Below, in pieces: positions 1 to 64,000 of a stretch of DNA of 64,000 nt. The stretch is from assembly GCF_012274265.1 (NCBI RefSeq), contig NZ_JAANYY010000002.1, positions 744,001-808,000 of the forward strand. Reading direction: 5' to 3'. The notes beneath the pieces were generated by a model. That model made no database searches. It saw only the letters and a list, made by a program, of their open reading frames with translations, and was not told where the DNA came from. Both the position numbers and the translations under genes were made by a program. The DNA is from Sphingopyxis microcysteis (GTDB lineage Bacteria; Pseudomonadota; Alphaproteobacteria; Sphingomonadales; Sphingomonadaceae). Within the stretch, counting starts at the first letter, position 1. Each line of letters starts with the position of its first letter.

Positions 1-2
1 GG

Positions 3-2099
3 GTGACGGTGCTGCGCGTCGTCGCGATCGAGGGCAGCAACCTCTGGGCGGTTCCCGACCGCTGGGAAGGAACCGCGCCGCCGCCGCGGCTACGCGTGAT
101 GGAGCAGGGGCGAAAAGGCGCGCTCGGCGTCGGCGACCGCATCCTTGCGCGCACCGAGGAGCGCGGCAACGGCCACGTCGCCCATCCGATGAAGCGGCTC
201 GCGGCGAGCGCCGAGACGGTGATCGGCGTGCTGGTCGAGGACGTTGGTCCGGGCGGCAAGCCGATGATCTGGCTGCGTCCCGCCGACAAGCGCGCGCGGT
301 TCGACTTCGCGGTTGCGGACAAGGGCGATGCCGACATCGGCGACCTCGTGCGCGCCGAACTGACCGGACGCGGCGCGGCGATCAAGGCGAAGGTCATCGA
401 CCGGATCGGCGACCCCTTTGCGCCGAAGTCGCTGAGCATGATCGCGATCGCGCGGCACGAGATCCCGCATGTTTTTGACGGCGAAACGATTGCTGAGGCC
501 GAACGCGCGGCCAGGCTGCCGCTTACCCCCGACGGGCGCGAGGATTTGCGCGACCTGCCGATCGTCGCGATCGACCCCATCGACGCGCGCGACCATGACG
601 ACGCCGTCTGGGCGATCGCCGACGAGGATCCGGGCAACAAGGGCGGCTATAGGGCGATCGTCGCGATCGCCGACGTCAGTTTTTATGTCCGCCCCGACGG
701 CGACCTCGACCGCGAGGCACGGCGGCGCGGCAACAGCGTCTATTTCCCCGACCGCGTCGTGCCGATGCTCCCCGAAACGCTGTCGGCGGGGGTTTGTTCG
801 CTGAAAGCGCGCGAAGACCGCGCCGCGATGGCGTGCCACCTGGTTATCGACAAGCATGGCAAGGTGACGTCATGGCGCTTTAACCGCGCGCTCGTGCGGC
901 TGCGCGCAAACATCGCCTATGAACACGCACAAGCGGCCTATGATGCCGATACGCCGCGGGACGATTGGGACGCCGATGTGCTCCCGACGCTGCGGAACCT
1001 GTGGGCTTGCTGGGCTTTGCTCGCGAAAGCGCGCGCGGCCCGCGCGCCGCTCGACCTCGATCTGCCCGAACGTCAGGTGATCCTCGACGAGGCGGGCGGC
1101 ATCGCCGAAATCCGCGTGCGCGACCGGCTCGATTCGATGCGGCTGATCGAGGATTATATGATCGCGGCGAATGTCGCGGCGGCAAAAGCGCTCGAGGCGA
1201 AGAAATCGCCGGTCATGTACCGCATCCACGAGCCGCCGAGCCGCGAGAAGCTGGTCAGCCTCAAGGATTATCTCGAAACCTTTGAACAAAGCTTCGCGCT
1301 GGGGCAGGTGATCACGCCTGCGGTGTTCAACCGGCTGATCGACGGCTTTTCGGAGGACGACCGGCTGCCCGAGATCATGCAGGCGATCCTGCGCAGCCAG
1401 ACGCAGGCCTATTACGGCCCCGCCAATGCGGGCCATTTCGGCCTCGCGCTCGGCTCTTACGCCCATTTCACCTCGCCGATCCGCCGTTACGCCGACCTGA
1501 TCGTCCACCGCGCGCTGGTCGATAGTTACAAGCTCGAAGTCCCGGGCAAACCCAGGAACCTGCCCGCGCGCACCGGGCTGGGGGAGGCCGATGCCAAGGG
1601 GCTGTCGCGCATCGGCGAGGCGATCAGCGCATTGGAACGCCGCGCGATGGAGGCCGAGCGCGAGACGGTCGATCGCTATGTCGCGGCCTATCTGGCGGGC
1701 AAGACCGGTGAAATCGTCGCGGCGCGGATCACCGGGGTGCAGCCCTTCGGCTTTTTCGCGACGGTCGACGGGCTCGGCGGCGATGGGCTGGTGCCGGTAT
1801 CGACGCTGGGCAGCGAACGCTTCTTTTACGACGAAGCGGCGCGGAGCCTAGACAGCGAGCATGGCCGCGTCAGCTATACCGTCGGTCAGCGGCTGGACCT
1901 GCGGCTGATGGACGCGAACCCGGTGAGTGGCGCACTGCGTTTCGAGCTGCCCGATGCACCCGAAGGCGGCTTCCGCAATCGCCCGCCGCGCCGCGACGGG
2001 GTGAAGGGGAAGGCGACCGGGAAAGACAAGGCGGGCAAGCATATGGTCGGCAAGCGCGGGCGGCCGGCAAACATCAAGCACAAGGGGCGGCGGCGCTAA
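3..2099 (+). CDS. rnr: Ribonuclease R, 5' end cut by the window
   Basis: 3'-5' exoribonuclease of the RNB (RNase II/R) family, degrading structured RNA in the cytoplasm. The catalytic RNB block is plain: the motif PIDARDHDDAVW at about residues 192-203 carries the Asp cluster that binds magnesium. The later segment with HFTSPIRRYADL (about residue 492) is also diagnostic. An S1-type RNA-binding domain follows (about 575-655), then a Lys/Arg-rich tail. The apparent GTG start at base 3 is an accident of the window edge: full-length RNase R is about 100 residues longer and begins with a winged-helix domain that is missing here. The gene ends just before a palindromic repeat. Confidence 0.95.
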   Translation: MTVLRVVAIEGSNLWAVPDRWEGTAPPPRLRVMEQGRKGALGVGDRILARTEERGNGHVAHPMKRLAASAETVIGVLVEDVGPGGKPMIWLRPADKRARFDFAVADKGDADIGDLVRAELTGRGAAIKAKVIDRIGDPFAPKSLSMIAIARHEIPHVFDGETIAEAERAARLPLTPDGREDLRDLPIVAIDPIDARDHDDAVWAIADEDPGNKGGYRAIVAIADVSFYVRPDGDLDREARRRGNSVYFPDRVVPMLPETLSAGVCSLKAREDRAAMACHLVIDKHGKVTSWRFNRALVRLRANIAYEHAQAAYDADTPRDDWDADVLPTLRNLWACWALLAKARAARAPLDLDLPERQVILDEAGGIAEIRVRDRLDSMRLIEDYMIAANVAAAKALEAKKSPVMYRIHEPPSREKLVSLKDYLETFEQSFALGQVITPAVFNRLIDGFSEDDRLPEIMQAILRSQTQAYYGPANAGHFGLALGSYAHFTSPIRRYADLIVHRALVDSYKLEVPGKPRNLPARTGLGEADAKGLSRIGEAISALERRAMEAERETVDRYVAAYLAGKTGEIVAARITGVQPFGFFATVDGLGGDGLVPVSTLGSERFFYDEAARSLDSEHGRVSYTVGQRLDLRLMDANPVSGALRFELPDAPEGGFRNRPPRRDGVKGKATGKDKAGKHMVGKRGRPANIKHKGRRR

Positions 2100-2107
2100 C
2101 ATTCGCA

Positions 2108-2270
2108 CCCCTCCCCTTCAGGGGAGGGGCAGTGAGACTTGGCCCGGCCTAGCCGGGCCTTTAGTCGAACGGGGTGGGGGTCGGCGGCGCAGCGCAAGGC
2201 TGCTGGCCCCCACCCGCTGCGACTAACGAACAAGTTCGTAAGTCTCGCTGCCCTCCCCTGAAGGGGAGGG
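2108..2270. repeat. MITE-like nested palindrome (GGGGAGGGG type)
   Basis: About 163 bp with terminal inverted repeats. The left arm starts CCCCTCCCCTTCAGGGGAG and continues GCAGTGAGACTT; the right arm is its near-complement, with AAGTCTCGCTGC next to CCCTCCCCTGAAGG. Each tip is itself a hairpin. Nested inside are GGCCCGGC-CTA-GCCGGGCC and a second inverted pair (AGTCG..GGGTGGGGG / CCCCCACCCGCTGCGACT). No ORF of its own. It lies between convergent rnr and the Xre gene, could act as a terminator, and supplies the C-terminal codons of the Xre protein. Confidence 0.75.
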
Positions 2271-3068
2271 CGTTCTATTTGCCAACCTCGCCAACAACGC
2301 TGCACTCTCTGCATCCGCTGGAAAAAACGCCTCGATCGCCAGTTCCGACAGCGTGATATCCACCGGCGTCCCGAAAATCGTCACCGTCGACACGAACGAT
2401 ATGCGCCCGGCATCGGTGTCGAGGATCAGCGGGACCGCGATGCTGCTGGCATGGCTGTCGCGATGCTCGGCGCTATGATCGTCGCTCTGTACCGCATAAC
2501 CCGCCAGCTCGTCGCGCAGCGCGATCAATCCGGTATCGGCGCTCGTCGCAATCTGGACGTCGATCCGCTCCAATATATGCGCGCGCCATTCGCCATAGTT
2601 GACGATCTGCGGTGCCAGCCCCTCGGGATGCAGCGCGATGCGCAGCACATTGACCGGCGGGGCCAGCAGCGCGGGCGCGACCTGCGCGGTGAGGATCGCG
2701 ATCGCGCCGTTCGCGGCGACCAGGTTCCAGTGGCGATCGACCGCGAGCGCCGGATAGGGCTCGTGACCTTTCAGCACATGCTCGACGATCGCGCGCACCC
2801 CCGCCATTTCGGGACTGTCGAGCGGGCGTTCCTGATAGTCTGGGGCATAACCCGCGGCGAGCAACAGCGCGTTGCGGGCACGATGCGGGACTTCCAGACG
2901 ATCGGCGATCCGCTGCAACATCTGCGCGCTCGGTTTCGATCGCCCCGTTTCGATGAAGCTCAAATGCCGGGTCGACATCTCGGTGTCGAGCGCCAGGTCC
3001 ATCTGGCTCATCCGGCGGCGGCTGCGCCATTCGCGGAGTTGGGTGCCGAGCGGTGCGGGTTGCATCAT
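2223..3068 (-). CDS. Xre-family regulator with MmyB-like ligand domain
   Basis: DNA-binding regulator of 281 residues. An N-terminal helix-turn-helix spans about residues 8-65 (LREWRSRRRMSQMDLAL, then HLSFIETGRSKPS). It is followed by an MmyB-like PAS-type sensing domain, recognisable from LLAAGYAPDYQERPL and the later DRHWNLVAAN. The ATG at 3068 is chosen because AAAGGAG lies just upstream; the frame stays open further upstream but without a ribosome site. MmyB-like regulators usually control neighbouring oxidoreductase or uptake genes, but the target is unknown. The divergent neighbour is a small membrane protein. The last roughly 17 residues (PSPSGEGSETYELVR) are encoded by the repeat at 2108-2270, so the native C-terminus was probably replaced. 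Confidence 0.85.
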   Translation of the reverse strand: MMQPAPLGTQLREWRSRRRMSQMDLALDTEMSTRHLSFIETGRSKPSAQMLQRIADRLEVPHRARNALLLAAGYAPDYQERPLDSPEMAGVRAIVEHVLKGHEPYPALAVDRHWNLVAANGAIAILTAQVAPALLAPPVNVLRIALHPEGLAPQIVNYGEWRAHILERIDVQIATSADTGLIALRDELAGYAVQSDDHSAEHRDSHASSIAVPLILDTDAGRISFVSTVTIFGTPVDITLSELAIEAFFPADAESAALLARLANRTPSPSGEGSETYELVR

Positions 3069-3187
3069 CGTCTCCTTTGCCGCGAGAGCTATACCCCGGC
3101 TTTCTGCTTTTCCATTACCTTGCGCGTAATCGACTGGCGGCGTTCGGCGCGGCAGACGGAAGGGGTCATCCCGAAAGGAGAACTCCA

Positions 3188-3580
3188 ATGTCGCTTTTCA
3201 ACCTCAAGAACACGCTGATTATCGATGCCATCACCTGCACCGGATTGTTCGTCTTTTGCGTCTTTGCGACTGCGACGGTCGCCACCCTGCTCGGCCTCCC
3301 CTCCGAACTGGTGACCGTCGCAGGCTGGATCGGGCTGCCGTCGGCGTTGCTGATGCTGTTCGTCGCGAACCAGAAGGCGCCGAACAAGGGGCTCGCCAAC
3401 CTGATTGCGGTCGGCAATCTTGGCTGGGTCATCGCAAGCTTTGTGGTGCTGGCGATGTTCGCTGCCCAGATGACCGCACTCGGCATCGCGGTCGTTTTTG
3501 TGCAGGCCATCGGCGTGCTGGTTTTTGCGATCTACGAAGCGAAGGGCGCGGCGGCATTGCAGCGCACGATTACCGTCTAA
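3188..3580 (+). CDS. Small integral membrane protein
   Basis: Protein of 130 residues with four predicted membrane helices (about 12-32, 40-60, 72-95, 100-120) and almost no soluble part. A good ribosome site (AAAGGAG) precedes the ATG, and the frame runs divergently from the Xre regulator, so the two may share a control region. No catalytic motif is visible and the family is not one I can name with certainty. It resembles small sphingomonad membrane proteins of unknown role. Its last codons overlap the convergent universal stress gene by 4 bp. Confidence 0.75.
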   Translation: MSLFNLKNTLIIDAITCTGLFVFCVFATATVATLLGLPSELVTVAGWIGLPSALLMLFVANQKAPNKGLANLIAVGNLGWVIASFVVLAMFAAQMTALGIAVVFVQAIGVLVFAIYEAKGAAALQRTITV

Positions 3581-4032
3581 CTCAACGCATCGAGCCGGGC
3601 GAGGTCGATCCCGCCCGGCACGATCATCACCGGGCAGGGCAGCGTTCCGGCGTCCTGCCCGGTGAAGTGCGCCACCAGCGGCCCCGGTGCGCCGTTCGCC
3701 GCGGTGGCCAGCACCAGCGCCGCAATCTCGTCGCTCGCATTGATCACCTCGCGCACGACGTCGGCGGGTTTGCCCGACTTCACCAGGATCTGCGGCGTCA
3801 CCCCCGCTTCCTGCACCACCGCGTCGGCGGCGGCAGCGACCAGTTCCTCGGCATGTTCGCGCGCTTCGGCTTCGATCGTCGCCTGCACGCTGCCAAAGGC
3901 GACGAAATCCTGCGGCGTCACGATCGCCAGCACCGCGACCCCGCCGCCGGTCCGCGCGGCGCGGCGCGCCGCAAAGCGCAGCGCCAGCGACGCCTCGGGG
4001 CTGTCGTCGATCACCACCAGATATGTCCGCAT
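3577..4032 (-). CDS. Universal stress protein (UspA family)
   Basis: Single-domain UspA-fold protein of 151 residues, the normal length. It begins with the typical beta strand MRTYLVVIDDSPEASLALRF. The Asp after the strand and the later Gly-rich region (ATAANGAPGPLVAHFTG) with CPVMIVPGG at the end match the nucleotide-binding layout, although the classical G-2x-G-9x-G-S/T signature is imperfect. These proteins bind ATP or act in stress survival. It is divergent from pdhC across about 160 bp that may hold both promoters. Confidence 0.88.
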   Translation of the reverse strand: MRTYLVVIDDSPEASLALRFAARRAARTGGGVAVLAIVTPQDFVAFGSVQATIEAEAREHAEELVAAAADAVVQEAGVTPQILVKSGKPADVVREVINASDEIAALVLATAANGAPGPLVAHFTGQDAGTLPCPVMIVPGGIDLARLDALS

Positions 4033-4191
4033 CGCCCCGACCCCCTATGCTTTTTGTGCGTAGAGAGTGCGTCACATTCGTATGAAACGCAAGTTTGCGC
4101 CAATGGACGTTGACGAACGATGCTCTTATGACGAGGGACGAATCCGTAGCGGCAGGCTTGGCCTGCAAGACTGACAGGGACACGCCTAGAC

Positions 4192-5505
4192 ATGCCAATC
4201 GAACTCAAGATGCCCGCCCTCTCGCCGACGATGGAGGAGGGCACGCTCGCCAAATGGCTGGTGAAGGAGGGCGATGAGGTCAAATCGGGCGACCTGCTGG
4301 CCGAGATCGAGACCGACAAGGCGACGATGGAGTTCGAAGCGGTCGACGAGGGCGTGGTCAGCCAGATTCTGGTCGCCGAGGGGACCGACGGGGTGAAGGT
4401 CGGTACCGTGATTGCGGTAATTACGGGCGAGGGTGACGATGCCGGGAGCGCGAAGGCGGCTCCGGCGCCTGCCGTTGCTCCCACCCCTGAACCCGTTCGC
4501 GCTGAGCCTGTCGAAGCGCCGTCCTCATCTTCTCCGGCGGCCGCGGTGAAGGACGGTCCTTCGACAAGCTCAGGACAAACGGAAAAAGGCGATCGCATCA
4601 AAGCCAGCCCGCTCGCCAAGCGCCTTGCCGCCGAACGGGGCATCGATCTCAAGGGGGTGACCGGCACCGGCCCGGGCGGCCGCATCGTCAAGGCCGACCT
4701 CGAAGGCGCGCCCGCAGGCGCCGCGGCATCCGCTCCCGTCGCCCCCGCGCAGGCGGCGGGCGCTGTCGGCACGGCGCCTGCTCCGGCGCCGGCTGGCCCG
4801 ATCCCCGATTTCGGCATTCCGCACGAGGACGAAAAGCTCAGCGGCATGCGCAAGACGATCGCGCGCCGCCTGACCCAGTCGATGCAGGAAGCGCCGCACA
4901 TTTACCTCACCGTCGACATCCGCCTCGACGCGCTGCTCAAGCTCCGCGGCGAGCTCAACGCCAGCCTCGAAAGCCGCGGCGTCAAGCTCAGCGTCAATGA
5001 CATGCTGATCAAGGCGCTCGCGGTCGCACTCGAACGCGTGCCCGCCTGCAATGTCAGCTTCGGCGGCGATGTGATGCGCAAATACAGCCGCGCCGACATC
5101 TCGGTCGCGGTGAGCATCCCGGGCGGGCTGATCACCCCGATCATCACCGACGCGGGCGGCAAGTCGATGTCGAAAATCTCGACCGAAATGGCCGAGCTCG
5201 CGGCGAAGGCGAAGGAAGGCAAGCTCCAGCCGCATGAATATCAGGGCGGCACCGCCTCGATCTCGAACATGGGCATGATGGGGATCAAGCAATTCACCGC
5301 GGTGATCAATCCGCCGCAGGCGATGATCATGGCGATCGGCGCGGGCGAGAAGCGGCCCTACATCGTCGACGACGCGCTCGCGATCGCCACGGTCATGTCG
5401 GCGACCGGCAGCTTTGACCACCGCGCGATCGACGGGGCGGATGGCGCGCTACTGATGAAGACCTTCAAGGAACTGGTCGAGAACCCGCTGGGGCTGGTGG
5501 CTTGA
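4192..5505 (+). CDS. pdhC: Pyruvate dehydrogenase E2, dihydrolipoamide acetyltransferase
   Basis: Transfers acetyl groups from E1-bound intermediates to CoA in the pyruvate dehydrogenase complex. 437 residues in the usual order. One N-terminal lipoyl domain (about 1-80) carries the lipoylated Lys in [14 protein letters not shown] long Ala/Pro linker follows, then an E3/E1-binding domain (about 137-175, [17 protein letters not shown]) and a second linker. The C-terminal acetyltransferase domain (about 205-437) has the active-site [11 protein letters not shown]. The first linker contains an in-frame palindromic repeat encoding GPSTSSGQT-type sequence. lpdA (E3) lies downstream but is separated by a DUF559 cassette; E1 genes are not in the window. 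A small hairpin (GCAGGC-TTG-GCCTGC, 4152-4166) sits in the leader. Confidence 0.95.
4493..4582. repeat. Palindromic repeat inside pdhC (GAGCCTGTCGAAG family)
   Basis: Inverted repeat of about 25-bp arms: the left arm begins CCGTTCGCGCTGAGCCTGTC and the right arm complement begins CCGTTTGTCCTGAGCTTGTC, separated by about 40 bp. It belongs to the same family as the intergenic copies at 15842 and 29140. It is translated in frame as part of the flexible PdhC linker. Confidence 0.8.
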
Positions 5506-5509
5506 TGGA

Positions 5510-5570
5510 CCCCTCTCCCTTCAAGGGAGAGGGAGGGGCCCGCGCGCGTCAGCGCGTGGGAGGGTGAGGG
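5510..5570 (+). repeat. Left inverted repeat of the DUF559 cassette
   Basis: Starts with CCCCTCTCCCTTCAAGGGAG (a hairpin tip), then GGGAGGGGCCC, a variable small hairpin (CGCGC-GTCA-GCGCG) and GGGAGGGTGAGGG. It is the inverted partner of 5916-5973. Its last bases act as the purine-rich ribosome site directly before the GTG start at 5572. Confidence 0.85.
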
Positions 5571-5571
5571 T

Positions 5572-6000
5572 GTGACGGCAGGCTATTCGAAGCAGACGCT
5601 GGAACGTGCCAAATCGCTGCGCCGCTCGCTCACCGAACAAGAGAAGAAGTTATGGGGTGCCCTGCGCGATCGGCGGCTCGGCGGTTTCAAATTTCGTAAG
5701 CAGCAGCCGATTGGACCGTTTATCGCTGATTTCGTCTGTCAGGAACGACGTCTGATCGTCGAGTTGGATGGATCGCAGCACGCTGAATCGCAGGCCGATG
5801 CGCGTCGGGACGTTTTCCTCGATGACAAGGGTTATCGTGTGCTCCGCATCTGGAACAATGAAGTGACTGGAAACATGTCCGGAGTATTGGCGGCGATCTT
5901 GGCCGCGCTTTCGGACCCTCACCCTCCCATTGCTGCGCAATGGGCCCCTCCCTCTCCCTTGAAGGGAGAGGGGATTGATAATGGAGCGAATCTTGGCTGA
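5572..6000 (+). CDS. DUF559 (Vsr-like endonuclease fold) protein in an inverted-repeat cassette
   Basis: 142 residues. The DUF559 domain (about 8-110) has the hallmarks of the family: LRRSLTEQEKKLWGALR, RKQQPIGPFIADFVC, IVELDGSQH and DDKGYRVLRIWNNEV. The fold is of the PD-(D/E)XK/Vsr type, with Asp (IADF) and Glu (IVELD) as likely metal ligands; activity is inferred, not shown. The GTG start immediately follows the left repeat. The tail after about residue 112 (DPHPPIAAQWAPPSPLKGEG) is translated from the right repeat. The gene sits between pdhC and lpdA, which otherwise form a natural unit, so it looks like an insertion. Confidence 0.85.
   Translation: MTAGYSKQTLERAKSLRRSLTEQEKKLWGALRDRRLGGFKFRKQQPIGPFIADFVCQERRLIVELDGSQHAESQADARRDVFLDDKGYRVLRIWNNEVTGNMSGVLAAILAALSDPHPPIAAQWAPPSPLKGEGIDNGANLG
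5916..5973 (-). repeat. Right inverted repeat of the DUF559 cassette
   Basis: Reverse complement reads CCCCTCTCCCTTCAAGGGAG then GGGAGGGGCCC, a small hairpin with a different sequence (ATTGC-GCA-GCAAT), and GGGAGGGTGAGGGT. The outer 32 bases are identical to the left copy, while the small hairpin differs but still pairs. It lies inside the 3' end of the DUF559 frame and ends about 20 bp before the lpdA start. Confidence 0.85.
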
Positions 6001-7390
6001 CACCTCATACGACCTCATCGTCCTCGGCTCCGGCCCCGGCGGCTATGTTGCCGCGATCCGCGCGGCGCAGCTCGGCCTCAAGACCGCGATTGTCGAGCGC
6101 GAGCTGCTTGGCGGCATCTGCCTCAACTGGGGGTGCATTCCCACCAAGGCGCTGCTGCGGTCGGCCGAGATCTATCACTACATGCAGCACGCGGGCGCCT
6201 ATGGGCTGAAAGCCGCCGAGATCAGCGCCGATATCGGTGCGGTGGTGAAACGCTCGCGCGGGGTGGCGAAGCAGCTCAATCAGGGCGTTACGCACCTGAT
6301 GAAGAAGCACAAGATCACCGTCCATATGGGCGAGGGCAAGCTGACGGCGCCGGGCAAGCTGGAGGTCAAGGGCGAGAAGGGAACCGAAACCCTCACCGCC
6401 AAGAACATCATCGTCGCCACCGGCGCCCGCGCCCGCGACCTGCCGTTCGCGCCCGCCGACGGCAAGCGCATCTGGACCTATCGCCATGCGCTGGTGCCGC
6501 CTGAAATGCCCAAGAAATTGCTCGTCATCGGATCGGGCGCGATCGGGATCGAATTTGCGAGCTTCTACAAGGATATGGGCGCCGAAGTGACCGTGGTCGA
6601 AATGCTCGACCGGCTCGTCCCCGTCGAGGATGCCGATGTGTCGGCCTTCCTTGAAAAGGCATTGAAGAAACAGGGCATGACGATCCACACCGGTGCCGGG
6701 GTCGAGGAGCTGAAGGCCACCGCGACCGGAGTCTCCGCCAAGATCAAGGGCAAGGACGGCAAGGTCGAATCGGCCGAGTTCAGCCATGCGATCGTCGCGA
6801 TCGGCATCGTCCCGAATACCGAGAATATCGGGCTGGAAGCGCTCGGCGTGAAGACGACCAAGGGCCATATCGACACCGACGCGATGTGCCGCACCAACGT
6901 CCCCGGCCTGTGGGCGATCGGCGACGTCACCGCGCCGCCGTGGCTTGCGCACAAGGCGATGCACGAATCGATCATCGCGGTCGAGGCGATCGCGGGCAAC
7001 CATCCGCACGCGATGGACGTGCGCAACATCCCCGGCTGCACCTATTGCCGCCCGCAAATCGCCAGCGTCGGGCTGACCGAGGCGAAGGCGAAGGAGCTGG
7101 GCTATGAGGTCAAGGCGGGTACCTTCCCGTTCATCGGCAACGGCAAGGCGATTGCGCTGGGCGAGGCCGAGGGCTTCACCAAGACCGTGTTCGACGCAAA
7201 AACTGGCGAACTGCTCGGCGCGCACATGATCGGCGCCGAGGTCACCGAGCTCATTCAGGGCTATACGATCGGCAAGACCGCCGAGCTGGTCGAGGATGAC
7301 TTCATCGGCACCGTCTTCCCGCATCCGACGCTCAGCGAGACGATGCACGAGGGCGTGCTGGCGGCTTTCGGGCGGCCGCTGCACATCTGA
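5993..7390 (+). CDS. lpdA: Dihydrolipoyl dehydrogenase (E3)
   Basis: FAD-dependent enzyme of 465 residues that reoxidises the lipoyl arms of the pyruvate dehydrogenase complex. FAD-binding GSGPGGYVAAIRAA lies near the N-terminus. The redox-active disulfide is in GGICLNWGCIPTKALL, NAD binding is at VIGSGAIGIEF, and the C-terminal dimer domain has the His-Glu pair in FPHPTLSETMHEG. I prefer a TTG start at 5993: GGAG lies 6 bases upstream and the protein then begins MADTSYDLIVLGSG, as in relatives. An ATG at 5981 and a TTG at 5975 would add four to six residues encoded next to the repeat. It overlaps the DUF559 stop codon. Confidence 0.93.
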   Translation: MADTSYDLIVLGSGPGGYVAAIRAAQLGLKTAIVERELLGGICLNWGCIPTKALLRSAEIYHYMQHAGAYGLKAAEISADIGAVVKRSRGVAKQLNQGVTHLMKKHKITVHMGEGKLTAPGKLEVKGEKGTETLTAKNIIVATGARARDLPFAPADGKRIWTYRHALVPPEMPKKLLVIGSGAIGIEFASFYKDMGAEVTVVEMLDRLVPVEDADVSAFLEKALKKQGMTIHTGAGVEELKATATGVSAKIKGKDGKVESAEFSHAIVAIGIVPNTENIGLEALGVKTTKGHIDTDAMCRTNVPGLWAIGDVTAPPWLAHKAMHESIIAVEAIAGNHPHAMDVRNIPGCTYCRPQIASVGLTEAKAKELGYEVKAGTFPFIGNGKAIALGEAEGFTKTVFDAKTGELLGAHMIGAEVTELIQGYTIGKTAELVEDDFIGTVFPHPTLSETMHEGVLAAFGRPLHI

Positions 7391-7417
7391 TCGCGCGCCG
7401 CGATCCGGCACCACCGC

Positions 7418-8020
7418 GTGAACCCGTCGATCCTGCATTTTTCCCGCGCGGGCAATTTGGGGAAGGCGCTGCTGTTTGCGGCGTTCGCGGCCGCGGCGTT
7501 CGCGCTGGCGTGGATCGAACATGCCGAGCGTATCGCGCCGTCGCCGACCATCGGGCTGCCGGGCCTGGAATTTCCCGCGCCCGCCCATCGGGACGACGAC
7601 CTGCTCGGATCGCTGCAAATCCCGTTCCTGTTACTGCTGGGCAGCGCCAGCCTGTTCTATGTCGGGCGGTTCGGCGCGCGCGTCGTGCGCGGCGGGGGTG
7701 CGGCGCGGATCGAGGGCCATGCGCTCTATCTTCATGCAAGCTACGGCGCGGCGAGCCCGGTACCGGTGGCCGATATTGCCGAGGTGATTGTTGACCGCGC
7801 CGATCGCCTGCCGGGTGAGGGTGGCGGCGGAGCGGCGCGGATCGGCGCGCGTTTGCGGCACGGGCTATACCTTCGCTACCGTAGCGAAGGCGGCGACCGG
7901 GAGGTGCGATTGTTCGACAATGACGTCGAGGGCGGAGTCGATCAATTGCGGCGCTTTGCCGGACAATTGGACGCATGGCGCCGGTCGGGCGCGCGCATGA
8001 CAAGGGAGACGGGCCGGTGA
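7418..8020 (+). CDS. Predicted membrane protein, function unknown
   Basis: 200 residues starting at GTG. Two membrane helices are likely: about 13-33 (KALLFAAFAAAAFALAW) and about 69-87 (IPFLLLLGSASLFYVGRFG). A soluble part follows that looks like a PH-like or membrane-associated beta domain (RIEGHALYLHASYG, then IAEVIVDRAD), a pattern seen in small regulator-like membrane proteins. I do not recognise a named family. Its TGA overlaps the GTG start of the PAP2 phosphatase (GTGA), so the two are probably translationally coupled. Confidence 0.65.
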   Translation: MNPSILHFSRAGNLGKALLFAAFAAAAFALAWIEHAERIAPSPTIGLPGLEFPAPAHRDDDLLGSLQIPFLLLLGSASLFYVGRFGARVVRGGGAARIEGHALYLHASYGAASPVPVADIAEVIVDRADRLPGEGGGGAARIGARLRHGLYLRYRSEGGDREVRLFDNDVEGGVDQLRRFAGQLDAWRRSGARMTRETGR

Positions 8021-8661
8021 ACATGACGGTGCGGCAGGCGCCGACGATTGCGGCGCTGATGCTGATGGTGATGATCCTGCTGGGCTTTGCGGTCGGCGCG
8101 GGATGGACCGAAGGCATCGATCGGGCGGTTTCCGCCGCGCTCGCGCTGCGCGTCGAGGCGGTCGATCCGGCGCTGGTGACGTTCATGCAGGCGGTGAGCT
8201 GGATCGGCGGCGGCATTCCGCGCTGGGTCATCGTCATCCTGCTTTGCGGGCTCGTCTGGCATTGGTGCGGGCCGCGCTGCGCGGTGGCGCTGGGCGGGGC
8301 GTCGCTGCTCGCCAATCTGGCGTCGAGCCTGCTCAAGCTCAGCTTTGGTCGCGCGCGGCCCGATGTCATCGATCACCTCGATCATCAGACGAGCTTTGCC
8401 TACCCCAGCGGGCATGCGACGAGCGCGGCGGTGGTTTATCTGCTGCTTGCCTGGCTGGCGCCGCCGCGTTGGCGCACCGCGGCCTGGACGCTCGCGGTCG
8501 CGATGATTTTTCTCAACGCTTTTTCGCGCATCATGCTCGGCGTCCATTGGGCGAGCGACATCGTCGGCGGGACGTTGCTCGGCACGGCGTTTGCGCTGAC
8601 GGCGGCGTGGTGGGTCGCGCGTGGCCGCCTGAACGGCGGCGGCGCACTAAGGGAATCGTAA
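8017..8661 (+). CDS. PAP2-family membrane phosphatase
   Basis: Integral membrane phosphatase of 214 residues. The three PAP2 active-site motifs are present: KLSFGRARP (KX6RP), PSGH in YPSGHATSA, and SRIMLGVHWASD (SRX5HX3D). About six membrane helices are predicted. Substrates in the family include phosphatidic acid and undecaprenyl pyrophosphate; which applies here cannot be told. The GTG start at 8017 overlaps the previous stop codon and is preceded by AGGGAG; an ATG two codons later is the alternative. Confidence 0.9.
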   Translation: MNMTVRQAPTIAALMLMVMILLGFAVGAGWTEGIDRAVSAALALRVEAVDPALVTFMQAVSWIGGGIPRWVIVILLCGLVWHWCGPRCAVALGGASLLANLASSLLKLSFGRARPDVIDHLDHQTSFAYPSGHATSAAVVYLLLAWLAPPRWRTAAWTLAVAMIFLNAFSRIMLGVHWASDIVGGTLLGTAFALTAAWWVARGRLNGGGALRES

Positions 8662-8705
8662 ACTGTCGCTGCTATTGCGCTCCGCTGAATAGTGGGAGCT
8701 TCGGC

Positions 8706-9005
8706 ATGGACATTTCCCCTTGGATCATTTTGGTCGTGGTCGGCGTGTTGTTGATCGCGCTGCCCTTGATCATCAAGAATCTGGGTACGGCTGCTGGCGC
8801 CCACGGTGGTGCGGATATGGGTTTCGAGGCCAGGCTGAAACCGGGCGAGGTTCTGGTCGAACCCGAGTTCGATCCCGATGCCGCCTTTGCCAATTATATG
8901 CGCAAGCGCGAGGCCGGGCTGGTCGGCGACGTGTCGGTCGATGCCGACGACGCGGCGTCCCAAATGTCGACGCACCCCGCCAGCTTTGGCCGCAAGGCGA
9001 TTTAG
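8706..9005 (+). CDS. Small single-pass membrane protein
   Basis: 99 residues. One N-terminal helix (about 5-27, PWIILVVVGVLLIALPLII) is followed by an acidic soluble tail containing GEVLVEPEFDPDAAFANYM. GGGAG precedes the ATG with good spacing. It lies between the PAP2 gene and the aminotransferase on the same strand. No known family recognised; the function is unknown. Confidence 0.65.
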   Translation: MDISPWIILVVVGVLLIALPLIIKNLGTAAGAHGGADMGFEARLKPGEVLVEPEFDPDAAFANYMRKREAGLVGDVSVDADDAASQMSTHPASFGRKAI

Positions 9006-9053
9006 CAGCCGCTTCGCTCTCGACAGCCGCGCACGAGCGGCTACCAAGGGGGC

Positions 9054-9974
9054 ATGGCCCAAGGCACGCATGACTTCGTCCCCGATCCGCGCAACGACGC
9101 GATCCTGATCAACATCAACGGCACGCTGGTGCCACGTGCACAGGCCAGCGTGTCGGTGTTCGACAGCGGCTTCATGCTGGGCGACGGGGTGTGGGAAGGG
9201 ATTCGCGTCCACAAAGGGCGCATGGCGTTCCTCGACCAGCATCTCGACCGCCTGTGGGAAGGGGCCAAGGCGATCGCGATGGACATCGGGATCAGCCGCG
9301 ACGCGCTCACGCAGCGGCTTTACGACACCATTGACGCGAACCGCATGGACGCCTGTCATATCCGGCTGATGGTCACGCGCGGCATCCGCTCGACTCCGTA
9401 TCAGGACCCCCGCGTCGTCATCTCGCCCGCGACGATCGTCATCATCGCCGAGCATAAGGATCCGCTCCCCTCGACGGTCGAAAAAGGCCTGTCGCTGTTC
9501 ACCGTGCATGTGCGCCGCGGCGATCCGGCGGTGCAGGATCCGAAGCTCAATTCGCACTCGAAGCTCAACTGCATCACCGCCTGTATCCAGGCGGCACAGG
9601 CGGGCGCCGACGAGGCGTTGATGCTCGATCCGCACGGCTTTGTCGCGACGTGCAATTCGACGCACTTCTTCATCGTCCGCAAGGGCGAGGTGTGGACGTC
9701 GAGCGGCGATTATTGCCTTGCCGGGATCACGCGCAGCAATGTCATCCGCATCTGCCGCGAGAATGATATTCCCGTGTTCGAGAAGAATTTCTCGCTGACC
9801 GAGGTCCACGGCGCCGACGAGGCCTTTGTGACCGGCACCTTTGCCGGAGTGGTTCCGGCGCATACGATCGACGGCCGCAAGCTTACCGACGGTCGCGGGC
9901 CGATGGTCGAGCGGCTGCAAGGGCTGTACAAGGCGTTGATCGAGCGGGATATTGCGGGCGCGCTCGATGGATAG
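9054..9974 (+). CDS. Class IV aminotransferase (branched-chain/D-amino acid type)
   Basis: PLP-dependent enzyme of 306 residues, fold type IV. The catalytic Lys is in KLNSHSKLNCI (about residue 165), preceded by the Arg-rich RLMVTRGIRS segment. The phosphate-binding Thr-Gly region is in VTGTFAGVVP near the C-terminus, and SVFDSGFMLGDGVWEG near the start is typical. Branched-chain and D-amino acid aminotransferases share this layout, so the substrate is uncertain. A sulfotransferase-like gene follows after a hairpin; pairs of these two families recur in bacteria. Confidence 0.88.
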   Translation: MAQGTHDFVPDPRNDAILININGTLVPRAQASVSVFDSGFMLGDGVWEGIRVHKGRMAFLDQHLDRLWEGAKAIAMDIGISRDALTQRLYDTIDANRMDACHIRLMVTRGIRSTPYQDPRVVISPATIVIIAEHKDPLPSTVEKGLSLFTVHVRRGDPAVQDPKLNSHSKLNCITACIQAAQAGADEALMLDPHGFVATCNSTHFFIVRKGEVWTSSGDYCLAGITRSNVIRICRENDIPVFEKNFSLTEVHGADEAFVTGTFAGVVPAHTIDGRKLTDGRGPMVERLQGLYKALIERDIAGALDG

Positions 9975-9989
9975 GCGGCCCTTCCAATC

Positions 9990-10058
9990 CCGTTCGTGTC
10001 GAGCGAAGTCGAGACACGTCTGGCGCCAGCGTGTCTCGACTTCGCTCGACACGAACGG
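9990..10058. repeat. Palindromic repeat, GTTCGTGTCGAGCGAAG family, full copy
   Basis: Near-perfect inverted repeat with 28-bp arms starting CCGTTCGTGTCGAGCGAAG, around a short centre containing TGGCGCCA. It ends about 18 bases before the start of the sulfotransferase-like gene, so it could form a strong hairpin in the aminotransferase-sulfotransferase transcript. Confidence 0.9.
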
Positions 10059-10076
10059 AAGAAGGAAAGCGGCGCG

Positions 10077-10835
10077 ATGACGATCCGCATCGCCCCGAGC
10101 GGGGAGCCGCTCAAGATCGCAATGTGGTCGGGACCGCGCAACCTGTCGACCGCGATGATGCGCAGCTTCGGCAGCCGCGCCGACAGCTTCGTCACCGACG
10201 AGCCCTTTTACGGCGCCTATCTGAGGGCAACCGGCGACCCGCAGCCGATGGCCGACGAGGTTATGGCGTCGATGGACTGCGACTGGCACGGCGTGGCGCG
10301 CAGCATGACCGGCGCGTGCCCGACCGGCGCGCCGATCTGGTACCAGAAGCATATGGCGCACCACATGGTCGGGCCGATCGCGCATCACGACCTGCCGGGC
10401 CTGCGCCACGCTTTCCTGATCCGCGATCCCGCGCGCGTCGTTGCGAGCTATGCCGCCAAGCGCGTCGCGGTGCGCCCCGACCATCTCGGCACCGACAAGC
10501 AGGTCGAATTTTTCGATCGCGAGGCCGATCGGCTGGGCCACGCGCCGCCGGTGATCGACAGCGCCGACATCTTGCGCGATCCGGCGACGATGCTGCAGAA
10601 ATTGTGCGCGGCGCTGGGCATTGCATGGGATCCGGCAATGTTGTCGTGGAAGCCGGGGCTTCACGCCACCGACGGCATTTGGGCAAGCCATTGGTATGAT
10701 GCGGTCGCGGCGAGTACCGGCTTTGGCGCGCCGGACAAACCGCAACCCGAACTGACCCCGGAGGCGCAAAGCGTCGCCGACGCCTGCCGTCCCGATTATC
10801 AGTATCTTGCGCAGCACAAGATTTCGCTGTCCTAA
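10077..10835 (+). CDS. Sulfotransferase-like P-loop protein
   Basis: 252 residues. The N-terminus has the PAPS-binding-like start KIAMWSGPRNLSTAMMRSF, and a second motif FLIRDPARVVASYA corresponds to the 3'-phosphate-binding RDP..S region of sulfotransferases. The C-terminus is typical of the short sulfotransferase-family proteins encoded beside class IV aminotransferases. Whether it transfers sulfate is not known. The ATG at 10077 follows GAAGGA; the frame runs back into the palindromic repeat and is not used there. Confidence 0.75.
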   Translation: MTIRIAPSGEPLKIAMWSGPRNLSTAMMRSFGSRADSFVTDEPFYGAYLRATGDPQPMADEVMASMDCDWHGVARSMTGACPTGAPIWYQKHMAHHMVGPIAHHDLPGLRHAFLIRDPARVVASYAAKRVAVRPDHLGTDKQVEFFDREADRLGHAPPVIDSADILRDPATMLQKLCAALGIAWDPAMLSWKPGLHATDGIWASHWYDAVAASTGFGAPDKPQPELTPEAQSVADACRPDYQYLAQHKISLS

Positions 10836-10889
10836 TTTTATTGCCTTTGCCATCAAGGTACCGGGCAACAGAAGCGGGCGGATCAAACT

Positions 10890-12215
10890 ATGGAATCGCG
10901 AGTAAAGTTCGGCAGTTTTCTGCGGGGAATCACGTTGGGCTCGGCGGCGCTTTTTGCGGTCTCCACGGCGGCGCAGGCGCCTGCGGGGCAGACCGTCATC
11001 ACCGCTGCCCGTTATGTCGATGTGCTGTCCGGCAAGACGGTCGAACATCCCGCGATCTTCGTCGGCGCCGACGGGCGGATCACCAACATCGCCGATGCGC
11101 GCACGGTGCGCTGGGGCAGCGACGTCAAGCATATCGACCTGGGGCAAAAGACGCTGCTGCCCGGGCTGATCGACATGCACGTCCATCTCGACGGTCCTGC
11201 CGACATCGGCGGTTATCGCGGGCTGGAGTTCACCGACAGTTTCTGGGGCATGACTGCGGTCAAAAATGCCCGCGACATGCTCGACGCCGGCTTCACGACG
11301 GTACGCAACGTCGGCGCTGGCGACCGCAACGACATCGGGCTGAAGCAGGCCATCGACGCTGGCTACGCCACCGGGCCGCGCATCGTCCCTGCGGGTTATG
11401 CGCTCGGCGCGACCGGCGGGCACTGCGACAGCACTTTCCTGCCGCCCAGCCTGGAGAAAGCGGACGGCAAGGAAGAGGGGATCGGCGATAATCCCGAAGA
11501 ACTGCGCTATCAGGTGCGGCGCCAGCGCAAATATGGCGCCGAGGTGATCAAGGTGTGCGCGACGGGCGGCGTCTTTTCGCGCAACACCGAACCGGGGCAG
11601 TTGCAGGTGCCCGAGAACGAGCTGCGCGCGATTGCCGACGAGGCGCATCAATGGGGCTTGCGGGTCGCTGCGCACGCGCATGGCGGCGCGGGCATCCGCG
11701 CCGCGATTGCGGCGGGGATCGACACGATCGAACATGCCAGCCTGGTCGACGACGAGGGCATCCGCATGGCGGTCGCCCGCAAGCAGCCGGTGTGGTTCGC
11801 GATGGACATCTTCAACACCGAATATACGCAGGCCGAAGGTGCCAAGAACGGCGTGCTCGAGGATAATCTGCGCAAGGACCGCGAGATCGCCCAGATCCAG
11901 CGCGACAATTTCCGCAAGGCGCACCGCGCCGGGGTGCGGATGGTGTTCGCGTCGGACGCGGGGGTGATGCCGCACAGCCAGGTCGGCGGCCAGTTCCGCG
12001 TCATGGTCGAATATGGGATGACGCCGATGCAAGCGATCCAGGCGGCGACGAAAAACGCCGCCGAGGCGCTGGGGCGCGAAAAGGACGTCGGGGCGATCGC
12101 GGTGGGGCGTTATGCCGACATCGTCGGGGTCGACGGCGATCCGCTGGCGGACGTGCGCCAGCTGGAAAGCGTCGATGCGGTGGTCAAGGGCGGGGTGCTG
12201 GTGAAGGGGGAGTAG
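10890..12215 (+). CDS. Exported metal-dependent amidohydrolase
   Basis: 441 residues with a signal peptide (about 1-29, GITLGSAALFAVSTAAQA). The amidohydrolase core shows the metal ligands in order: HVH in LIDMHVHLD, the likely carbamylated Lys in EVIKVCATGG, His in VAAHAHGG and IEHASLV, and Asp in FASDAG. This arrangement is shared by prolidase-like and Xaa-Pro/organophosphate-type members acting in the periplasm. The precise substrate is unknown. It ends just before a 76-bp palindromic repeat shared with a convergent gene. Confidence 0.88.
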   Translation: MESRVKFGSFLRGITLGSAALFAVSTAAQAPAGQTVITAARYVDVLSGKTVEHPAIFVGADGRITNIADARTVRWGSDVKHIDLGQKTLLPGLIDMHVHLDGPADIGGYRGLEFTDSFWGMTAVKNARDMLDAGFTTVRNVGAGDRNDIGLKQAIDAGYATGPRIVPAGYALGATGGHCDSTFLPPSLEKADGKEEGIGDNPEELRYQVRRQRKYGAEVIKVCATGGVFSRNTEPGQLQVPENELRAIADEAHQWGLRVAAHAHGGAGIRAAIAAGIDTIEHASLVDDEGIRMAVARKQPVWFAMDIFNTEYTQAEGAKNGVLEDNLRKDREIAQIQRDNFRKAHRAGVRMVFASDAGVMPHSQVGGQFRVMVEYGMTPMQAIQAATKNAAEALGREKDVGAIAVGRYADIVGVDGDPLADVRQLESVDAVVKGGVLVKGE

Positions 12216-12247
12216 CCTCTAAGCTGAGGGGCAACCTCCAACCTGTC

Positions 12248-12323
12248 GTCATCCCGGCGAAGGCCGGGATCTCACCCTATCGTTATGATGCACCGGCGAG
12301 ATCCCGGCCTTCGCCGGGATGAC
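12248..12323. repeat. 76-bp palindromic repeat (ATCCCGGCGAAGGCCGGGAT), copy 1
   Basis: Two stems starting GTCATCCCGGCGAAGGCC are arranged as an inverted pair around CTCACCCTATCG, a short variable core (TTATGAT) and GCACCGGCGAG. The copy at 40020 has the same length and differs essentially only in the core. It lies between convergent genes and would work as a bidirectional terminator. Confidence 0.9.
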
Positions 12324-12340
12324 GGGTAAAGTTGCGGATT

Positions 12341-13129
12341 TCAATAAACCACCAGCTTGTCCACGATCGCATCGCGCATGTCGGGGGTGAAGTTCAGCAC
12401 CGCTTCGGCATAGCTCGGCACGTCGCCATGGTCGCGGCGGACGGTGGCCAACGCGGCGTCGAGGAAGATCGGGTTCACCGACATCAAGGTGCGGATCGCA
12501 TCGTCGTGGATGTCGGCGTTATACCGCGCGCGGATCACATCGCCGCCTTGTGCAATGCGTTCCTCGATCTTGCCCGCGCTGTTGGTGAGCAGATAATCGT
12601 GCATCAGATCGTCCTCATGGACGCCGAGCAACCGGTGGACGATCGCGACGGCAAAGCCGGTCCGGTCCTTGCCCGCGACGCAATGGACCAGGCTCGGCGC
12701 GTCATATTCGGCAAGCGCGGCGAGGTAGAGCCGCAATGTGGCGACGAGCACCGGGCGGTATGGCATCCCGGCATAGGTATCGATCATCCGCGCCCGCGCC
12801 GTTTCGTTGTCGATTGCCCCTTGGGCCGCCTGCAGATGCGGGGCGAGGCCCGCCGTATTGCCGTCGGCGAACAGCACCCGCGCCGAAAAGCCTTCGGGTC
12901 GCTTGCAGGGATGCGCGGCGCGCTCGTCGTCGCCGCGCAGGTCGATGATCGTTTCGATCCCCAGCCTGTCGATCGCCGCCAGATCGTCGTCGCTCGCATC
13001 CTGATGATGCGCCGAGCGCCACAGCATCCCGCTGCGCAGTCGCCCGCCGCCCTCCACCGCATAGCCGCCATAGTCGCGGAAATTGTGGATGCCCGACAAC
13101 GGCAGGACACGCTCGGCAATCATGGTCAT
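12341..13129 (-). CDS. Protein tyrosine/dual-specificity phosphatase
   Basis: 262 residues, with the CX5R phosphatase loop intact in VHCVAGKDRTG (about residue 155). The N-terminal IHNFRDYGGYAVEGG is the usual entry to the Y_phosphatase3 family. A general-acid Asp upstream is likely in the IIDLRGDDE region. It acts on phosphotyrosine or phosphoinositide-like substrates; the target is unknown. Its start overlaps the stop of the crotonase gene by 4 bp (ATGA), so the two are coupled. Confidence 0.9.
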   Translation of the reverse strand: MTMIAERVLPLSGIHNFRDYGGYAVEGGGRLRSGMLWRSAHHQDASDDDLAAIDRLGIETIIDLRGDDERAAHPCKRPEGFSARVLFADGNTAGLAPHLQAAQGAIDNETARARMIDTYAGMPYRPVLVATLRLYLAALAEYDAPSLVHCVAGKDRTGFAVAIVHRLLGVHEDDLMHDYLLTNSAGKIEERIAQGGDVIRARYNADIHDDAIRTLMSVNPIFLDAALATVRRDHGDVPSYAEAVLNFTPDMRDAIVDKLVVY

Positions 13130-13929
13130 TCTCCCGTAAACACCGGCGGGCGCTTTTCGACAAAGGCGTTGATCGCCTCCCGATTGTCGGCCGTCTCGTG
13201 GACAATCGCCTGATAGGCAGCGCTGAGCTCCAAAATGTCGCTCATCCGGCTATGCTGCGCCTCGCGCAGCAACCTTTTGGTGAGGCGCAGCGCGCGCGGC
13301 GGATTGCACACGATCCGTTCGGCAATCGCCACGGCGCGATCGAGCAGGTCCGCGTCGGGGACGACGTCCGTGACCAGACCATATTCCTTTGCCTGCTGCG
13401 CGTCAAAGCGATCGCCGGTCAGGAACAGTTCGGCGGCGCGCGGATAGCCGAGGATCTTTTGCAGCAGCCATGCTCCGCCGTCGCCGGGAACGATCCCGAC
13501 CTTGATGAAGCTGCACGCAAATTTGGCGCTTTCGACGGCGATACGGATGTCGCAGGTACAGGCAAGGTCGGCACCGAGCCCGATCGCGTGGCCGTTGACC
13601 GCGGCGATCATCGGCACTTCGCAGTCCATCAGCGCGCGGATCACCGCCTGCACCCCCTTGCGGTAGTTGGCGCGGGTGGAGTCGGGCTGGTCGAGCACCC
13701 CGATGCCGGTGCGATCCTGCATGCCTTTGAGGTTGCCGCCGGCGCTGAACGCCTTCCCGCTGCCGGTCAGGATGATCGCGCTGACGCTGCGGTCGTCGCC
13801 AAGGGCGCGCAGCGTGTCGATGATGTCCTGGCAGTCTTCATGGGTGCCGATCGCGTTCATGCTTTCGGGCTTGATCATCGTCAGGATCGCAATCTTGCCC
13901 CGCCGCTCGACACTCAAAAACTCGCCCAT
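13126..13929 (-). CDS. Enoyl-CoA hydratase/isomerase (crotonase) family protein
   Basis: 267 residues. The crotonase core shows SGKAFSAGGNLKGM (first oxyanion region, about 60-75) and NGHAIGLGADLACTCDI (second, about 107-125). The position usually holding a second catalytic Glu reads GIVPGDGGAWLL, so the reaction could be isomerisation or another crotonase chemistry rather than simple hydration. The start at 13929 (MGEFLSVERR) follows AAAAGGA; upstream codons in the open frame lack a ribosome site. It heads the minus-strand pair with the phosphatase and diverges from the acyl-CoA dehydrogenase gene at 13980. Confidence 0.9.
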   Translation of the reverse strand: MGEFLSVERRGKIAILTMIKPESMNAIGTHEDCQDIIDTLRALGDDRSVSAIILTGSGKAFSAGGNLKGMQDRTGIGVLDQPDSTRANYRKGVQAVIRALMDCEVPMIAAVNGHAIGLGADLACTCDIRIAVESAKFACSFIKVGIVPGDGGAWLLQKILGYPRAAELFLTGDRFDAQQAKEYGLVTDVVPDADLLDRAVAIAERIVCNPPRALRLTKRLLREAQHSRMSDILELSAAYQAIVHETADNREAINAFVEKRPPVFTGE

Positions 13930-13979
13930 GTGAAAATCCTTTTGCTGCTCGGGAAAAGCTATTGCATGGCTGACGGGAC

Positions 13980-15119
13980 ATGCAAGGCTTTGCGCTCTAT
14001 CCCTTCGATCCACCCGGCGACGTCGCGGCACTGCGCGCCGAATTGCGGGCATGGCTCGCGGTGAACCAGCCGCAGGGCGACATCGTCGCGCGCGCCAATT
14101 GCTGGGCGAGCTTCGATGCCGATTTCAGCCGCGCGCTCGGCGCGGCGGGCTACGTCGGGATGACCTTGCCGAAACAATATGGCGGCGGCGACCGCCATCC
14201 ACTGGAACGCTATGTCGTGATCGAGGAATTGCTTGCCGCCGGTGCGCCGGTCGGGGCGCACTGGATTGCCGATCGGCAGACCGGGCCGCTGATCCTGCGC
14301 TATGGCAGCGAGGACCAGCGCCAGCGCTATTTGCCGGGGATTGCGAAGGGCGAGCTTTATGCGTGCATCGGGCTGTCCGAACCGGGGGCAGGGTCCGATT
14401 TGGCGGCGGTGCGGACCACGGCGCGCGAAACCGCCGAGGGCTGGCGGATCAACGGGCAGAAGATCTGGACCACCGGCGCCCATTTCTCGCACATCATGCT
14501 GGCGCTGGTGCGTACCGAAGAGGGCAGCGAGCGCAACGCGGGATTGAGCCAGCTGCTGATCGACCTCGACACGCCCGGCATCACGATCCGTCCGATCATC
14601 GACATGGCGGGTAACCACGACTTCAACGAGGTGTTTTTCGACGATGTGCTGGTGCCGCATGGCACGCTGGTCGGGATGCGGGGGCAGGGGTGGCAGCAAG
14701 TCACCGCCGAACTCGGGCTCGAACGGTCGGGGCCGGAGCGATACTTGTCCAGCCAAGCGCTGCTCGCCGCGCTGATCGATGCGGCGGGCGCCGAACCCGA
14801 CCCGGCGGTCGCGGTGCTGATCGGCGAACTCACTGCCGAGATGTGGACGCTGCGCCAATTGTCTATGTCGACCGCGGCGAAGCTGGCGGCGGGCGAGGAT
14901 CCGATGGTCGAGGCGTCGGTCGTCAAGGAATTGGGCAATGCGTTCGAGCAGGATATGCCGCGGCGGGTACAGGCGATCGTTGATTGTCCGTGGGGCGATC
15001 CGGGCGACCTTGGCCGATTGCTCCGCGCGTTGCTGATCGCATCGCCCAGCTTTTCGCTGCGCGGCGGTACGCGCGAGGTGATCCGCGGGATCATCGCACG
15101 CGGATTAGGCCTGCGATGA
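13980..15119 (+). CDS. Acyl-CoA dehydrogenase, first subunit of pair 1
   Basis: 379 residues, full family length. The FAD-binding middle shows CIGLSEPGAGSDLAAV (about 124-140) and INGQKIWTTGAHFS, and the C-terminus ends in LRGGTREVIRGIIARGLG. It oxidises acyl-CoA to enoyl-CoA with electrons passed to ETF. Its stop overlaps the next start (ATGA), so it is translated with the short partner at 15116. Such paired genes often encode heteromeric enzymes for branched, cyclic or steroid-like acyl-CoAs. Confidence 0.92.
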   Translation: MQGFALYPFDPPGDVAALRAELRAWLAVNQPQGDIVARANCWASFDADFSRALGAAGYVGMTLPKQYGGGDRHPLERYVVIEELLAAGAPVGAHWIADRQTGPLILRYGSEDQRQRYLPGIAKGELYACIGLSEPGAGSDLAAVRTTARETAEGWRINGQKIWTTGAHFSHIMLALVRTEEGSERNAGLSQLLIDLDTPGITIRPIIDMAGNHDFNEVFFDDVLVPHGTLVGMRGQGWQQVTAELGLERSGPERYLSSQALLAALIDAAGAEPDPAVAVLIGELTAEMWTLRQLSMSTAAKLAAGEDPMVEASVVKELGNAFEQDMPRRVQAIVDCPWGDPGDLGRLLRALLIASPSFSLRGGTREVIRGIIARGLGLR

Positions 15120-15811
15120 GCGCGGCGCGCGAAATGCTGTGCGATACCGCGCGGGCGGTGTTTGCCGAGGCCGCCACCGCAGGGATAGCGCCGGTCGAGG
15201 AGGCCGGGTTTGCCCTGCTGCTCGTGCCCGAAGGCGATGGCGGTTTCGGCGGCGACTGGGGCGACGTGAATGCGGTGTTGCAGATCGCTGGCGTCGCCGT
15301 CCCCGATCTGCCTGTCGCTGCGCTGATCGCCGGCGAGGCGCTGCAGCCCGCCGCGATCGTCAGCCTGATGGCGGGGGCGATGGGGAAGGCGCTGGCGCTG
15401 TCGATCGAGCATGTGAACACCCGCCAGCAATTCGGACGGCCGCTGGGCAAGTTCCAGGCGGTGCAGCAATCGCTGGCGGTGATAGCGTGCGAAGTGCGCG
15501 CGGTCGAGGCGGCGGCGGCGGCGCTGGCGGCGCGGCTGGATGCGGTGGAGCTCGATGCCGCCGCGGCGGATTTCGAGATTGCCGCGGCGAAGTTGCGCGC
15601 CAACCGGGCGGTCGGGGTGGTGACCGCGATCGCGCATCAGGTGCATGGCGCGATCGGCTTTACCGCCGAATATGAGCTGAACCGCGTGACGATCCCGCTG
15701 ATGCGCTGGCGCGGAGAGCATGGCAATGATGCTTATTGGGCGGCGAAGCTGGGGCGGCAGGTCGCGGGGTTTGGCGGGCGCGGGTTGTGGGAAGCGCTGA
15801 CGGCACGGTAA
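15116..15811 (+). CDS. Short acyl-CoA dehydrogenase-like partner subunit
   Basis: 231 residues, well below the usual 370-400. The N-terminal helical part is short and the middle beta domain is largely missing. The C-terminal helical domain is retained, with VNTRQQFGRPLGKFQAVQ and AHQVHGAIGFTAEYELNR. A shortened partner of this kind fits a heteromeric acyl-CoA dehydrogenase in which one chain completes the FAD site of the other. The start overlaps the preceding stop. Confidence 0.85.
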   Translation: MSAAREMLCDTARAVFAEAATAGIAPVEEAGFALLLVPEGDGGFGGDWGDVNAVLQIAGVAVPDLPVAALIAGEALQPAAIVSLMAGAMGKALALSIEHVNTRQQFGRPLGKFQAVQQSLAVIACEVRAVEAAAAALAARLDAVELDAAAADFEIAAAKLRANRAVGVVTAIAHQVHGAIGFTAEYELNRVTIPLMRWRGEHGNDAYWAAKLGRQVAGFGGRGLWEALTAR

Positions 15812-15841
15812 GCCTGATTTGTACCACGCGGTCATCACCGC

Positions 15842-15900
15842 AGCCCTGAGCCTGTCGAAGGGCGCCTATCCGAGAAGCGCCCTTCGACAGGCTCAGGGCT
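15842..15900. repeat. Palindromic repeat (CCCTGAGCCTGTCGAAGGGC), intergenic copy
   Basis: Perfect inverted repeat: AGCCCTGAGCCTGTCGAAGG on the left and its complement on the right, around TATCCGAGA. It sits between the convergent acyl-CoA dehydrogenase partner and the CoA-transferase gene and could terminate both transcripts. Confidence 0.9.
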
Positions 15901-15925
15901 ACGGTTCAGATTGAACGAGCATCCA

Positions 15926-17056
15926 CTACCGAACCGCACCACCATCGCGGAGCGCCGCGATCTTGACCGCATCATAACCAAGCCCCGCCAGCACCGCATC
16001 GCCGTCGGCGCCGACTGCCGGAGCTGCGCGCGGGGTGTCGTTGACTGTCGCCGAATAGCGCGGCGCGGGAGCGGGCTGGACCGCGCCGCCGACCTCCAGA
16101 AACGTCTCACGCGCGACATTGTGCGGATGCTGGGGCGCTTCGCCCAGCGACAGGATCGGCGCGAAGCAGACGTCGGTCATCTCCATGATCGTGCACCATT
16201 CGTCGCGCGTCTTGGTCTTGAACAACGCCGTCAGCTTGTTCTTCAGCACCGGCCATTTCGACGGATCGAGCTGCGCATCGAAATCGGGATCGTCGGCAAG
16301 GCCAGTCTTTTCGCGCAGCAGTGCATAGAATTGCGGTTCGATCGACCCGATCGAGATGAATTTGCCATCGGCGCAGACATAGCTGTCATAGAAATGCGCC
16401 GCGCCGTCGAGCAGGTTGACGCCTGCTTCGTCCTTCAGCCGTCCCATTGCCTTGAAACCCCAGGTCATGCCCGCGAGCAGCGCCGAGCCGTCGGTCATCG
16501 CACAGTCGATCACCTGGCCCTCGCCGGTGCGCGCGGCATGGACGAGTGCGCTCGCCATGCCGAACGCCAGCATCATCCCGCCGCCGCCGAAATCGCCGAC
16601 ATAATTGACCGGCGGGACCGGCTTTTCGCCCGCGCGCCCGATGCCGTGTAGGACGCCCGAGAGTGCGATATAGTTGATGTCGTGACCTGCGGCTTGGGAG
16701 TAGGGGCCGAACTGCCCCCAACCGGTCATACGGCCGTAGATCAGCCGCGGATTGTCGGCGAGCAGCACGTCGGGCCCGAGCCCGAGCCGCTCCATCACAC
16801 CGGGACGATACCCCTCGATGATCCCGTCGGCGCTTTTGCAAAGATCGCGCGCAATTGCGACCGCGTCGGGGTTCTTCATGTCGAGCGCGATCGAGGTGCG
16901 ATTGCGGCTCAATGGATCGCGCGGGTCCATGAAGCCGCCGGGGCGGTCGATGCGGATCACTTCGGCGCCATGGTCGGCAAGCATCATGCCGCAAAAGGGA
17001 CCGGGACCGATCCCGGCGAATTCGATGATCCGGATGCCTTGAAGCGGTCCCGTCAT
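15926..17056 (-). CDS. CaiB/BaiF family CoA-transferase (acyl-CoA racemase-like)
   Basis: 376 residues. Class III CoA-transferase fold: the N-terminus [19 protein letters not shown] and [10 protein letters not shown] are typical of alpha-methylacyl-CoA racemase relatives. The expected catalytic Asp lies in [16 protein letters not shown]. The enzyme either moves CoA between acids or epimerises 2-methylacyl-CoA, a step needed before beta-oxidation of branched chains. It is 3 bp downstream of the thiolase gene, so part of one operon with the thiolase and probably the genes further upstream. Confidence 0.9.
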
Positions 17057-17059
17057 GCC

Positions 17060-18310
17060 TCAGATCCGTTCGATGATGATTGCGGGCGCCATGCCGCCCG
17101 CGGCGCACATGGTGACAAGGCCGTAACGGCCGCCCGAGCGTTCGAGTTCGTCGAGCGCGGTGCCGATCAGGATCGAACCGGTGGCGCCGATCGGGTGGCC
17201 GAGCGCCATCGCGCCGCCGTTGATGTTGACCTTATCGCGGTCGAGATCGAGGTCGCGGATGAATTTTTCGGCGACCACGGCAAAAGCTTCGTTGATTTCC
17301 CAGACGTCGATGTCGTCCTTGGTCAGTCCAGCCTTTTCGAGCACCTTTTTCGCGGCGGGGACAGGGGCGTTTAGCATCAGCGTCGGATCGTCGCCGATAT
17401 TGGCATAGGCGACGACGCGCGCGCGGGGTTTCAGGCCGTGCTTGTCGGCATAGTCTTTGGACGCAAGCAGGATCGCGGCGGCGCCGTCGACGACCCCCGA
17501 CGAGTTGCCGGCATGATGGAAATGCTGGATTTTGACGTCGGGATAGCGGCGGTTGATCTGCTTACGGAAGGTGAAACCGCCGCCAAGGTCGAAATCGGCG
17601 AGCCCGGTGAAGGCGGGCTTGAGCGACGCCAGTCCTTCGGCGGTGGTTTCGGGCCGCGGGAATTCTTCGTGGTCGAGCGCGACGCTGCCGTCGGGGTTGA
17701 GCACGGGGACGACCGATTTGGCAAAACGGCCTTCCTTGATCGCGCGGTCGGCGCGTTGCTGGCTGACGAGCGCGAGCGCGTCGAGTGCCTCGCGGCTGAT
17801 TCCCTCGATCGTTGCGATCGCGTCGCCGCAGACGCCCTGATGCGATTGCGGGTGGAGTTCGTCGAGCGCTTCGTGGCCCGACCCCATCAGGCGTGGCGGC
17901 AGGCCGGCGTTGGCCTGTTCGGCGGCGAAGGCGCTGGTGTAGCTCATCATCTCGGTGCCGCCCGCTATGACACAATCTTCCATGCCGCTCATCACCGTGG
18001 CAGCGGCGAGATTGACCGACGTGATGCCCCCGCCGCAGAAGCGGTCAAGCGTCGTCCCCGAAGCCTTGGTGTCATAACCCGCCGACAGCGCCGCCATCCG
18101 GCCGAGGTCGCCGCCCTGCTTGCCATTCTGGCTCGACGTCGACCAGATGATGTCGTCGACCGTCCCGGTGTTGAGATTGTTGCGCTCCTTGATCGCCTTC
18201 AGCACGGTCGCGGCGAGATGCTGGGGATGGAGGTGCGACAGCGCGCCTTTGCCGGGCTTGCCAACTCCGCGCGGGGTACGGACGGCGTCGATGATATAGG
18301 CTTCGGGCAT
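17060..18310 (-). CDS. Thiolase (acetyl-CoA C-acyltransferase)
   Basis: 416 residues. Cleaves 3-ketoacyl-CoA in the last step of beta-oxidation. The nucleophilic Cys is in DRFCGGGITSVNLA (about residue 93). The NEAFAVVAEK motif, the His in GGAMALGHPIGATGS and the second Cys in VTMCAAGGMAPA are all present. It lies between the SDR and CoA-transferase genes on the same strand, with a short palindrome upstream. Confidence 0.94.
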   Translation of the reverse strand: MPEAYIIDAVRTPRGVGKPGKGALSHLHPQHLAATVLKAIKERNNLNTGTVDDIIWSTSSQNGKQGGDLGRMAALSAGYDTKASGTTLDRFCGGGITSVNLAAATVMSGMEDCVIAGGTEMMSYTSAFAAEQANAGLPPRLMGSGHEALDELHPQSHQGVCGDAIATIEGISREALDALALVSQQRADRAIKEGRFAKSVVPVLNPDGSVALDHEEFPRPETTAEGLASLKPAFTGLADFDLGGGFTFRKQINRRYPDVKIQHFHHAGNSSGVVDGAAAILLASKDYADKHGLKPRARVVAYANIGDDPTLMLNAPVPAAKKVLEKAGLTKDDIDVWEINEAFAVVAEKFIRDLDLDRDKVNINGGAMALGHPIGATGSILIGTALDELERSGGRYGLVTMCAAGGMAPAIIIERI

Positions 18311-18374
18311 GGAAGTGTCCTTTCAGAAGGAAATTATTGGAACATCATGATTTGGGGATTTGCTGACCTCTACC

Positions 18375-18408
18375 CCGTTCGTGTCTCGATTTCGCTCGAC
18401 ACGAACGG
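18375..18408. repeat. Contracted copy of the GTTCGTGTCGAG palindrome
   Basis: Short hairpin: CCGTTCGTGT at one end and ACACGAACGG at the other, with CTCGATTTCGCTCG between. It looks like a two-arm repeat reduced by deletion. It lies between the SDR and thiolase genes of the same operon. Confidence 0.75.
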
Positions 18409-18428
18409 AAAGGGGACGGTGTCATATC

Positions 18429-19211
18429 TCAACGGGGGGCCATGCGGATCGCGCCGTCGAGGCGGACAGCCTGGCCATTGAAATAGGTGTTGCGGATCAT
18501 TTCCATCGCGAGGCTGGCATATTCCTCGGCCTTGCCGAGCCGCTTGGGGAAGGGGACCGACGCTTCGAGGCTTTCCTTCACCTTGGGGTTCATATTGTTG
18601 AGCAAAGGCGTGCCGAACACGCCCGGCATGATCGAATTGACGCGGATGCCAAGGTCCATCAAGTCGCGCGCCATCGGCAGAACGAGGCCGTTTACCCCGG
18701 CTTTCGCCGAGCCATAGATGACCTGCCCGATCTGGCCATCCTGCGCCGCGACCGAGGCGGTGAGGATGATCGCGCCGCGCTCGCCATCCTCCAGTTCGGG
18801 CAGGGTGGCCATGCCTTCGGCGGCGATCGAAGCGACGCGGTAGCTGGCGGTCAGGATGCCCTCGACGCCAAAGGCATAATCCTCGGTGGGCGTCCGGCGA
18901 TAGCCGCCCTTTTCCTTGTCATAGGCGAGCGTCTTGCCGCGCCGCGACGTCATCGCGCAGTGGACGCAGACGCGCTCCTGACCGTGCGCGGCGCGCGCTT
19001 TTGCATAACCGTCGAGCACCGATTGCTCGTCGGTGATGTCGACATGGACGAACAGCCCGCCGATCGCCGCGGCGACCTCTTCACCGAGCGCGTCGTTGAT
19101 ATCGAAGATCGTGACCTTGACCCCTGCCGCCGCCAGTGCTTCGGCGGTGGCGCGGCCAAGTCCCGAAGCGCCGCCGGTAACGACGGCCGATGTGGTGGAA
19201 TCGAATTTCAT
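18429..19211 (-). CDS. SDR-family dehydrogenase (3-hydroxyacyl-CoA dehydrogenase type)
   Basis: 260 residues. The Rossmann start TGGASGLGRATAEAL is the SDR glycine motif, the Ser is in ILTASVAAQDG, and the active-site Tyr-Lys pair is in IYGSAKAG. The shape matches type-2 3-hydroxyacyl-CoA dehydrogenases. The segment usually reading NNAG is replaced by VHCAMTSRRGK, an odd variation. The ATG at 19211 begins directly 10 bp after the upstream acyl-CoA dehydrogenase, so it belongs to the same transcript. Confidence 0.9.
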   Translation of the reverse strand: MKFDSTTSAVVTGGASGLGRATAEALAAAGVKVTIFDINDALGEEVAAAIGGLFVHVDITDEQSVLDGYAKARAAHGQERVCVHCAMTSRRGKTLAYDKEKGGYRRTPTEDYAFGVEGILTASYRVASIAAEGMATLPELEDGERGAIILTASVAAQDGQIGQVIYGSAKAGVNGLVLPMARDLMDLGIRVNSIMPGVFGTPLLNNMNPKVKESLEASVPFPKRLGKAEEYASLAMEMIRNTYFNGQAVRLDGAIRMAPR

Positions 19212-19221
19212 GCGCGCCTCC

Positions 19222-20427
19222 TCAGGCCGGAATCTGGTTGAACGGGATGCCCTTGTCGGGGCGGTGGTCCTGCGGCAGGCCGAGCACCTTTTCGGCAATC
19301 GTGTTGAGCAACGTCTCGTCCGACCCGCCGGCGATGCGGCCTGTCGGGGCGTTGATCCAGCTCGATGCCCAATCTTCCTTTTGCGAGGCATGTGCGTCGA
19401 AGGCGAAGCCGTCCGTGCCCTGCAGGTCGATCGCGAGTTCGGAGAGTTTCTGGCGCGAGCGCACCGCGACCAGCTTGTTGAGCGATCCTTCGGCGCCGGG
19501 AATCATACCCGCCTGCATCATCAGGCGCGCACGGACGTTGATCGAATCGAGCCCCGAGCGCATCGCATAGTTGCGCGCAATCTGTTGGCGGATGCGGCCG
19601 TCCTCGATCGCGGGCTTGCCGCCCAGCAGCGTGTCTTTGGCGAGGTCGACGAACAGGTCGAGATGCGGACCAAAACCCGCGCTGTCGGTCGCAACATAGC
19701 GCTCGATCATCAGCGTGGTGATCGCGACCGCAAAGCCGCCCCCTACAGGCGACATGCGGTGATCGTCGCTGATCTTCACATCGTCGAAGAACACCTCGTT
19801 GACGTGGCTGTCGCCGCCCGCAAGCTTGATCGGGCGCACGGTCACCCCCGGCGCTTTCATGTCGACCCAGAAGTAGGTCAGGCCTTTATGCTTGGGCACG
19901 GTCGGGTCGGTGCGCACTACGATAACGCCATAGTCGCTGTAATGCGCCCAGCTGGTCCACACTTTTTGGCCGTTGATCTTCCAACCATTGCCGTCGGGTT
20001 CGGCGCGCGTGCGCAGGCCCGCGAGGTCCGAGCCGCCCGAGGGCTCGGAAAACAGCTGGCACCAGATTTCCTCGCCCTGCAGCGCCTTCAGCACGCGTTC
20101 TTTGACAAATTCCTTGTCGCTGCCGAACTGCATCAGCACCGGCACCGGCATGCCAAGCGAGATGCCGAAGTAGAAGTTCGGGAAGCCGTGCTTCATCTCT
20201 TCGGCGTCGAACGTGACCTTTTCGAGATGGGTCAGCCCCTGGCCGCCATATTCGGTCGGCCAGTTGATCCCGGCATAGCCCGCGTCGAACTTCGCCTTTT
20301 GATAACGGCGCCCGAGCGCGAGGTCGTCGGCTTCCGACAGACCCTTGCGCGCCTCGCGGCCAAAGGTCGGTGCGACCGATTCGAGCCAGGCGGCCGCCTT
20401 GGCGCGATAGGTTTCGAGATCGCTCAT
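19222..20427 (-). CDS. Acyl-CoA dehydrogenase, pair 2
   Basis: 401 residues. FAD-binding and substrate regions are recognisable: INWPTEYGGQGL, LFSEPSGGSDLAGLRT and INGQKVWTSWAHYSDYG. It ends with LNTIAEKVLGLPQDH, the usual C-terminal FAD contact. The start at 20427 (MSDLETYRAK) overlaps the stop of the upstream acyl-CoA dehydrogenase by 4 bp. With that partner it probably forms a heteromeric enzyme, as in the FadE-type pairs of sterol and cyclic acid degradation. Confidence 0.92.
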   Translation of the reverse strand: MSDLETYRAKAAAWLESVAPTFGREARKGLSEADDLALGRRYQKAKFDAGYAGINWPTEYGGQGLTHLEKVTFDAEEMKHGFPNFYFGISLGMPVPVLMQFGSDKEFVKERVLKALQGEEIWCQLFSEPSGGSDLAGLRTRAEPDGNGWKINGQKVWTSWAHYSDYGVIVVRTDPTVPKHKGLTYFWVDMKAPGVTVRPIKLAGGDSHVNEVFFDDVKISDDHRMSPVGGGFAVAITTLMIERYVATDSAGFGPHLDLFVDLAKDTLLGGKPAIEDGRIRQQIARNYAMRSGLDSINVRARLMMQAGMIPGAEGSLNKLVAVRSRQKLSELAIDLQGTDGFAFDAHASQKEDWASSWINAPTGRIAGGSDETLLNTIAEKVLGLPQDHRPDKGIPFNQIPA

Positions 20428-21518
20428 GCCGCTTCTCCTGCCAGACGGTCGACCAGCACATCCTCCCAGAACAGGCTGCTGCCCTGTTCGATCGCGAGGC
20501 TGCGCGCGCGGCGCATATGGAGGTGCAGGCCGAGCTCCCACGTCACGCCGATGCCGCCGTGGATCTGTATGCAGTCGCGCGCCGCGGTGTCATAGGCTTC
20601 GGTCGCCGACAGCCGCGCGGCGGCCGCGGCGGTGATGAAATCGGGCTGGCCTTCGCGGGCGGCGGCGTGGATGCAATTGGCGCGGGCGAGTTCGACCAGC
20701 CCATAGAGTTCGGCAATACGGTGCTTCACCGACTGAAAGGCGCCGATCGGCTGGCCAAAGGCGCGGCGGGTGAGCGCATAGTCGCGGGCGATTTCCATCA
20801 GCACTTCGGCGCCGCCGGTCTGCTCATGCGCCGTCACCACGGCTTGCAGGGCGAGGACGTGGAGCGCGGCATCGCGCGCCGCATGGCCGACCGCCAGGGT
20901 TTCCGCGGGTGTGCCCGCAAAGTGCAGGTCGGCGAGGCAACGGCTGTTGTCGAAGCTCGCAACCGCCGATCGTTCGACCCCCGCAAGCTCGACCAGCGTG
21001 AGCGCGGGCATTCCGGGACCGTTGGCCAGCACGATCGCGATGTCGGCGGCCAGCCCACCCGAAACCGCGCTGGCAACCCCGACGAGCAAATCGCCGGTGA
21101 GCGTCACGTCGGGCTGACCGGGCAGCGCATCGGGGCCAGCGGCAAAGGCAATCGCGCCGATCGCCTCGCCCGACGCCAGCCCGGGCAGCCACCGGGCCTT
21201 TTGCGCGTCGGTGCCATAGATTTCGATGGCCTTGGCGGCCCCGAAATTAGACGTCAGAAAGGGTGCGCCGCTGAGCGATCGGCCCGCCTGATGCGCGATC
21301 AGCCCAAGTTCGACCAATCCAAGCCCTAGGCCGCCCTGTGCTTCCGGAAGCGCCAGCGCGGTCCAGCCCTGCTCCTTTGCCGTGTCCCAGAAGGAGCGAT
21401 GATAATCGCCGACCGATTCGAGCAGTGGCAGCAAGTCGTCTTTGCTGACGCGCGCTTCGAGTACCCGCCGTGATTCGGTCGCGATGGCCTGTTGGCCTTC
21501 GTCGTAAAGGATCGTCAT
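20424..21518 (-). CDS. Acyl-CoA dehydrogenase, pair 2 partner
   Basis: 364 residues. The N-terminal helical domain (WTALALPEAQGGLGLGLVE) and C-terminal domain (YALTRRAFGQPIGAFQ, then CIQIHGGIGVTWELGL) are family-typical, while the middle is divergent and lacks the usual SEPxxGSD motif (LAGVASAVSG region). This suggests a subunit that has lost part of its own FAD site. It is the first gene of the minus-strand acyl-CoA operon; a candidate operator lies upstream at 21570. Confidence 0.9.
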   Translation of the reverse strand: MTILYDEGQQAIATESRRVLEARVSKDDLLPLLESVGDYHRSFWDTAKEQGWTALALPEAQGGLGLGLVELGLIAHQAGRSLSGAPFLTSNFGAAKAIEIYGTDAQKARWLPGLASGEAIGAIAFAAGPDALPGQPDVTLTGDLLVGVASAVSGGLAADIAIVLANGPGMPALTLVELAGVERSAVASFDNSRCLADLHFAGTPAETLAVGHAARDAALHVLALQAVVTAHEQTGGAEVLMEIARDYALTRRAFGQPIGAFQSVKHRIAELYGLVELARANCIHAAAREGQPDFITAAAAARLSATEAYDTAARDCIQIHGGIGVTWELGLHLHMRRARSLAIEQGSSLFWEDVLVDRLAGEAA

Positions 21519-21569
21519 GACCGCATTTGTCCCGCTCCCATATATCTTGTCTTGCCAATGAACCGGACG

Positions 21570-21585
21570 TTGACGTAAACGTCAA
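21570..21585. promoter_or_regulatory. 16-bp palindrome TTGACGT-AA-ACGTCAA, candidate operator
   Basis: Perfect 7-2-7 inverted repeat in the 131-bp spacer between divergent acyl-CoA dehydrogenase and flavoprotein genes. It resembles CGTnnACG sites bound by LiuR/AtuR-type MerR regulators of acyl-CoA catabolism. That identity is inference and no regulator gene is nearby. Confidence 0.5.
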
Positions 21586-21649
21586 GTCAATTCCGGCGCG
21601 GCGGCGACGTAGCGTCATTTGCCGCGACCAAAATGGGGAAGGACAGGCC

Positions 21650-22630
21650 ATGGCTTTCAAGACACGCATCACCGACATGCTGGAGATCGAACATCCGATC
21701 GTTCAGGGAGGGATGCAGAGCGTCGGCTACGCCGAACTCGCCAGCGCGGTTTCGAATGCCGGGGGGCTCGGGATTATCACGGCGCTAACGCAGTCCAGCC
21801 CGGAAGCGCTGCGCGCCGAGATCGAGCGCTGCCGCGCGATGACCGACAAACCGTTCGGGGTGAACATGACCGTGTTCCCGACGATCAACGCCCCCGATTA
21901 CAAGGCCTATGCGCAGGCGATCATCGACGGCGGGGTCAAGATCGTCGAGACCGCGGGGACGCAGGCGGTGCGCGAAATCTGGGAGATGCTGAAACCGCAT
22001 GGTGTCACCATCCTCCACAAATGCACCGCGGTGCGCCACGCGCTGTCCGCTGAGCGCGCGGGCTGCGACATCATTTCGATCGACGGTTTCGAATGCGCGG
22101 GGCATCCGGGCGAGGACGATATTCCGGGGCTGATCCTGATCCCCGCCGCTGCCGACAAGGTGAAGATCCCGATGCTGGCGTCGGGCGGCTTTGGCGACGG
22201 GCGCGGCCTGGTCGCGGCGCTGTCGCTGGGCGCCGAGGGGATCAACATGGGCACGCGCTTCTGCGCGACGGTCGAGGCGCCGATCCATAACAATGTGAAG
22301 CAGGCCTATATCGACAATGACGAGCGCGGCAGCTTCCTGATCTTCCGCAGCCTCAAGAATACCGCGCGCGTCGGCAAGAGCGCGGTGAGCGAAGAGGTGG
22401 TGCGCCGTCTTGCCCAGCCCGATGCGACCTTTGCCGACGTCGCCGAACTGGTGAATGGAAAGGCGGGGCGCGAACTGCTCGAAACCGGCGACCTCAGCAA
22501 GGGTGTGTTCTGGGCCGGTATGGTGCAGGGGCTGATCCACGACATCCCGACCTGTCAGCAACTGATCGACCGCATCATCGCCGAGGCCGACGCGATCGTC
22601 GATCAGCGACTGGCATCGATGCGGCGTTAG
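21650..22630 (+). CDS. Nitronate monooxygenase / FabK-like flavoprotein
   Basis: 326 residues, TIM-barrel FMN protein of the 2-nitropropane dioxygenase/FabK superfamily. It opens with HPIVQGGMQSVGYAELA and NAGGLGIITA. The FMN phosphate-binding stretches MLASGGFGDGRGLVAAL and GAEGINMGTRF are clear, and ECAGHPGEDD is the usual His region. Substrates may be nitronates or enoyl thioesters; the acyl-CoA context favours a role in acid catabolism. The start at 21650 follows GGGAAGGA. It is divergent from the acyl-CoA dehydrogenase operon. Confidence 0.88.
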   Translation: MAFKTRITDMLEIEHPIVQGGMQSVGYAELASAVSNAGGLGIITALTQSSPEALRAEIERCRAMTDKPFGVNMTVFPTINAPDYKAYAQAIIDGGVKIVETAGTQAVREIWEMLKPHGVTILHKCTAVRHALSAERAGCDIISIDGFECAGHPGEDDIPGLILIPAAADKVKIPMLASGGFGDGRGLVAALSLGAEGINMGTRFCATVEAPIHNNVKQAYIDNDERGSFLIFRSLKNTARVGKSAVSEEVVRRLAQPDATFADVAELVNGKAGRELLETGDLSKGVFWAGMVQGLIHDIPTCQQLIDRIIAEADAIVDQRLASMRR

Positions 22631-22739
22631 GCCGATATGCTGGCGCGCCGCGCGGGCTTTCGATATGATCCGATTCTTCGCAATCTGATCATTTCGTTGC
22701 CCACGGCGTTATCGCCCGCCGGTGCGCCAGGGGGGATGT

Positions 22740-23831
22740 TTGAGCCTCATCGAATATAAGGGTTTTGGCGGCGTTCCGCTGTCCGCCGATGTGCTGGGCG
22801 ACGACAACGACCCTGTGGTCCTGCTGATCCCCGACATCGGGCAGCCGCGCAGCGCATGGCGCGCGGTCGCCGAAGGCCTGGTGTTGTCGGGGCGGCGCGT
22901 GGTCAATCTTGACCTGCGCGCGCCCGGCGGCGTCGACCAACTCGCCGCCCATGTCGAAGACTTGCGGCTGGTCCTCGCGCAAATGGGGTCGCGCCCGGTG
23001 GTGGTTGCCGCGCGACATGGCGGCTGGATCGCGACGCGCGCGCTGGCGACCGACGGCATTTTGCTCGCGGGCGGGCTGGTGCTCGTCGATATGCCCGACG
23101 ATGCTGACGCGGTGGCCAGCGGTATCGCGGCGCGGCAGGCGCTGCCGACGCTGGTGGTGCGCGGCGGCTTTGCCGCGGTGCCGGGGGGCGCCGGGGGCGA
23201 TGCCTTCCAAGCCGCGCTGCCGATCGGCGAACGGGCCGATATCGACGATAGCGATCTGGCGCTGGGCACCGACCGGACCGAGGCGCTGCTCGGACAGTTG
23301 CTCGAATTTCTCGAACGCCGCCAGCCACGCGAGGCGACCGAGTTTCAGGCGGGATCGGACCCGCGGACGCTGCGCGATGCGATGGGTTGCTTTGCCACCG
23401 GCGTGACGATCGTCACCGCGCTTGATGCGGACGGGGCGCCGGTCGGATTGACCGCGAACAGCTTCACCTCGGTGTCGCTTGACCCGCCGCTCTTGCTCGT
23501 GTGCATCGCCAATTCGGCAGGCACGGCGCCGTCGTTGCGCGAGGCGGGGCATTTCGGGGTCAACGTCCTCCAGATTGGCCAGCAGCCCGCATCGAACCGC
23601 TTTGCCACCCGCGGCGAGGATCGCTTTGCGAATCTGCCGTGGGCGCCGGGGCAGACCGGCGTCCCACTGCTCGGCAGCTCACTGGTGTCATTCGAATGCC
23701 AGCGCGAATCGCTGCACGAGGCGGGCGATCATTTTATCCTGGTCGGCCGCGTCGTGCGCGCGCAGTTCGAACCGCACCGCGATCCGTTGCTCTATTTCCG
23801 CGGCAAATACCGCCGCCTGCATTTCGCTTGA
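22740..23831 (+). CDS. Degenerate alpha/beta-hydrolase domain fused to a flavin reductase
   Basis: 363 residues from a TTG start at 22740 preceded by GGGGGGA; a GTG at 22722 is the alternative. Residues about 1-195 resemble an alpha/beta hydrolase: oxyanion-like LLIPDIGQPRSAWRAV and the elbow region VVAARHGGWIATRAL. At the elbow the nucleophile Ser of GxSxG is absent, and no C-terminal His is evident. Residues about 205-363 are a flavin reductase (FMN-binding split barrel): DAMGCFATGVTIVTA, GLTANSFTSVSLDPPLLL and the ending FRGKYRRLHF. It probably reduces FMN, with the hydrolase part as a binding module. The FMN-dependent neighbour upstream may be a partner. Confidence 0.8.
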   Translation: MSLIEYKGFGGVPLSADVLGDDNDPVVLLIPDIGQPRSAWRAVAEGLVLSGRRVVNLDLRAPGGVDQLAAHVEDLRLVLAQMGSRPVVVAARHGGWIATRALATDGILLAGGLVLVDMPDDADAVASGIAARQALPTLVVRGGFAAVPGGAGGDAFQAALPIGERADIDDSDLALGTDRTEALLGQLLEFLERRQPREATEFQAGSDPRTLRDAMGCFATGVTIVTALDADGAPVGLTANSFTSVSLDPPLLLVCIANSAGTAPSLREAGHFGVNVLQIGQQPASNRFATRGEDRFANLPWAPGQTGVPLLGSSLVSFECQRESLHEAGDHFILVGRVVRAQFEPHRDPLLYFRGKYRRLHFA

Positions 23832-23857
23832 GGTTGATGGTCGGACCGGACGGTCGA

Positions 23858-23948
23858 TGGCGGAGCGGGAGGGATTCGAACCCTCGATGGGCTTTTGACC
23901 CATACTCACTTTCCAGGCGAGCGCCTTCGACCACTCGGCCACCGCTCC
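23858..23948 (-). tRNA. tRNA-Ser (GGA anticodon)
   Basis: 91 nt including an encoded CCA. The acceptor GGAGCGG pairs with CCGCTCC. The anticodon loop reads CTGGAAA (anticodon GGA), the long variable arm contains GTATGGGTC..GCCCAT, and GGTTCGAATCC forms the T arm. The length is normal for a class II serine tRNA. Confidence 0.97.
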
Positions 23949-24021
23949 GCATGCTTGGAAGGGGCGCCCTAGTCGCTGGGCAGGGCTTTCGCAAGTCGGT
24001 TGAGCATGGCACACAGGTGGG

Positions 24022-25032
24022 ATGAGACATCTGCTTCTGGCCGCCGCTGCCGCTTCGCTCGCCCTTCCGGTCACCGCGCAGGAACCCGCGCCAATCCCGT
24101 CGCCGGGAGAGATCGCGGCGGCGGCACCCGCGAGCGACTGGATCGCGATCGCGCCTTCCGACCTGTTGGTGATGGACCTGGCGCCCGACACCAACAGCAA
24201 GCCGCGCCGCGTCATCATCCAGCTGATGCCCGCGCCGTTCAGCCAGGGGTGGATCGGGAACATCCGCAAGCTCGCCGCCGCGCATTGGTGGGACGGGACG
24301 AGCGTTAACCGGGTGCAAGACAATTATGTCGTGCAATGGGGCGATGCGACCGAAAAGAAGGCGTTGCCGGAGGGGTTGGAGATGGTGTCGGAGAGCACAT
24401 ATGTGACTTCCGATCCAGCAAGCGGGCATACCACCGTGGATGGCAAGCCGGGGATCCGCCTATCGAGGGCCGAGGCGGAACGGCGGGCGAAGCATTTTGA
24501 ACGGTCGGTAGATATTTTTGACGGCGCGTCGATGGCTGACGCCTATGCGCCGACCGTGATGTTCGAATCCGGATGGCCGATCGGCTATTCCAATGCGTCC
24601 GTGCCAGATAGCCGTTGGCCTCTTCATTGCTACGGCATGGTCGGTGTAGGCCGCAACATGTCGCCCGACACGGGCACGGGCGCCGAACTCTACACCGTCA
24701 TCGGCCACGCCCCGCGCCATCTCGACCAGAATATAGCGCTCGTCGGCCGCGTGATTAGCGGGATCGAGCATCTGTCGAGTTTGCCACGCGGCACCGGTGC
24801 GCTGGGCTTTTATGAAACCGAGGCTGAGCGGGTGCCGATCGCCTCAGTCCGGATCGCTACCGAACTGCCCGAGGCCGATCAGCCGCACTTCGAATATCTT
24901 TCGACCGAAAGCGACAGCTTCGCACGCTATGCCGACGCCCGCGCCAATCGCCGCGATCCGTTTTTTATCAAGCCCGCGGGCGGGGCCGACATCTGCAATA
25001 TCCCGGTGCCAGTTCGCGCGGTCGTAAAGTGA
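24022..25032 (+). CDS. Exported cyclophilin-type peptidyl-prolyl isomerase
   Basis: 336 residues with a signal peptide (about 1-20, LLLAAAAASLALPVTAQ). The cyclophilin domain is split. The first part (about 55-108) has the variant core FSQGWIGNIRKLAAAHWWDG followed by SVNRVQDNYVVQWGD. The second (about 203-255) has CYGMVGVGRNMSPDTGTGAE and IALVGRVISGIEHL. The roughly 95 residues between are an insertion not found in short cyclophilins, and the C-terminus is also extended. It folds periplasmic proteins. It follows the tRNA-Ser gene on the opposite strand. Confidence 0.88.
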   Translation: MRHLLLAAAAASLALPVTAQEPAPIPSPGEIAAAAPASDWIAIAPSDLLVMDLAPDTNSKPRRVIIQLMPAPFSQGWIGNIRKLAAAHWWDGTSVNRVQDNYVVQWGDATEKKALPEGLEMVSESTYVTSDPASGHTTVDGKPGIRLSRAEAERRAKHFERSVDIFDGASMADAYAPTVMFESGWPIGYSNASVPDSRWPLHCYGMVGVGRNMSPDTGTGAELYTVIGHAPRHLDQNIALVGRVISGIEHLSSLPRGTGALGFYETEAERVPIASVRIATELPEADQPHFEYLSTESDSFARYADARANRRDPFFIKPAGGADICNIPVPVRAVVK

Positions 25033-25043
25033 CAATTCTCAGC

Positions 25044-25122
25044 CGCTCGCATCGAGCGAAGTCGAGATGCCTTGGGATAAAGTGCTCGGGCCAAATGTCT
25101 CGACTTCGCGCGACACGAACGG
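25044..25122. repeat. Decayed copy of the GTTCGTGTCGAGCGAAG palindrome
   Basis: Left arm GCATCGAGCGAAGTCGAGAT and right arm with TCTCGACTTCGCGCGACACG can still pair over most of their length around a longer centre. The edges have diverged. It lies between the isomerase and the DUF1905 gene. Confidence 0.75.
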
Positions 25123-25134
25123 ATTGAGGGCGAG

Positions 25135-25449
25135 TTGGAAAGTTTCACCGTCACCACCCCGCTGTGGCGCTGGCAGTCCGCGACCGCCCCCGCGGCGTGG
25201 TTCTTTGTCACGATCACGGGCGATGCCGCCGATGGCATCCGGATCGCCGCGATCAGCGGCCAGTGGCTAGATGGGCGCAAGGGATTCGGATCGGCGCGGG
25301 TCGATGTGACGATCGGCGCCACAAGCTGGCAGACATCGGTGTTCCCGCACAAGGAAAGCGGCAGCTGGCTGCTCCCCGTCAAGGCCGCGGTGCGCAAGGC
25401 CGAGGGATTGGCCGAGGGCGATTTGGTGCGGGTGACGGTCAGTCTTTAG
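25135..25449 (+). CDS. DUF1905 domain protein
   Basis: 104 residues, nearly all one DUF1905 beta barrel: SFTVTTPLWRWQSATAP, AAWFFVTITGDAA and WQTSVFPHKESGSWLLPVKA are typical. The start is TTG at 25135, preceded by a purine-rich stretch (GAGGGCGAG). The biological role of this family is not established. It overlaps the small convergent gene at 25439 by 11 bp. Confidence 0.8.
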   Translation: MESFTVTTPLWRWQSATAPAAWFFVTITGDAADGIRIAAISGQWLDGRKGFGSARVDVTIGATSWQTSVFPHKESGSWLLPVKAAVRKAEGLAEGDLVRVTVSL

Positions 25450-25579
25450 CCTGGGTGTCCGCTCTCGTTTCGCGCGCCTGCGCCTTGCGCTTGCGCAAAT
25501 TCTCGCGCAGCGCCTCGGCCAGACGGCGTTCGCGTTCGATATCGGCGGGGGAGGGGGCTTTGCTCACCTTCACGGCCAT
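25439..25579 (-). CDS. Small basic/charged protein, 46 residues
   Basis: Short frame: ATG at 25579, stop at 25439. The product begins MAVKVSKAPSPADIERERRL and continues with ALRENLRKRKAQARE, one charged amphipathic helix. Small sphingomonad proteins with the pattern ERERRLAxALRxNLRRRKAQAR are familiar to me as conserved hypotheticals, which is why I trust it over the longer overlapping frame. The ATG is preceded by GGGGGC, a weak ribosome site. Function unknown. Confidence 0.65.
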   Translation of the reverse strand: MAVKVSKAPSPADIERERRLAEALRENLRKRKAQARETRADTQAKD

Positions 25580-25685
25580 GCCCCCGAAATTGCCCCATCG
25601 TCAACCCTGGCACCTTGACAGGCGCGGGACGCCCCGCCATAGGCCGCGCCTGCCCACCGAACAGAGGTTCGCCGGGCGCCCGGTT

Positions 25686-25760
25686 GCTGCTGTAGCTCAG
25701 TGGTAGAGCGCGTCATTGGTAATGACGAGGTCGACAGTTCAATCCTGTCCAGCAGCACCA
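25686..25760 (+). tRNA. tRNA-Thr (GGT anticodon)
   Basis: 75 nt including CCA. The acceptor GCTGCTG pairs with CAGCAGC. The D arm has GCTCAGTGGTAGAGC, the anticodon loop is TTGGTAA (anticodon GGU in RNA), and the T arm is ACAGTTCAATCCTGT. A normal class I tRNA. Confidence 0.96.
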
Positions 25761-25766
25761 TTTTCC

Positions 25767-26645
25767 TTAAATCTTCGCCGCCAGCAACCAGTCGTGGAAC
25801 AGCTTGACCGCGGGCTGGCGCAGCGCGCGCGGGCGGCAGACGAACCAATAGCTGTACGGGCTGTCGACGTCGAAATCGAACAGGCGGACCAGTCGCGGAT
25901 CGTTGGCATCGTCGAGATGATGGCCGTGCATGAACGCAATGCCGATGCCCTGCGCCGCCGCCTCGAGCATCAGCGGTCCCGAATCGAAATAGTCGATTCC
26001 CGCAGGTTCCAGATAGGGCATGCCGATCGCCTTTTTCCATTCGGTGAAGGTTTCCGGCATCTCGCGGTGGAGCAGCACGGTCATGCGCTGCAATTGTTCG
26101 GGAACGGCGATGGCGCGATTCCCGTCGGTCAGCGTTCGTGCAGCGATCGGGAACACCTTGTCCTGATCGAGCCGCGCCGCATAAAGCGCAGGGTCGATCG
26201 AGCGGGCTAGCGCGATCGCGGCATCGATGCCGTCGCCCAGCCGTGCTTCGGCATGCGACATCGTGTCGATGTCGATGTGCAGTTCGGGATGTTCGCGGCG
26301 CAGTTCGGGCAAGCGCGGGAACAGGCGTTGCTGCGCAAAGAGCGGCAGCACGTTGAGATGCAGACGCAGCGACGCGTCGGGACTGCCGACTTGGCCGATC
26401 ACGGTGCGCAATTCGTCGAGGATTGGCGCCAGCTGACCCTGCAGCGCGCGCCCCGCCTCGGTCAGGCTGAGCCCATGGTGATGGCGGTTGAACAGCGGTC
26501 GCCCGACGGCGTGTTCGAGCGTCTGGATGCGCCGCGACAGCGCAGGCATCGACAGGCCAAGTTCGATCGCGGCGGCCTTGACGGTGCCGTGGCGCGCGAC
26601 CTCCAGAAAGGCTTCCATGCTGCTGAGGGGAGGAAGGCGGGGCAT
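25767..26645 (-). CDS. LysR-family regulator (GcvA-like)
   Basis: 292 residues. An N-terminal winged helix (LSSMEAFLEVARHGTVKAAA, then LSMPALSRRIQTLE) is followed by a type 2 periplasmic-binding fold for a co-inducer (about 95-292). The variety with PLFNRHHHGLSLTEAG is close to the GcvA/AmpR branch. The start at 26645 (MPRLPPLSSM) fits the family; 20 upstream codons remain open. It is divergent from the Cdc48-like gene. A CACAA-TT-TTGTG palindrome lies 38 bp upstream. Confidence 0.88.
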   Translation of the reverse strand: MPRLPPLSSMEAFLEVARHGTVKAAAIELGLSMPALSRRIQTLEHAVGRPLFNRHHHGLSLTEAGRALQGQLAPILDELRTVIGQVGSPDASLRLHLNVLPLFAQQRLFPRLPELRREHPELHIDIDTMSHAEARLGDGIDAAIALARSIDPALYAARLDQDKVFPIAARTLTDGNRAIAVPEQLQRMTVLLHREMPETFTEWKKAIGMPYLEPAGIDYFDSGPLMLEAAAQGIGIAFMHGHHLDDANDPRLVRLFDFDVDSPYSYWFVCRPRALRQPAVKLFHDWLLAAKI

Positions 26646-26682
26646 ATCGGGCGCCGATGATACATGCCGCCGCGCGATGTGC

Positions 26683-26694
26683 CACAATTTTGTG
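26683..26694. promoter_or_regulatory. CACAATTTTGTG palindrome, possible operator
   Basis: 5-2-5 inverted repeat in the 153-bp spacer between the divergent LysR and Cdc48-like genes. Its position fits autoregulation by the LysR protein, but only symmetry supports this. Confidence 0.3.
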
Positions 26695-26798
26695 CAGTGC
26701 GTCATAGGATTGCGGGCGCCGCGACGCGGGCGAGGGGTCGCAAATCGGGAACGACCTCCCTATCTTCGGCATTCTGACCTTTTTGAGGGAGACGCGCC

Positions 26799-29126
26799 TT
26801 GGCCGACGCCGCGGTAAAAGAAAAACAGGTGAAACTGCAGGTGGCGAATTCGCGCGCCGAAGAAAGCGGCGGCGGCATAGCGCGCATCCCGCGCGCGGCG
26901 ATGGCCCAATTGGGCGTGACCGAGGGCGATATCGTCGAGATCAGCGGCAAGCGACAGACCGCCTCGCGCGTCGTCGCCCCCTATGCCGAGGATGAGGGGC
27001 TGGAGGTTATCCGCCTCGACGGGTTGCAGCGCGCGAATGCCGGCGCGGGCGCGGGCGATATGGTGGTGCTGAGCCGCGTCGAAGCCCGCCCGGCGACGCG
27101 CGTCGTGTTCGCGCCTGCGCAGGAAAATCTGCGTTTGCAGGGATCGGCGAATGCACTGAAGCGCAGCTTTTTCGGGCGCCCGGTGGTGACCGGCGACACC
27201 GTTGCGACTGCGGGCCAGCAGCGGCTCGAATCGGGTGATATGCCGCCGCAGCTGCGCCAGATGCTCAATGCGCCCGCCTATGCGCTCGCCGAAGTGCGGT
27301 TGGTCGTCGTCTCCGCGGCGCCCAAGGGGGTCGTGTTCATCGACGAAAACACCGAAATCGAACTGCTGCCCGAATATCAGGAGCCGCAGGACGCGCGCCG
27401 CACCGATGTCACCTATGACGATCTGGGCGGGCTGGGCGAAACGATCGACCAGCTGCGCGAGATGGTCGAACTGCCGCTACGCTATCCCGAATTGTTCCGC
27501 CGCCTGGGCGTCGACCCGCCGCGCGGGGTGCTGCTCCATGGCCCGCCGGGGACCGGCAAGACGCGGCTGGCGCGCGCGGTCGCCAACGAGAGTGAGGCGC
27601 AGTTTTTCCTGATCAACGGCCCTGAAATTATGGGTTCGGCCTATGGCGAATCCGAAAAGCGGCTGCGCGATATTTTCGAACAGGCGGCAAAGGCCGCGCC
27701 GTCGATCCTGTTCATCGACGAGATCGATTCGATCGCGCCGAAGCGCGGGCAGGTGACGGGCGAGGCCGAAAAACGCCTCGTCGCGCAGTTGCTGACCTTG
27801 ATGGACGGGTTGGAGCCGCGCACCAACCTGGTCGTCATTGCAGCGACGAATCGCCCCGACGCGATCGACGAGGCGTTGCGCCGTCCGGGCCGCTTCGATC
27901 GCGAGATCGTGATCGGGGTTCCCGACGAAAGTGGGCGGCGGGAAATTTTGGGTATCCACACGCGCGGTATGCCGCTGTCGGCCGACGTGGACCTTGCGGA
28001 ACTCGCGCGCACCACCTTTGGTTTTGTCGGCGCCGACATGGCGTCGCTGACCCGCGAAGCGGCGATCGAGGCGGTGCGGCGAATCATGCCCAAGCTCGAC
28101 CTCGCAGAAGGGACGATCCCGCCGGAGGTGCTGGAGGAACTGCGCGTCACGCGCGATGATTTCAGCAATGCACTGAAACGCGTGCAGCCGTCCGCTATGC
28201 GCGAGGTGATGGTGCAGGCGCCGACGACGCGATGGAGCGACATCGGCGGGCTGGATGCGGCGCGCGAAAAGCTGATCGAAGGGGTCGAGCTGCCGCTCAA
28301 GCATCCCGAAGCTTTTCGGCGGCTGGGCATCCGGGCCGCCAAGGGCTTTCTGCTCTACGGCCCGCCCGGGACCGGCAAGACCCTGCTGGCCAAGGCGGCG
28401 GCGCGCGAATCCGACGCCAATTTCATCTCGATCAAGTCGTCCGACCTGCTGTCGAAATGGTATGGCGAGAGCGAGCAACAGATTGCGCGGCTGTTTGCAC
28501 GCGCGCGCGCCGTGGCGCCGACGATCATCTTCATCGACGAGCTCGACAGCTTGGTGCCCGCCCGCGGCAGCGGCACATCGGGCGAGCCGCAGGTGACCGA
28601 ACGTGTCGTCAACACGATCCTGGCCGAGATGGACGGGATCGAGGAAATGCAGTCGGTGGTCGTCATCGGCGCTACCAATCGCCCGAACCTGATCGATCCT
28701 GCCTTGCTGCGACCCGGTCGGCTCGACGAGCTGATCTATGTTTCGGTGCCGGACAAGGACGGGCGCCGCCGCATCCTCGAGATTCAGACCGCCAAGATGC
28801 CGCTGGCGGGCGACGTCGATCTGGCGGCGCTGGCGGAGAAGGCCGACCGGTTTACCGGCGCCGATCTGGAAGATCTGACCCGCCGCGCCGGTCTCGCTGC
28901 GCTCAAGCGGTCAATCAACAGCGACGCGGTGACGATGGCCGATTTCGAAACGGCGCTGAAGGATACCCGCGCTTCGGTCACCGAGGCGATGGAAAAGGAT
29001 TATGAAAAGATCCAGGGCGAGATCAAGCAGGCGGCGATGAGCGTCAATCCGATCGGCTTTTTTGCGCCCGGCATGCTCAAGCCGGTGCGCGAGCAGAAAC
29101 ATGCCGACGACGTGGTCAAGGATTAG
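26799..29126 (+). CDS. Cdc48/p97-type AAA ATPase (VAT-like)
   Basis: 775 residues. The N-terminal double-psi-barrel (about 10-95) and following domain resemble archaeal VAT and eukaryotic Cdc48. AAA domain D1: Walker A GPPGTGKTRLARA, Walker B SILFIDEIDSIAPKRG. Domain D2: [36 protein letters not shown]. The two domains are joined by an Ile-Asp-Leu-rich linker, and pore residues follow each Walker A. Such proteins unfold ubiquitinated or other tagged substrates in archaea and eukaryotes; the bacterial role is poorly known. The start is TTG preceded by GAGGGAG. A palindrome follows the stop. Confidence 0.92.
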   Translation: MADAAVKEKQVKLQVANSRAEESGGGIARIPRAAMAQLGVTEGDIVEISGKRQTASRVVAPYAEDEGLEVIRLDGLQRANAGAGAGDMVVLSRVEARPATRVVFAPAQENLRLQGSANALKRSFFGRPVVTGDTVATAGQQRLESGDMPPQLRQMLNAPAYALAEVRLVVVSAAPKGVVFIDENTEIELLPEYQEPQDARRTDVTYDDLGGLGETIDQLREMVELPLRYPELFRRLGVDPPRGVLLHGPPGTGKTRLARAVANESEAQFFLINGPEIMGSAYGESEKRLRDIFEQAAKAAPSILFIDEIDSIAPKRGQVTGEAEKRLVAQLLTLMDGLEPRTNLVVIAATNRPDAIDEALRRPGRFDREIVIGVPDESGRREILGIHTRGMPLSADVDLAELARTTFGFVGADMASLTREAAIEAVRRIMPKLDLAEGTIPPEVLEELRVTRDDFSNALKRVQPSAMREVMVQAPTTRWSDIGGLDAAREKLIEGVELPLKHPEAFRRLGIRAAKGFLLYGPPGTGKTLLAKAAARESDANFISIKSSDLLSKWYGESEQQIARLFARARAVAPTIIFIDELDSLVPARGSGTSGEPQVTERVVNTILAEMDGIEEMQSVVVIGATNRPNLIDPALLRPGRLDELIYVSVPDKDGRRRILEIQTAKMPLAGDVDLAALAEKADRFTGADLEDLTRRAGLAALKRSINSDAVTMADFETALKDTRASVTEAMEKDYEKIQGEIKQAAMSVNPIGFFAPGMLKPVREQKHADDVVKD

Positions 29127-29139
29127 CGTCGAAGTCAAA

Positions 29140-29208
29140 CCGTAGCCCTGAGGCTGTCGAAGGGCGCTTATCCGAATAGGCGCCATTCGACAGGCCCAAG
29201 GGCTACGG
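29140..29208. repeat. Palindromic repeat (CCGTAGCCCTGAGGCTGTCGAAG), intergenic copy
   Basis: Inverted repeat with arms starting CCGTAGCCCTGAGGCTGTCG and ending with GGGCTACGG, containing several mismatches. Same family as 15842-15900. It is between the convergent Cdc48-like and MFS genes. Confidence 0.85.
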
Positions 29209-30522
29209 CGATTTGGTTTCGGGCTGGTCCAAGCGCAGCGCGGACCAGCCCCACAGCACCAGCCAGCCGCAGAAACCCGCCATCAGCCCATAAGCGACCA
29301 TGGGGTGCCAGTTATAGAGCAGCACCCCGATCGCCGGGGAGACGATATAGGCCGATCCGTTGATCGACGCGGTCATGCCCGCGACACTCCCTTGATCGCG
29401 GCGCGGCACCGATAGCGAGGCGCCTGCCGTAAAGCCGGGGCGGAAAAGCCCGAAGCCTAGCGAGGCGAGCGCGAAGCCGATCACGATGCCGTGCAGATCC
29501 TGCGCGACGCCCGTGATGATCAGCCCGCTGGCGCCGAGCGCGGCGCCGATCAGCACCGCGGTACGCGCCGAAGGCTTGAGCAACGGGATCAGGCCCCATT
29601 GCGACAACAGCGTGGCAAAGGCGCCAGCCATCAGCACGATGCCGGTCATGGCGGCGCCCTCGTCGGGGCGCGGACGAAGCTCGAGCCGGTCGAGGATCAG
29701 AAAGCCGATCACGCCCAGCATCATCGCCTGCGCTTGCCCGCCATAGAGGCCGGCGAGCATCCACGCCCGCACGCGTTTGTCGGTCCAGCGCAGCGGGGTC
29801 GGGGCCGGGGCGTCGCTGTCGACCATATCGTCGTCGCTGTCGTTGCTGGCCGATGCGGGCGATCCTGCCGCGGTCGGATAGGCCGCGATCGCGCCACGCG
29901 CGGCAAACCTTGGAACATCGTTGGGCAGCCGCCAGCGCAGCATGATGAGCACGATCAGGCCGATCAGCGCAAACACGAGCAGCGGTCCTGACAGCCCGAC
30001 GAAGGGGAGGATGAACAGCGGTGCGATCGCCGGGCCGATGACCGTTCCCAGTCCGAAAGACGAGGAAACGAGCGACAGCGCCTGCGTGCGCTCCTCCGGA
30101 TCGGTGCGCGATGCGACATAGGCCTGGACCGCGGGCGGCGCCGCCGAACCCAGCCCGCCGTACAGGCTGCGAAACAGCGCAAAGATGATGAAGGTGGTTC
30201 CGGCGGCCAGATAGCCCGCCAGCCCCGCCCACAGCGCCAGCCCGCAAAACGCCATCGACAGCATGAAACCAACGACCCCCAGCGCCATCAGCGCCTTGCG
30301 CCCGCGCTGGTCCGACTGACGCGCCCAATAGGGTGCGGTCATCACCCACAGCAGCGCCGACCAGCTGAACGCCAGGCTGACCCACACGTCGGGAATGTGC
30401 AATTTGGCGCCAATCGCGGGCAGGATCGACTGCATCGCGGTATTGCCCGCGGCGGCGACCAGCATCACAGCGAACAGCACCGCCATGCGGTCGGCGGGGA
30501 TCGAGCGCGATAGAGTCGCCAT
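29203..30522 (-). CDS. Major facilitator superfamily transporter
   Basis: 439 residues with about 12 membrane helices. Family signs are the loop after helix 2 (YWARQSDQRGRKALM, the MFS A motif region) and the paired halves. A charged central loop (DSDDDMVDSDAPAPTP) separates the halves. The substrate cannot be inferred. The 3' end overlaps the palindrome at 29140-29208 by a few bases. Confidence 0.9.
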   Translation of the reverse strand: MATLSRSIPADRMAVLFAVMLVAAAGNTAMQSILPAIGAKLHIPDVWVSLAFSWSALLWVMTAPYWARQSDQRGRKALMALGVVGFMLSMAFCGLALWAGLAGYLAAGTTFIIFALFRSLYGGLGSAAPPAVQAYVASRTDPEERTQALSLVSSSFGLGTVIGPAIAPLFILPFVGLSGPLLVFALIGLIVLIMLRWRLPNDVPRFAARGAIAAYPTAAGSPASASNDSDDDMVDSDAPAPTPLRWTDKRVRAWMLAGLYGGQAQAMMLGVIGFLILDRLELRPRPDEGAAMTGIVLMAGAFATLLSQWGLIPLLKPSARTAVLIGAALGASGLIITGVAQDLHGIVIGFALASLGFGLFRPGFTAGASLSVPRRDQGSVAGMTASINGSAYIVSPAIGVLLYNWHPMVAYGLMAGFCGWLVLWGWSALRLDQPETKSP

Positions 30523-30673
30523 GCCGGAAATCCCCTTTGCTATTCAACCTGCGCAACCCGGCCTTTCCCTACACGCGGGCGCCCCGCTGTCCAGAGTCAA
30601 GACAGACTCTTTCCTTGCGCCCGCGCGCTGTTTTTGCCACGCCCACGGCAACCGCAACAACGCGAAAGCCACC

Positions 30674-31312
30674 ATGACCAATCCGCGGGCGCAGGCCCAA
30701 GAAACGAAAGCCCCGCTGGCCCGTCGGCTGCGCGAGGGTTTCAAACGCTTTTTCGGGCCGTGGGGCATGTTTGTCCGTGGCTTCATCAAGCATCCGGTCA
30801 TGGTGGGATCGATCGTGCCGTCGTCGCCGACGCTGATCCGCCACATGCTGCGCCCCGTCGATTGGAAGAACACGAAGCTGTTCGTCGAATATGGCCCCGG
30901 GGTCGGCACCTTTTGCCGTCCGGTACTCGAACGCATGGCGGGCGATGCGACGCTGATCGCGATCGACACCAACGAGGATTTCATCGATTATTTGCGGAAG
31001 GACATCCGCGACAGCCGCTTTATCGCGGTCCATGGGTCGGCGGCCGAGGTGGAAGAGATCATCGCGGCGCATGGCTTTGACAAGGCGGATTATGTGCTGT
31101 CGGGTCTGCCCTTTTCCACTTTGCCCGCGGGTGTCGGCCCGGCCATCGCCGCCGCAACGCATCGCGTGCTGCGCCCCGGCGGAGCCTTTCTTGTCTATCA
31201 GTTCCGCGCCCGCGCGCGCGATTTTCTGGCGCCGCACTTCGCCCGCATCGACAATGCGTTCGAATGGGTGAACGTCCCGCCGTGTTTCCTGTTCTGGGGC
31301 TGGAAAGACTAA
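30674..31312 (+). CDS. SAM-dependent methyltransferase, phospholipid N-methyltransferase-like
   Basis: 212 residues, class I methyltransferase. After an N-terminal amphipathic stretch (RLREGFKRFFGPWGMFVRGF) come the SAM-binding FVEYGPGVGTFCR and acidic IAIDTNEDF, then VLSGLPFSTLP, an active-site motif of PmtA/OlsG-type enzymes that methylate phosphatidylethanolamine or aminolipids. The start at 30674 is chosen from the conserved start of the domain. It converges on the phospholipase-D-family gene with a 4-bp overlap, so two phospholipid enzymes lie side by side. Confidence 0.82.
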   Translation: MTNPRAQAQETKAPLARRLREGFKRFFGPWGMFVRGFIKHPVMVGSIVPSSPTLIRHMLRPVDWKNTKLFVEYGPGVGTFCRPVLERMAGDATLIAIDTNEDFIDYLRKDIRDSRFIAVHGSAAEVEEIIAAHGFDKADYVLSGLPFSTLPAGVGPAIAAATHRVLRPGGAFLVYQFRARARDFLAPHFARIDNAFEWVNVPPCFLFWGWKD

Positions 31313-32505
31313 ACTTCCAAATCTGGATCGGGATCACCCAGCCCGAAGTTAAGCCGCCGCGACACGGTATAATCCGCGGCACCCACCACGAACCACGCCA
31401 ACGTCCAGCGTAGCCGGGTCAGCCAGCCTGCGCGCGCTTTGTGCGATGCGCGCGTGATATTTTCGCATTCGGGCTGCTGCGCCGCGATGAAGCCGCGCAT
31501 TTGCGCCGCAAAACCGGCGTCGGCGACGCGCAGCATCACTTCGACATTCACGAACAGGCTGCGCATGTCGAAATTTGCGGTGCCGATATAGACGACATCG
31601 TCGATCACGATCAGCTTCATGTGCAGCTTGCACGGCTGATATTCCCAGATCTGCGCACCCTTGCGCAGCAGATAGCCATAGAGCAGCCGCGAGGCGCCGA
31701 TCGTCGCGGCATTGTCCGATTTCGCCGCCATGATGAAGCGCGCACGCCCGTCGCGCGCGACCCGGCCCAGTCGCCGCAACATGCCCTGCCCGGGCGAGAA
31801 ATAGGCCATCGCCATATCGAGCTGCCGCGCGCCGGTGAGGTCGGTGCGCACCGCCCGCGCCCATGGCGACAACCGCTGCGTCGGGCCGCCGACGAGCCAG
31901 GTGACCGGCCCGGCCTCGACCGGCCATTCGCGGATCAGGCGGCGCAGCATCAACAGCTTGCCGTCATGGTTCACCGTATAGTCGTGGATCGCCTCGAACC
32001 AGGCGACCATCCGCGCTACCGATGGGCCGCGAACCACGATCCCCAGGTCAAACCAGCAATTGTCGGGCTGTGTCCCCAGATACGGCGCGGCGATGTTGAA
32101 GCCGCCGGTTATCGCCACCGTCTCGTCGATCAGCAGCAATTTCTGATGATTGCGGATCAAATAGCTCGACCGCCAGCGCCGCGAGAAGAAGGTCACGCTG
32201 CCGCCCGCTTCGCGCAGCGGGGTAAAGATGCTGTCGGAAATATCCGACGATCCGAAGCTGTCGATCACCGCGCGGACGCGCACGCCGCGCCGCGCCGCGA
32301 TGGTCATCGCATCGAGCACCCGCGTTCCGGCGGCGTCATGTTCGAAAATATACATGATGATGTCGATGCTGCGGATCGCACCGTTCAACAGCGTCAGGAT
32401 ATGGTTGAGCCGCTGGTCGCCATCGACGATGACCTCCAGCCGATGGCCCGCGAGGTCGGCGGTCAGCGTGTCGGGATCGCTGGCGGGGCAGGGCGCGTCG
32501 CTCAT
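31309..32505 (-). CDS. Cardiolipin synthase-like phospholipase D family protein
   Basis: 398 residues. Two HKD motifs: NHQKLLLIDE (about residue 133) and LHMKLIVIDD (about residue 295), the paired active site of PLD enzymes. It lacks the N-terminal membrane helices of ClsA, resembling soluble ClsB-type cardiolipin synthases. A start at 32505 (MSDAPCPAS) has GGAGG immediately before it, with tight spacing; a TTG start 36 bp upstream is an alternative. Confidence 0.86.
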   Translation of the reverse strand: MSDAPCPASDPDTLTADLAGHRLEVIVDGDQRLNHILTLLNGAIRSIDIIMYIFEHDAAGTRVLDAMTIAARRGVRVRAVIDSFGSSDISDSIFTPLREAGGSVTFFSRRWRSSYLIRNHQKLLLIDETVAITGGFNIAAPYLGTQPDNCWFDLGIVVRGPSVARMVAWFEAIHDYTVNHDGKLLMLRRLIREWPVEAGPVTWLVGGPTQRLSPWARAVRTDLTGARQLDMAMAYFSPGQGMLRRLGRVARDGRARFIMAAKSDNAATIGASRLLYGYLLRKGAQIWEYQPCKLHMKLIVIDDVVYIGTANFDMRSLFVNVEVMLRVADAGFAAQMRGFIAAQQPECENITRASHKARAGWLTRLRWTLAWFVVGAADYTVSRRLNFGLGDPDPDLEV

Positions 32506-32555
32506 CCTCCGCTCATAGGCGGCGCGACGCGAACCCCGCAAGGCCAGCGCTTTTA

Positions 32556-32584
32556 TTGACAGCGGCGGGCCGTCCTGCTAGCGC
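32556..32584 (+). promoter_or_regulatory. Possible -35/-10 upstream of rpoZ
   Basis: TTGACA at 32556, 17 bases, then TAGCGC, a weak -10. It lies about 63 bases before the rpoZ start. The spacing is good but the -10 is poor. Confidence 0.3.
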
Positions 32585-32646
32585 GCAGCGCTTGCCGCCA
32601 CGCCTCCATAAAGGGCTGGCCTCTCCTGTATCTTTAAGGAAACAAC

Positions 32647-32991
32647 ATGGCCCGCGTTACCGTCGAGGATTGCGTCGACAAGATTCCCAACCGTTTCGAC
32701 CTGGTCCTGCTCTCCGCGCACCGCGCGCGCGAGATTTCGGGCGGTTCGGAACTGACCGTTGATCGCGACCGCGACAAGAACCCCGTCGTGGCGCTGCGCG
32801 AAATCGCCGAACAGACCGTGCGTCCGAAGGATCTCAAGGAAATGTTGGTTTCGACGCTGCAGAAGGTTGTGATCGACGACGACGATACGCCGGACGAAAT
32901 CAGCTCGATCAGCCGCTCGGCCGAAGCCCTCCGTCTGACCGCCGCCGCGCCGCCGCGCAGCCCCGCAGGCGGTGGCAGCGACTTTGAATAA
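32647..32991 (+). CDS. rpoZ: RNA polymerase omega subunit
   Basis: 114 residues. The beginning [20 protein letters not shown] is a strong omega signature, followed by [15 protein letters not shown] and [10 protein letters not shown]. Omega helps assemble RNA polymerase around beta-prime. AAGGAAA precedes the start. A clear intrinsic terminator follows at 33012-33042. It stands alone here; spoT or gmk, often nearby, are not in the window. Confidence 0.96.
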
Positions 32992-33011
32992 GCGCTGCGA
33001 ATAGCGATACG

Positions 33012-33042
33012 AAGGGGCCGCGGGAAACTGCGGCCCTTTTTG
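33012..33042 (+). terminator. Intrinsic terminator after rpoZ
   Basis: Stem GGGGCCGC / GCGGCCC with loop GGGAAACT, followed by a TTTTTG run about 20 bp after the rpoZ stop codon. Confidence 0.85.
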
Positions 33043-33103
33043 TTGCGGCCGGGTGTACGGGTGATGTCGGCTATCGACGATAAGCCGCCGCGCAATCCAG
33101 TCC

Positions 33104-33184
33104 CCGTTCGTATCGAGCGAAGTCGAGATACGCGTGGCTTGGCGTGGGCGATCGGCGTGTCTCGACTTCGCTCGACACGAACGG
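33104..33184. repeat. Palindromic repeat, GTTCGTATCGAGCGAAG family
   Basis: Inverted repeat: CCGTTCGTATCGAGCGAAG on the left, CTTCGCTCGACACGAACGG on the right. The arms differ by a T/C and A/G pair (GTATC versus GACAC), around a 25-bp centre. It is between convergent rpoZ and the DUF3800 gene. Confidence 0.9.
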
Positions 33185-33226
33185 GAATAGGAGACGGTCG
33201 GGAATCCACCCCAATTTAGCGCTCAT

Positions 33227-33832
33227 CTAAGCAATCTGCGTCAACTCCGCGACGCGGATCGCCTTTGACGCCAACATGGGATCGATAATCCGCTGGATAC
33301 GCCGCGCGCGCGGTGAGGCGACGGCGATGTTGAACAGGCTGTTGGCGATCACATCGGCGATCTGCACCCCGTCGCTGCGGCGACTGTCGGCCAGCGAGGC
33401 GCGCCCCCACTGGCCAAGCCCCGACTGAATGTCCGCGCGCACCTTCGCAAGGATCGTTGGGTCGTAGCGACCTTCGTCGATGACCACATCGGTGCACACG
33501 CCGCCGGTTTCGGGGAGCCAACGCCCGACCGCGAGATCGAGCAGCGCCGCGTAGAGGGCGAGGTCGCTGGGCAATGTTCCGCCCGGATTTTTGGCGAGCG
33601 CATCGCGTTTCGCCACCGCGACCCACGCGCGTCCGCCAGCGCGATCGAACAATTCGAGCAGATAGGCCCGCTCGACGATGCTGATCCGGCTGCCTTTCAG
33701 TTCCCCGCGCAGTCCCGTGACGCTGCGAAACCGCTCATGGATGTCGGCGGCAGCCTGCGGGGTGAGCATCACCGCGGCAAAGCTCATCGCCCCTGCGTTG
33801 AGCCCGCCCGATTCGTCGCAATAGATCGTCAC
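33227..33832 (-). CDS. DUF3800 domain protein
   Basis: 201 residues. It opens with IYCDESGGLNAG, the DUF3800 hallmark, an Asp-rich RNase-H-like start. A second acidic site, VVIDEGRYDP, and the Asp in QIADVIANSLF fit the fold. Function of the family is unproven. The start is about 20 bp downstream of the preceding minus-strand gene (33852), suggesting one transcript of three genes. Confidence 0.82.
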   Translation of the reverse strand: MTIYCDESGGLNAGAMSFAAVMLTPQAAADIHERFRSVTGLRGELKGSRISIVERAYLLELFDRAGGRAWVAVAKRDALAKNPGGTLPSDLALYAALLDLAVGRWLPETGGVCTDVVIDEGRYDPTILAKVRADIQSGLGQWGRASLADSRRSDGVQIADVIANSLFNIAVASPRARRIQRIIDPMLASKAIRVAELTQIA

Positions 33833-33851
33833 CGGGCAGGTCGCCGTCCGT

Positions 33852-34337
33852 CTACCGGACGCGCCCGAAGAAAGCGACCGAGCGGCTTTGTCCGGGCGCG
33901 ATCGCGTCAGGCCATGTCCAGCGGACGTGGGTCACGTCGGCCAGGGTCGCAGGCCGCGGCGCCGCACCTTCGACCGGCACGCTCAGCGCGCCCAGCGGCG
34001 CGAACTGCTTGCCGCCATCGACCGAAACGCCAAAGCCCGCCGGGTCGTCCGTGCCGTCGAACAGCAGCGCCGCCGGGATTGGATTGGAGATCACGACACC
34101 CGAAGCGGGCTGCGCGCCATTGTTGGTGAAATTGAGCGAGATGCGCACCCGGTCGCCGGGGACGACGACGTCGGGCGTGTGGTAACTTTTGGCGGCGGGC
34201 TGGCCATCCGGGCCTGCGACGGATTTTTCTACTTCGACCTTGGTGGTCAGCGCGCTCGTGCCTTGTGCCAGCGCCGGTTGGGCGCCAATCATCAGAAGCC
34301 CTGCCGCAGCCCAAATGCCCCACCGTTTTCCCGTCAT
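33852..34337 (-). CDS. Exported DUF11-like protein
   Basis: 161 residues. Signal peptide (about 1-25, WGIWAAAGLLMIGAQPALA) then one DUF11-type beta-sandwich, with NFTNNGAQPASGVVISNPIP and a Gly-Asp-rich strand DDPAGFGVSVDGGKQF. DUF11 modules occur in surface-exposed or cell-wall proteins. Cell-envelope location is likely, function unknown. Confidence 0.75.
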   Translation of the reverse strand: MTGKRWGIWAAAGLLMIGAQPALAQGTSALTTKVEVEKSVAGPDGQPAAKSYHTPDVVVPGDRVRISLNFTNNGAQPASGVVISNPIPAALLFDGTDDPAGFGVSVDGGKQFAPLGALSVPVEGAAPRPATLADVTHVRWTWPDAIAPGQSRSVAFFGRVR

Positions 34338-34377
34338 CGCTGTCTCTCTCCTGATCCGTGTCTGCACCTTTGGCGTA

Positions 34378-34764
34378 TCAGGCGGGGCAGGGATAGCGTT
34401 TCTTCATCAGCGCGTCGAAGGCCCAATAAACGCTGATCTTGTTGCGCGCGGCGGCGGGATAGGAACGCAGATGGCTGAGCCACTGATCGGGGGTGAGCGT
34501 TCCCGATTCGGGCGGGCAACTGGTCGTTCTGCGTCCGGCGCGGCGGTCGGCGTCGATGCGCGCCTTATAGCGTTTGCCTGCCGCGATCACCTCGCCCTTC
34601 AGCTGGTGGCCCTGCGGCGTTGCAAGCGCGAGCGGGCCAAGCCGCTCGAGCGCGTCGGCGCGCACCAGAAAGGCGGCGACGCTCATGTCGCCCGGCGCCA
34701 TCGCGCACAGCAACGGCGCTGCGAAGAGGACGGGCAAGATGCGCGCGTTTTTCCGGAAGGTCAT
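34378..34764 (-). CDS. Predicted exported small protein
   Basis: 128 residues from ATG 34764 (the open frame begins at 34788). The N-terminal hydrophobic stretch ILPVLFAAPLLCAMA suggests a signal peptide. The rest is a small mostly helical protein with a C-terminal RYPCPA, and two Cys that could form a disulfide. Not a family I recognise. It probably heads a transcript with 34337 and 33832. Confidence 0.6.
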   Translation of the reverse strand: MTFRKNARILPVLFAAPLLCAMAPGDMSVAAFLVRADALERLGPLALATPQGHQLKGEVIAAGKRYKARIDADRRAGRRTTSCPPESGTLTPDQWLSHLRSYPAAARNKISVYWAFDALMKKRYPCPA

Positions 34765-34827
34765 CCGCCGCAACTTGCCGTCAGCCAATGAATAACCCCT
34801 GAATCGACCGCGCCAGGCGCCAAAGGC

Positions 34828-36774
<1,947 letters not shown>

Positions 36775-36854
36775 GCGAGTACTTTCCTAATCGGCGCGGC
36801 GCCGCGCCCACTGCCACCAAGATAGGGCGGTAGCGTTAAATGACAATGAGCCAG

Positions 36855-37859
36855 TCATCCCTTTTTTGGCGGTTTCCGGCGCGGTGCCGCAGAAATACGC
36901 CAAATCGTCCCTTCGAAACCGCAAACCGGGTCGATCAGCAGCGCGCCGACCATCGCGCGCTTGCCCTTGTGCATCGCGGCGATCACGCCGTCGAGCGAGG
37001 CGCCGCGGATCGCCAATTGCGCCGCATTGGCGCGCAGCCGCAACGCGACGATGCGGCGGAATATCTCGGGCGGGTAGGATTCGTTCCGGATCACCGCGAT
37101 GTCCGACGCGTCTGGCCAGGATGCGACCAGCCGCTCGACCGCCCAGTCGAGCGCCTCGTCGGCTTCGGCGAGCCAGTCCGCCGATCGCGCCGCGGCGGCG
37201 GGATCGAGGATCGTCTGCGACTTCAATGCTTTGCGCAAACGGGCGCGATCGAAGCGGTTGTTGCTGTTCGACGGGTCATCGACAAAGGGCAGGTCATTGT
37301 CGAGCGCCAGCGCGACCAGATCGTCGCGTCGCCAGTGGAGCAGGGGCCGCATCACGACGCCGTTGCGTGATCGAATCGCGGCGAGGCCGCCAACGCCGCT
37401 GCTGCGGTTCAGCCGCATCACGACCGTTTCCAGCTGATCGTCGGCATGATGCGCGGTCAGGATATGGTCGAGCGCATTGGCGCCCCGCCACTGGTCGAGC
37501 AGCTGGTAACGCTCGGCGCGCGCCGCGGCCTGCAACGATCCCTTGATCGGTGCGGTGGGGCGCAGGGTCGAATGGGGGATATGTTCGCGGTTGCAGAAGC
37601 TCGCGACCATGCGCGCTTCCTCGTCCGACCCTTTGCGCAGGCCGTGATCGACGGTGGCGGCCCAGACCTGTCCGGGCAGCAGCGTCGCCATCAGCCACAG
37701 CAGCGCCATGCTGTCGGGGCCGCCCGACACGGCAATGCCATAATGCAACCGGTGCCATTCGGGCCCGACGAGCGCGCGCAGGTCGCCCGCCAGCCGCTCG
37801 GCGCTGTCGCGGTCAGCAGCCTGCTTTTGTTTTTGCGGCGGCTGCATCGGTCCGGACAT
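36855..37859 (-). CDS. tilS: tRNA(Ile)-lysidine synthase
   Basis: 334 residues from ATG 37859 (in-frame starts at 37880 and 37847 also possible). The ATP PP-loop is AVSGGPDSMALLWL; the segment ILTAHHADDQLETVVMRL is the TilS signature. It adds lysine to C34 of tRNA-Ile for AUA decoding. The N-terminus overlaps the last codons of cpoB by tens of bases, so translation may be coupled. Typical partner upstream of ftsH in alphaproteobacteria. Confidence 0.93.
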   Translation of the reverse strand: MSGPMQPPQKQKQAADRDSAERLAGDLRALVGPEWHRLHYGIAVSGGPDSMALLWLMATLLPGQVWAATVDHGLRKGSDEEARMVASFCNREHIPHSTLRPTAPIKGSLQAAARAERYQLLDQWRGANALDHILTAHHADDQLETVVMRLNRSSGVGGLAAIRSRNGVVMRPLLHWRRDDLVALALDNDLPFVDDPSNSNNRFDRARLRKALKSQTILDPAAAARSADWLAEADEALDWAVERLVASWPDASDIAVIRNESYPPEIFRRIVALRLRANAAQLAIRGASLDGVIAAMHKGKRAMVGALLIDPVCGFEGTIWRISAAPRRKPPKKG

Positions 37860-38757
37860 CCTGTGGCGCCTTGTCGCCATAGACTTCTTCGAGTTCGCGA
37901 AACGCCTTGCAGGCGTCGGCCTTGCGGCCGAGCTTGTCGAGCGCGACCCCCATGTACATCAGGCTGTGCGGCGCGCGGGCGCCGCTGGGGCGGTCCTTGT
38001 AATTGTTGTAGAAAGCCACCGCCGCAAGGCTGGGCTTGCCTTCATCGAGATAGGCGCGGCCGAGCAGATTCTGGGCAAAGCTAGCGTGGCTGCTGCTGGG
38101 CCATTTGGTCACGACCTGCTTCAGCTGCGCCTGCGCCTCGGGATACAGCTTCGCCTCCCACAGCCGATAGCCGTAATCATAGGCGTCTTTGGTTTCGTTT
38201 CCGGTCGCGGGGATCTCGACCTTCTTGACCAGCGCCAGGCGCGCCGCGTTGGGCGTCGTTGCCGCCGGTTTTGCGGCAGGCGTCGCGGGCTTCTTCGCGG
38301 GCGTGGCGGCGGCGGTCGATGTCGTCGCCGGCGGCTTCACGGTCGGGGCGGGGGAAAGGCTGGCGGGGGTTGCGGCGGGCTCGGGCTCGGCGAAGCGCTT
38401 GTCCATCTCCGCCTTGTAAGCTGCGAACCGCTTTTCGAGCTCGCGCAGCTGAAACGCATTCTGCTCGGTCTGGCCGGTCAGCGCCTGGAGCTGGCTTTCC
38501 AAGGCATCGACGCGCGCCGTCAGGTCGATCACCGGCGCATTGCTGCGCGCGCGTTCGCCGGGGGTGTTGTCGGGCGCGATCTCGCCTTCGAAAAAGGTCG
38601 GGCTGCCGCCGGGGAACACCGAGCGCTGGACCGCCCGCATTTCCTTTTCGAGCCGTTCGACGCGCTTGTCGATCGCGCCGTCCTGCGCCTGCGCGGGCAT
38701 GGTCGCCGCAAGCGCAAGCGTCGCAGCTCCAAGGAAAGTGATCTGACGCATTTTCAT
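37813..38757 (-). CDS. cpoB: Tol-Pal system protein CpoB (YbgF)
   Basis: 314 residues. Signal peptide (about 1-23, LAATMPAQAQ), a coiled-coil region (about 26-105, with KRVERLEKEMRAVQ), a long Ala/Pro/Thr linker (about 110-165) and C-terminal TPR repeats (about 175-310, YDYGYRLWEAKLYPEAQAQL). It coordinates Tol-Pal and peptidoglycan synthesis in the periplasm. tilS begins inside its 3' end. The tol-pal genes themselves are not in the window. Confidence 0.92.
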   Translation of the reverse strand: MKMRQITFLGAATLALAATMPAQAQDGAIDKRVERLEKEMRAVQRSVFPGGSPTFFEGEIAPDNTPGERARSNAPVIDLTARVDALESQLQALTGQTEQNAFQLRELEKRFAAYKAEMDKRFAEPEPAATPASLSPAPTVKPPATTSTAAATPAKKPATPAAKPAATTPNAARLALVKKVEIPATGNETKDAYDYGYRLWEAKLYPEAQAQLKQVVTKWPSSSHASFAQNLLGRAYLDEGKPSLAAVAFYNNYKDRPSGARAPHSLMYMGVALDKLGRKADACKAFRELEEVYGDKAPQDVRTDAAAAKTKAGC

Positions 38758-38870
38758 TTGCCGTTCGGCCCCCACCAATTAACCATTTTGTCGTTCATAA
38801 CGCGGCAAAGTGCGGCAGCGCAAACCCAATTCGGTGCGCGCCGATCGTGCCGACCCAAAAGATGGACGCT

Positions 38871-39737
38871 TCAGCCCTTGGGAAGCGCGCGGGTCGCGGG
38901 CGCCGCGGCGCCGGGCGCGCTGTTCCCTTCGGTGCGCGCCAACAGGTCGGCGGGCTTCAGCGAAACGCCCTTGACCAGCGTATCGGCGGGGCCGATCGCG
39001 CCAACGTCGCGGCCACCGACGGTGACCTTCAGCGCTTGCGGAATACTGGTGCGCAGCGTGAATTGCTGAATATATTCGGGCGGCACCTGATAGGTTTCAC
39101 CCGGATCGAGTGTCCGCCAGTTTTCGGTCTTGCCCGCCGCATCGTCGAACCCGATCCAGACTTCCGAAATGCCGGTCAGCACCACCGGCGCATTGGCCGC
39201 GACCGCCGACGGCGCCGTTCCAGCCTTGTTGGCGGGCAACGCGACCACATCGCTCTGCGGTGCTTCGGATTCTTCGGCGGCCCGATTCTGCGCCGCCACC
39301 AGCGCTTCGCCGGGTTCGACCGACAGGAACCGCCAAACGCCATAGGCCGACGCGAGGAGCAGGGCGACGATCACCAGCGTCCAGGTCATCCGCGCGGTGG
39401 GCAGCCGCGCCGGATCGGTCGGTTCATAGGCTTCGTACAGCGGGCGCGCGCCATAGGCGTCTTCTTCGAGCTCGCGGCGCACCGCGGCCCCGACTTCAGC
39501 TTCCGGCAAATCGACGGCGCGGGCATAGGCGCGGGCAAAGCCGGTGACATAAGTACGACCTGGAAGCTCCGAAAAATCGGACTTTTCGATCGCCGACAGA
39601 TGCCGCTGCGTGATCCGCGTCCGCGTCGCGACATCGGCGAGTGACAATCCCGCCGCTTCCCGCGCCAGCCGAAGCCGATCGCCGGTGCGCGTGATCGCCA
39701 GCTCGCCCTGCTCCGGGGCGACATCCTCGTCCGTCAT
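38871..39737 (-). CDS. rodZ: Cytoskeletal protein RodZ
   Basis: 288 residues. Xre-type helix-turn-helix (about 17-75: LRLAREAAGLSLADVATRT, ITQRHLSAIEKSDFSELPG) that binds MreB, a membrane helix (about 117-137, LVIVALLLASAYGVW) and a periplasmic domain DUF4115 (about 185-270, WIGFDDAAGKTENWRTLD). It links the MreB cytoskeleton to the cell wall. The start at 39737 is preceded by GGAGAC. Confidence 0.9.
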   Translation of the reverse strand: MTDEDVAPEQGELAITRTGDRLRLAREAAGLSLADVATRTRITQRHLSAIEKSDFSELPGRTYVTGFARAYARAVDLPEAEVGAAVRRELEEDAYGARPLYEAYEPTDPARLPTARMTWTLVIVALLLASAYGVWRFLSVEPGEALVAAQNRAAEESEAPQSDVVALPANKAGTAPSAVAANAPVVLTGISEVWIGFDDAAGKTENWRTLDPGETYQVPPEYIQQFTLRTSIPQALKVTVGGRDVGAIGPADTLVKGVSLKPADLLARTEGNSAPGAAAPATRALPKG

Positions 39738-40019
39738 TACTGTCTCCGCGCCGGTCGGTTGCAACCCAGGTCGACCGTGTCGCACCGTTCATCGCATTGA
39801 CGAGCGGAAAAAGTCAAATGAAGTTCGGCAAACGACCGGCTGAAAAGATGCAGATTTGAGACCGTTGGAGCGAGATGGTGGGTGCGACGCGCGTGGTGCG
39901 TCGCTGTTGCATTTGCGATGGTTGAGCAGGATCGGGTTGCCGCGACCGAAAGGGGCAGAAAGTGCCGCATTTGCGGGAACGGCGGCTTTGGGACGGAGAG
40001 CTGACGTTCAGTTTTTATC

Positions 40020-40095
40020 GTCATCCCGGCGAAGGCCGGGATCTCACCCTATCGGTTTTCCGCACCGGCGAGATCCCGGCCTTCGCCGGGATGAC
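40020..40095. repeat. 76-bp palindromic repeat, copy 2
   Basis: Same structure and length as 12248-12323: GTCATCCCGGCGAAGGCCGG, CTCACCCTATCG, core GTTTTCC, GCACCGGCGAG and the second stem. Located downstream of hslU. Confidence 0.9.
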
Positions 40096-40104
40096 GATGT
40101 TATA

Positions 40105-40242
40105 GATCCTCCCTGTGGCGAAGCCATGGGGAGGGGGACCGTTCGCGAAGCGAATGGTGGAGGGGCGGCGGCGGTAGTGCCAATGCCCCTCCGTCAGCGC
40201 TCCGCGCCGCCACCTCCCCATCGCTGCGCGACAGGGAGGATC
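40105..40242. repeat. MITE-like nested palindrome (GATCCTCCCTG family)
   Basis: 138 bp. Left arm GATCCTCCCTGTGGCGAAG then CCATGGGGAGG; right arm complement GATCCTCCCTGTCGCGCAG then CGATGGGGAGG. The small tips TGGC-GAA-GCCA and TCGC-GCA-GCGA differ but both pair. An inner pair GGAGGGGC / GCCCCTCC lies in the middle. It has no ORF. Confidence 0.85.
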
Positions 40243-40277
40243 GATGGCAGCTATCGGTCGAAACCAGCCATCACCTC

Positions 40278-41579
40278 TCAAAGCACATATTTGCTGAGGT
40301 CGGTGTCGCCGACGACTTCGGCCAGCTGGCTGTCGACATAGGCGGCATCGACCGTAAGCGTCGTCCCGGCCCGATCTTCGGCGTCAAAGCTGACCTCCTC
40401 GACCAACCGTTCCATGATCGTCTGTAGTCGCCGCGCACCGATGTTCTCGACCCGCTCATTGACCTCGGCAGCGAGTTTGGCGACGCGGGCGATGGCATCG
40501 TCGGTGAACGACAAGGCCACGTCTTCGGTGCCGAGCAACGCTGCATATTGTTCGGGCAGGCCCGCCTTGGTCTCGCTGAGGATGCGGACGAAATCAGCTT
40601 CGGTCAGCGCGTTCAGCTCGACGCGGATCGGCAGGCGGCCCTGCAGTTCGGGCAGCAGGTCGCTCGGCTTGGCGACGTGGAAGGCGCCCGAGGCGATGAA
40701 CAGGATATGGTCGGTCTTCATCGGACCATATTTGGTGGCGACCGTCGTTCCCTCGATCAGCGGCAGCAGGTCGCGCTGGACGCCCTCGCGGCTGACCGAT
40801 CCGCCGCGCACGTCGCTGACGGCAATCTTGTCGATTTCATCGAGGAAAACGATGCCGTTGGCCTCAGCATCAGCGAGCGCGATGCGCGCGACGTCATCCT
40901 GGTCGAGCCGCTTTTCCTGTTCCTCCTCGATCAGCCGCGTCGCGGCCTCGATCACCTTGAGCTTGCGGCGCTTTTTGGGCGGGCCGCCCATCGCCTTGCC
41001 GAGCATCTCGGAGAGGTTGATCATGCTCATCTGCCCGGGCTGGCCCGGCAGCTCGAACGGCATCGACGGCGCGTCGGCGATCTCGATCTCGACCTCGCTG
41101 TCGTCGAGATGGCCTTCGCGGATGCGCTGGCGAAAGCTTTGCCGCGTCGCCTCGCTCGCGCCCTTGCCGGTGAGCGCGTCGAGCAGGCGTTCCATCGCGG
41201 CTTCCTCGGCGGCGGCGCGTACCGCTTCGCGGCGGCGGTCCTTCTCGAGCCGGACGGCCTCTTCGACGAGGTCGCGCGCGATCTGTTCTACGTCGCGGCC
41301 GACATAGCCGACCTCGGTGAATTTGGTCGCCTCGACCTTGATGAAGGGCGCATCGGCGAGCTTGGCCAGACGGCGCGAAATCTCGGTCTTGCCGCAGCCG
41401 GTGGGGCCAATCATCAGGATGTTCTTCGGCGTCACTTCGTCGCGCAGGTCAGGCGACAATTGCTGGCGGCGCCAGCGATTGCGCAGCGCCACCGCGACCG
41501 CGCGCTTGGCGGCGTTCTGGCCGATGATATGCGTGTCGAGCGCAGCGACGATCGCCTTGGGAGTCAGGTCCTTGTTCAT
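40278..41579 (-). CDS. hslU: ATP-dependent protease ATPase subunit HslU
   Basis: 433 residues. Unfoldase that feeds HslV. The Walker A is [15 protein letters not shown] (about 58-72), the I-domain is a charged insertion (about 110-230), and Walker B is [12 protein letters not shown]; the C-terminal [10 protein letters not shown] ([10 protein letters not shown] here) inserts into HslV. It begins 5 bp after hslV. Confidence 0.97.
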
Positions 41580-41584
41580 CTGAT

Positions 41585-42151
41585 TTACGCCTGGATTTCG
41601 ATGGTTTCTTGGGTGAACTGGTCGTTGGTATAGACGCAGATGTCGGCGGCGACCTGCATCGCCTTGCGCACCAGTATCTCGGCATCCTGTTCATAGTCGG
41701 CAAGCGCGGTGGCGGCGGCGAGGGCGTAGTTGCCGCCCGAGCCGATCGCGGCGATGCCGCCCTTGGGCTCGAGCACGTCGCCGTTGCCGGTGATGACGAG
41801 CGTCACTTCCTTGTCGGCGACGATCATCATCGCTTCCAGATTGCGGAGATATTTGTCGGTGCGCCAGTCCTTGGCGAGCTCGACCGCGGCGCGCAGCAGC
41901 TGGCCATTATGGCGTTCGAGCTTGGCTTCGAGACGTTCGAAGAGGGTGAAGGCGTCGGCGGTGGCGCCAGCGAAACCGCCGATGACGCTGCCGTCGTGCA
42001 GGCGGCGCACCTTGCGCGCATTGGGCTTCATCACCGTCTGGCCCATCGACACCTGTCCGTCGCCGATCACGACGACCTTGTTGGCGGTGCGGGCGGAAAG
42101 AATGGTGGTTCCGTGCCAAGGCGCGGCACTTTGCGCATGAGGATTGGTCAT
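41585..42151 (-). CDS. hslV: ATP-dependent protease subunit HslV
   Basis: 188 residues from ATG 42151. Proteasome-like peptidase. The mature N-terminal catalytic Thr lies after a propeptide of about 15 residues, in [16 protein letters not shown], and the Gly-Gly stretch [15 protein letters not shown] is typical. It forms the HslVU protease with the gene 5 bp downstream. Confidence 0.96.
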
Positions 42152-42205
42152 GCGGTGCGATATGGGAGATCGGTCGATGCGCCGCAAGGGGCGAGGGGCA
42201 GGCGG

Positions 42206-43048
42206 TCAGGCAGGCCAGCAGAGGAGCGCGCGGCCGCCGGGTTCGATGCTGATCAGCGAGGGGTCGTCGAGCAATACCGCTTCGCCGAGCGCGACGGCTT
42301 CGCCCGCGGCGAAGCAGCCGGCGGACAGGGGGACAAAGGTCAGGTCGGACGTGATGCCGCCGGTCATCGCGGAATCGACCGGCCCCGACAGGTGGAGCAC
42401 GTGGAAAAAGGGGCCGCTCACCAGCTTGGCGGCGCGCGTCGGATCGACGTGCCGATCGCGCGGATCGGCGGTCGGCGTGAGGCGCGCGACGGCCAGCCCT
42501 TCGTCGAGGTGAAGCGCGCGCGGACGGCCATAGTCATACAGGCGATAGGTGCGGTCGACATTCTGCTGCACCTCAACGATCGTCAGGCCGCCGCCGATCG
42601 CATGGATCGTTCCCGCGGGGTTATAGACGAAGTCGTCCTTCGCCGCGGCGCGCCAGTCGATCAGATCGACGATCGACCCATCGAGCGCGGCCGCCCGGAG
42701 CGCGTCGCGGTCCGCATCATCGGTCAATCCGACACCCAGTCGCGCGTCCGAGTCCGCCGCAAGCACCAGCCAGCATTCATCTTTGCCGCGTGCGAGCCCC
42801 GCGGCCTTTGCCGCCGGATCGTCGGGATGAACCTGGATCGACAGGCGTTCGGAGGTGAACAGGAATTTGACCATCAGCGGCGCCGCGTCGCCGTCGGGAT
42901 GCGCGAACCAGATTTCGCCGATCCGCCGCCCTTCGAAATCACCATATTCGCGGGGGATATCGTCGCGGCCCCACGGCTTTTCGACCACAAGCCGCGCCAG
43001 CCGCCGGAGCGATCCGGCGCTGCTTTGAGGACGATGACGGGGCGCCAT
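42206..43048 (-). CDS. manA: Mannose-6-phosphate isomerase, class I
   Basis: 280 residues, on the short side for the family. Metal-binding motif SIQVHPDD (about residue 76) and DECWLVLAAD; the Glu and His further on (AGTIHAIGGG) complete the zinc site. It interconverts fructose-6-phosphate and mannose-6-phosphate for GDP-mannose synthesis. Start at 43048; 12 bp after the wecC stop, so cotranscribed with the UDP-ManNAcA genes. Confidence 0.9.
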   Translation of the reverse strand: MAPRHRPQSSAGSLRRLARLVVEKPWGRDDIPREYGDFEGRRIGEIWFAHPDGDAAPLMVKFLFTSERLSIQVHPDDPAAKAAGLARGKDECWLVLAADSDARLGVGLTDDADRDALRAAALDGSIVDLIDWRAAAKDDFVYNPAGTIHAIGGGLTIVEVQQNVDRTYRLYDYGRPRALHLDEGLAVARLTPTADPRDRHVDPTRAAKLVSGPFFHVLHLSGPVDSAMTGGITSDLTFVPLSAGCFAAGEAVALGEAVLLDDPSLISIEPGGRALLCWPA

Positions 43049-43060
43049 GTACAAAAGCGG

Positions 43061-44356
43061 TCAGGCCGCGCGGTGGAGCGGGCTCGCGCCCGACCCGTTC
43101 GGCTGGTCGAGCCACAGCCCGCGCGTGTCATAGACGATCTTGTCACCGCGTTCTTCGAGCGGAATCGATTTGAACAGGTCATGGTCAACCAGCACGATCA
43201 GCAGGTCGCAATCGGCGAGCGCGCTGTCGAGATCAATGAGCTCGGCGCCGGTGCCAGCAAATTCCATCGGCAGGCCGCGCGCATAGGGTTCGACGATCTT
43301 GACCTGCTTGCCAAAGCGCCGGGCAAGCGCGGCGGCGATTTCGACCGCAGGGCTTTCGCGAAAATCGTCGATATTGGGTTTGAAGGCGAGGCCGAGGCAG
43401 GCGACGCGCGCCTGCGGGTGCTGCGACACCAGCATTTCGGCGGCGCCGACAACATGCGCGGTCTTGGCGAGGTTGACCTCGCGCGCGGTGCGGATCAGGC
43501 GGCTGTGGTCGGGCGCGCCGTGGACGAGGAACCAGGGATCGACCGCGATGCAGTGACCGCCGACGCCGGGCCCGGGCTGGAGGATGTTGACGCGCGGGTG
43601 CCGGTTGGCGAGGCGGATCACCTCCCACACGTCGACACCCATTTGTTCAGCCATCATCGACAGTTCGTTGGCAAAGGCGATGTTGACGTCGCGGTAGCTG
43701 TTCTCGACCAGCTTGACCATTTCGGCGGCGCGCGCCGAGGTGGTGACGCACGCGCCGCGCACGAACTGGCGATAGAAGGTCATCGCGCGGCGGGCGCAGC
43801 GCGGGGTAATGCCGCCGATGCAGCGGTCGTTATCGACCAGCTCGACGAGGATGCGCCCCGGCAGCACGCGTTCGGGACAATAAGCGACGAAGATGTCGGC
43901 AGCGCCGGTGCAGGCGCCCGGTACCTTGAGGTCGGGGCGGAGCTCGGCGAGCAGCGCGGCGACCTTTTCGGTCGTGCCGACGGGCGAGGTTGATTCGAGG
44001 ATGACGAGGTTACCGACTTGCAGCTGGGGCGCGATGGCGCGCGCGGCGGACAGGACATAGGCGATGTCAGGCCGATGCTCGTCGTCATGCGGAGTCGGGA
44101 CCGCGATGACAAAGACGTCGGCGGGCGCGACCTCGGTCGATGCGACGAGCGCGCCGCGCGAAACCACCCCCTGGACCAAACCGTCGAGATCGACTTCTTC
44201 GATATGCACCTTGCCGTTGTTGACGGTGTCGACAACATGCTGGCTGACATCGACGCCAGTGACCTTGCAGCCCGATCGCGCAATCAGCGCCGCAGTCGGC
44301 AGGCCAATATAGCCAAGGCCAAGGACGGTGACGGTCTGTTCGCTATCGATGGGCAC
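43061..44356 (-). CDS. wecC: UDP-N-acetyl-D-mannosamine dehydrogenase
   Basis: 431 residues. Oxidises UDP-ManNAc to UDP-ManNAcA. N-terminal Rossmann fold VLGLGYIGLPTAALIA, followed by the NAD-dehydrogenase central helices; catalytic Cys in GPGVGGHCIAVDPWFL, and conserved Lys in LVENSYRDVNIAFANEL. GTG start at 44356 overlaps the wecB stop by 14 bp. With wecB it makes the precursor of ManNAcA-containing glycans. Confidence 0.93.
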   Translation of the reverse strand: MPIDSEQTVTVLGLGYIGLPTAALIARSGCKVTGVDVSQHVVDTVNNGKVHIEEVDLDGLVQGVVSRGALVASTEVAPADVFVIAVPTPHDDEHRPDIAYVLSAARAIAPQLQVGNLVILESTSPVGTTEKVAALLAELRPDLKVPGACTGAADIFVAYCPERVLPGRILVELVDNDRCIGGITPRCARRAMTFYRQFVRGACVTTSARAAEMVKLVENSYRDVNIAFANELSMMAEQMGVDVWEVIRLANRHPRVNILQPGPGVGGHCIAVDPWFLVHGAPDHSRLIRTAREVNLAKTAHVVGAAEMLVSQHPQARVACLGLAFKPNIDDFRESPAVEIAAALARRFGKQVKIVEPYARGLPMEFAGTGAELIDLDSALADCDLLIVLVDHDLFKSIPLEERGDKIVYDTRGLWLDQPNGSGASPLHRAA

Positions 44357-45464
44357 GCGCAATAATCTCCGCAATTCGTGTCGCCGCCTTGCCGTCGCCA
44401 AAGGGATTATGGGCGCGCGCCATGGCGTTATACGCGCCTTCATCGTCCAAAAGGCTGAAAATTTCAGAAATGATGCGATTTTTGTCGGTGCCGACAAGGC
44501 GCGCGGTACCCGCCTCGATGCCTTCGGGGCGTTCGGTGGTCTCGCGCATGACGAGCACGGGCTTGCCCAGCGAAGGCGCTTCTTCCTGCACGCCGCCGCT
44601 GTCGGTGAGGACGATAGTGCTGAGCGCAAGCAGCCGCACAAAATGCGGATAGTCGAGCGGATCAATCAGCGCGACATTGTCCAGCGCGCCGAGAATGGGC
44701 TCCATCGCGCTGCGAACATGCGGGTTCGGGTGCACGGGAAAGATCACCGCGACGTCGGGCCGCGCAGCGATCCCCGCGATGGCATCGGCGATCGCTTTCA
44801 TCCCGTCGCCGAAATTCTCGCGGCGGTGCGAGGTAACGGCGATGATCCGCTTGCCCGCAAAACGCGCGAGCAGCGGATCGAGCCCGGCGGCAAGCGCGGG
44901 TTCTTCATCGATTCGCGCTTTGGTCGCGAGCAGGGCGTCGATCACGGTATTGCCTGTGACGTGAATGCGGTCCGCAGGGACATTCTCGGCACGCAGCGCG
45001 GCCGCCGCGGTCTCCGTGGGCGCGAAATGCAGGTCGGCAACCGCGCCGGCAACCTTGCGGTTCACCTCCTCGGGCCAGGGGTGATAAATGTCGCCGCTGC
45101 GCAGGCCCGCTTCAACATGGCCAACCGGGATCTTACGGAAATAGGCGGCAAGGGTGGCAGCCATGGTCGTGAGTGTATCGCCATGGACGAGGATACGGTC
45201 GGGCCGTTCGGCGTCTAAGGTTTCGCCTATCCCCGTGACGAGGCGGGCGAGTAGCGCGTCGAGCGACTGATTGGGCGTCATGAGGTCCAGATCGAAGTCG
45301 GGTACGATTCGTGCGATTTCGAGCACTTGGTCAAGCATTTCGCGGTGCTGCGCAGTCACGCACGCCCGCGCTTTGATGTCTGTCCGCGCGTTAAGCGCGT
45401 GGACGACTGGAAACATCTTGATTGCCTCCGGACGCGTCCCGAAGACGTTCATTACCTTGGTCAT
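44343..45464 (-). CDS. wecB: UDP-N-acetylglucosamine 2-epimerase (non-hydrolysing)
   Basis: 373 residues. Makes UDP-ManNAc. Opening FGTRPEAIKMFPVVHAL is the family signature, with HVEAGLRSGDIYHPWPEE (catalytic region) and TDSGGVQEEAPSLGKP (UDP binding). ATG at 45464 is preceded by GGAGG. It is the first of a run of five minus-strand genes through hslU. Confidence 0.95.
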   Translation of the reverse strand: MTKVMNVFGTRPEAIKMFPVVHALNARTDIKARACVTAQHREMLDQVLEIARIVPDFDLDLMTPNQSLDALLARLVTGIGETLDAERPDRILVHGDTLTTMAATLAAYFRKIPVGHVEAGLRSGDIYHPWPEEVNRKVAGAVADLHFAPTETAAAALRAENVPADRIHVTGNTVIDALLATKARIDEEPALAAGLDPLLARFAGKRIIAVTSHRRENFGDGMKAIADAIAGIAARPDVAVIFPVHPNPHVRSAMEPILGALDNVALIDPLDYPHFVRLLALSTIVLTDSGGVQEEAPSLGKPVLVMRETTERPEGIEAGTARLVGTDKNRIISEIFSLLDDEGAYNAMARAHNPFGDGKAATRIAEIIARAHR

Positions 45465-45711
45465 AACATCCTCCGACACCGTTTGAGCCGTGTCCAGGGC
45501 TGGTCGTGGCTAATTGGCGATTAAGCTCCAAAGCTTGCGACACCCTTAAACCGCGACGATCCTGGGCAAAGGCCGACAGTAAGGAGCGCCCTAGCAACCT
45601 CCTCGGGACAATGGCATATATTGTCACCTGTCCAAGGCCAGGCTAGGGGTTGCCGCGGACTGGAGGCAACTTCCGACCAGTGCCACTAAAGATTGAAAGT
45701 TGGACTTTTCC
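45465..45711. promoter_or_regulatory. Divergent spacer between wecB and the metallophosphatase
   Basis: About 247 bp without a gene. It holds an inverted repeat GACAAT-N7-ATTGTC (45607-45625) that could be an operator for either divergent gene. No clear promoter was recognised. Confidence 0.35.
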
Positions 45712-46491
45712 ATGTTTTGGAAGCGTAATAGCAAGCCGGTTTTCGTTGCGGGAAACAGCTTTGCGGTTCCGCAAGGGCGGCGTGTCTACGCTATTGGCGA
45801 CATTCATGGCCGCGACGACCTGTTCGCCGAACTCATCGAAATGATTCGTTCCGATAATGCCGCTCGCGAGCCTGCTCAGGTCACGCTGATTCTGCTCGGC
45901 GACCTTGTTGATCGCGGCCCTAAATCCGCCGAAGTTATCGAACGCGCGATCCGGCTGCGGGAGGAATTTGCGGACACCCGGTTACTGATTGGTAACCACG
46001 AAGAGTGTTTTCTTGCGGCGCTGACGGGCGATGTCAGACGACTGCGATACTTTATGCGCATCGGAGGCGAGGCCACAGTCAGGAGCTATTGGGTGGGCGA
46101 GACTAGCTTGGAGACTGCTACCTTCGAAGAAGTCGCAGAGCAGCTTTCGGTGATGGTTCCGGAAACACACGTTGAGTTTCTCGGGCAGGGGGAAGATGCT
46201 ATCGAAATCGGGGACTACGTATTCGTCCATGCCGGAATCCGGCCGGGTGTCGCGCTGGAAAAACAGGCGCTGGCCGATCTGCGCTGGATTCGCGACGACT
46301 TCCTTTATGATGAGCGCGATCACGGCGTGATGATCGTGCACGGGCATACGATTCGGGATGATGTTGACGAATGGCCCAACCGGATCGGTATTGATACCGG
46401 CGCCTATAAATCCGGGATACTAACTGCGATAGTGATCGAGGGCGACGAACGACGCTATTTGAAGACCAACCCCGCAAAGAGGGCCGACTAG
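45712..46491 (+). CDS. Serine/threonine-type metallophosphatase
   Basis: 259 residues from ATG 45712; a TTG at 45700 would add four codons. All PPP-family motifs are seen: YAIGDIHGRDDL (GDxHG), LLGDLVDRGPKS (GDxVDRG), LIGNHEECFL (GNHE) and HAGIRPG, with the last His in MIVHGHTI. Such proteins dephosphorylate Ser/Thr or act on phospho-sugars or nucleotides. Its stop codon TAG is inside the CTAG flanking the IS element, and the original stop seems to have survived the insertion. It is close to polysaccharide genes. Confidence 0.88.
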   Translation: MFWKRNSKPVFVAGNSFAVPQGRRVYAIGDIHGRDDLFAELIEMIRSDNAAREPAQVTLILLGDLVDRGPKSAEVIERAIRLREEFADTRLLIGNHEECFLAALTGDVRRLRYFMRIGGEATVRSYWVGETSLETATFEEVAEQLSVMVPETHVEFLGQGEDAIEIGDYVFVHAGIRPGVALEKQALADLRWIRDDFLYDERDHGVMIVHGHTIRDDVDEWPNRIGIDTGAYKSGILTAIVIEGDERRYLKTNPAKRAD

Positions 46492-47352
46492 GTCGTGTTG
46501 ATAAAGGGGATTCTCAATCGCGTAGACTTCTGATTCAAAACTGCTTTTTGAAGAGAAGTCATGGGTCGCGGGGATTTTTCAGACGCGGCGTGGGAACTGA
46601 TTGAGCCGTTGCTGCCGCCTGAGCGCGGTCGGTGGGCGCGGCTAGCGGGCGATAACCGGCTCTTCTTTAATGGGATGCTTTACGTGCTTCGGGTCGGCCG
46701 CCCCTCGCGCGGCAAGCATGAGTGTTATGGCAAATGGAACTCGGTTCATTTGCGCTTCCGTCTGTGGGCTGAACAGGGTGTCTGCGACGCACTGCGGCAG
46801 AAACTGGTCGATCTGAGTCTGACTGACGACTGGCAGCACGTGATTGACAGCACCAGGTACGCGGCCGGTCTGGGCAGCGGGCGGAAAAGGGGGCTTGTGC
46901 GAACGCTCATGGTCGATCACGCGGCAGTTTTATGAGCAAAATCCACGCCCGCTGCGACAATAAAGGACTGCCTGTCGGCTTCATCCCGACCGGGGGAAGG
47001 CTTCCGACCACACCGCTGCCGACCCGCTGATGGCCATCCCCGTCGTCACCCCCAAGGCGCGGCTTGCGGACAAGGGCTGTGGTGATGGCCGCTTCCGGGA
47101 AAGCCTCCTGGCCTGGCGTATCCTGCCGATCATCCCGCCACGCTCGAACCGCAAGGTGCCCGAGCATCTCGGCTATCGCCGCCACAAGGACCGCAACCGC
47201 GTCGAAAGTATGTTCGGCAAGCTCAAAAAGTATGTTCGGCAAGCTCAAACAGCAACGGCGCACCGCTACACGCCATGACAAACCCTCTCCTTCGAGAGCT
47301 TCCTCAGCCTCGCTGCCGCACGGCGATGGCTGACGTGATTTGTCAACACTGC
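46492..47352 (+). mobile_element. Decayed IS5-family (IS427-like) insertion sequence
   Basis: About 861 bp bounded by imperfect inverted ends (GTCGTGTTGATAAA on the left, GCAGTGTTGACAAA on the right complement) and flanked on both sides by CTAG, the likely target duplication. Size, ends and encoded protein fit the IS427 group of IS5. The element is inactive: its transposase is broken (next entry). Confidence 0.82.
46561..47278 (+). pseudogene. IS5-family transposase, frameshifted
   Basis: First segment (46561-46935) starts MGRGDFSDAAWELIEPLLPP, the IS5 N-terminal domain, and runs into an early stop. Conserved KIHARCDNKGLPV then resumes in another frame near 46930, and the C-terminal segment (from about 47030: ADKGCGD, then HLGYRRHKDRNRVESMFGKL) in a third. 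A 22-bp tandem duplication (47207-47228 and 47229-47250) shifts the frame again near the end. At least three breaks, so no functional transposase. Confidence 0.85.
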
Positions 47353-47361
47353 CTAGGCTGA

Positions 47362-47560
47362 TTACGGCTTACCACTGTGTTCCTTATACCAAGTCACAGA
47401 GCGCCGAGTACTCTCGTTGATGTTTATCGCTGATTTATAGTCTGTTTTCCGCGGAGCGGCGTCAATGTCGGCGTAGAGTTCATGGAAATCACCCGTCTGT
47501 ATCGGCAGAAAATGATATTCGGCCCTGCGTCCGCAGGCCTCTTCGATCAGCTTGACCGTA
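47362..47560 (-). pseudogene. C-terminal fragment of a UDP-glucuronate epimerase-like gene
   Basis: On the minus strand about 60 residues (LIEEACGRRAEYHFLPIQTG, then DFHELYADIDAAP and the end SVTWYKEHSG) match the C-terminus of UDP-glucuronate/nucleotide-sugar 4-epimerases. The frame extends upstream to 47664 but without recognisable Rossmann or YxxxK motifs; the N-terminal two-thirds of the protein is missing. The stop lies 6 bp beyond the CTAG that ends the IS. Confidence 0.6.
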
Positions 47561-47973
47561 CGCTTCGCGATGATGATACCTATGGATCCGGTGATGCATG
47601 CAACGAGGATTGCGGTCGTTATGGTTGCTCTGCCTGGTCCTGGGTCGCTGCGGTCGATGAACACATCGGCACAAATGGTCGTGACGCATCTCTAATATTG
47701 ATACTCTTTTCATGGCGTAAATCCGCGGCGATCTCATTCGCATCATCCTGCGACGTATGGCGAGTGGCGAGCGGGTCTCAATCGCTTGTACGATGGAAAT
47801 TTGCAGCATCAAGTTCGGCTGCCAAGGAATTGGATTGCGCGATGCTGGCGACGGCTCTAAGGCGCGAGGGCTGTTGTTGCGGCGCGTGCAATTTACTTCG
47901 CGCTGAAGCATCTTTTTGGCGAATGGCGGCGGTTCGATGCATTCTAATGCGAGCATTTGTAGTTTCTGATTTC
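47561..47973. other. 413-bp stretch with no gene recognised
   Basis: Less GC-rich than its neighbours and without a convincing gene on either strand. Probably remnants of the epimerase locus or other decayed DNA. The long plus frame through it is just an extension of the next gene. Confidence 0.5.
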
Positions 47974-49950
47974 ATGGAATTTCAGTCCCTGGAAACACCC
48001 GTTCTATTTGCCTCCATCGTTGCGGTCCTGCGGCGGATGGCGGACCTGCCGCGTCGCTTGCGGCGGTTGTTCGCATTCCTGATGGATGCCCTGCTTTGCG
48101 TGGGGTCGGCTTGGTGCGCCTATTCAATCCGAACGGGCGAGTGGAATCTGTTCGGTGCTCCTGTCCTCGTCGTAATAGCGGTCGCGCTTCCCGCCTGGTT
48201 CCTGATTGCGGTCCCTGCCGGTATCTATCGTTCGATCATCCGGACGGCCGGAGGACGCACGATCGCCGACATCGCGGTCGCATGCCTTTTCCTGTCGCTT
48301 GTGATGCTGACGGTCTTCTCGTTTTTGGGGGTCGATGGCGTGCCGCGCACGATCGGCGTCCTGCAGCCGATGATCTTCCTGATGCTTTTGGCAACCAGTC
48401 GTGTCGTCATCCGCTACGCTCTTGTCGACGTTCTCCACCTCGTCCATCGTGGACGGCAACAGCGCGTCGCCATTTATGGCGCCGGTCGTGCGGGGCAGCA
48501 ACTTGGGCTGGCGCTTCGTCATGAAAGCCACCTCGTCCTGACCTGCTATCTGGACGATGACGCGAGCATCGTCGGCGATCGCATCGATGGCATCATGATT
48601 CATTCCAGCACGGATGTGGGACGCTGCATCGGCGAACTTGGAATCGACGAAATCCTGCTCGCCTTGCCGAGCGCGACGCGCGCGCGTCGGCGCGAGATCG
48701 TGGAACAGCTAAAAAATCATGGGGTTCGGGTTCGATCTTTGCCCAGTATCGGGAACATCATCGGCGGCGAGGTCTCGATCAAGGACCTGATGGAAGTCCG
48801 CGTCGAAGACCTTCTCGGCCGTGATCCCGTTCCGCCCGACGAGCGACTGCTGGGCGGTGCGATCGCCGGCAAGGTCGTCCTTGTTTCGGGGGCGGGCGGG
48901 TCGATCGGCGCTGAACTGTGCCGACAGGTTTTTGCGCGCGGCCCCAGCTGCCTCGTGCTCGTCGAGCAGTCCGAATTCATGCTCTACACCATCCTGACCG
49001 AGCTGGAAGAAAGCGGCGCGGCGGGCGATGATGTGGTGCTGGTTCCGGAACTTGTCGATGTTTCCGACGCGGCCGCCGTCCGGCGCGTGATGCAGAAGCA
49101 CCGACCGCAAACCGTCTTTCATGCGGCAGCTTACAAGCACGTGCCGCTGGTCGAGGCCAATCCGGTATCGGGTCTGCGGAACAATATATTCGGCACCTAT
49201 AATTGCTGCATCGAGGCCGAGCGGGTGGGCACCGCGCGGTTCATCCTCGTAAGCACCGACAAGGCGGTCCGGCCGACGAACATCATGGGCGCGTCCAAAC
49301 GGTTCTGCGAACTCGTCGTGCAGGGAAGGGCGGCGGAAGGCGCGTCCGCCACCGTATTTTCGTCGGTGCGCTTCGGCAATGTCCTGAGCTCCAGCGGTTC
49401 GGTCGTTCCGCGCTTCCAGGCGCAGATCAACGCGGGCGGCCCCGTGACTTTGACCCATCGCGACGTGACGCGTTATTTCATGACAATCCCCGAAGCGGCG
49501 CAGCTCGTCATGCAGGCTGGCGCAATGGCAAAGGGCGGCGAGGTCTTCGTGCTCGACATGGGGCAGCCGGTGCTGATCATGGATCTCGCCCGATCGATGA
49601 TCCAGCTGTCGGGATGTTCGGTCCGTGACGACGATAATCCCGACGGCGACATCCTTATCGAAGAGGTCGGATTGCGCCCCGGCGAGAAGATGTACGAAGA
49701 GCTTCTGATCGGCGACAATCCCGAACCGACTGATCACAGCCGTATCATGCGGGCCCGGGAAAAGCGGCTGGAATGGAGCGAACTCAAACTATCGCTCGAC
49801 CGGATCGCTCTCGCGCTCGATGCGGGTGATGCGGAAGCTGCAATGGCTGTGGTGCGTCACGTCGTTCCAGACTATAGCCCGGCGTCCTTGAACTCCGAAG
49901 ACCGTCCATCGGAACGGGTCGGGGCTGTCGCAGAACCAGGCGGTGATTGA
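47974..49950 (+). CDS. CapD/PglF-like nucleotide-sugar 4,6-dehydratase
   Basis: 658 residues from ATG 47974; an ATG at 48037 is also plausible and neither has a strong ribosome site. Four N-terminal membrane helices (about 35-135), a Rossmann-like CoA-binding segment (AIYGAGRAGQQLG) and the catalytic C-terminal domain from about 305 with VSGAGGSIGAELCRQ. The active site has Met instead of Tyr (TNIMGASKRFCE), as in WbpM/PglF C6-dehydratases of UDP-GlcNAc. It would make UDP-4-keto-6-deoxy-HexNAc, the first step to bacillosamine or FucNAc. The PglD and PglC homologues lie downstream. Confidence 0.92.
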   Translation: MEFQSLETPVLFASIVAVLRRMADLPRRLRRLFAFLMDALLCVGSAWCAYSIRTGEWNLFGAPVLVVIAVALPAWFLIAVPAGIYRSIIRTAGGRTIADIAVACLFLSLVMLTVFSFLGVDGVPRTIGVLQPMIFLMLLATSRVVIRYALVDVLHLVHRGRQQRVAIYGAGRAGQQLGLALRHESHLVLTCYLDDDASIVGDRIDGIMIHSSTDVGRCIGELGIDEILLALPSATRARRREIVEQLKNHGVRVRSLPSIGNIIGGEVSIKDLMEVRVEDLLGRDPVPPDERLLGGAIAGKVVLVSGAGGSIGAELCRQVFARGPSCLVLVEQSEFMLYTILTELEESGAAGDDVVLVPELVDVSDAAAVRRVMQKHRPQTVFHAAAYKHVPLVEANPVSGLRNNIFGTYNCCIEAERVGTARFILVSTDKAVRPTNIMGASKRFCELVVQGRAAEGASATVFSSVRFGNVLSSSGSVVPRFQAQINAGGPVTLTHRDVTRYFMTIPEAAQLVMQAGAMAKGGEVFVLDMGQPVLIMDLARSMIQLSGCSVRDDDNPDGDILIEEVGLRPGEKMYEELLIGDNPEPTDHSRIMRAREKRLEWSELKLSLDRIALALDAGDAEAAMAVVRHVVPDYSPASLNSEDRPSERVGAVAEPGGD

Positions 49951-51367
49951 AACAATGCAAAAGACCGGCGTATTTTCGTCGCAATCCAGCACGGCGTCAT
50001 CGCGGGCGCGATTCGCCTTCTTCGTGCTGGCGGCGCTTCTCTGCACGGGCTTTCTGATCGCCGGGGGTGCCCGCGACGACCTGTTGTCGCTGCTTCTCTG
50101 GCGCCCGCTGTCCATGCTGTTTTTGACTGTCGTCGCGGCGACCTATTGGAGGGACGCCTGGCAGAACGGGCGCGGCATCATGTTGCTGGCGATCGCCGTG
50201 ATCGCGCTTCCCATATTGCATCTCGTTCCCCTTCCGCCCGCAATATGGTCGTCGCTGCCGGGGCGTGAGTTACTGGCCGCCATTTATCGCGATGCCGGAA
50301 TGGCGTTGCCTTGGCAGCCGTTGTCCATCGCGCAGGCTCGCACCTGGAACGCGCTTTTCTCCCTCGCCGCGCCGCTCGCTGCGTTGATTTTGGTGCTTTC
50401 AATGGATATGCGATCGCAGCGCCATCTGGTCCTCGTGCTGCTGGGACTTGGCTTTGTGAGCGGCGTGATCGGCATGCTCCAGGCGATCGGGCCGGCGCAG
50501 GGGCCGCTTTATTTCTATCGCATCACGAACAACGGGCTCAGTGTCGGCCTGTTTTCGAACCGAAATCATCAGGCGACCTTCCTAGCGGCGATGTATCCGC
50601 TGATCGCCGCCAACCTTTCCTTTTTCAAGGGCAAGCCCGAACAGCTCAACTTTCATCGGGCGATAGCGATTGCCGGAGCGCTGCTGTTGGTTCCGTTGAT
50701 TCTGATGACGGGGTCTCGCGCCGGTATTGTGCTGGGCCTGATGGGAATTGCGTCGACCTGGTGGGTGTATCGCTCACCCGTCGCCAAGGTGCGTTCGGCC
50801 GAACGAAAAACGGACGTTCGCAGCCGGCTCATCGGCTTCGGGCTGGCCGGCCTGTTGCTCCTCTTCGCGGTGATCGTCGCGGCGCGCACGACGGCGGTGC
50901 AGCGTCTGCTTGAGACCGATCCTGCAGGCGAATTGCGTTTCAGCGCCTTGCCTACGATCATGGAAGCGGTTGGCCATTTTTTCCCCTTTGGAAGCGGGCT
51001 TGGCACCTTTGTCGAAACCTATCAGATTTTCGAACCCAACCGCCTGATTGCGGCGACCTATTTCAATCACGCGCACAACGACTTCGTTGAGTTGCTTTTG
51101 ACGGCTGGCATTCCTGCCGTGCTGCTGATCCTGTGGGCGGCTTGGCTCGGTCTTGTCGCGGTTCGGTTCCAGCTCAGAACGCGCAACCTGTCCTCCGAGA
51201 AGCCGGGCTTTCAGGCGCAGGTGCTCGGACGGGCGGGGCTGGTGATCATTGTCATGCTTGCACTCAATAGCGCGGCTGACTATCCGCTGCGCGTTCCTTC
51301 GCTTATGATGCTGACGGCAGTTGCTGCGGCATGGTGTTCCAACGCCTATCGGGCGGCAGAGAAATGA
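49943..51367 (+). CDS. O-antigen ligase/polymerase-like membrane protein
   Basis: 474 residues with about ten membrane helices. It has the Wzy/WaaL-type large periplasmic loop near residues 330-390 and a motif NRNHQATFLAAMYPL plus TGSRAGIVLGL typical of the O-antigen ligase family. GTG at 49943 overlaps the dehydratase stop; ATG at 49955 is the alternative. Polymerase and ligase cannot be told apart by sequence alone; the Wza/Wzc context favours a polymerase. Confidence 0.85.
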   Translation: MIETMQKTGVFSSQSSTASSRARFAFFVLAALLCTGFLIAGGARDDLLSLLLWRPLSMLFLTVVAATYWRDAWQNGRGIMLLAIAVIALPILHLVPLPPAIWSSLPGRELLAAIYRDAGMALPWQPLSIAQARTWNALFSLAAPLAALILVLSMDMRSQRHLVLVLLGLGFVSGVIGMLQAIGPAQGPLYFYRITNNGLSVGLFSNRNHQATFLAAMYPLIAANLSFFKGKPEQLNFHRAIAIAGALLLVPLILMTGSRAGIVLGLMGIASTWWVYRSPVAKVRSAERKTDVRSRLIGFGLAGLLLLFAVIVAARTTAVQRLLETDPAGELRFSALPTIMEAVGHFFPFGSGLGTFVETYQIFEPNRLIAATYFNHAHNDFVELLLTAGIPAVLLILWAAWLGLVAVRFQLRTRNLSSEKPGFQAQVLGRAGLVIIVMLALNSAADYPLRVPSLMMLTAVAAAWCSNAYRAAEK

Positions 51368-52140
51368 AGAGTCTGAAGAGTTTTATGCAACGATCCAAGT
51401 CCGGAAATCAGGTCAAGCTGGCACTGGTAGGGGCGATGGCCCTGCTATCCATGTCCGTCGCGGGCTGTGCAGACAGCCTGAGCAAGGGCGGCATCGGGGG
51501 TTCGAATGTGACGCGTGTCGAGGCGAGCGAGTTACCCGGCCCCCAGGGGCAGACCGGGGAGGCGCAAGGCTATGTCTATCGCATCGGCGCCTATGACAAG
51601 CTGATCGTCGATGTACTCGGTATCGAGCAACTGTCCGATCGCCGGGTAACCGCCGACAGCTCGGGCATCATCACGCTGCCTGTCGCGGGCCCGATCGACC
51701 TCAACAATCTGACGATCGCCGAGGCCACCGAGCGCGTGACGCAGCAGTTGCGCGCCGGGCACATGCGCAACCCGCGCGTCGCGGTGAATCTGGAGGAATC
51801 GGTCAGCCGGTTCGTAACGATAGACGGCGAAGTCGAGCAGCCGGGAAATTATCCCATGGTCGGCGGCATGACGCTGATGCGCGGCGTTGCTGCGGCCAAG
51901 GGCGCGACCGATTTTGCCAAGCTTCGCGAAGTCGTCATTCATCGTACGGTGAACGGCCAATCGATGATCGCGCTCTATGACCTCGCGGCTATTCGTCGCG
52001 GCACTTATGCCGATCCGATCCTTTATCCCAACGACATCGTCGTCATCGGTGATTCGCCGTCGCGTCGCCTGCTTCAGCAGCTGGTGACGATTGCGCCGCT
52101 GTTCATCTCCCCCCTGGTTGCGGTTCTCGACAACCGCTGA
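51364..52140 (+). CDS. Wza-like polysaccharide export lipoprotein
   Basis: 258 residues. Lipoprotein signal (MALLSMSVAGCADSL, the Cys acylated). The Poly_export domain (about 68-160) with YRIGAYDKLIVDVLGIE, then SLBB beta-grasp repeats (about 160-235). It forms the outer-membrane channel. The start ATG at 51364 overlaps the previous stop (ATGA), so it belongs to one operon with the polymerase and the kinase gene. Confidence 0.92.
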   Translation: MKSLKSFMQRSKSGNQVKLALVGAMALLSMSVAGCADSLSKGGIGGSNVTRVEASELPGPQGQTGEAQGYVYRIGAYDKLIVDVLGIEQLSDRRVTADSSGIITLPVAGPIDLNNLTIAEATERVTQQLRAGHMRNPRVAVNLEESVSRFVTIDGEVEQPGNYPMVGGMTLMRGVAAAKGATDFAKLREVVIHRTVNGQSMIALYDLAAIRRGTYADPILYPNDIVVIGDSPSRRLLQQLVTIAPLFISPLVAVLDNR

Positions 52141-52157
52141 CCGGCTATCCGGCTTGT

Positions 52158-54371
52158 GTGAGTTTTGATTTGATGTCCAACATGCAATTTCCTGCGCAAA
52201 CTATTGGTGAGAGCGCCGCCGGTGGAACCAAGACCAGCTGGTCGCCACCCACGCTCCTGGAATATTGGAATGCGTTGAAGCGCCACATCTGGTTGGCGGG
52301 GGCGATTGTCGCGGTGACGCTGGTCATTGGCATGGTCCTGACCCTTCTGATGACGCCGCAATATACGGCGACGTCGCGCATCGAAATCGCGCGCGAGCAG
52401 GCGAACGTCACAAATGTCGAGGGGCTTCAGCGCGAAGACAGCACGCCCAATCAGGAATTCTACCTGACGCAATATTCGCTGCTCAACGCGCGCTCGCTGG
52501 CCGAGCGTGTCGAACGTCGTCTGCGGCTTGCGACGAACAAGGATTTCTTCGCCGCACATGGCGCGACCCCTGTAGGTGAGGGTTTTCTGTCGGGCGGCAA
52601 GAGCGACACCATGTCGGTCAGCAACATCCGCGAACGGCAGCGCCAGGCCGTCGATCTGCTGATCGAACATCTGTCGGTGTCCCCACTTCGTGGTTCGGCT
52701 CTGATTGACGTCAGCTATTCCAGCGCCTCGCCGGAGATTTCGCAGCTGGTGGCAAAGACTTGGGTCAATGAGTTCGCGCTGCAAAGCATGGATCGCCGGC
52801 TGGCTTCGACCGCCGATGCGCGCGTGTATCTGGAAACGCGGCTTCAGGGTTTGCGCGAACGACTTGAGCAGTCGGAACGCGACCTTGTGAATTATGCCGC
52901 ACGTCAGGGTATCGTCCGTCTGTCGGAAACGAAGAGCATGGAAGGGCGAACCCAGACCACGCAGACCTTGGCATCGAGGAATCTCGACCAGCTCAACAGC
53001 TTCCTGTTGCAAGCCAGCGCTGAACGCACGCAGGCGGAGGCGCGGCTTCGTGCAGCGCGTTCGGCGGGCGGCACGCAGCTTGGTATCGAGAATCAGGCCT
53101 TGGGTGGCCTTCATGAGCGCCGCGCCGAAGCCAATGCGAAATATCAGGATCTGCTCGTGCATTTCGATCCCGAGTATCCGGAAGCGCAAGCCGCTCGACA
53201 GCAGGTCGCGGCGCTCGATCGCGCGATTGGGTCCGAGGAAAAGCGCGTTCGCGATGCTTATATGGCCGACTTCGAAGCCGCGTCGCAGCGTGAGGAGCAA
53301 TTGCGCGCGCGCGTCAACGATCTGCTCGGGCGCTTTGATGCCGAAAACCGGTCGAGCATCCAATATAATATCTATCAGCGCGAGGTAGACACCAACCGCC
53401 AACTCTATGATTCGCTTTTGCAGCGGTACAAGGAAATCGGCGTTGCCGGCGTAGGCACGAACAATATCTCGGTGGTGGATCCGGCGCCGATGCCTGAAAA
53501 GCCGTCGTCGCCGAAGCTACTCATCAATCTGATCATGGCGCTGTTGGGCGGCGTCGGTCTGGCGGCCGTTGCGATCTTCGTACTTGAAAATCACGACGAG
53601 AGCCTTCGCGAACCGAGCCAGGTTCCAACAAAGCTGGACGTCCCCCTGCTCGGCGCGATCCCGGCGGTCGACGACGAGTCTCTGGAAAAAATGGACGATC
53701 CGAAGTCGGTCCTGTCCGAAGCCTATATGACGGTTCGAACGAACCTCAGCTTCTCAACCGACCATGGCGTGCCCAAGACCTTCGCGCTGACGAGTACGTC
53801 ACCGGCCGAGGGCAAGTCGACGTCTGCCTATTCGCTCGCCCGTGTCCTTGGACGGACGTCAGGTTCGGTCGTGCTCGTCGATGTCGATATGCGTCGACCG
53901 ATCCTGGCCTCGCGGCTTGGGCTCAAAAACCTGCGCGGTGTCTCGAACTTCCTCGCGGGTGATGACAATTGGCAGGACCTGTTGCAACAGACCGAAAGCG
54001 CCAACGTATTTTTCGTTGCCGCAGGGCCGACGCCGCCGAGCGCGTCTGAACTGCTTAGCGGTGAGCGGCTGGCCCTTTTTGTCCAGCATTTGGCGAGCAA
54101 GTTCGACCATGTGATTCTCGATAGCCCGCCGATGCTCGGCCTGTCCGATGCGCCGCTGATCGCGAACGTCGTCGAAGGCGTGGTCTATGTCATCGAGGCC
54201 GATCGCACAGCGGTTCGCGCGTCGCAGTCTGCGATCCAGCGCTTGCGTGATTCGCGTGCACATATCCTGGGCGCATTGCTGACCAAATATCGCGCGAAGC
54301 AGTCGGGCTATGGTTACGGCTATGGCTATGGCTATGGTTATGGCCGCGACCGTGATGGTGCGGAGGACTGA
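52158..54371 (+). CDS. Wzc/ExoP-like polysaccharide tyrosine autokinase
   Basis: 737 residues. N-terminal Wzz domain with a membrane helix (about 45-68) and a long periplasmic coiled coil (about 195-410), then a second membrane helix (about 450) and a cytoplasmic BY-kinase domain: STSPAEGKSTSAYSLAR (Walker A), VVLVDVDMRRPIL (Walker A') and HVILDSPPMLGLSD (Walker B). The C-terminus is a Gly-Tyr tail with six Tyr (GYGYGYGYGYGYG) that should be autophosphorylated. It controls chain length and export. Confidence 0.94.
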   Translation: MSFDLMSNMQFPAQTIGESAAGGTKTSWSPPTLLEYWNALKRHIWLAGAIVAVTLVIGMVLTLLMTPQYTATSRIEIAREQANVTNVEGLQREDSTPNQEFYLTQYSLLNARSLAERVERRLRLATNKDFFAAHGATPVGEGFLSGGKSDTMSVSNIRERQRQAVDLLIEHLSVSPLRGSALIDVSYSSASPEISQLVAKTWVNEFALQSMDRRLASTADARVYLETRLQGLRERLEQSERDLVNYAARQGIVRLSETKSMEGRTQTTQTLASRNLDQLNSFLLQASAERTQAEARLRAARSAGGTQLGIENQALGGLHERRAEANAKYQDLLVHFDPEYPEAQAARQQVAALDRAIGSEEKRVRDAYMADFEAASQREEQLRARVNDLLGRFDAENRSSIQYNIYQREVDTNRQLYDSLLQRYKEIGVAGVGTNNISVVDPAPMPEKPSSPKLLINLIMALLGGVGLAAVAIFVLENHDESLREPSQVPTKLDVPLLGAIPAVDDESLEKMDDPKSVLSEAYMTVRTNLSFSTDHGVPKTFALTSTSPAEGKSTSAYSLARVLGRTSGSVVLVDVDMRRPILASRLGLKNLRGVSNFLAGDDNWQDLLQQTESANVFFVAAGPTPPSASELLSGERLALFVQHLASKFDHVILDSPPMLGLSDAPLIANVVEGVVYVIEADRTAVRASQSAIQRLRDSRAHILGALLTKYRAKQSGYGYGYGYGYGYGRDRDGAED

Positions 54372-55639
54372 TGACTATCGCGCGTTCCCGGCGGACAACG
54401 GCGGAAAAGCTGTCGTTTCGACTGACCCCGAAACTGTTTTTCGCGTTGCTCGCGGGGCTGCTGCTTTCCGTGCTCGCTTTTTCGCAGGCCGCGGCATCGA
54501 CGGGGATCAGCATCGACAGCTTCCGGCCGCTTGGCGGCAGCTTCTTTTCGTGGCGGAGCGGGCAGCGGACGCTGGCACTCGATGTGTCTCAGAAACAGAA
54601 GAAGGTGGATGCGAAGCGCTTTATCGCTTCGGGCCGCGCGGGCCTTGGCTATGCTCCGCTGTCGGCGCGGTCGCTGTGGATGATCGGCAAGGGTTTCGAG
54701 GCGCAGAACGACCTGAAAGCGGCTCGCCGCGTGATGACGCGCGCTGCGCAGGTTACACGGCGCGATGCCGCCGTCCAGCTGTGGCTGGCGGAGGACGCCT
54801 TTCGCCGCGAACAGATCGCCGAAGGCTTGCGGCGCTATGATTTGATCATCCGGTCGGAACCGGCGGCGAGCGCGGAAATCCTCCCTCGACTGGCGGCGGT
54901 GATGATCGCGCGCGAAGGGCGTCGATACCTTCAGCCTTATGTCGGCATGAAAAATCCCTGGTATCCGGCGCTGCTTCGCACCGCGGTCGATACGCTGCCC
55001 AAGGCACGACCCGTTGGCCTGCTGCTGCTCGAAAATGGTGCCAAGGCACCCCGCAGCGACGAGCTGGAACCCATTTATGCCAAGCTGGTGAACCGCCTGG
55101 TTCAGGAAGAAGCCGAGGATGTCGCGCTGCGCCTCTATCCCCTGCTTCCCAACGGCAAGGCCGCGGCGCTCCGCAATGTCAGCGGCATGGTCGATGGACG
55201 GCTCGACACCGGCTACCCACCCTTCATCTGGTCCTTTGCCAACGATGCTTTCGGGGGCACTCCGATCAGCCTTGATGCCGGCGGCAGCGGGATGGAGTTT
55301 TTCGGTGCGCCGGGCACGATCGGCATGGCCGCGACGAAGTTGATCGCGCCGCAGGCAGGATCGCAGCTTCGCTGGCGTGTGCACGATCGGGCGCCCAATT
55401 TGCAAAGTTCGGCGTCGTGGGTCGCGACCTGCGTTGCCGGCAAGGCAAAGGGCGCGCGGCAGGCATCAGTCAATCTGCTCGATCAGGGTGTTCCGCAGAA
55501 CAAGGTGCTGAGCATGCCCTTGCCCGGCAATTGCGAGGTTGTGCGGCTCGACATGCGGATCGCCGGCGGGATCGGAACCAATCCTGCGAGCCTGATCGTC
55601 GGCAATCTGGCGCTGGCCAAAGCTGCGCCGGCGAAGTGA
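54371..55639 (+). CDS. Membrane-anchored protein of polysaccharide locus, unknown
   Basis: 422 residues. One N-terminal helix (about 22-42, LFFALLAGLLLSVLAFS) anchors a periplasmic part. Residues about 80-280 look helical/TPR-like (RSLWMIGKGFEAQNDLKAAR), the C-terminal third beta-rich (ISLDAGGSGMEFFGAPGT, RWRVHDRAPNLQSS), possibly a carbohydrate-binding jelly-roll. I do not know the family. It starts at the final base of the kinase stop, so it is coupled to it and likely works with the export machinery. Confidence 0.75.
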   Translation: MTIARSRRTTAEKLSFRLTPKLFFALLAGLLLSVLAFSQAAASTGISIDSFRPLGGSFFSWRSGQRTLALDVSQKQKKVDAKRFIASGRAGLGYAPLSARSLWMIGKGFEAQNDLKAARRVMTRAAQVTRRDAAVQLWLAEDAFRREQIAEGLRRYDLIIRSEPAASAEILPRLAAVMIAREGRRYLQPYVGMKNPWYPALLRTAVDTLPKARPVGLLLLENGAKAPRSDELEPIYAKLVNRLVQEEAEDVALRLYPLLPNGKAAALRNVSGMVDGRLDTGYPPFIWSFANDAFGGTPISLDAGGSGMEFFGAPGTIGMAATKLIAPQAGSQLRWRVHDRAPNLQSSASWVATCVAGKAKGARQASVNLLDQGVPQNKVLSMPLPGNCEVVRLDMRIAGGIGTNPASLIVGNLALAKAAPAK

Positions 55640-55756
55640 CATGCGCGGCTGGCCGGTGAGGATTCCGGGCGACGGTCCGGAACATCATTTTCCCCGCCGC
55701 CGGTTTCGTGAGGTTGCCGCCGATCGGGCGATGCCGGTCGCCGCGCGGAGAAGGCA

Positions 55757-56398
55757 ATGATCAGGCCGCTCTATGGGATTTATGGTGCCGGCGGATGCGG
55801 GCGGGGCGTCATGCCCCTGCTGCGCCAACAACTCGCGGGAGAGCGGGCCGATCTGGTGTTCATCAACGATGGAGCCGTCGCGCCGCAGATCAACGGACAG
55901 CCGGTGTTGGGCTGGGAGGCGTTTCTGGCGGTAGAAAGCGAACGGAAGTCAGTCGCGATCGCCATCGCAAACTCCGTGATCCGGCAGAATATCGAGCGCA
56001 GCGTGCTCGACAGGGGCATCGGTATTGTCGATGTGCTTTCCGCCCACGCGACGATCATGGACGATGTCGTGATCGGCCCCGGGAGCATTATTTCGCCTTT
56101 TGTCACGATCACGTCGAACATCCGGATCGGTCGCTCCTTTCACTGCAACATTTCCTCTTATGTCGAACATGACTGCATCATCGGGGATTATGTCACCTTC
56201 GCGCCGGGCGTCCGGTGCAATGGCAATGTCCATATCGGCGACCATGCTTATGTGGGATCGGGCGCGATCATCAAACAGGGCACCGCCGCCAGCCCGCTGC
56301 GGATCGGAGAGCGTGCGGTTATCGGCATGGGGGCGGTGGTTACGAAGGACGTCCCAGCCGGAGCGACGGTGATCGGTAACCCGGCACGGCCGATGTGA
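55757..56398 (+). CDS. PglD-like sugar acetyltransferase
   Basis: 213 residues. N-terminal nucleotide-sugar binding part (YGAGGCGRGVMPLL) and C-terminal left-handed beta helix of hexapeptide repeats (SIISPFVTITSNIRIG, GDYVTFAPGVRCNGNVHIGD). The His in SSYVEHDCIIGDYV is a likely base. It would N-acetylate UDP-4-amino sugars. It is followed by a PglC-like transferase. The matching aminotransferase (PglE type) is not in the window. Confidence 0.85.
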   Translation: MIRPLYGIYGAGGCGRGVMPLLRQQLAGERADLVFINDGAVAPQINGQPVLGWEAFLAVESERKSVAIAIANSVIRQNIERSVLDRGIGIVDVLSAHATIMDDVVIGPGSIISPFVTITSNIRIGRSFHCNISSYVEHDCIIGDYVTFAPGVRCNGNVHIGDHAYVGSGAIIKQGTAASPLRIGERAVIGMGAVVTKDVPAGATVIGNPARPM

Positions 56399-56465
56399 TG
56401 ACATTCCATCGGGAGCCAGAAATGCTGGATGATCGCAGCGTTGCTTATAGAAGCGGAGCTGCATC

Positions 56466-57104
56466 GTGCGCCGCCGGAAAGGTGGGCGGCGGATTTCGGG
56501 GCGGGCGGCGCGGGTGAAGAGACTCTGTGACATCATGCTGGCGCTGATCGTCGGCGTTCTGTTCTTTCCCGTCGTCATGCTAACCGCGATCATGGTGTTC
56601 GCGTCATTGGGACTGCCGCTGATTTTCGTACAGCGACGCGCCGGGCAGGGCGGCGAGGTCTTTGCGCTCTACAAATGGCGCAGCATGAGCAATGCGACCG
56701 ACGCAACCGGCGAATTGTTGCCCGATGACATGCGAGTGACGCGTGTTGGTCGCCTTGTCCGCCGTTTGCGCGTCGACGAGTTGCCCTCGCTGCTCAACAT
56801 TCTGGCGGGCGATCTTTCCTTCGTCGGGCCGCGGCCTTTGCCGCCGACGATGGAAATCAACCAGATGTTCGCGCGGGCGCGGCTTGCGGTACGTCCCGGG
56901 CTGACCGGACTTTCGCAGGTCAGCGGCAACACCTTGCTGTCGAACCACGAGAAACTCGCCGTGGACATATATTATATCGGCCATCATAGCCTGATCGGCG
57001 ATTTCCGGATCGTCTGGGAAACGTTGATCACGGTCCTGAGGGGCGAGCGCCGCGACGAACCACTGATCCGCCGCGCGCTCGATGAAATGGAGAAGATGGC
57101 TTGA
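56466..57104 (+). CDS. PglC-like phosphoglycosyl transferase
   Basis: 212 residues from a GTG at 56466; a GTG at 56514 (VKRLCDIMLA) is nearer the family start. One re-entrant membrane helix, then the catalytic cytosolic domain with FALYKWRSMSNAT, RRLRVDELPSLLNILAGD and SFVGPRPLPP. It transfers sugar-1-phosphate to undecaprenyl phosphate, starting repeat-unit assembly. Small size is PglC-like rather than WbaP/WcaJ. Confidence 0.9.
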   Translation: MRRRKGGRRISGRAARVKRLCDIMLALIVGVLFFPVVMLTAIMVFASLGLPLIFVQRRAGQGGEVFALYKWRSMSNATDATGELLPDDMRVTRVGRLVRRLRVDELPSLLNILAGDLSFVGPRPLPPTMEINQMFARARLAVRPGLTGLSQVSGNTLLSNHEKLAVDIYYIGHHSLIGDFRIVWETLITVLRGERRDEPLIRRALDEMEKMA

Positions 57105-58048
57105 ACCGACCCCGCATCATATTGATCGGCGCCGTCGATTCGACCCGCGTGGCCTTTGAGGCGATCGTCGAGGCGCAATGCGCGCTCCAACTGGTGATCA
57201 CGCTTCCGCCCGAACGATCGGGGATGCATTCGGATTTCGTCGATCTGGCGCCGCTTGCCGCGCGACATGGCGTGGAACTGCTGGCAACGCAGAATGCGAA
57301 CAGCGATGCGGTGGTCGAGCGTGTGCGCGCGCTGAACCCCGATTTCATCTTCGTCATCGGGTGGTCGCGGCTCGTCGGCGAGGCGCTGTGCGCGTGCGCG
57401 GCCAAGGGCGTTCTCGGTTATCATCCGGCTCCCTTGCCCAAGGGGCGCGGTCGTTCGGCGCTGGCATGGACCATCCTGCTCGGTATGCGCGAAACGGCGG
57501 GCAGCCTGTTCTGGATCGACGAGGGCGTCGATTCCGGACCGATCGCCGCACAGCGAGCTTTCCCGCTGGCGCCGCGCGTCGATCTCCCCACGCTTTACGA
57601 GCAGCACTTGGTGGCATTGAAGGAAATGATCGGAGATCTGCTGGCACAATTGAAGGCGGGCGAGATTCCCGCCCAGGTGCAGGATGCCAGCCAGGCAAGC
57701 TATTTCGCGATGCGCCGCCCCGAAGATGGCCGGATCGACTGGTCGGCGAACGCAGAGGACATCGATCGCCTGGTCCGCGCGGTCACCAAACCCTATCCTG
57801 GCGCCTTCACGGCATGGGGGAGGAATCGGTTGATGGTCTGGCGCGGTGAGCCGGTGGACGCTTCGGAATGGCATGCCCAGACGGGACAGGTCTTTCGGAT
57901 TTGTGACGGCGCCCTGTATGTTCGCTGCGGTGGCGGCAGCAGCTTCCGGATCGACGATTACGAGCTTCTCGGCGAAGACGGAGAGACCTTGCCGGCGTTG
58001 AAGGGACAACCGCGGCTGGGCGACATCGGGGGAATGGGTCATGCGTAA
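57101..58048 (+). CDS. Methionyl-tRNA formyltransferase-like sugar N-formyltransferase
   Basis: 315 residues. Folate-binding formyltransferase domain: the catalytic H in GVLGYHPAPLPKGRGRSALA (Asn-His-Asp type site; Asn is replaced by Tyr-His context), and the Asp in DEGVDSGPIAAQ. C-terminal part DGRIDWSANAEDIDRLVRAV is typical of Fmt/ArnA relatives. In this setting it probably N-formylates an amino sugar. The TTG start overlaps the previous stop; its end overlaps the PIG-L gene by 8 bp. Confidence 0.85.
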   Translation: MNRPRIILIGAVDSTRVAFEAIVEAQCALQLVITLPPERSGMHSDFVDLAPLAARHGVELLATQNANSDAVVERVRALNPDFIFVIGWSRLVGEALCACAAKGVLGYHPAPLPKGRGRSALAWTILLGMRETAGSLFWIDEGVDSGPIAAQRAFPLAPRVDLPTLYEQHLVALKEMIGDLLAQLKAGEIPAQVQDASQASYFAMRRPEDGRIDWSANAEDIDRLVRAVTKPYPGAFTAWGRNRLMVWRGEPVDASEWHAQTGQVFRICDGALYVRCGGGSSFRIDDYELLGEDGETLPALKGQPRLGDIGGMGHA

Positions 58049-58715
58049 AGCTCTGGTCATCGCGCCGCATGCCGACGACGAAACCTTGGGGATGGGAGGC
58101 ACGATCGCCCGGCTCGCCGCGGAGGGCTGGGCCGTCACCGTCGCCGTCATGACGGGACATGGCGAAAAACCGCACCCGCTCTGGCCGCCAAGCACATGGG
58201 ACGTCGTTCGCGGCGAGGCCGTAAAGGCCTGTGAGCGCCTGGGCGTCACTGAACTTCTGTTCGAGGAACTGCCCGCCTCTTGCGTCGATCAGCATCCGAC
58301 CCATGACACGAATATGCGGGTCGCGGCGCTGTTCGCGCGGATCGAACCGGAACGGGTCTTTGTGCCCTTCGTCCACGATCTGCACCGCGATCATTACGAG
58401 ATCGCTTATGCGGCGCAGGTCGCCGCACGGCCCTATCGCGCGCCGTATGTGAAGATGCTGGCGATGTACGAAACGCCGACCGAGACGCACCTGCGGCCGG
58501 GCGAGGCGGCGATGGCGTTCGTTCCGAACGAGTTCGTCGACATCAGCGACCATCTGGACGCAAAGCTGGCCGCCTGGTCGCTCTATGCGTCGCAGCAGCT
58601 CGCAGGACATAGTCCGCGGGCACCCGAAGCGATTGCCGGGCTCGCCAGCGTGCGGGGGGCCTACATCGGCGTTCGGTATGCGGAGGCATTCCAGATACTG
58701 TTTAGCCGCTGGTGA
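58041..58715 (+). CDS. PIG-L family deacetylase
   Basis: 224 residues. Zinc motif HADDETLGMGGTIA (the HxDDE of PIG-L) and second ligand VHDLHRDH. Removes an N-acetyl group from a sugar or sugar lipid. Together with the formyltransferase immediately upstream it may replace acetyl by formyl. It is the last gene of the plus-strand run and ends 16 bp from the convergent HisF2 gene. Confidence 0.88.
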   Translation: MRKALVIAPHADDETLGMGGTIARLAAEGWAVTVAVMTGHGEKPHPLWPPSTWDVVRGEAVKACERLGVTELLFEELPASCVDQHPTHDTNMRVAALFARIEPERVFVPFVHDLHRDHYEIAYAAQVAARPYRAPYVKMLAMYETPTETHLRPGEAAMAFVPNEFVDISDHLDAKLAAWSLYASQQLAGHSPRAPEAIAGLASVRGAYIGVRYAEAFQILFSRW

Positions 58716-58731
58716 TCTGGGGGCCCTGACC

Positions 58732-59526
58732 CTAGGCGCGGTGCCGGGCGAAGCCGTCGGCGCAAATCTGGTCCTTTTTCTCGCTCGCCGGATAGTTGAT
58801 CAGCACCGCGCGCAGACCGCCCTTGAACACGAACAGGCTGCCTGCAGACGCGCCGACCGTGCCGCAGGTGCCGATCAGCGCGGCGATGTCGTCGAGCGAT
58901 CCGGCGCCGCCAAGGATCGTCAGCGGAACCTTGACCCGCTCGCGAATCTCGGCTGCCAGTTCCAGGTCATATCCCGTTTTCGTACCGTCGCGATCGACCG
59001 AATTGATGACGATTTCGCCCGCCCCGGCGCGTTCCAGTTCCTCCGCAAGTTCGCCGGGCGTCACCGAATGCGTCCGCGTCGCATTGCGGGTCGTGACCTC
59101 CAGCCCCTTGCGGAACATCCCGGTCCGGCGGCGGACATCGATGATCGCGACGACGCTCTGCCGGCCGATGCGTTCGGCGATTTCGCTGAGCAGGGCAGGA
59201 CGTTCGATCGCCGCCGCGCTGAGTGCAACCTTCTCGACACCCAGGCTGATGATGCGTTCGGCTTGCGCCACGGTGGTGATGCCGCCGCCATAGCACAGCG
59301 GCATGCGGCATTCGGCAGCCAGATTGGCGATCATCCGATAATCGGGCTCGGCGCCGTTCACCGTCGCATCGATATCGAGCACGACCAGCTCGTCGGCTTC
59401 CTTTTCGTTGAAAATCTTCACCGCATTGATCGGATCCCCTACATATTTGGGGTCCTTGAATCCGATGGTTTTGACGAGCCCGCCCTGATGGACCAGCAAA
59501 GTCGGGATGATGCGCGGTCTCAGCAT
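58732..59526 (-). CDS. hisF: HisF2-like subunit for amidotransfer to sugar
   Basis: 264 residues, HisF fold. The opening IIPTLLVHQGGLVKTIGF lacks the catalytic Asp of true HisF (IPCLDVxxG), but the remaining barrel is intact, with VVLDIDATV and VVAIIDVRRR. The segment DPKYVGDPINAVKIFNEKE is nearly the same as in the HisF2 of Pseudomonas aeruginosa O-antigen clusters. It channels ammonia to WbpG, not histidine synthesis. The start is 1 bp from hisH2. Confidence 0.88.
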   Translation of the reverse strand: MLRPRIIPTLLVHQGGLVKTIGFKDPKYVGDPINAVKIFNEKEADELVVLDIDATVNGAEPDYRMIANLAAECRMPLCYGGGITTVAQAERIISLGVEKVALSAAAIERPALLSEIAERIGRQSVVAIIDVRRRTGMFRKGLEVTTRNATRTHSVTPGELAEELERAGAGEIVINSVDRDGTKTGYDLELAAEIRERVKVPLTILGGAGSLDDIAALIGTCGTVGASAGSLFVFKGGLRAVLINYPASEKKDQICADGFARHRA

Positions 59527-59527
59527 G

Positions 59528-60139
59528 TCAGGTCAGCGCGAAGTTGCGGAGCAGCGCCTGCCCCCAGTGATGGCTTTTTTCGGGATGAAACTGCACGCCA
59601 TAGACGTGGCCGTTGGACACGGCGCAGCTGAAGCGGTCGCCATATTCGGCGGTGGCGAGGCTGTTCGCTTCGTTTCGGCACTCGAAATAATAGGAATGAA
59701 GGAAGTAGAAGCGCAAATCGTCGAGCCCGTCGAACAGCGTTGCGCCCGCGCGCGCTTCGACGTCATTCCATCCCATATGCGGCATCGGCAGCCCTTTTGC
59801 CTTTTCGAGGCTGTCGATGTGCCGCACGCGACCCGGCACCCAGCCAAGGCCCGGAAGCTCGCCTTCGTCGCTTCCTTCGGACAGCATCTGCATGCCCACG
59901 CAAATGCCCAGCACGCGGACCTCCGTTTCGGCGATCAGCCGCTCCACAGGGGCGCGAAAGCCCGATGCGTCGAACAGGCTCATCGCACGGTCGAAAGCGC
60001 CGACGCCGGGCAGGATCACATGACGCGCACCCTCCAGCGCCGCAGGATCGGTCGCGCGCTCCGCAGGAATCCCGAGGCGCTTGTACACGTTCAGAAAGGC
60101 CTGGATGTTGCCAAGCCCATAGTCGATGATCCTGATCAC
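59528..60139 (-). CDS. hisH: HisH2-like glutamine amidotransferase subunit
   Basis: 203 residues, class I glutamine amidotransferase. Catalytic Cys in LGICVGMQML, His-Glu pair in VQFHPEKSHHW, and the start MIRIIDYGLGNIQAFLN, typical of HisH. It supplies ammonia to the HisF2/WbpG complex. It overlaps wbpG by 4 bp. Confidence 0.9.
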   Translation of the reverse strand: MIRIIDYGLGNIQAFLNVYKRLGIPAERATDPAALEGARHVILPGVGAFDRAMSLFDASGFRAPVERLIAETEVRVLGICVGMQMLSEGSDEGELPGLGWVPGRVRHIDSLEKAKGLPMPHMGWNDVEARAGATLFDGLDDLRFYFLHSYYFECRNEANSLATAEYGDRFSCAVSNGHVYGVQFHPEKSHHWGQALLRNFALT

Positions 60140-61290
60140 CGGAACAGGCGCCTTTCCAGCCCCAGCAGACGCATCACGGTCGCGCCGACACCGATCGCCC
60201 AGCGCTTGTTGGGATAATCGCGGAAGGTCTTGTTCTCGCCTTCGAAAATTTCCTGCAATTCATCGACGCTCAAGTCCAGCTTGTTCGCGACATATTCGAG
60301 CTCCTGCTTCAGGAAATGTTCGTCCATTTCCGGTCGCGAAATGCGGTCGATGGCGTCCTCGCGCGTCATCTGGCCGGTCATGATCAGGCTCGAGAAATGG
60401 GCGCGGCGCTTTTCGTAACCGAATTTGCGCGGCAACCAATAATCCTCGTAAAAGCGCGTGAAGCGCGATTCATGATGCTTGTGCTGAAAGCGTTTCCAGT
60501 CGAAGCGACGCTCCAGCTCGGCTTCGGCCTCCGCCTTGACATAGGGCACGAGGTTCAGCGGTTTCACCACCGTCATCCCGAGCACGCGCTGGTACCAGAT
60601 TTTATAGATCATGATGTCGACAAGCGGAAAGGTCTTCAGTTCGCGCTTGCCGAAACGCTTGTGAATCCCTTTGAACAGGCGCTTGTCGATCCCGGGATAC
60701 CCGCCCCATTCCTCCGGCTCGCGGCAGCATTCGGTCGAATAGTTCGAGCCCGTGAGAACATATTTGATCCCGTGACTGCGGGCAAATTTGTACAGGGCGG
60801 AAAAGAAAGCGCCATCCTGCGGAAGGTCCTGATCGGAGATTTGGGATTTCAGGAACGCGGTCTGCAGATCCTTCATTTCCTGCCAGTTGACCACTTCGGT
60901 GAACAGTTCGATCCCCAGCCCATCGACCAGCTTTTCGATATTGCCGACGGCTTGGTCGGTGTTCCAGCCCGCATCGACGTGAAAGAGCAGCGGGCGCAGC
61001 CCCATGCGCTCGCACGCGACAAAGGTCGCATAGGAACTGTCGAGCCCGCCGCTCAGCCCGATGATACAGTCAAAATCCTTGCCTTCGCCGGCTTTGCGGA
61101 TGTCCGCAGCAAGCTGATCCAACTCGCGTGCTCCGCGCTCGTCGGTGTGCCAGTTGGGAAGGATCTGCTCGTCGAAATTATGGCAATATTCACACAGACC
61201 GGCATCATCAAAGACGATGTTCGGGTCCGACGTATCCATGATGCAGCGCGTACAAATCTGGTAGCTTCGCTCGGCCAGCTTACTGGTCAT
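60136..61290 (-). CDS. N-acetyl sugar amidotransferase (WbpG-like)
   Basis: 384 residues. Two CxxC zinc pairs at the N-terminus (ICTRCIMDT and CEYCHNF), an ATP PP-loop (CIIGLSGGLDSSYA) and the family body with NYSTECCREPEEWGGYPG. Converts an acetamido group into acetamidino in nucleotide or lipid-linked sugars, e.g. ManNAc3NAmA and legionaminic derivatives. A 26-bp palindrome lies 50 bp upstream. Confidence 0.9.
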   Translation of the reverse strand: MTSKLAERSYQICTRCIMDTSDPNIVFDDAGLCEYCHNFDEQILPNWHTDERGARELDQLAADIRKAGEGKDFDCIIGLSGGLDSSYATFVACERMGLRPLLFHVDAGWNTDQAVGNIEKLVDGLGIELFTEVVNWQEMKDLQTAFLKSQISDQDLPQDGAFFSALYKFARSHGIKYVLTGSNYSTECCREPEEWGGYPGIDKRLFKGIHKRFGKRELKTFPLVDIMIYKIWYQRVLGMTVVKPLNLVPYVKAEAEAELERRFDWKRFQHKHHESRFTRFYEDYWLPRKFGYEKRRAHFSSLIMTGQMTREDAIDRISRPEMDEHFLKQELEYVANKLDLSVDELQEIFEGENKTFRDYPNKRWAIGVGATVMRLLGLERRLFR

Positions 61291-61340
61291 CTTAACGGGT
61301 GCTTTCGTGAATCGTCATCGGGCGTGAGGAATTAGGGCTT

Positions 61341-61366
61341 GCGCGTAGCCAATATTGGCTACGCGC
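61341..61366. promoter_or_regulatory. 26-bp perfect palindrome between the epimerase and amidotransferase genes
   Basis: GCGCGTAGCC-AATATT-GGCTACGCGC, no mismatches. It is 8 bp downstream of the epimerase/reductase stop and about 50 bp upstream of the amidotransferase start. No T-run follows on the minus strand, so a classical terminator is doubtful; it may be an operator or RNA hairpin. Confidence 0.55.
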
Positions 61367-61374
61367 AAAGAAAG

Positions 61375-62280
61375 CTATTCTGATTTTTCGAGGCTATCGG
61401 CTGCGGCGGTCGCGATCATCTCCTCGATCGCCGGCGCCGCGGAAGCGCGATCGAGCCAGCGTTGCGCGGGCGGCTCGACAATGGTGCGCATCGCGGTGAC
61501 GTCGGCAACCAGGCAATCCTGATCAACCGGACGACGGGGCAGGGCTCCGAACCGGAGAAGGCGATGGTCCGCGCCGAGGATGTCGGCTGTCATCGTGCAG
61601 ACGTCCGTCACGGTCACACCCGTGCCGGTTCCGATGTTCATGATGACGGGTGGCTTCGCCTCCGACGATGCATCGCCCAACGCGACAAGCGCCTTGCACG
61701 CGTCATCGACGTGGATGAAATCACGAAGTTGCCGGCCGTCACTCAGCGGCACGCTGTCGCCGGCGCGCAATTTTTCGATCAATGCCGGAAGCAGGCGGGC
61801 AGGGCTTTCGCCGGGACCGTAGACGCCGAACAGCCGTCCAACGCGAATATCGAGATCGAGCATGGAGCGAAGCGCCAGGGCAAGGCTGGTCCCGGCGAGT
61901 TTGGCGCAGCCATAGACGGTGTCGGGCGTGCATTGATCGCTATCGCGAAGTATGCCGGAGCGGCCATATTCGGCCATGCTGCCGGTGTATATGAGCGTGC
62001 AATGTTGCGGCATCGCATAGGCCAGATTGGCGAGCATGCGCTGCTCTTCCATGATGCGGGACCAGTCATCGCCGGATCCCGGCGGTCGCGACGCGAGATG
62101 AAAGATGTGATCGGGACGAAGGCTGGCGATCCGCGCGCGCACGGCGTCGCCATCACGCAAGTCTCCATCCGCGCGTGTCCAGCCCGCGACGTGCCGACCC
62201 GTGCCTTGCAGATATCGCATCAGCCGACCACCGACGAACCCGGTGGCGCCGGTCACCAGGACCGAGTTACCGCCTGCCAT
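61375..62280 (-). CDS. NAD-dependent sugar epimerase/reductase (SDR)
   Basis: 301 residues from ATG 62280 (62292 possible). Extended SDR: LVTGATGFVGGRLMRYL, Ser-Tyr-Lys with YTGSMAEYG and VYGCAKLAGTS, and RDFIHVDDACKAL. Likely an epimerase, dehydratase or reductase of nucleotide-activated 6-deoxy sugars, e.g. the Rmd type. Its start overlaps the upstream glycosyltransferase stop (62267). Confidence 0.85.
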   Translation of the reverse strand: MAGGNSVLVTGATGFVGGRLMRYLQGTGRHVAGWTRADGDLRDGDAVRARIASLRPDHIFHLASRPPGSGDDWSRIMEEQRMLANLAYAMPQHCTLIYTGSMAEYGRSGILRDSDQCTPDTVYGCAKLAGTSLALALRSMLDLDIRVGRLFGVYGPGESPARLLPALIEKLRAGDSVPLSDGRQLRDFIHVDDACKALVALGDASSEAKPPVIMNIGTGTGVTVTDVCTMTADILGADHRLLRFGALPRRPVDQDCLVADVTAMRTIVEPPAQRWLDRASAAPAIEEMIATAAADSLEKSE

Positions 62281-63487
62281 GCGTCTCACCATCACGATTG
62301 CGGATTCCCGATGCATAGGCCTCTGCAAGCTGTTCCGCGACGCGGTCCCAGGTGAAGCGCCGCTCGAACAGGGATCTGGCGTTTTCGCCCATCGCCGACA
62401 GTTCGTCGTCGGTGCGCGACAGCAATTTGCGAAGCCCGGTCTCAATGCTCGCGGGATCGGGGTCGACGACGAAGCCGGCTCCCTCGGATTCGACGAGCGG
62501 CAGATGGCAATAGCGTGTGATGAGCGATGGCTTTCCATGCGCCAGCGCCTCGGTCAGCGCCACCGAAAATCCCTCCGCATGCGAGGGCAGCACAAAAATG
62601 TCGCAGAGCGAGTAAACAAAATGGCTTTCGGGTCCGGTCAGGCTTGTGGTCATGACGATCTGGTCGGGCATGGGACATTCCTCGACCAGCCGCGCGACCA
62701 TCGCGCCATAATGTTCGTCCTTCATGATCCCCGCAATCAACAGGCCGACGTCCGGAAAATCGGGTACGACCGCGTTGAACGCCTTCACCAGCATATCCAG
62801 ACCCTTTTCCGGATGGATACGGCTGTAGAACAGCAGGGATCGGTGCCAACCGTCAAACTGCGGCGCGATGACCGACAGTCGTTCCCGCGATGCGGGGGAG
62901 GCGGGCGTTTGCCCGACGCTCGCCTTGACGCCGTTCGGTATGTAGAGCTTGCGCATGCCGCGCACCGGATCCCAGCTTTCCTTGTCTTCGGTCTCGCTGC
63001 CGAAAATGATGCCGCTCGCATCGCGGAAGACCGGGCGAAATCCGAAGATCGCCAAGGCCAGTTGTTTTTTGACCCATTTCGCTTTCGACGAGGTCATTGC
63101 GCGCCGATCGAGCAGGCCGTGGGTCGAAATGAAATAGGGAGTACCGGTCTGCCGCGCGATTTTGGCGGCGTTGATCAGGGCCGGAGTCCAGAAACCGTGG
63201 ATATGGACGACATCCGCCGCTTCGATCGCGTCGGCCATGGTGCGGTCGACGGCCTGCAGTCCGACAAGATGCTTCAATCCGACCGGCATGCAATATTGCA
63301 GCTTGACGCCCGTCTCGATCATCGGGGCCCACGTCCGCTCGACATCGGCCTCGTCGCCGGGGATGAGCGTGGTCAGCACTGTCACGTCGAGCCCGCCGGT
63401 CTTGAGCGCGATGGCTGACCCCGCGACCACGGCAGGCGGCCCCCCGTCGCGTGGATGCATTCCGTCGATGACCAGCAATATTCGCAT
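62267..63487 (-). CDS. Glycosyltransferase family 4
   Basis: 406 residues, GT-B fold. N-terminal LVIDGMHPRDGGPPAVVAG, C-terminal RIHPEKGLDMLVKAF and the EX7E-type site in VLPSHAEGFSVALTEALAHG. Adds one sugar to the repeat unit in the cytoplasm. The start is 1 bp after the next gene's stop. Confidence 0.92.
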   Translation of the reverse strand: MRILLVIDGMHPRDGGPPAVVAGSAIALKTGGLDVTVLTTLIPGDEADVERTWAPMIETGVKLQYCMPVGLKHLVGLQAVDRTMADAIEAADVVHIHGFWTPALINAAKIARQTGTPYFISTHGLLDRRAMTSSKAKWVKKQLALAIFGFRPVFRDASGIIFGSETEDKESWDPVRGMRKLYIPNGVKASVGQTPASPASRERLSVIAPQFDGWHRSLLFYSRIHPEKGLDMLVKAFNAVVPDFPDVGLLIAGIMKDEHYGAMVARLVEECPMPDQIVMTTSLTGPESHFVYSLCDIFVLPSHAEGFSVALTEALAHGKPSLITRYCHLPLVESEGAGFVVDPDPASIETGLRKLLSRTDDELSAMGENARSLFERRFTWDRVAEQLAEAYASGIRNRDGETHGRR

Positions 63488-63488
63488 G

Positions 63489-64000
63489 TCAGCCGACGGA
63501 GCTGTGGCCGATGCGGCGGTCGATCATCGCTTGTTCGAACATCTCGATCTGGGCGAGGGTTTTTCCCCGAAGCCCCGCCGGGTTATCTTGCCATTCCTTG
63601 TACCAGTCGACCGTCTGTTCAACGAGCGCACCCAGATGCCAGCAGGGCTTCCAGTGCAGTCGCCCGATTGCCTTGTCGCAGTTCAGCGACAGCAGCGCGG
63701 CTTCCTTGGGGTGCGAACCTTTCGACATGGACGAGGCTGCGCCATCGCCCCATCGCTCCGCCATCAGTCGGACGATGGTGCCGACCGGCTGGACATCATC
63801 CGTCGCCGGGCCGAAGTTCCAGCCTTCGCAATACGCATCCGCCTCGTCCGATAACAGCAGCGCGCCAAGCAGCAGGTAACCGCCCAGCGGTTCGAGAACA
63901 TGCTGCCAAGGTCGCGTCGCGCCGGGATTGCGCAGCTCGACTTTCTGTCCCGCCGAAAAGGCGCGGACGCAGTCGGGTACGATCCGGTCCTGCGCCCAGT
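63489..64000 (-). CDS. rfbG: CDP-glucose 4,6-dehydratase, C-terminal part, 5' end cut
   Basis: The reading frame continues past base 64000. Visible C-terminal 170 residues: WAQDRIVPDCVRAF, VELRNPGATRPWQHVLEPLG (typical of RfbG) and GWNFGPATDDVQPVG, ending TLAQIEMFEQ. It makes CDP-4-keto-6-deoxyglucose for dideoxy or amino sugars. An internal ATG at 63764 is not the start. Confidence 0.9.
   Translation of the reverse strand, partial: WAQDRIVPDCVRAFSAGQKVELRNPGATRPWQHVLEPLGGYLLLGALLLSDEADAYCEGWNFGPATDDVQPVGTIVRLMAERWGDGAASSMSKGSHPKEAALLSLNCDKAIGRLHWKPCWHLGALVEQTVDWYKEWQDNPAGLRGKTLAQIEMFEQAMIDRRIGHSSVG

Follow-up and report, generated by a model that had tools for sequence, protein, structure and literature searches.

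A DUF559 nuclease gene between hairpin-bearing inverted arms in Sphingopyxis: a candidate REPtron-like unit

In a window of 64,000 nucleotides (the whole stretch of DNA analysed) from Sphingopyxis microcysteis, a gene of the DUF559 family lies between two long inverted arms in the spacer between pdhC and lpdA. We consider it somewhat better than an even bet (probability roughly 0.55) that this cassette works like a REPtron, with a PD-(D/E)XK nuclease in place of the HuH enzyme and acting on its own arms. Several observations speak for this reading: the gene and the arms occur together, cognate arms are dispersed over genomes, the number of arms tracks DUF559 both within genera and across the class, the gene is under purifying selection and its arms are strongly conserved, and the protein has a nuclease fold with invariant residues that are candidates for catalysis. 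Since this pattern is that of REPtrons and REPINs with a different enzyme, we infer that the DUF559 protein probably binds and cuts the arms and may spread them. Specifically, the nuclease would recognise and process its own arms, i.e. the hairpins and the G-rich tail, both around its gene and in gene-less pairs. Cutting would drive the spread via repair or strand transfer, the arm pairs would spread as non-autonomous elements, and the nuclease gene would persist as a resident that changes slowly and is for the most part domesticated.

The observation made in a preliminary description of this DNA is confirmed as one case of a larger pattern, and its interpretation is partly supported.

Structure of the cassette

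The cassette had been described as a 464-bp unit with inverted ends whose outer 32 bases are identical, and with inner hairpins that differ in sequence yet both pair. Both points hold. An inverted-repeat search delimits the unit at 5510-5973, with outer arms at 5510-5541 and 5942-5973 (32 nt, 100% complementary) and a second inverted pair of 15 nt, also 100%, formed by the tails (Table 1); DNA folding shows that both inner hairpins fold in spite of their unlike sequences. Each arm measures 59-62 nt and comprises two hairpins, one outer and one inner, followed by a G-rich tail; the whole arms reach DNA fold z-scores of -4.4 to -5.6 against shuffles on both strands. When up to 3 mismatches are allowed, the 23-nt hairpin core has only two sites in the window, both in the cassette arms, and none in 100 shuffles.

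Table 1. Positions of the cassette components and neighbouring genes in the window
Feature	Position	Strand	Basis
Upstream neighbour pdhC	4192..5505	+	ORF list
Left arm, outer hairpin, 10-bp stem	5511..5533		Inverted-repeat search, DNA fold
Left arm, inner hairpin	5539..5560		DNA fold
Left arm, G-rich tail; inverted copy 5915-5929	5557..5571		Inverted-repeat search
DUF559 ORF, GTG start, 142 aa; domain = residues 9-113 (5596-5910)	5572..6000	+	ORF list, PF04480 match
Right arm, C-rich tail	5915..5929		Inverted-repeat search
Right arm, inner hairpin	5926..5944		DNA fold
Right arm, outer hairpin, 10-bp stem	5950..5972		Inverted-repeat search, DNA fold
Downstream neighbour lpdA, listed from TTG 5975 (putative start)	5975..7390	+	ORF list

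The further claim that the arms enclose a single gene between pdhC and lpdA stands with a small correction: DUF559 does lie between the arms, but its ORF as written continues across the right arm and into the beginning of lpdA. The neighbouring ORFs are those that we take to be pdhC and lpdA, names that rest on the preliminary description and the sequence rather than on a family search. Among loci from named genomes, the six nearest, five from Sphingopyxis and one from a Sphingomonadaceae bacterium, share 82-88% identity.

Another repeat, CTTCGACAAGCTCAG and its near forms, has 5 matches against 0.14 expected, with one inverted pair at 4502-4573, within the pdhC coding region, and one farther on, at 15846-15896.

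The nuclease

The ORF belongs to DUF559 by its match to PF04480 (E 4.6e-40; 136.3 bits against a curated cut-off of 20.6). Its predicted structure (mean pLDDT 86) was compared with known folds using Foldseek. The best match is 3hrl (E 4.8e-9, 46% identity), the second-best is the homing endonuclease I-Bth0305I (3r3p, E 7.8e-5), and a weaker one is Vsr (1vsr, E 7.8e-3). A PDB sequence search returned mostly enterotoxin B chains (16 of 18 rows, E 0.0027-0.013), which we judged to be chance matches; none is found among the 50 fold matches listed.

E24, D53, E64, D66 and H70, together with six more residues, are invariant across 45 sequences and, on the modelled nuclease fold, are candidate catalytic residues. 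E24, D53 and H70 resemble residues of the Vsr active site, given as E25, D51, H64, H69 and D97 in the available part of PMC12907096; this pairing is our own reading, made with no alignment.

Boxed DUF559 genes at other loci

This genome contains three DUF559 genes, and all three lie between inverted arms. To extend the count, a gene was called boxed when a strong inverted pair was present within 300 bp of it, and shifted positions served as controls. At the family level, 36/42 loci are boxed, as against 0/317 controls. In this set, L131-L134 were fetched for the arms already observed at these loci, and L135-L140 belong to arm-rich genomes; when these ten, with arms already known in the place or the genome, are set aside, 27 of the remaining 32 (L001-L003 and L026-L054, the best-scoring matches rather than a random draw) reach the threshold. 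In the genomes G091, G155 and G241, which have 27 DUF559 matches in all, 20 of the 22 tested are boxed (0/220 controls). The corresponding figures for the best-scoring loci are 14/28 in the class (0/280 controls) and 15/25 in the phylum (8/250 controls), so that clear arms are absent at half of the class loci and at 10/25 phylum loci. Six truncated loci (L220, L233, L168, L177, L181 and L182) were left out of the three-genome, class and phylum tests.

Among ten named records, seven are boxed, with scores from 20 to 102: three Sphingomonas parapaucimobilis plasmids, Azospirillum lipoferum, Sinorhizobium meliloti and two Deinococcus. An inverted pair at the criterion was not found at the DUF559 genes of the other three, A. 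brasilense, Shinella and Neisseria gonorrhoeae; around the gonococcal gene the arms are merely imperfect, with a score of 11 where the controls reach as high as 17. The S. parapaucimobilis genes (L288, L291, L292) are located between sufB and sufC, between two transhydrogenase genes, and before dnaG. On the two Deinococcus plasmids (L290, L369), the arm-boxed gene is near hpaB and hpaE, and a locus preference may therefore hold in another phylum. Relatives on viral contigs (L293-L315), some of which may be prophage or host DNA, are boxed in 16/19 cases, counted without a control set; the first 24 of 74 loci were taken, and 5 had too little flank.

The arms share structural traits. In 80 arm-bearing cassettes, a hairpin stem of at least 7 is present in 69 (13/307 control stretches) and a G-quadruplex motif in 36 (2/307). 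The DUF559 copies of a genome are several and divergent, up to 14 in number. A general rule of placement inside operons was rejected: the neighbours of 61 family loci have mixed orientations (19 ++, 15 +-, 17 -+, 10 --), in a count that covers loci flanked on each side by a longest ORF and is weakened by long spurious ORFs in GC-rich DNA.

Dispersed arms and arm numbers

Arms both flank DUF559 and occur alone. If up to 3 mismatches are allowed, the hairpin has 14 sites in this genome, of which four belong to DUF559 cassettes and six form three gene-less pairs 140-154 bp apart. G091 has 69 arms, including dispersed gene-less pairs about 60-130 bp apart. For 50 dispersed arm ends of the CCCTCTCCC type in G091, the only type compared, a resident DUF559 cassette is a better match than all of 36 hand-picked outside cassettes in 42, ties in 3 and is worse in 5. 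The comparison included 8 of the 10 DUF559 matches of that genome, and the arms were assigned to two of these eight genes (32 and 18). Rfam gave no match up to E 1.

The number of arms in a genome follows the presence of the nuclease, a match with E up to 1e-30 being called strong. Of 1654 arms in 249 family genomes, 1531 are in the 134 genomes with strong DUF559, 110 in the 83 with weak and 13 in the 32 without. Arms beyond two per gene number 1001 and are spread over 61 of the 217 DUF559 genomes, with at least 5 in 46, whereas none of the 32 DUF559-free genomes reaches 5. In the 36 genera that contain both kinds of genome, strong DUF559 goes with more arms in 29, fewer in 3 and a tie in 4. 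Among 240 alphaproteobacterial genomes from 203 genera, at least 3 arms are present in 34/55 with strong DUF559 and in 6/185 others (odds ratio 48), the search pattern giving less than three arms in the remaining 21 of the 55. Note that such genome counts are not independent of descent. Some DUF559-free genomes also have arms (7/32 in the family, 15/163 in the class).

Conserved spacers with and without the cassette

Across 60 genomes from the genus, DUF559 lies in the pdhC-lpdA spacer in 20; the spacer is empty (0-5 bp) in 12, measures 46-49 bp in 3 and has other fillings in 25. Empty spacers, for which the preliminary description had proposed a search among relatives, thus exist; the unit is not fixed in all relatives, and its arms do occur elsewhere without DUF559. 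The 20 DUF559-filled spacers comprise 7 of class A (the type of the Sphingopyxis window), 3 of class B, 9 of class C and 1 decayed. The arm core CTCTCCC-loop-GGGAGAG is present in 20/20 spacers with DUF559 and in 1/40 without (L101, one arm). A stricter pattern gives 19/20 and 1/40: 18 of the gene-bearing spacers have two copies, the decayed L117 has a single one and L102 has none. L117 itself is a class C copy, decayed in appearance, with one arm hairpin intact. An nrdA match was obtained in 59 genomes, and the nrdA-nrdB spacer was read in 30 of them; it contains DUF559 in 10, and the core is found in 10/10 with the gene and 0/20 without. Since core and gene occur together at both loci, gene and arms act as one unit, in agreement with the initial idea of a package.

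The DUF559-filled and empty alleles, compared by eye, differ by more than the gene-arm unit. Accordingly, no clean insertion junction was seen in the spacers compared, and no target-site duplication was seen by eye at pdhC-lpdA and nrdA-nrdB.

Other contents of these spacers were also recorded. Many of the 25 other fillings at pdhC-lpdA are small ORFs, and this spacer looks like an exchange hot spot. Seven nrdA-nrdB spacers of 120-126 bp without DUF559 (L265, L272, L277, L278, L279, L280 and L284) have a different palindrome pair, rich in CCCCGCGAAAGCGGGG or CCGGCGAAAGCCGG. In L283, a small HNH-nuclease-like ORF, recognised by eye, is located where others carry DUF559.

The gene is under purifying selection. 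In class A, pS is 0.54, pN 0.08 and dN/dS 0.086 (21 pairs), with an arm mismatch of 3.7%; pS is 0.49 in class B and 0.51 in class C, with arm mismatches of 0 and 1-2%, so that conservation is much tighter in the arms than at silent sites of the gene. As a gauge of descent at pdhC-lpdA, the correlation between the pS of DUF559 and that of pdhC was taken; it is -0.38 in class A (21 pairs), 0.97 in class B (3 pairs) and -0.13 in class C (28 pairs).

Arm types and nuclease lineages

We compared arm types with a tree of DUF559 proteins from 60 of the 80 arm-bearing cassettes; 20 were dropped by hand, in most cases since the hairpin reported for them was other than the outer hairpin, and L050 and L158 because the stem was already listed. 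On this tree, in which 30 of 57 inner forks are open, type T2 (CCCCTCCC) requires 1 change versus 8.6 in shuffles, T3 (CCTCCCC) 2 versus 7.7, and T1 12 versus 19.9. All types together require 12 changes versus 25.4, and 0/200 shuffles are that low. T4 (4 versus 3.9) and T5 (5 versus 5.8) do not cluster. Co-sorting is therefore partial: T2 and T3 sort with the DUF559 lineage, whereas T4 and T5 do not.

DUF559 copies also group by locus across genera. In a tree of 68 hand-picked rows, all locus labels together require 4 changes versus 31.3 in shuffles; nrd forms one group (100/97), pdh requires two changes, and acc requires one, with weak support. Because such locus-specific lineages occupy given spacers, the earlier wording "mobile or domesticated" can be narrowed: the unit is better described as domesticated or homing than as one that moves freely.

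Homing or descent is the simpler account of copies that stick to particular spacers across genera, and this makes the main rival a free-standing homing endonuclease. It would cut in or near the conserved neighbour genes of DUF559-free strains, repair would copy the cassette in, and the arms would be regulators or recombination aids. The locus grouping and the homing-endonuclease fold (the second-best match of the model) keep this intronless-homing reading in play, and the patchy presence (20/60 at pdhC-lpdA, 10/30 at nrdA-nrdB) fits it. Intronless homing is described for free-standing endonucleases of phage T4, such as mobE, located between nrdA and nrdB (available part of PMC2988022), and the DUF559 gene is likewise a small, patchy, locus-specific nuclease gene in a conserved-gene spacer; the modelled Vsr-like fold would also be shared with I-Bth0305I. 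However, unlike those endonucleases, DUF559 sits between long inverted arms, and such arms are scattered at gene-less sites as well. Homing leaves unexplained both the gene-less pairs that match resident cassettes and the T2 and T3 arm types that track the nuclease lineage, and some spacers host unrelated lineages (class A versus B and C). We regard it as unlikely. A mixture of REPtron-like action and homing is possible.

Comparison with REPtrons and other systems

In REPtrons, or REPIN-RAYT (TnpA-REP) systems, one nuclease gene is bordered by palindromes, and gene-less inverted pairs are dispersed, according to the accessible parts of PMC8266576, PMC8049555 and PMC3686654. As far as these describe them, the DUF559 cassettes are alike in that the gene is bordered by cognate palindromes, dispersed elsewhere as inverted pairs, and acts as a resident rather than jumping. 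They differ in the enzyme, a PD-(D/E)XK nuclease rather than a HuH (Y1) tyrosine transposase (PF01797), and in the arms, which consist of two hairpins plus a G-rich tail. The GTAG motif of REPtron palindromes is missing from both arms, whichever strand is read; the left inner loop has a single CGTC, and GGAG is present in both arms. With insertion sequences and MITEs, the cassette shares terminal inverted repeats.

A RAYT is the usual repeat-spreading enzyme. The arms might accordingly be a repeat family spread by some other enzyme, with the DUF559 genes as passengers or insertion bystanders, which would agree with the arms seen in a few DUF559-free genomes and with the other small genes that take the same spacers. 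As a mobiliser of the arms, RAYT was rejected: PF01797 has no match in this genome, in agreement with the earlier remark that the unit lacks a recognisable transposase, and it occurs in 36/249 family genomes with a weak arm odds ratio of 2.65, versus 17.5 for strong DUF559. In addition, 39/40 pdhC-lpdA spacers without DUF559 also lack the arm core, and arm type and DUF559 lineage co-sort in part. This explanation is improbable, and the nuclease, which the preliminary description suggested could act on the hairpins, is the best candidate for that role.

A Vsr-like role in mismatch repair, or another housekeeping role for the nuclease, with arms that only control its expression, is very improbable in spite of the purifying selection and of Caulobacter VsrA, a DUF559-containing protein functionally linked with a cytosine methyltransferase (available part of PMC12907096), given that the Vsr model TIGR00632 scores 19.6 bits, under its NCBIfam cut-off of 97.85, that copies are divergent and numerous (up to 14), and that arm pairs far from any DUF559 gene stay unexplained. 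NGO0050 (3hrl) is like the Sphingopyxis protein in belonging to the DUF559 family by fold, and VsrA in having a DUF559 domain; unlike for the boxed Sphingopyxis genes, the main text of the VsrA paper, as available, names no palindrome, inverted repeat or hairpin.

In one open library, DUF559 together with "inverted repeat" was not found, and no DUF559-palindrome system appears among the literature listed there on REP/REPIN, RAYT, MITEs and COG2852. The letters GGGAGAGGG gave no bacterial-repeat title among the matches listed.

Implications

The REPtron-like reading makes a sharp prediction, namely that DUF559 proteins bind arms of their own type. More tentatively, and at slightly less than even odds, DUF559 proteins may be the cognate processing enzymes for a hairpin-plus-G-tail repeat superfamily that spans Alphaproteobacteria, other Pseudomonadota and Deinococcus, and would form a second, separately evolved REP-spreading system based on a PD-(D/E)XK nuclease. 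If true, a common family of unknown function would gain a function, abundant bacterial palindromes that lack an enzyme would have one named, and REP-type repeat systems would have arisen more than once.
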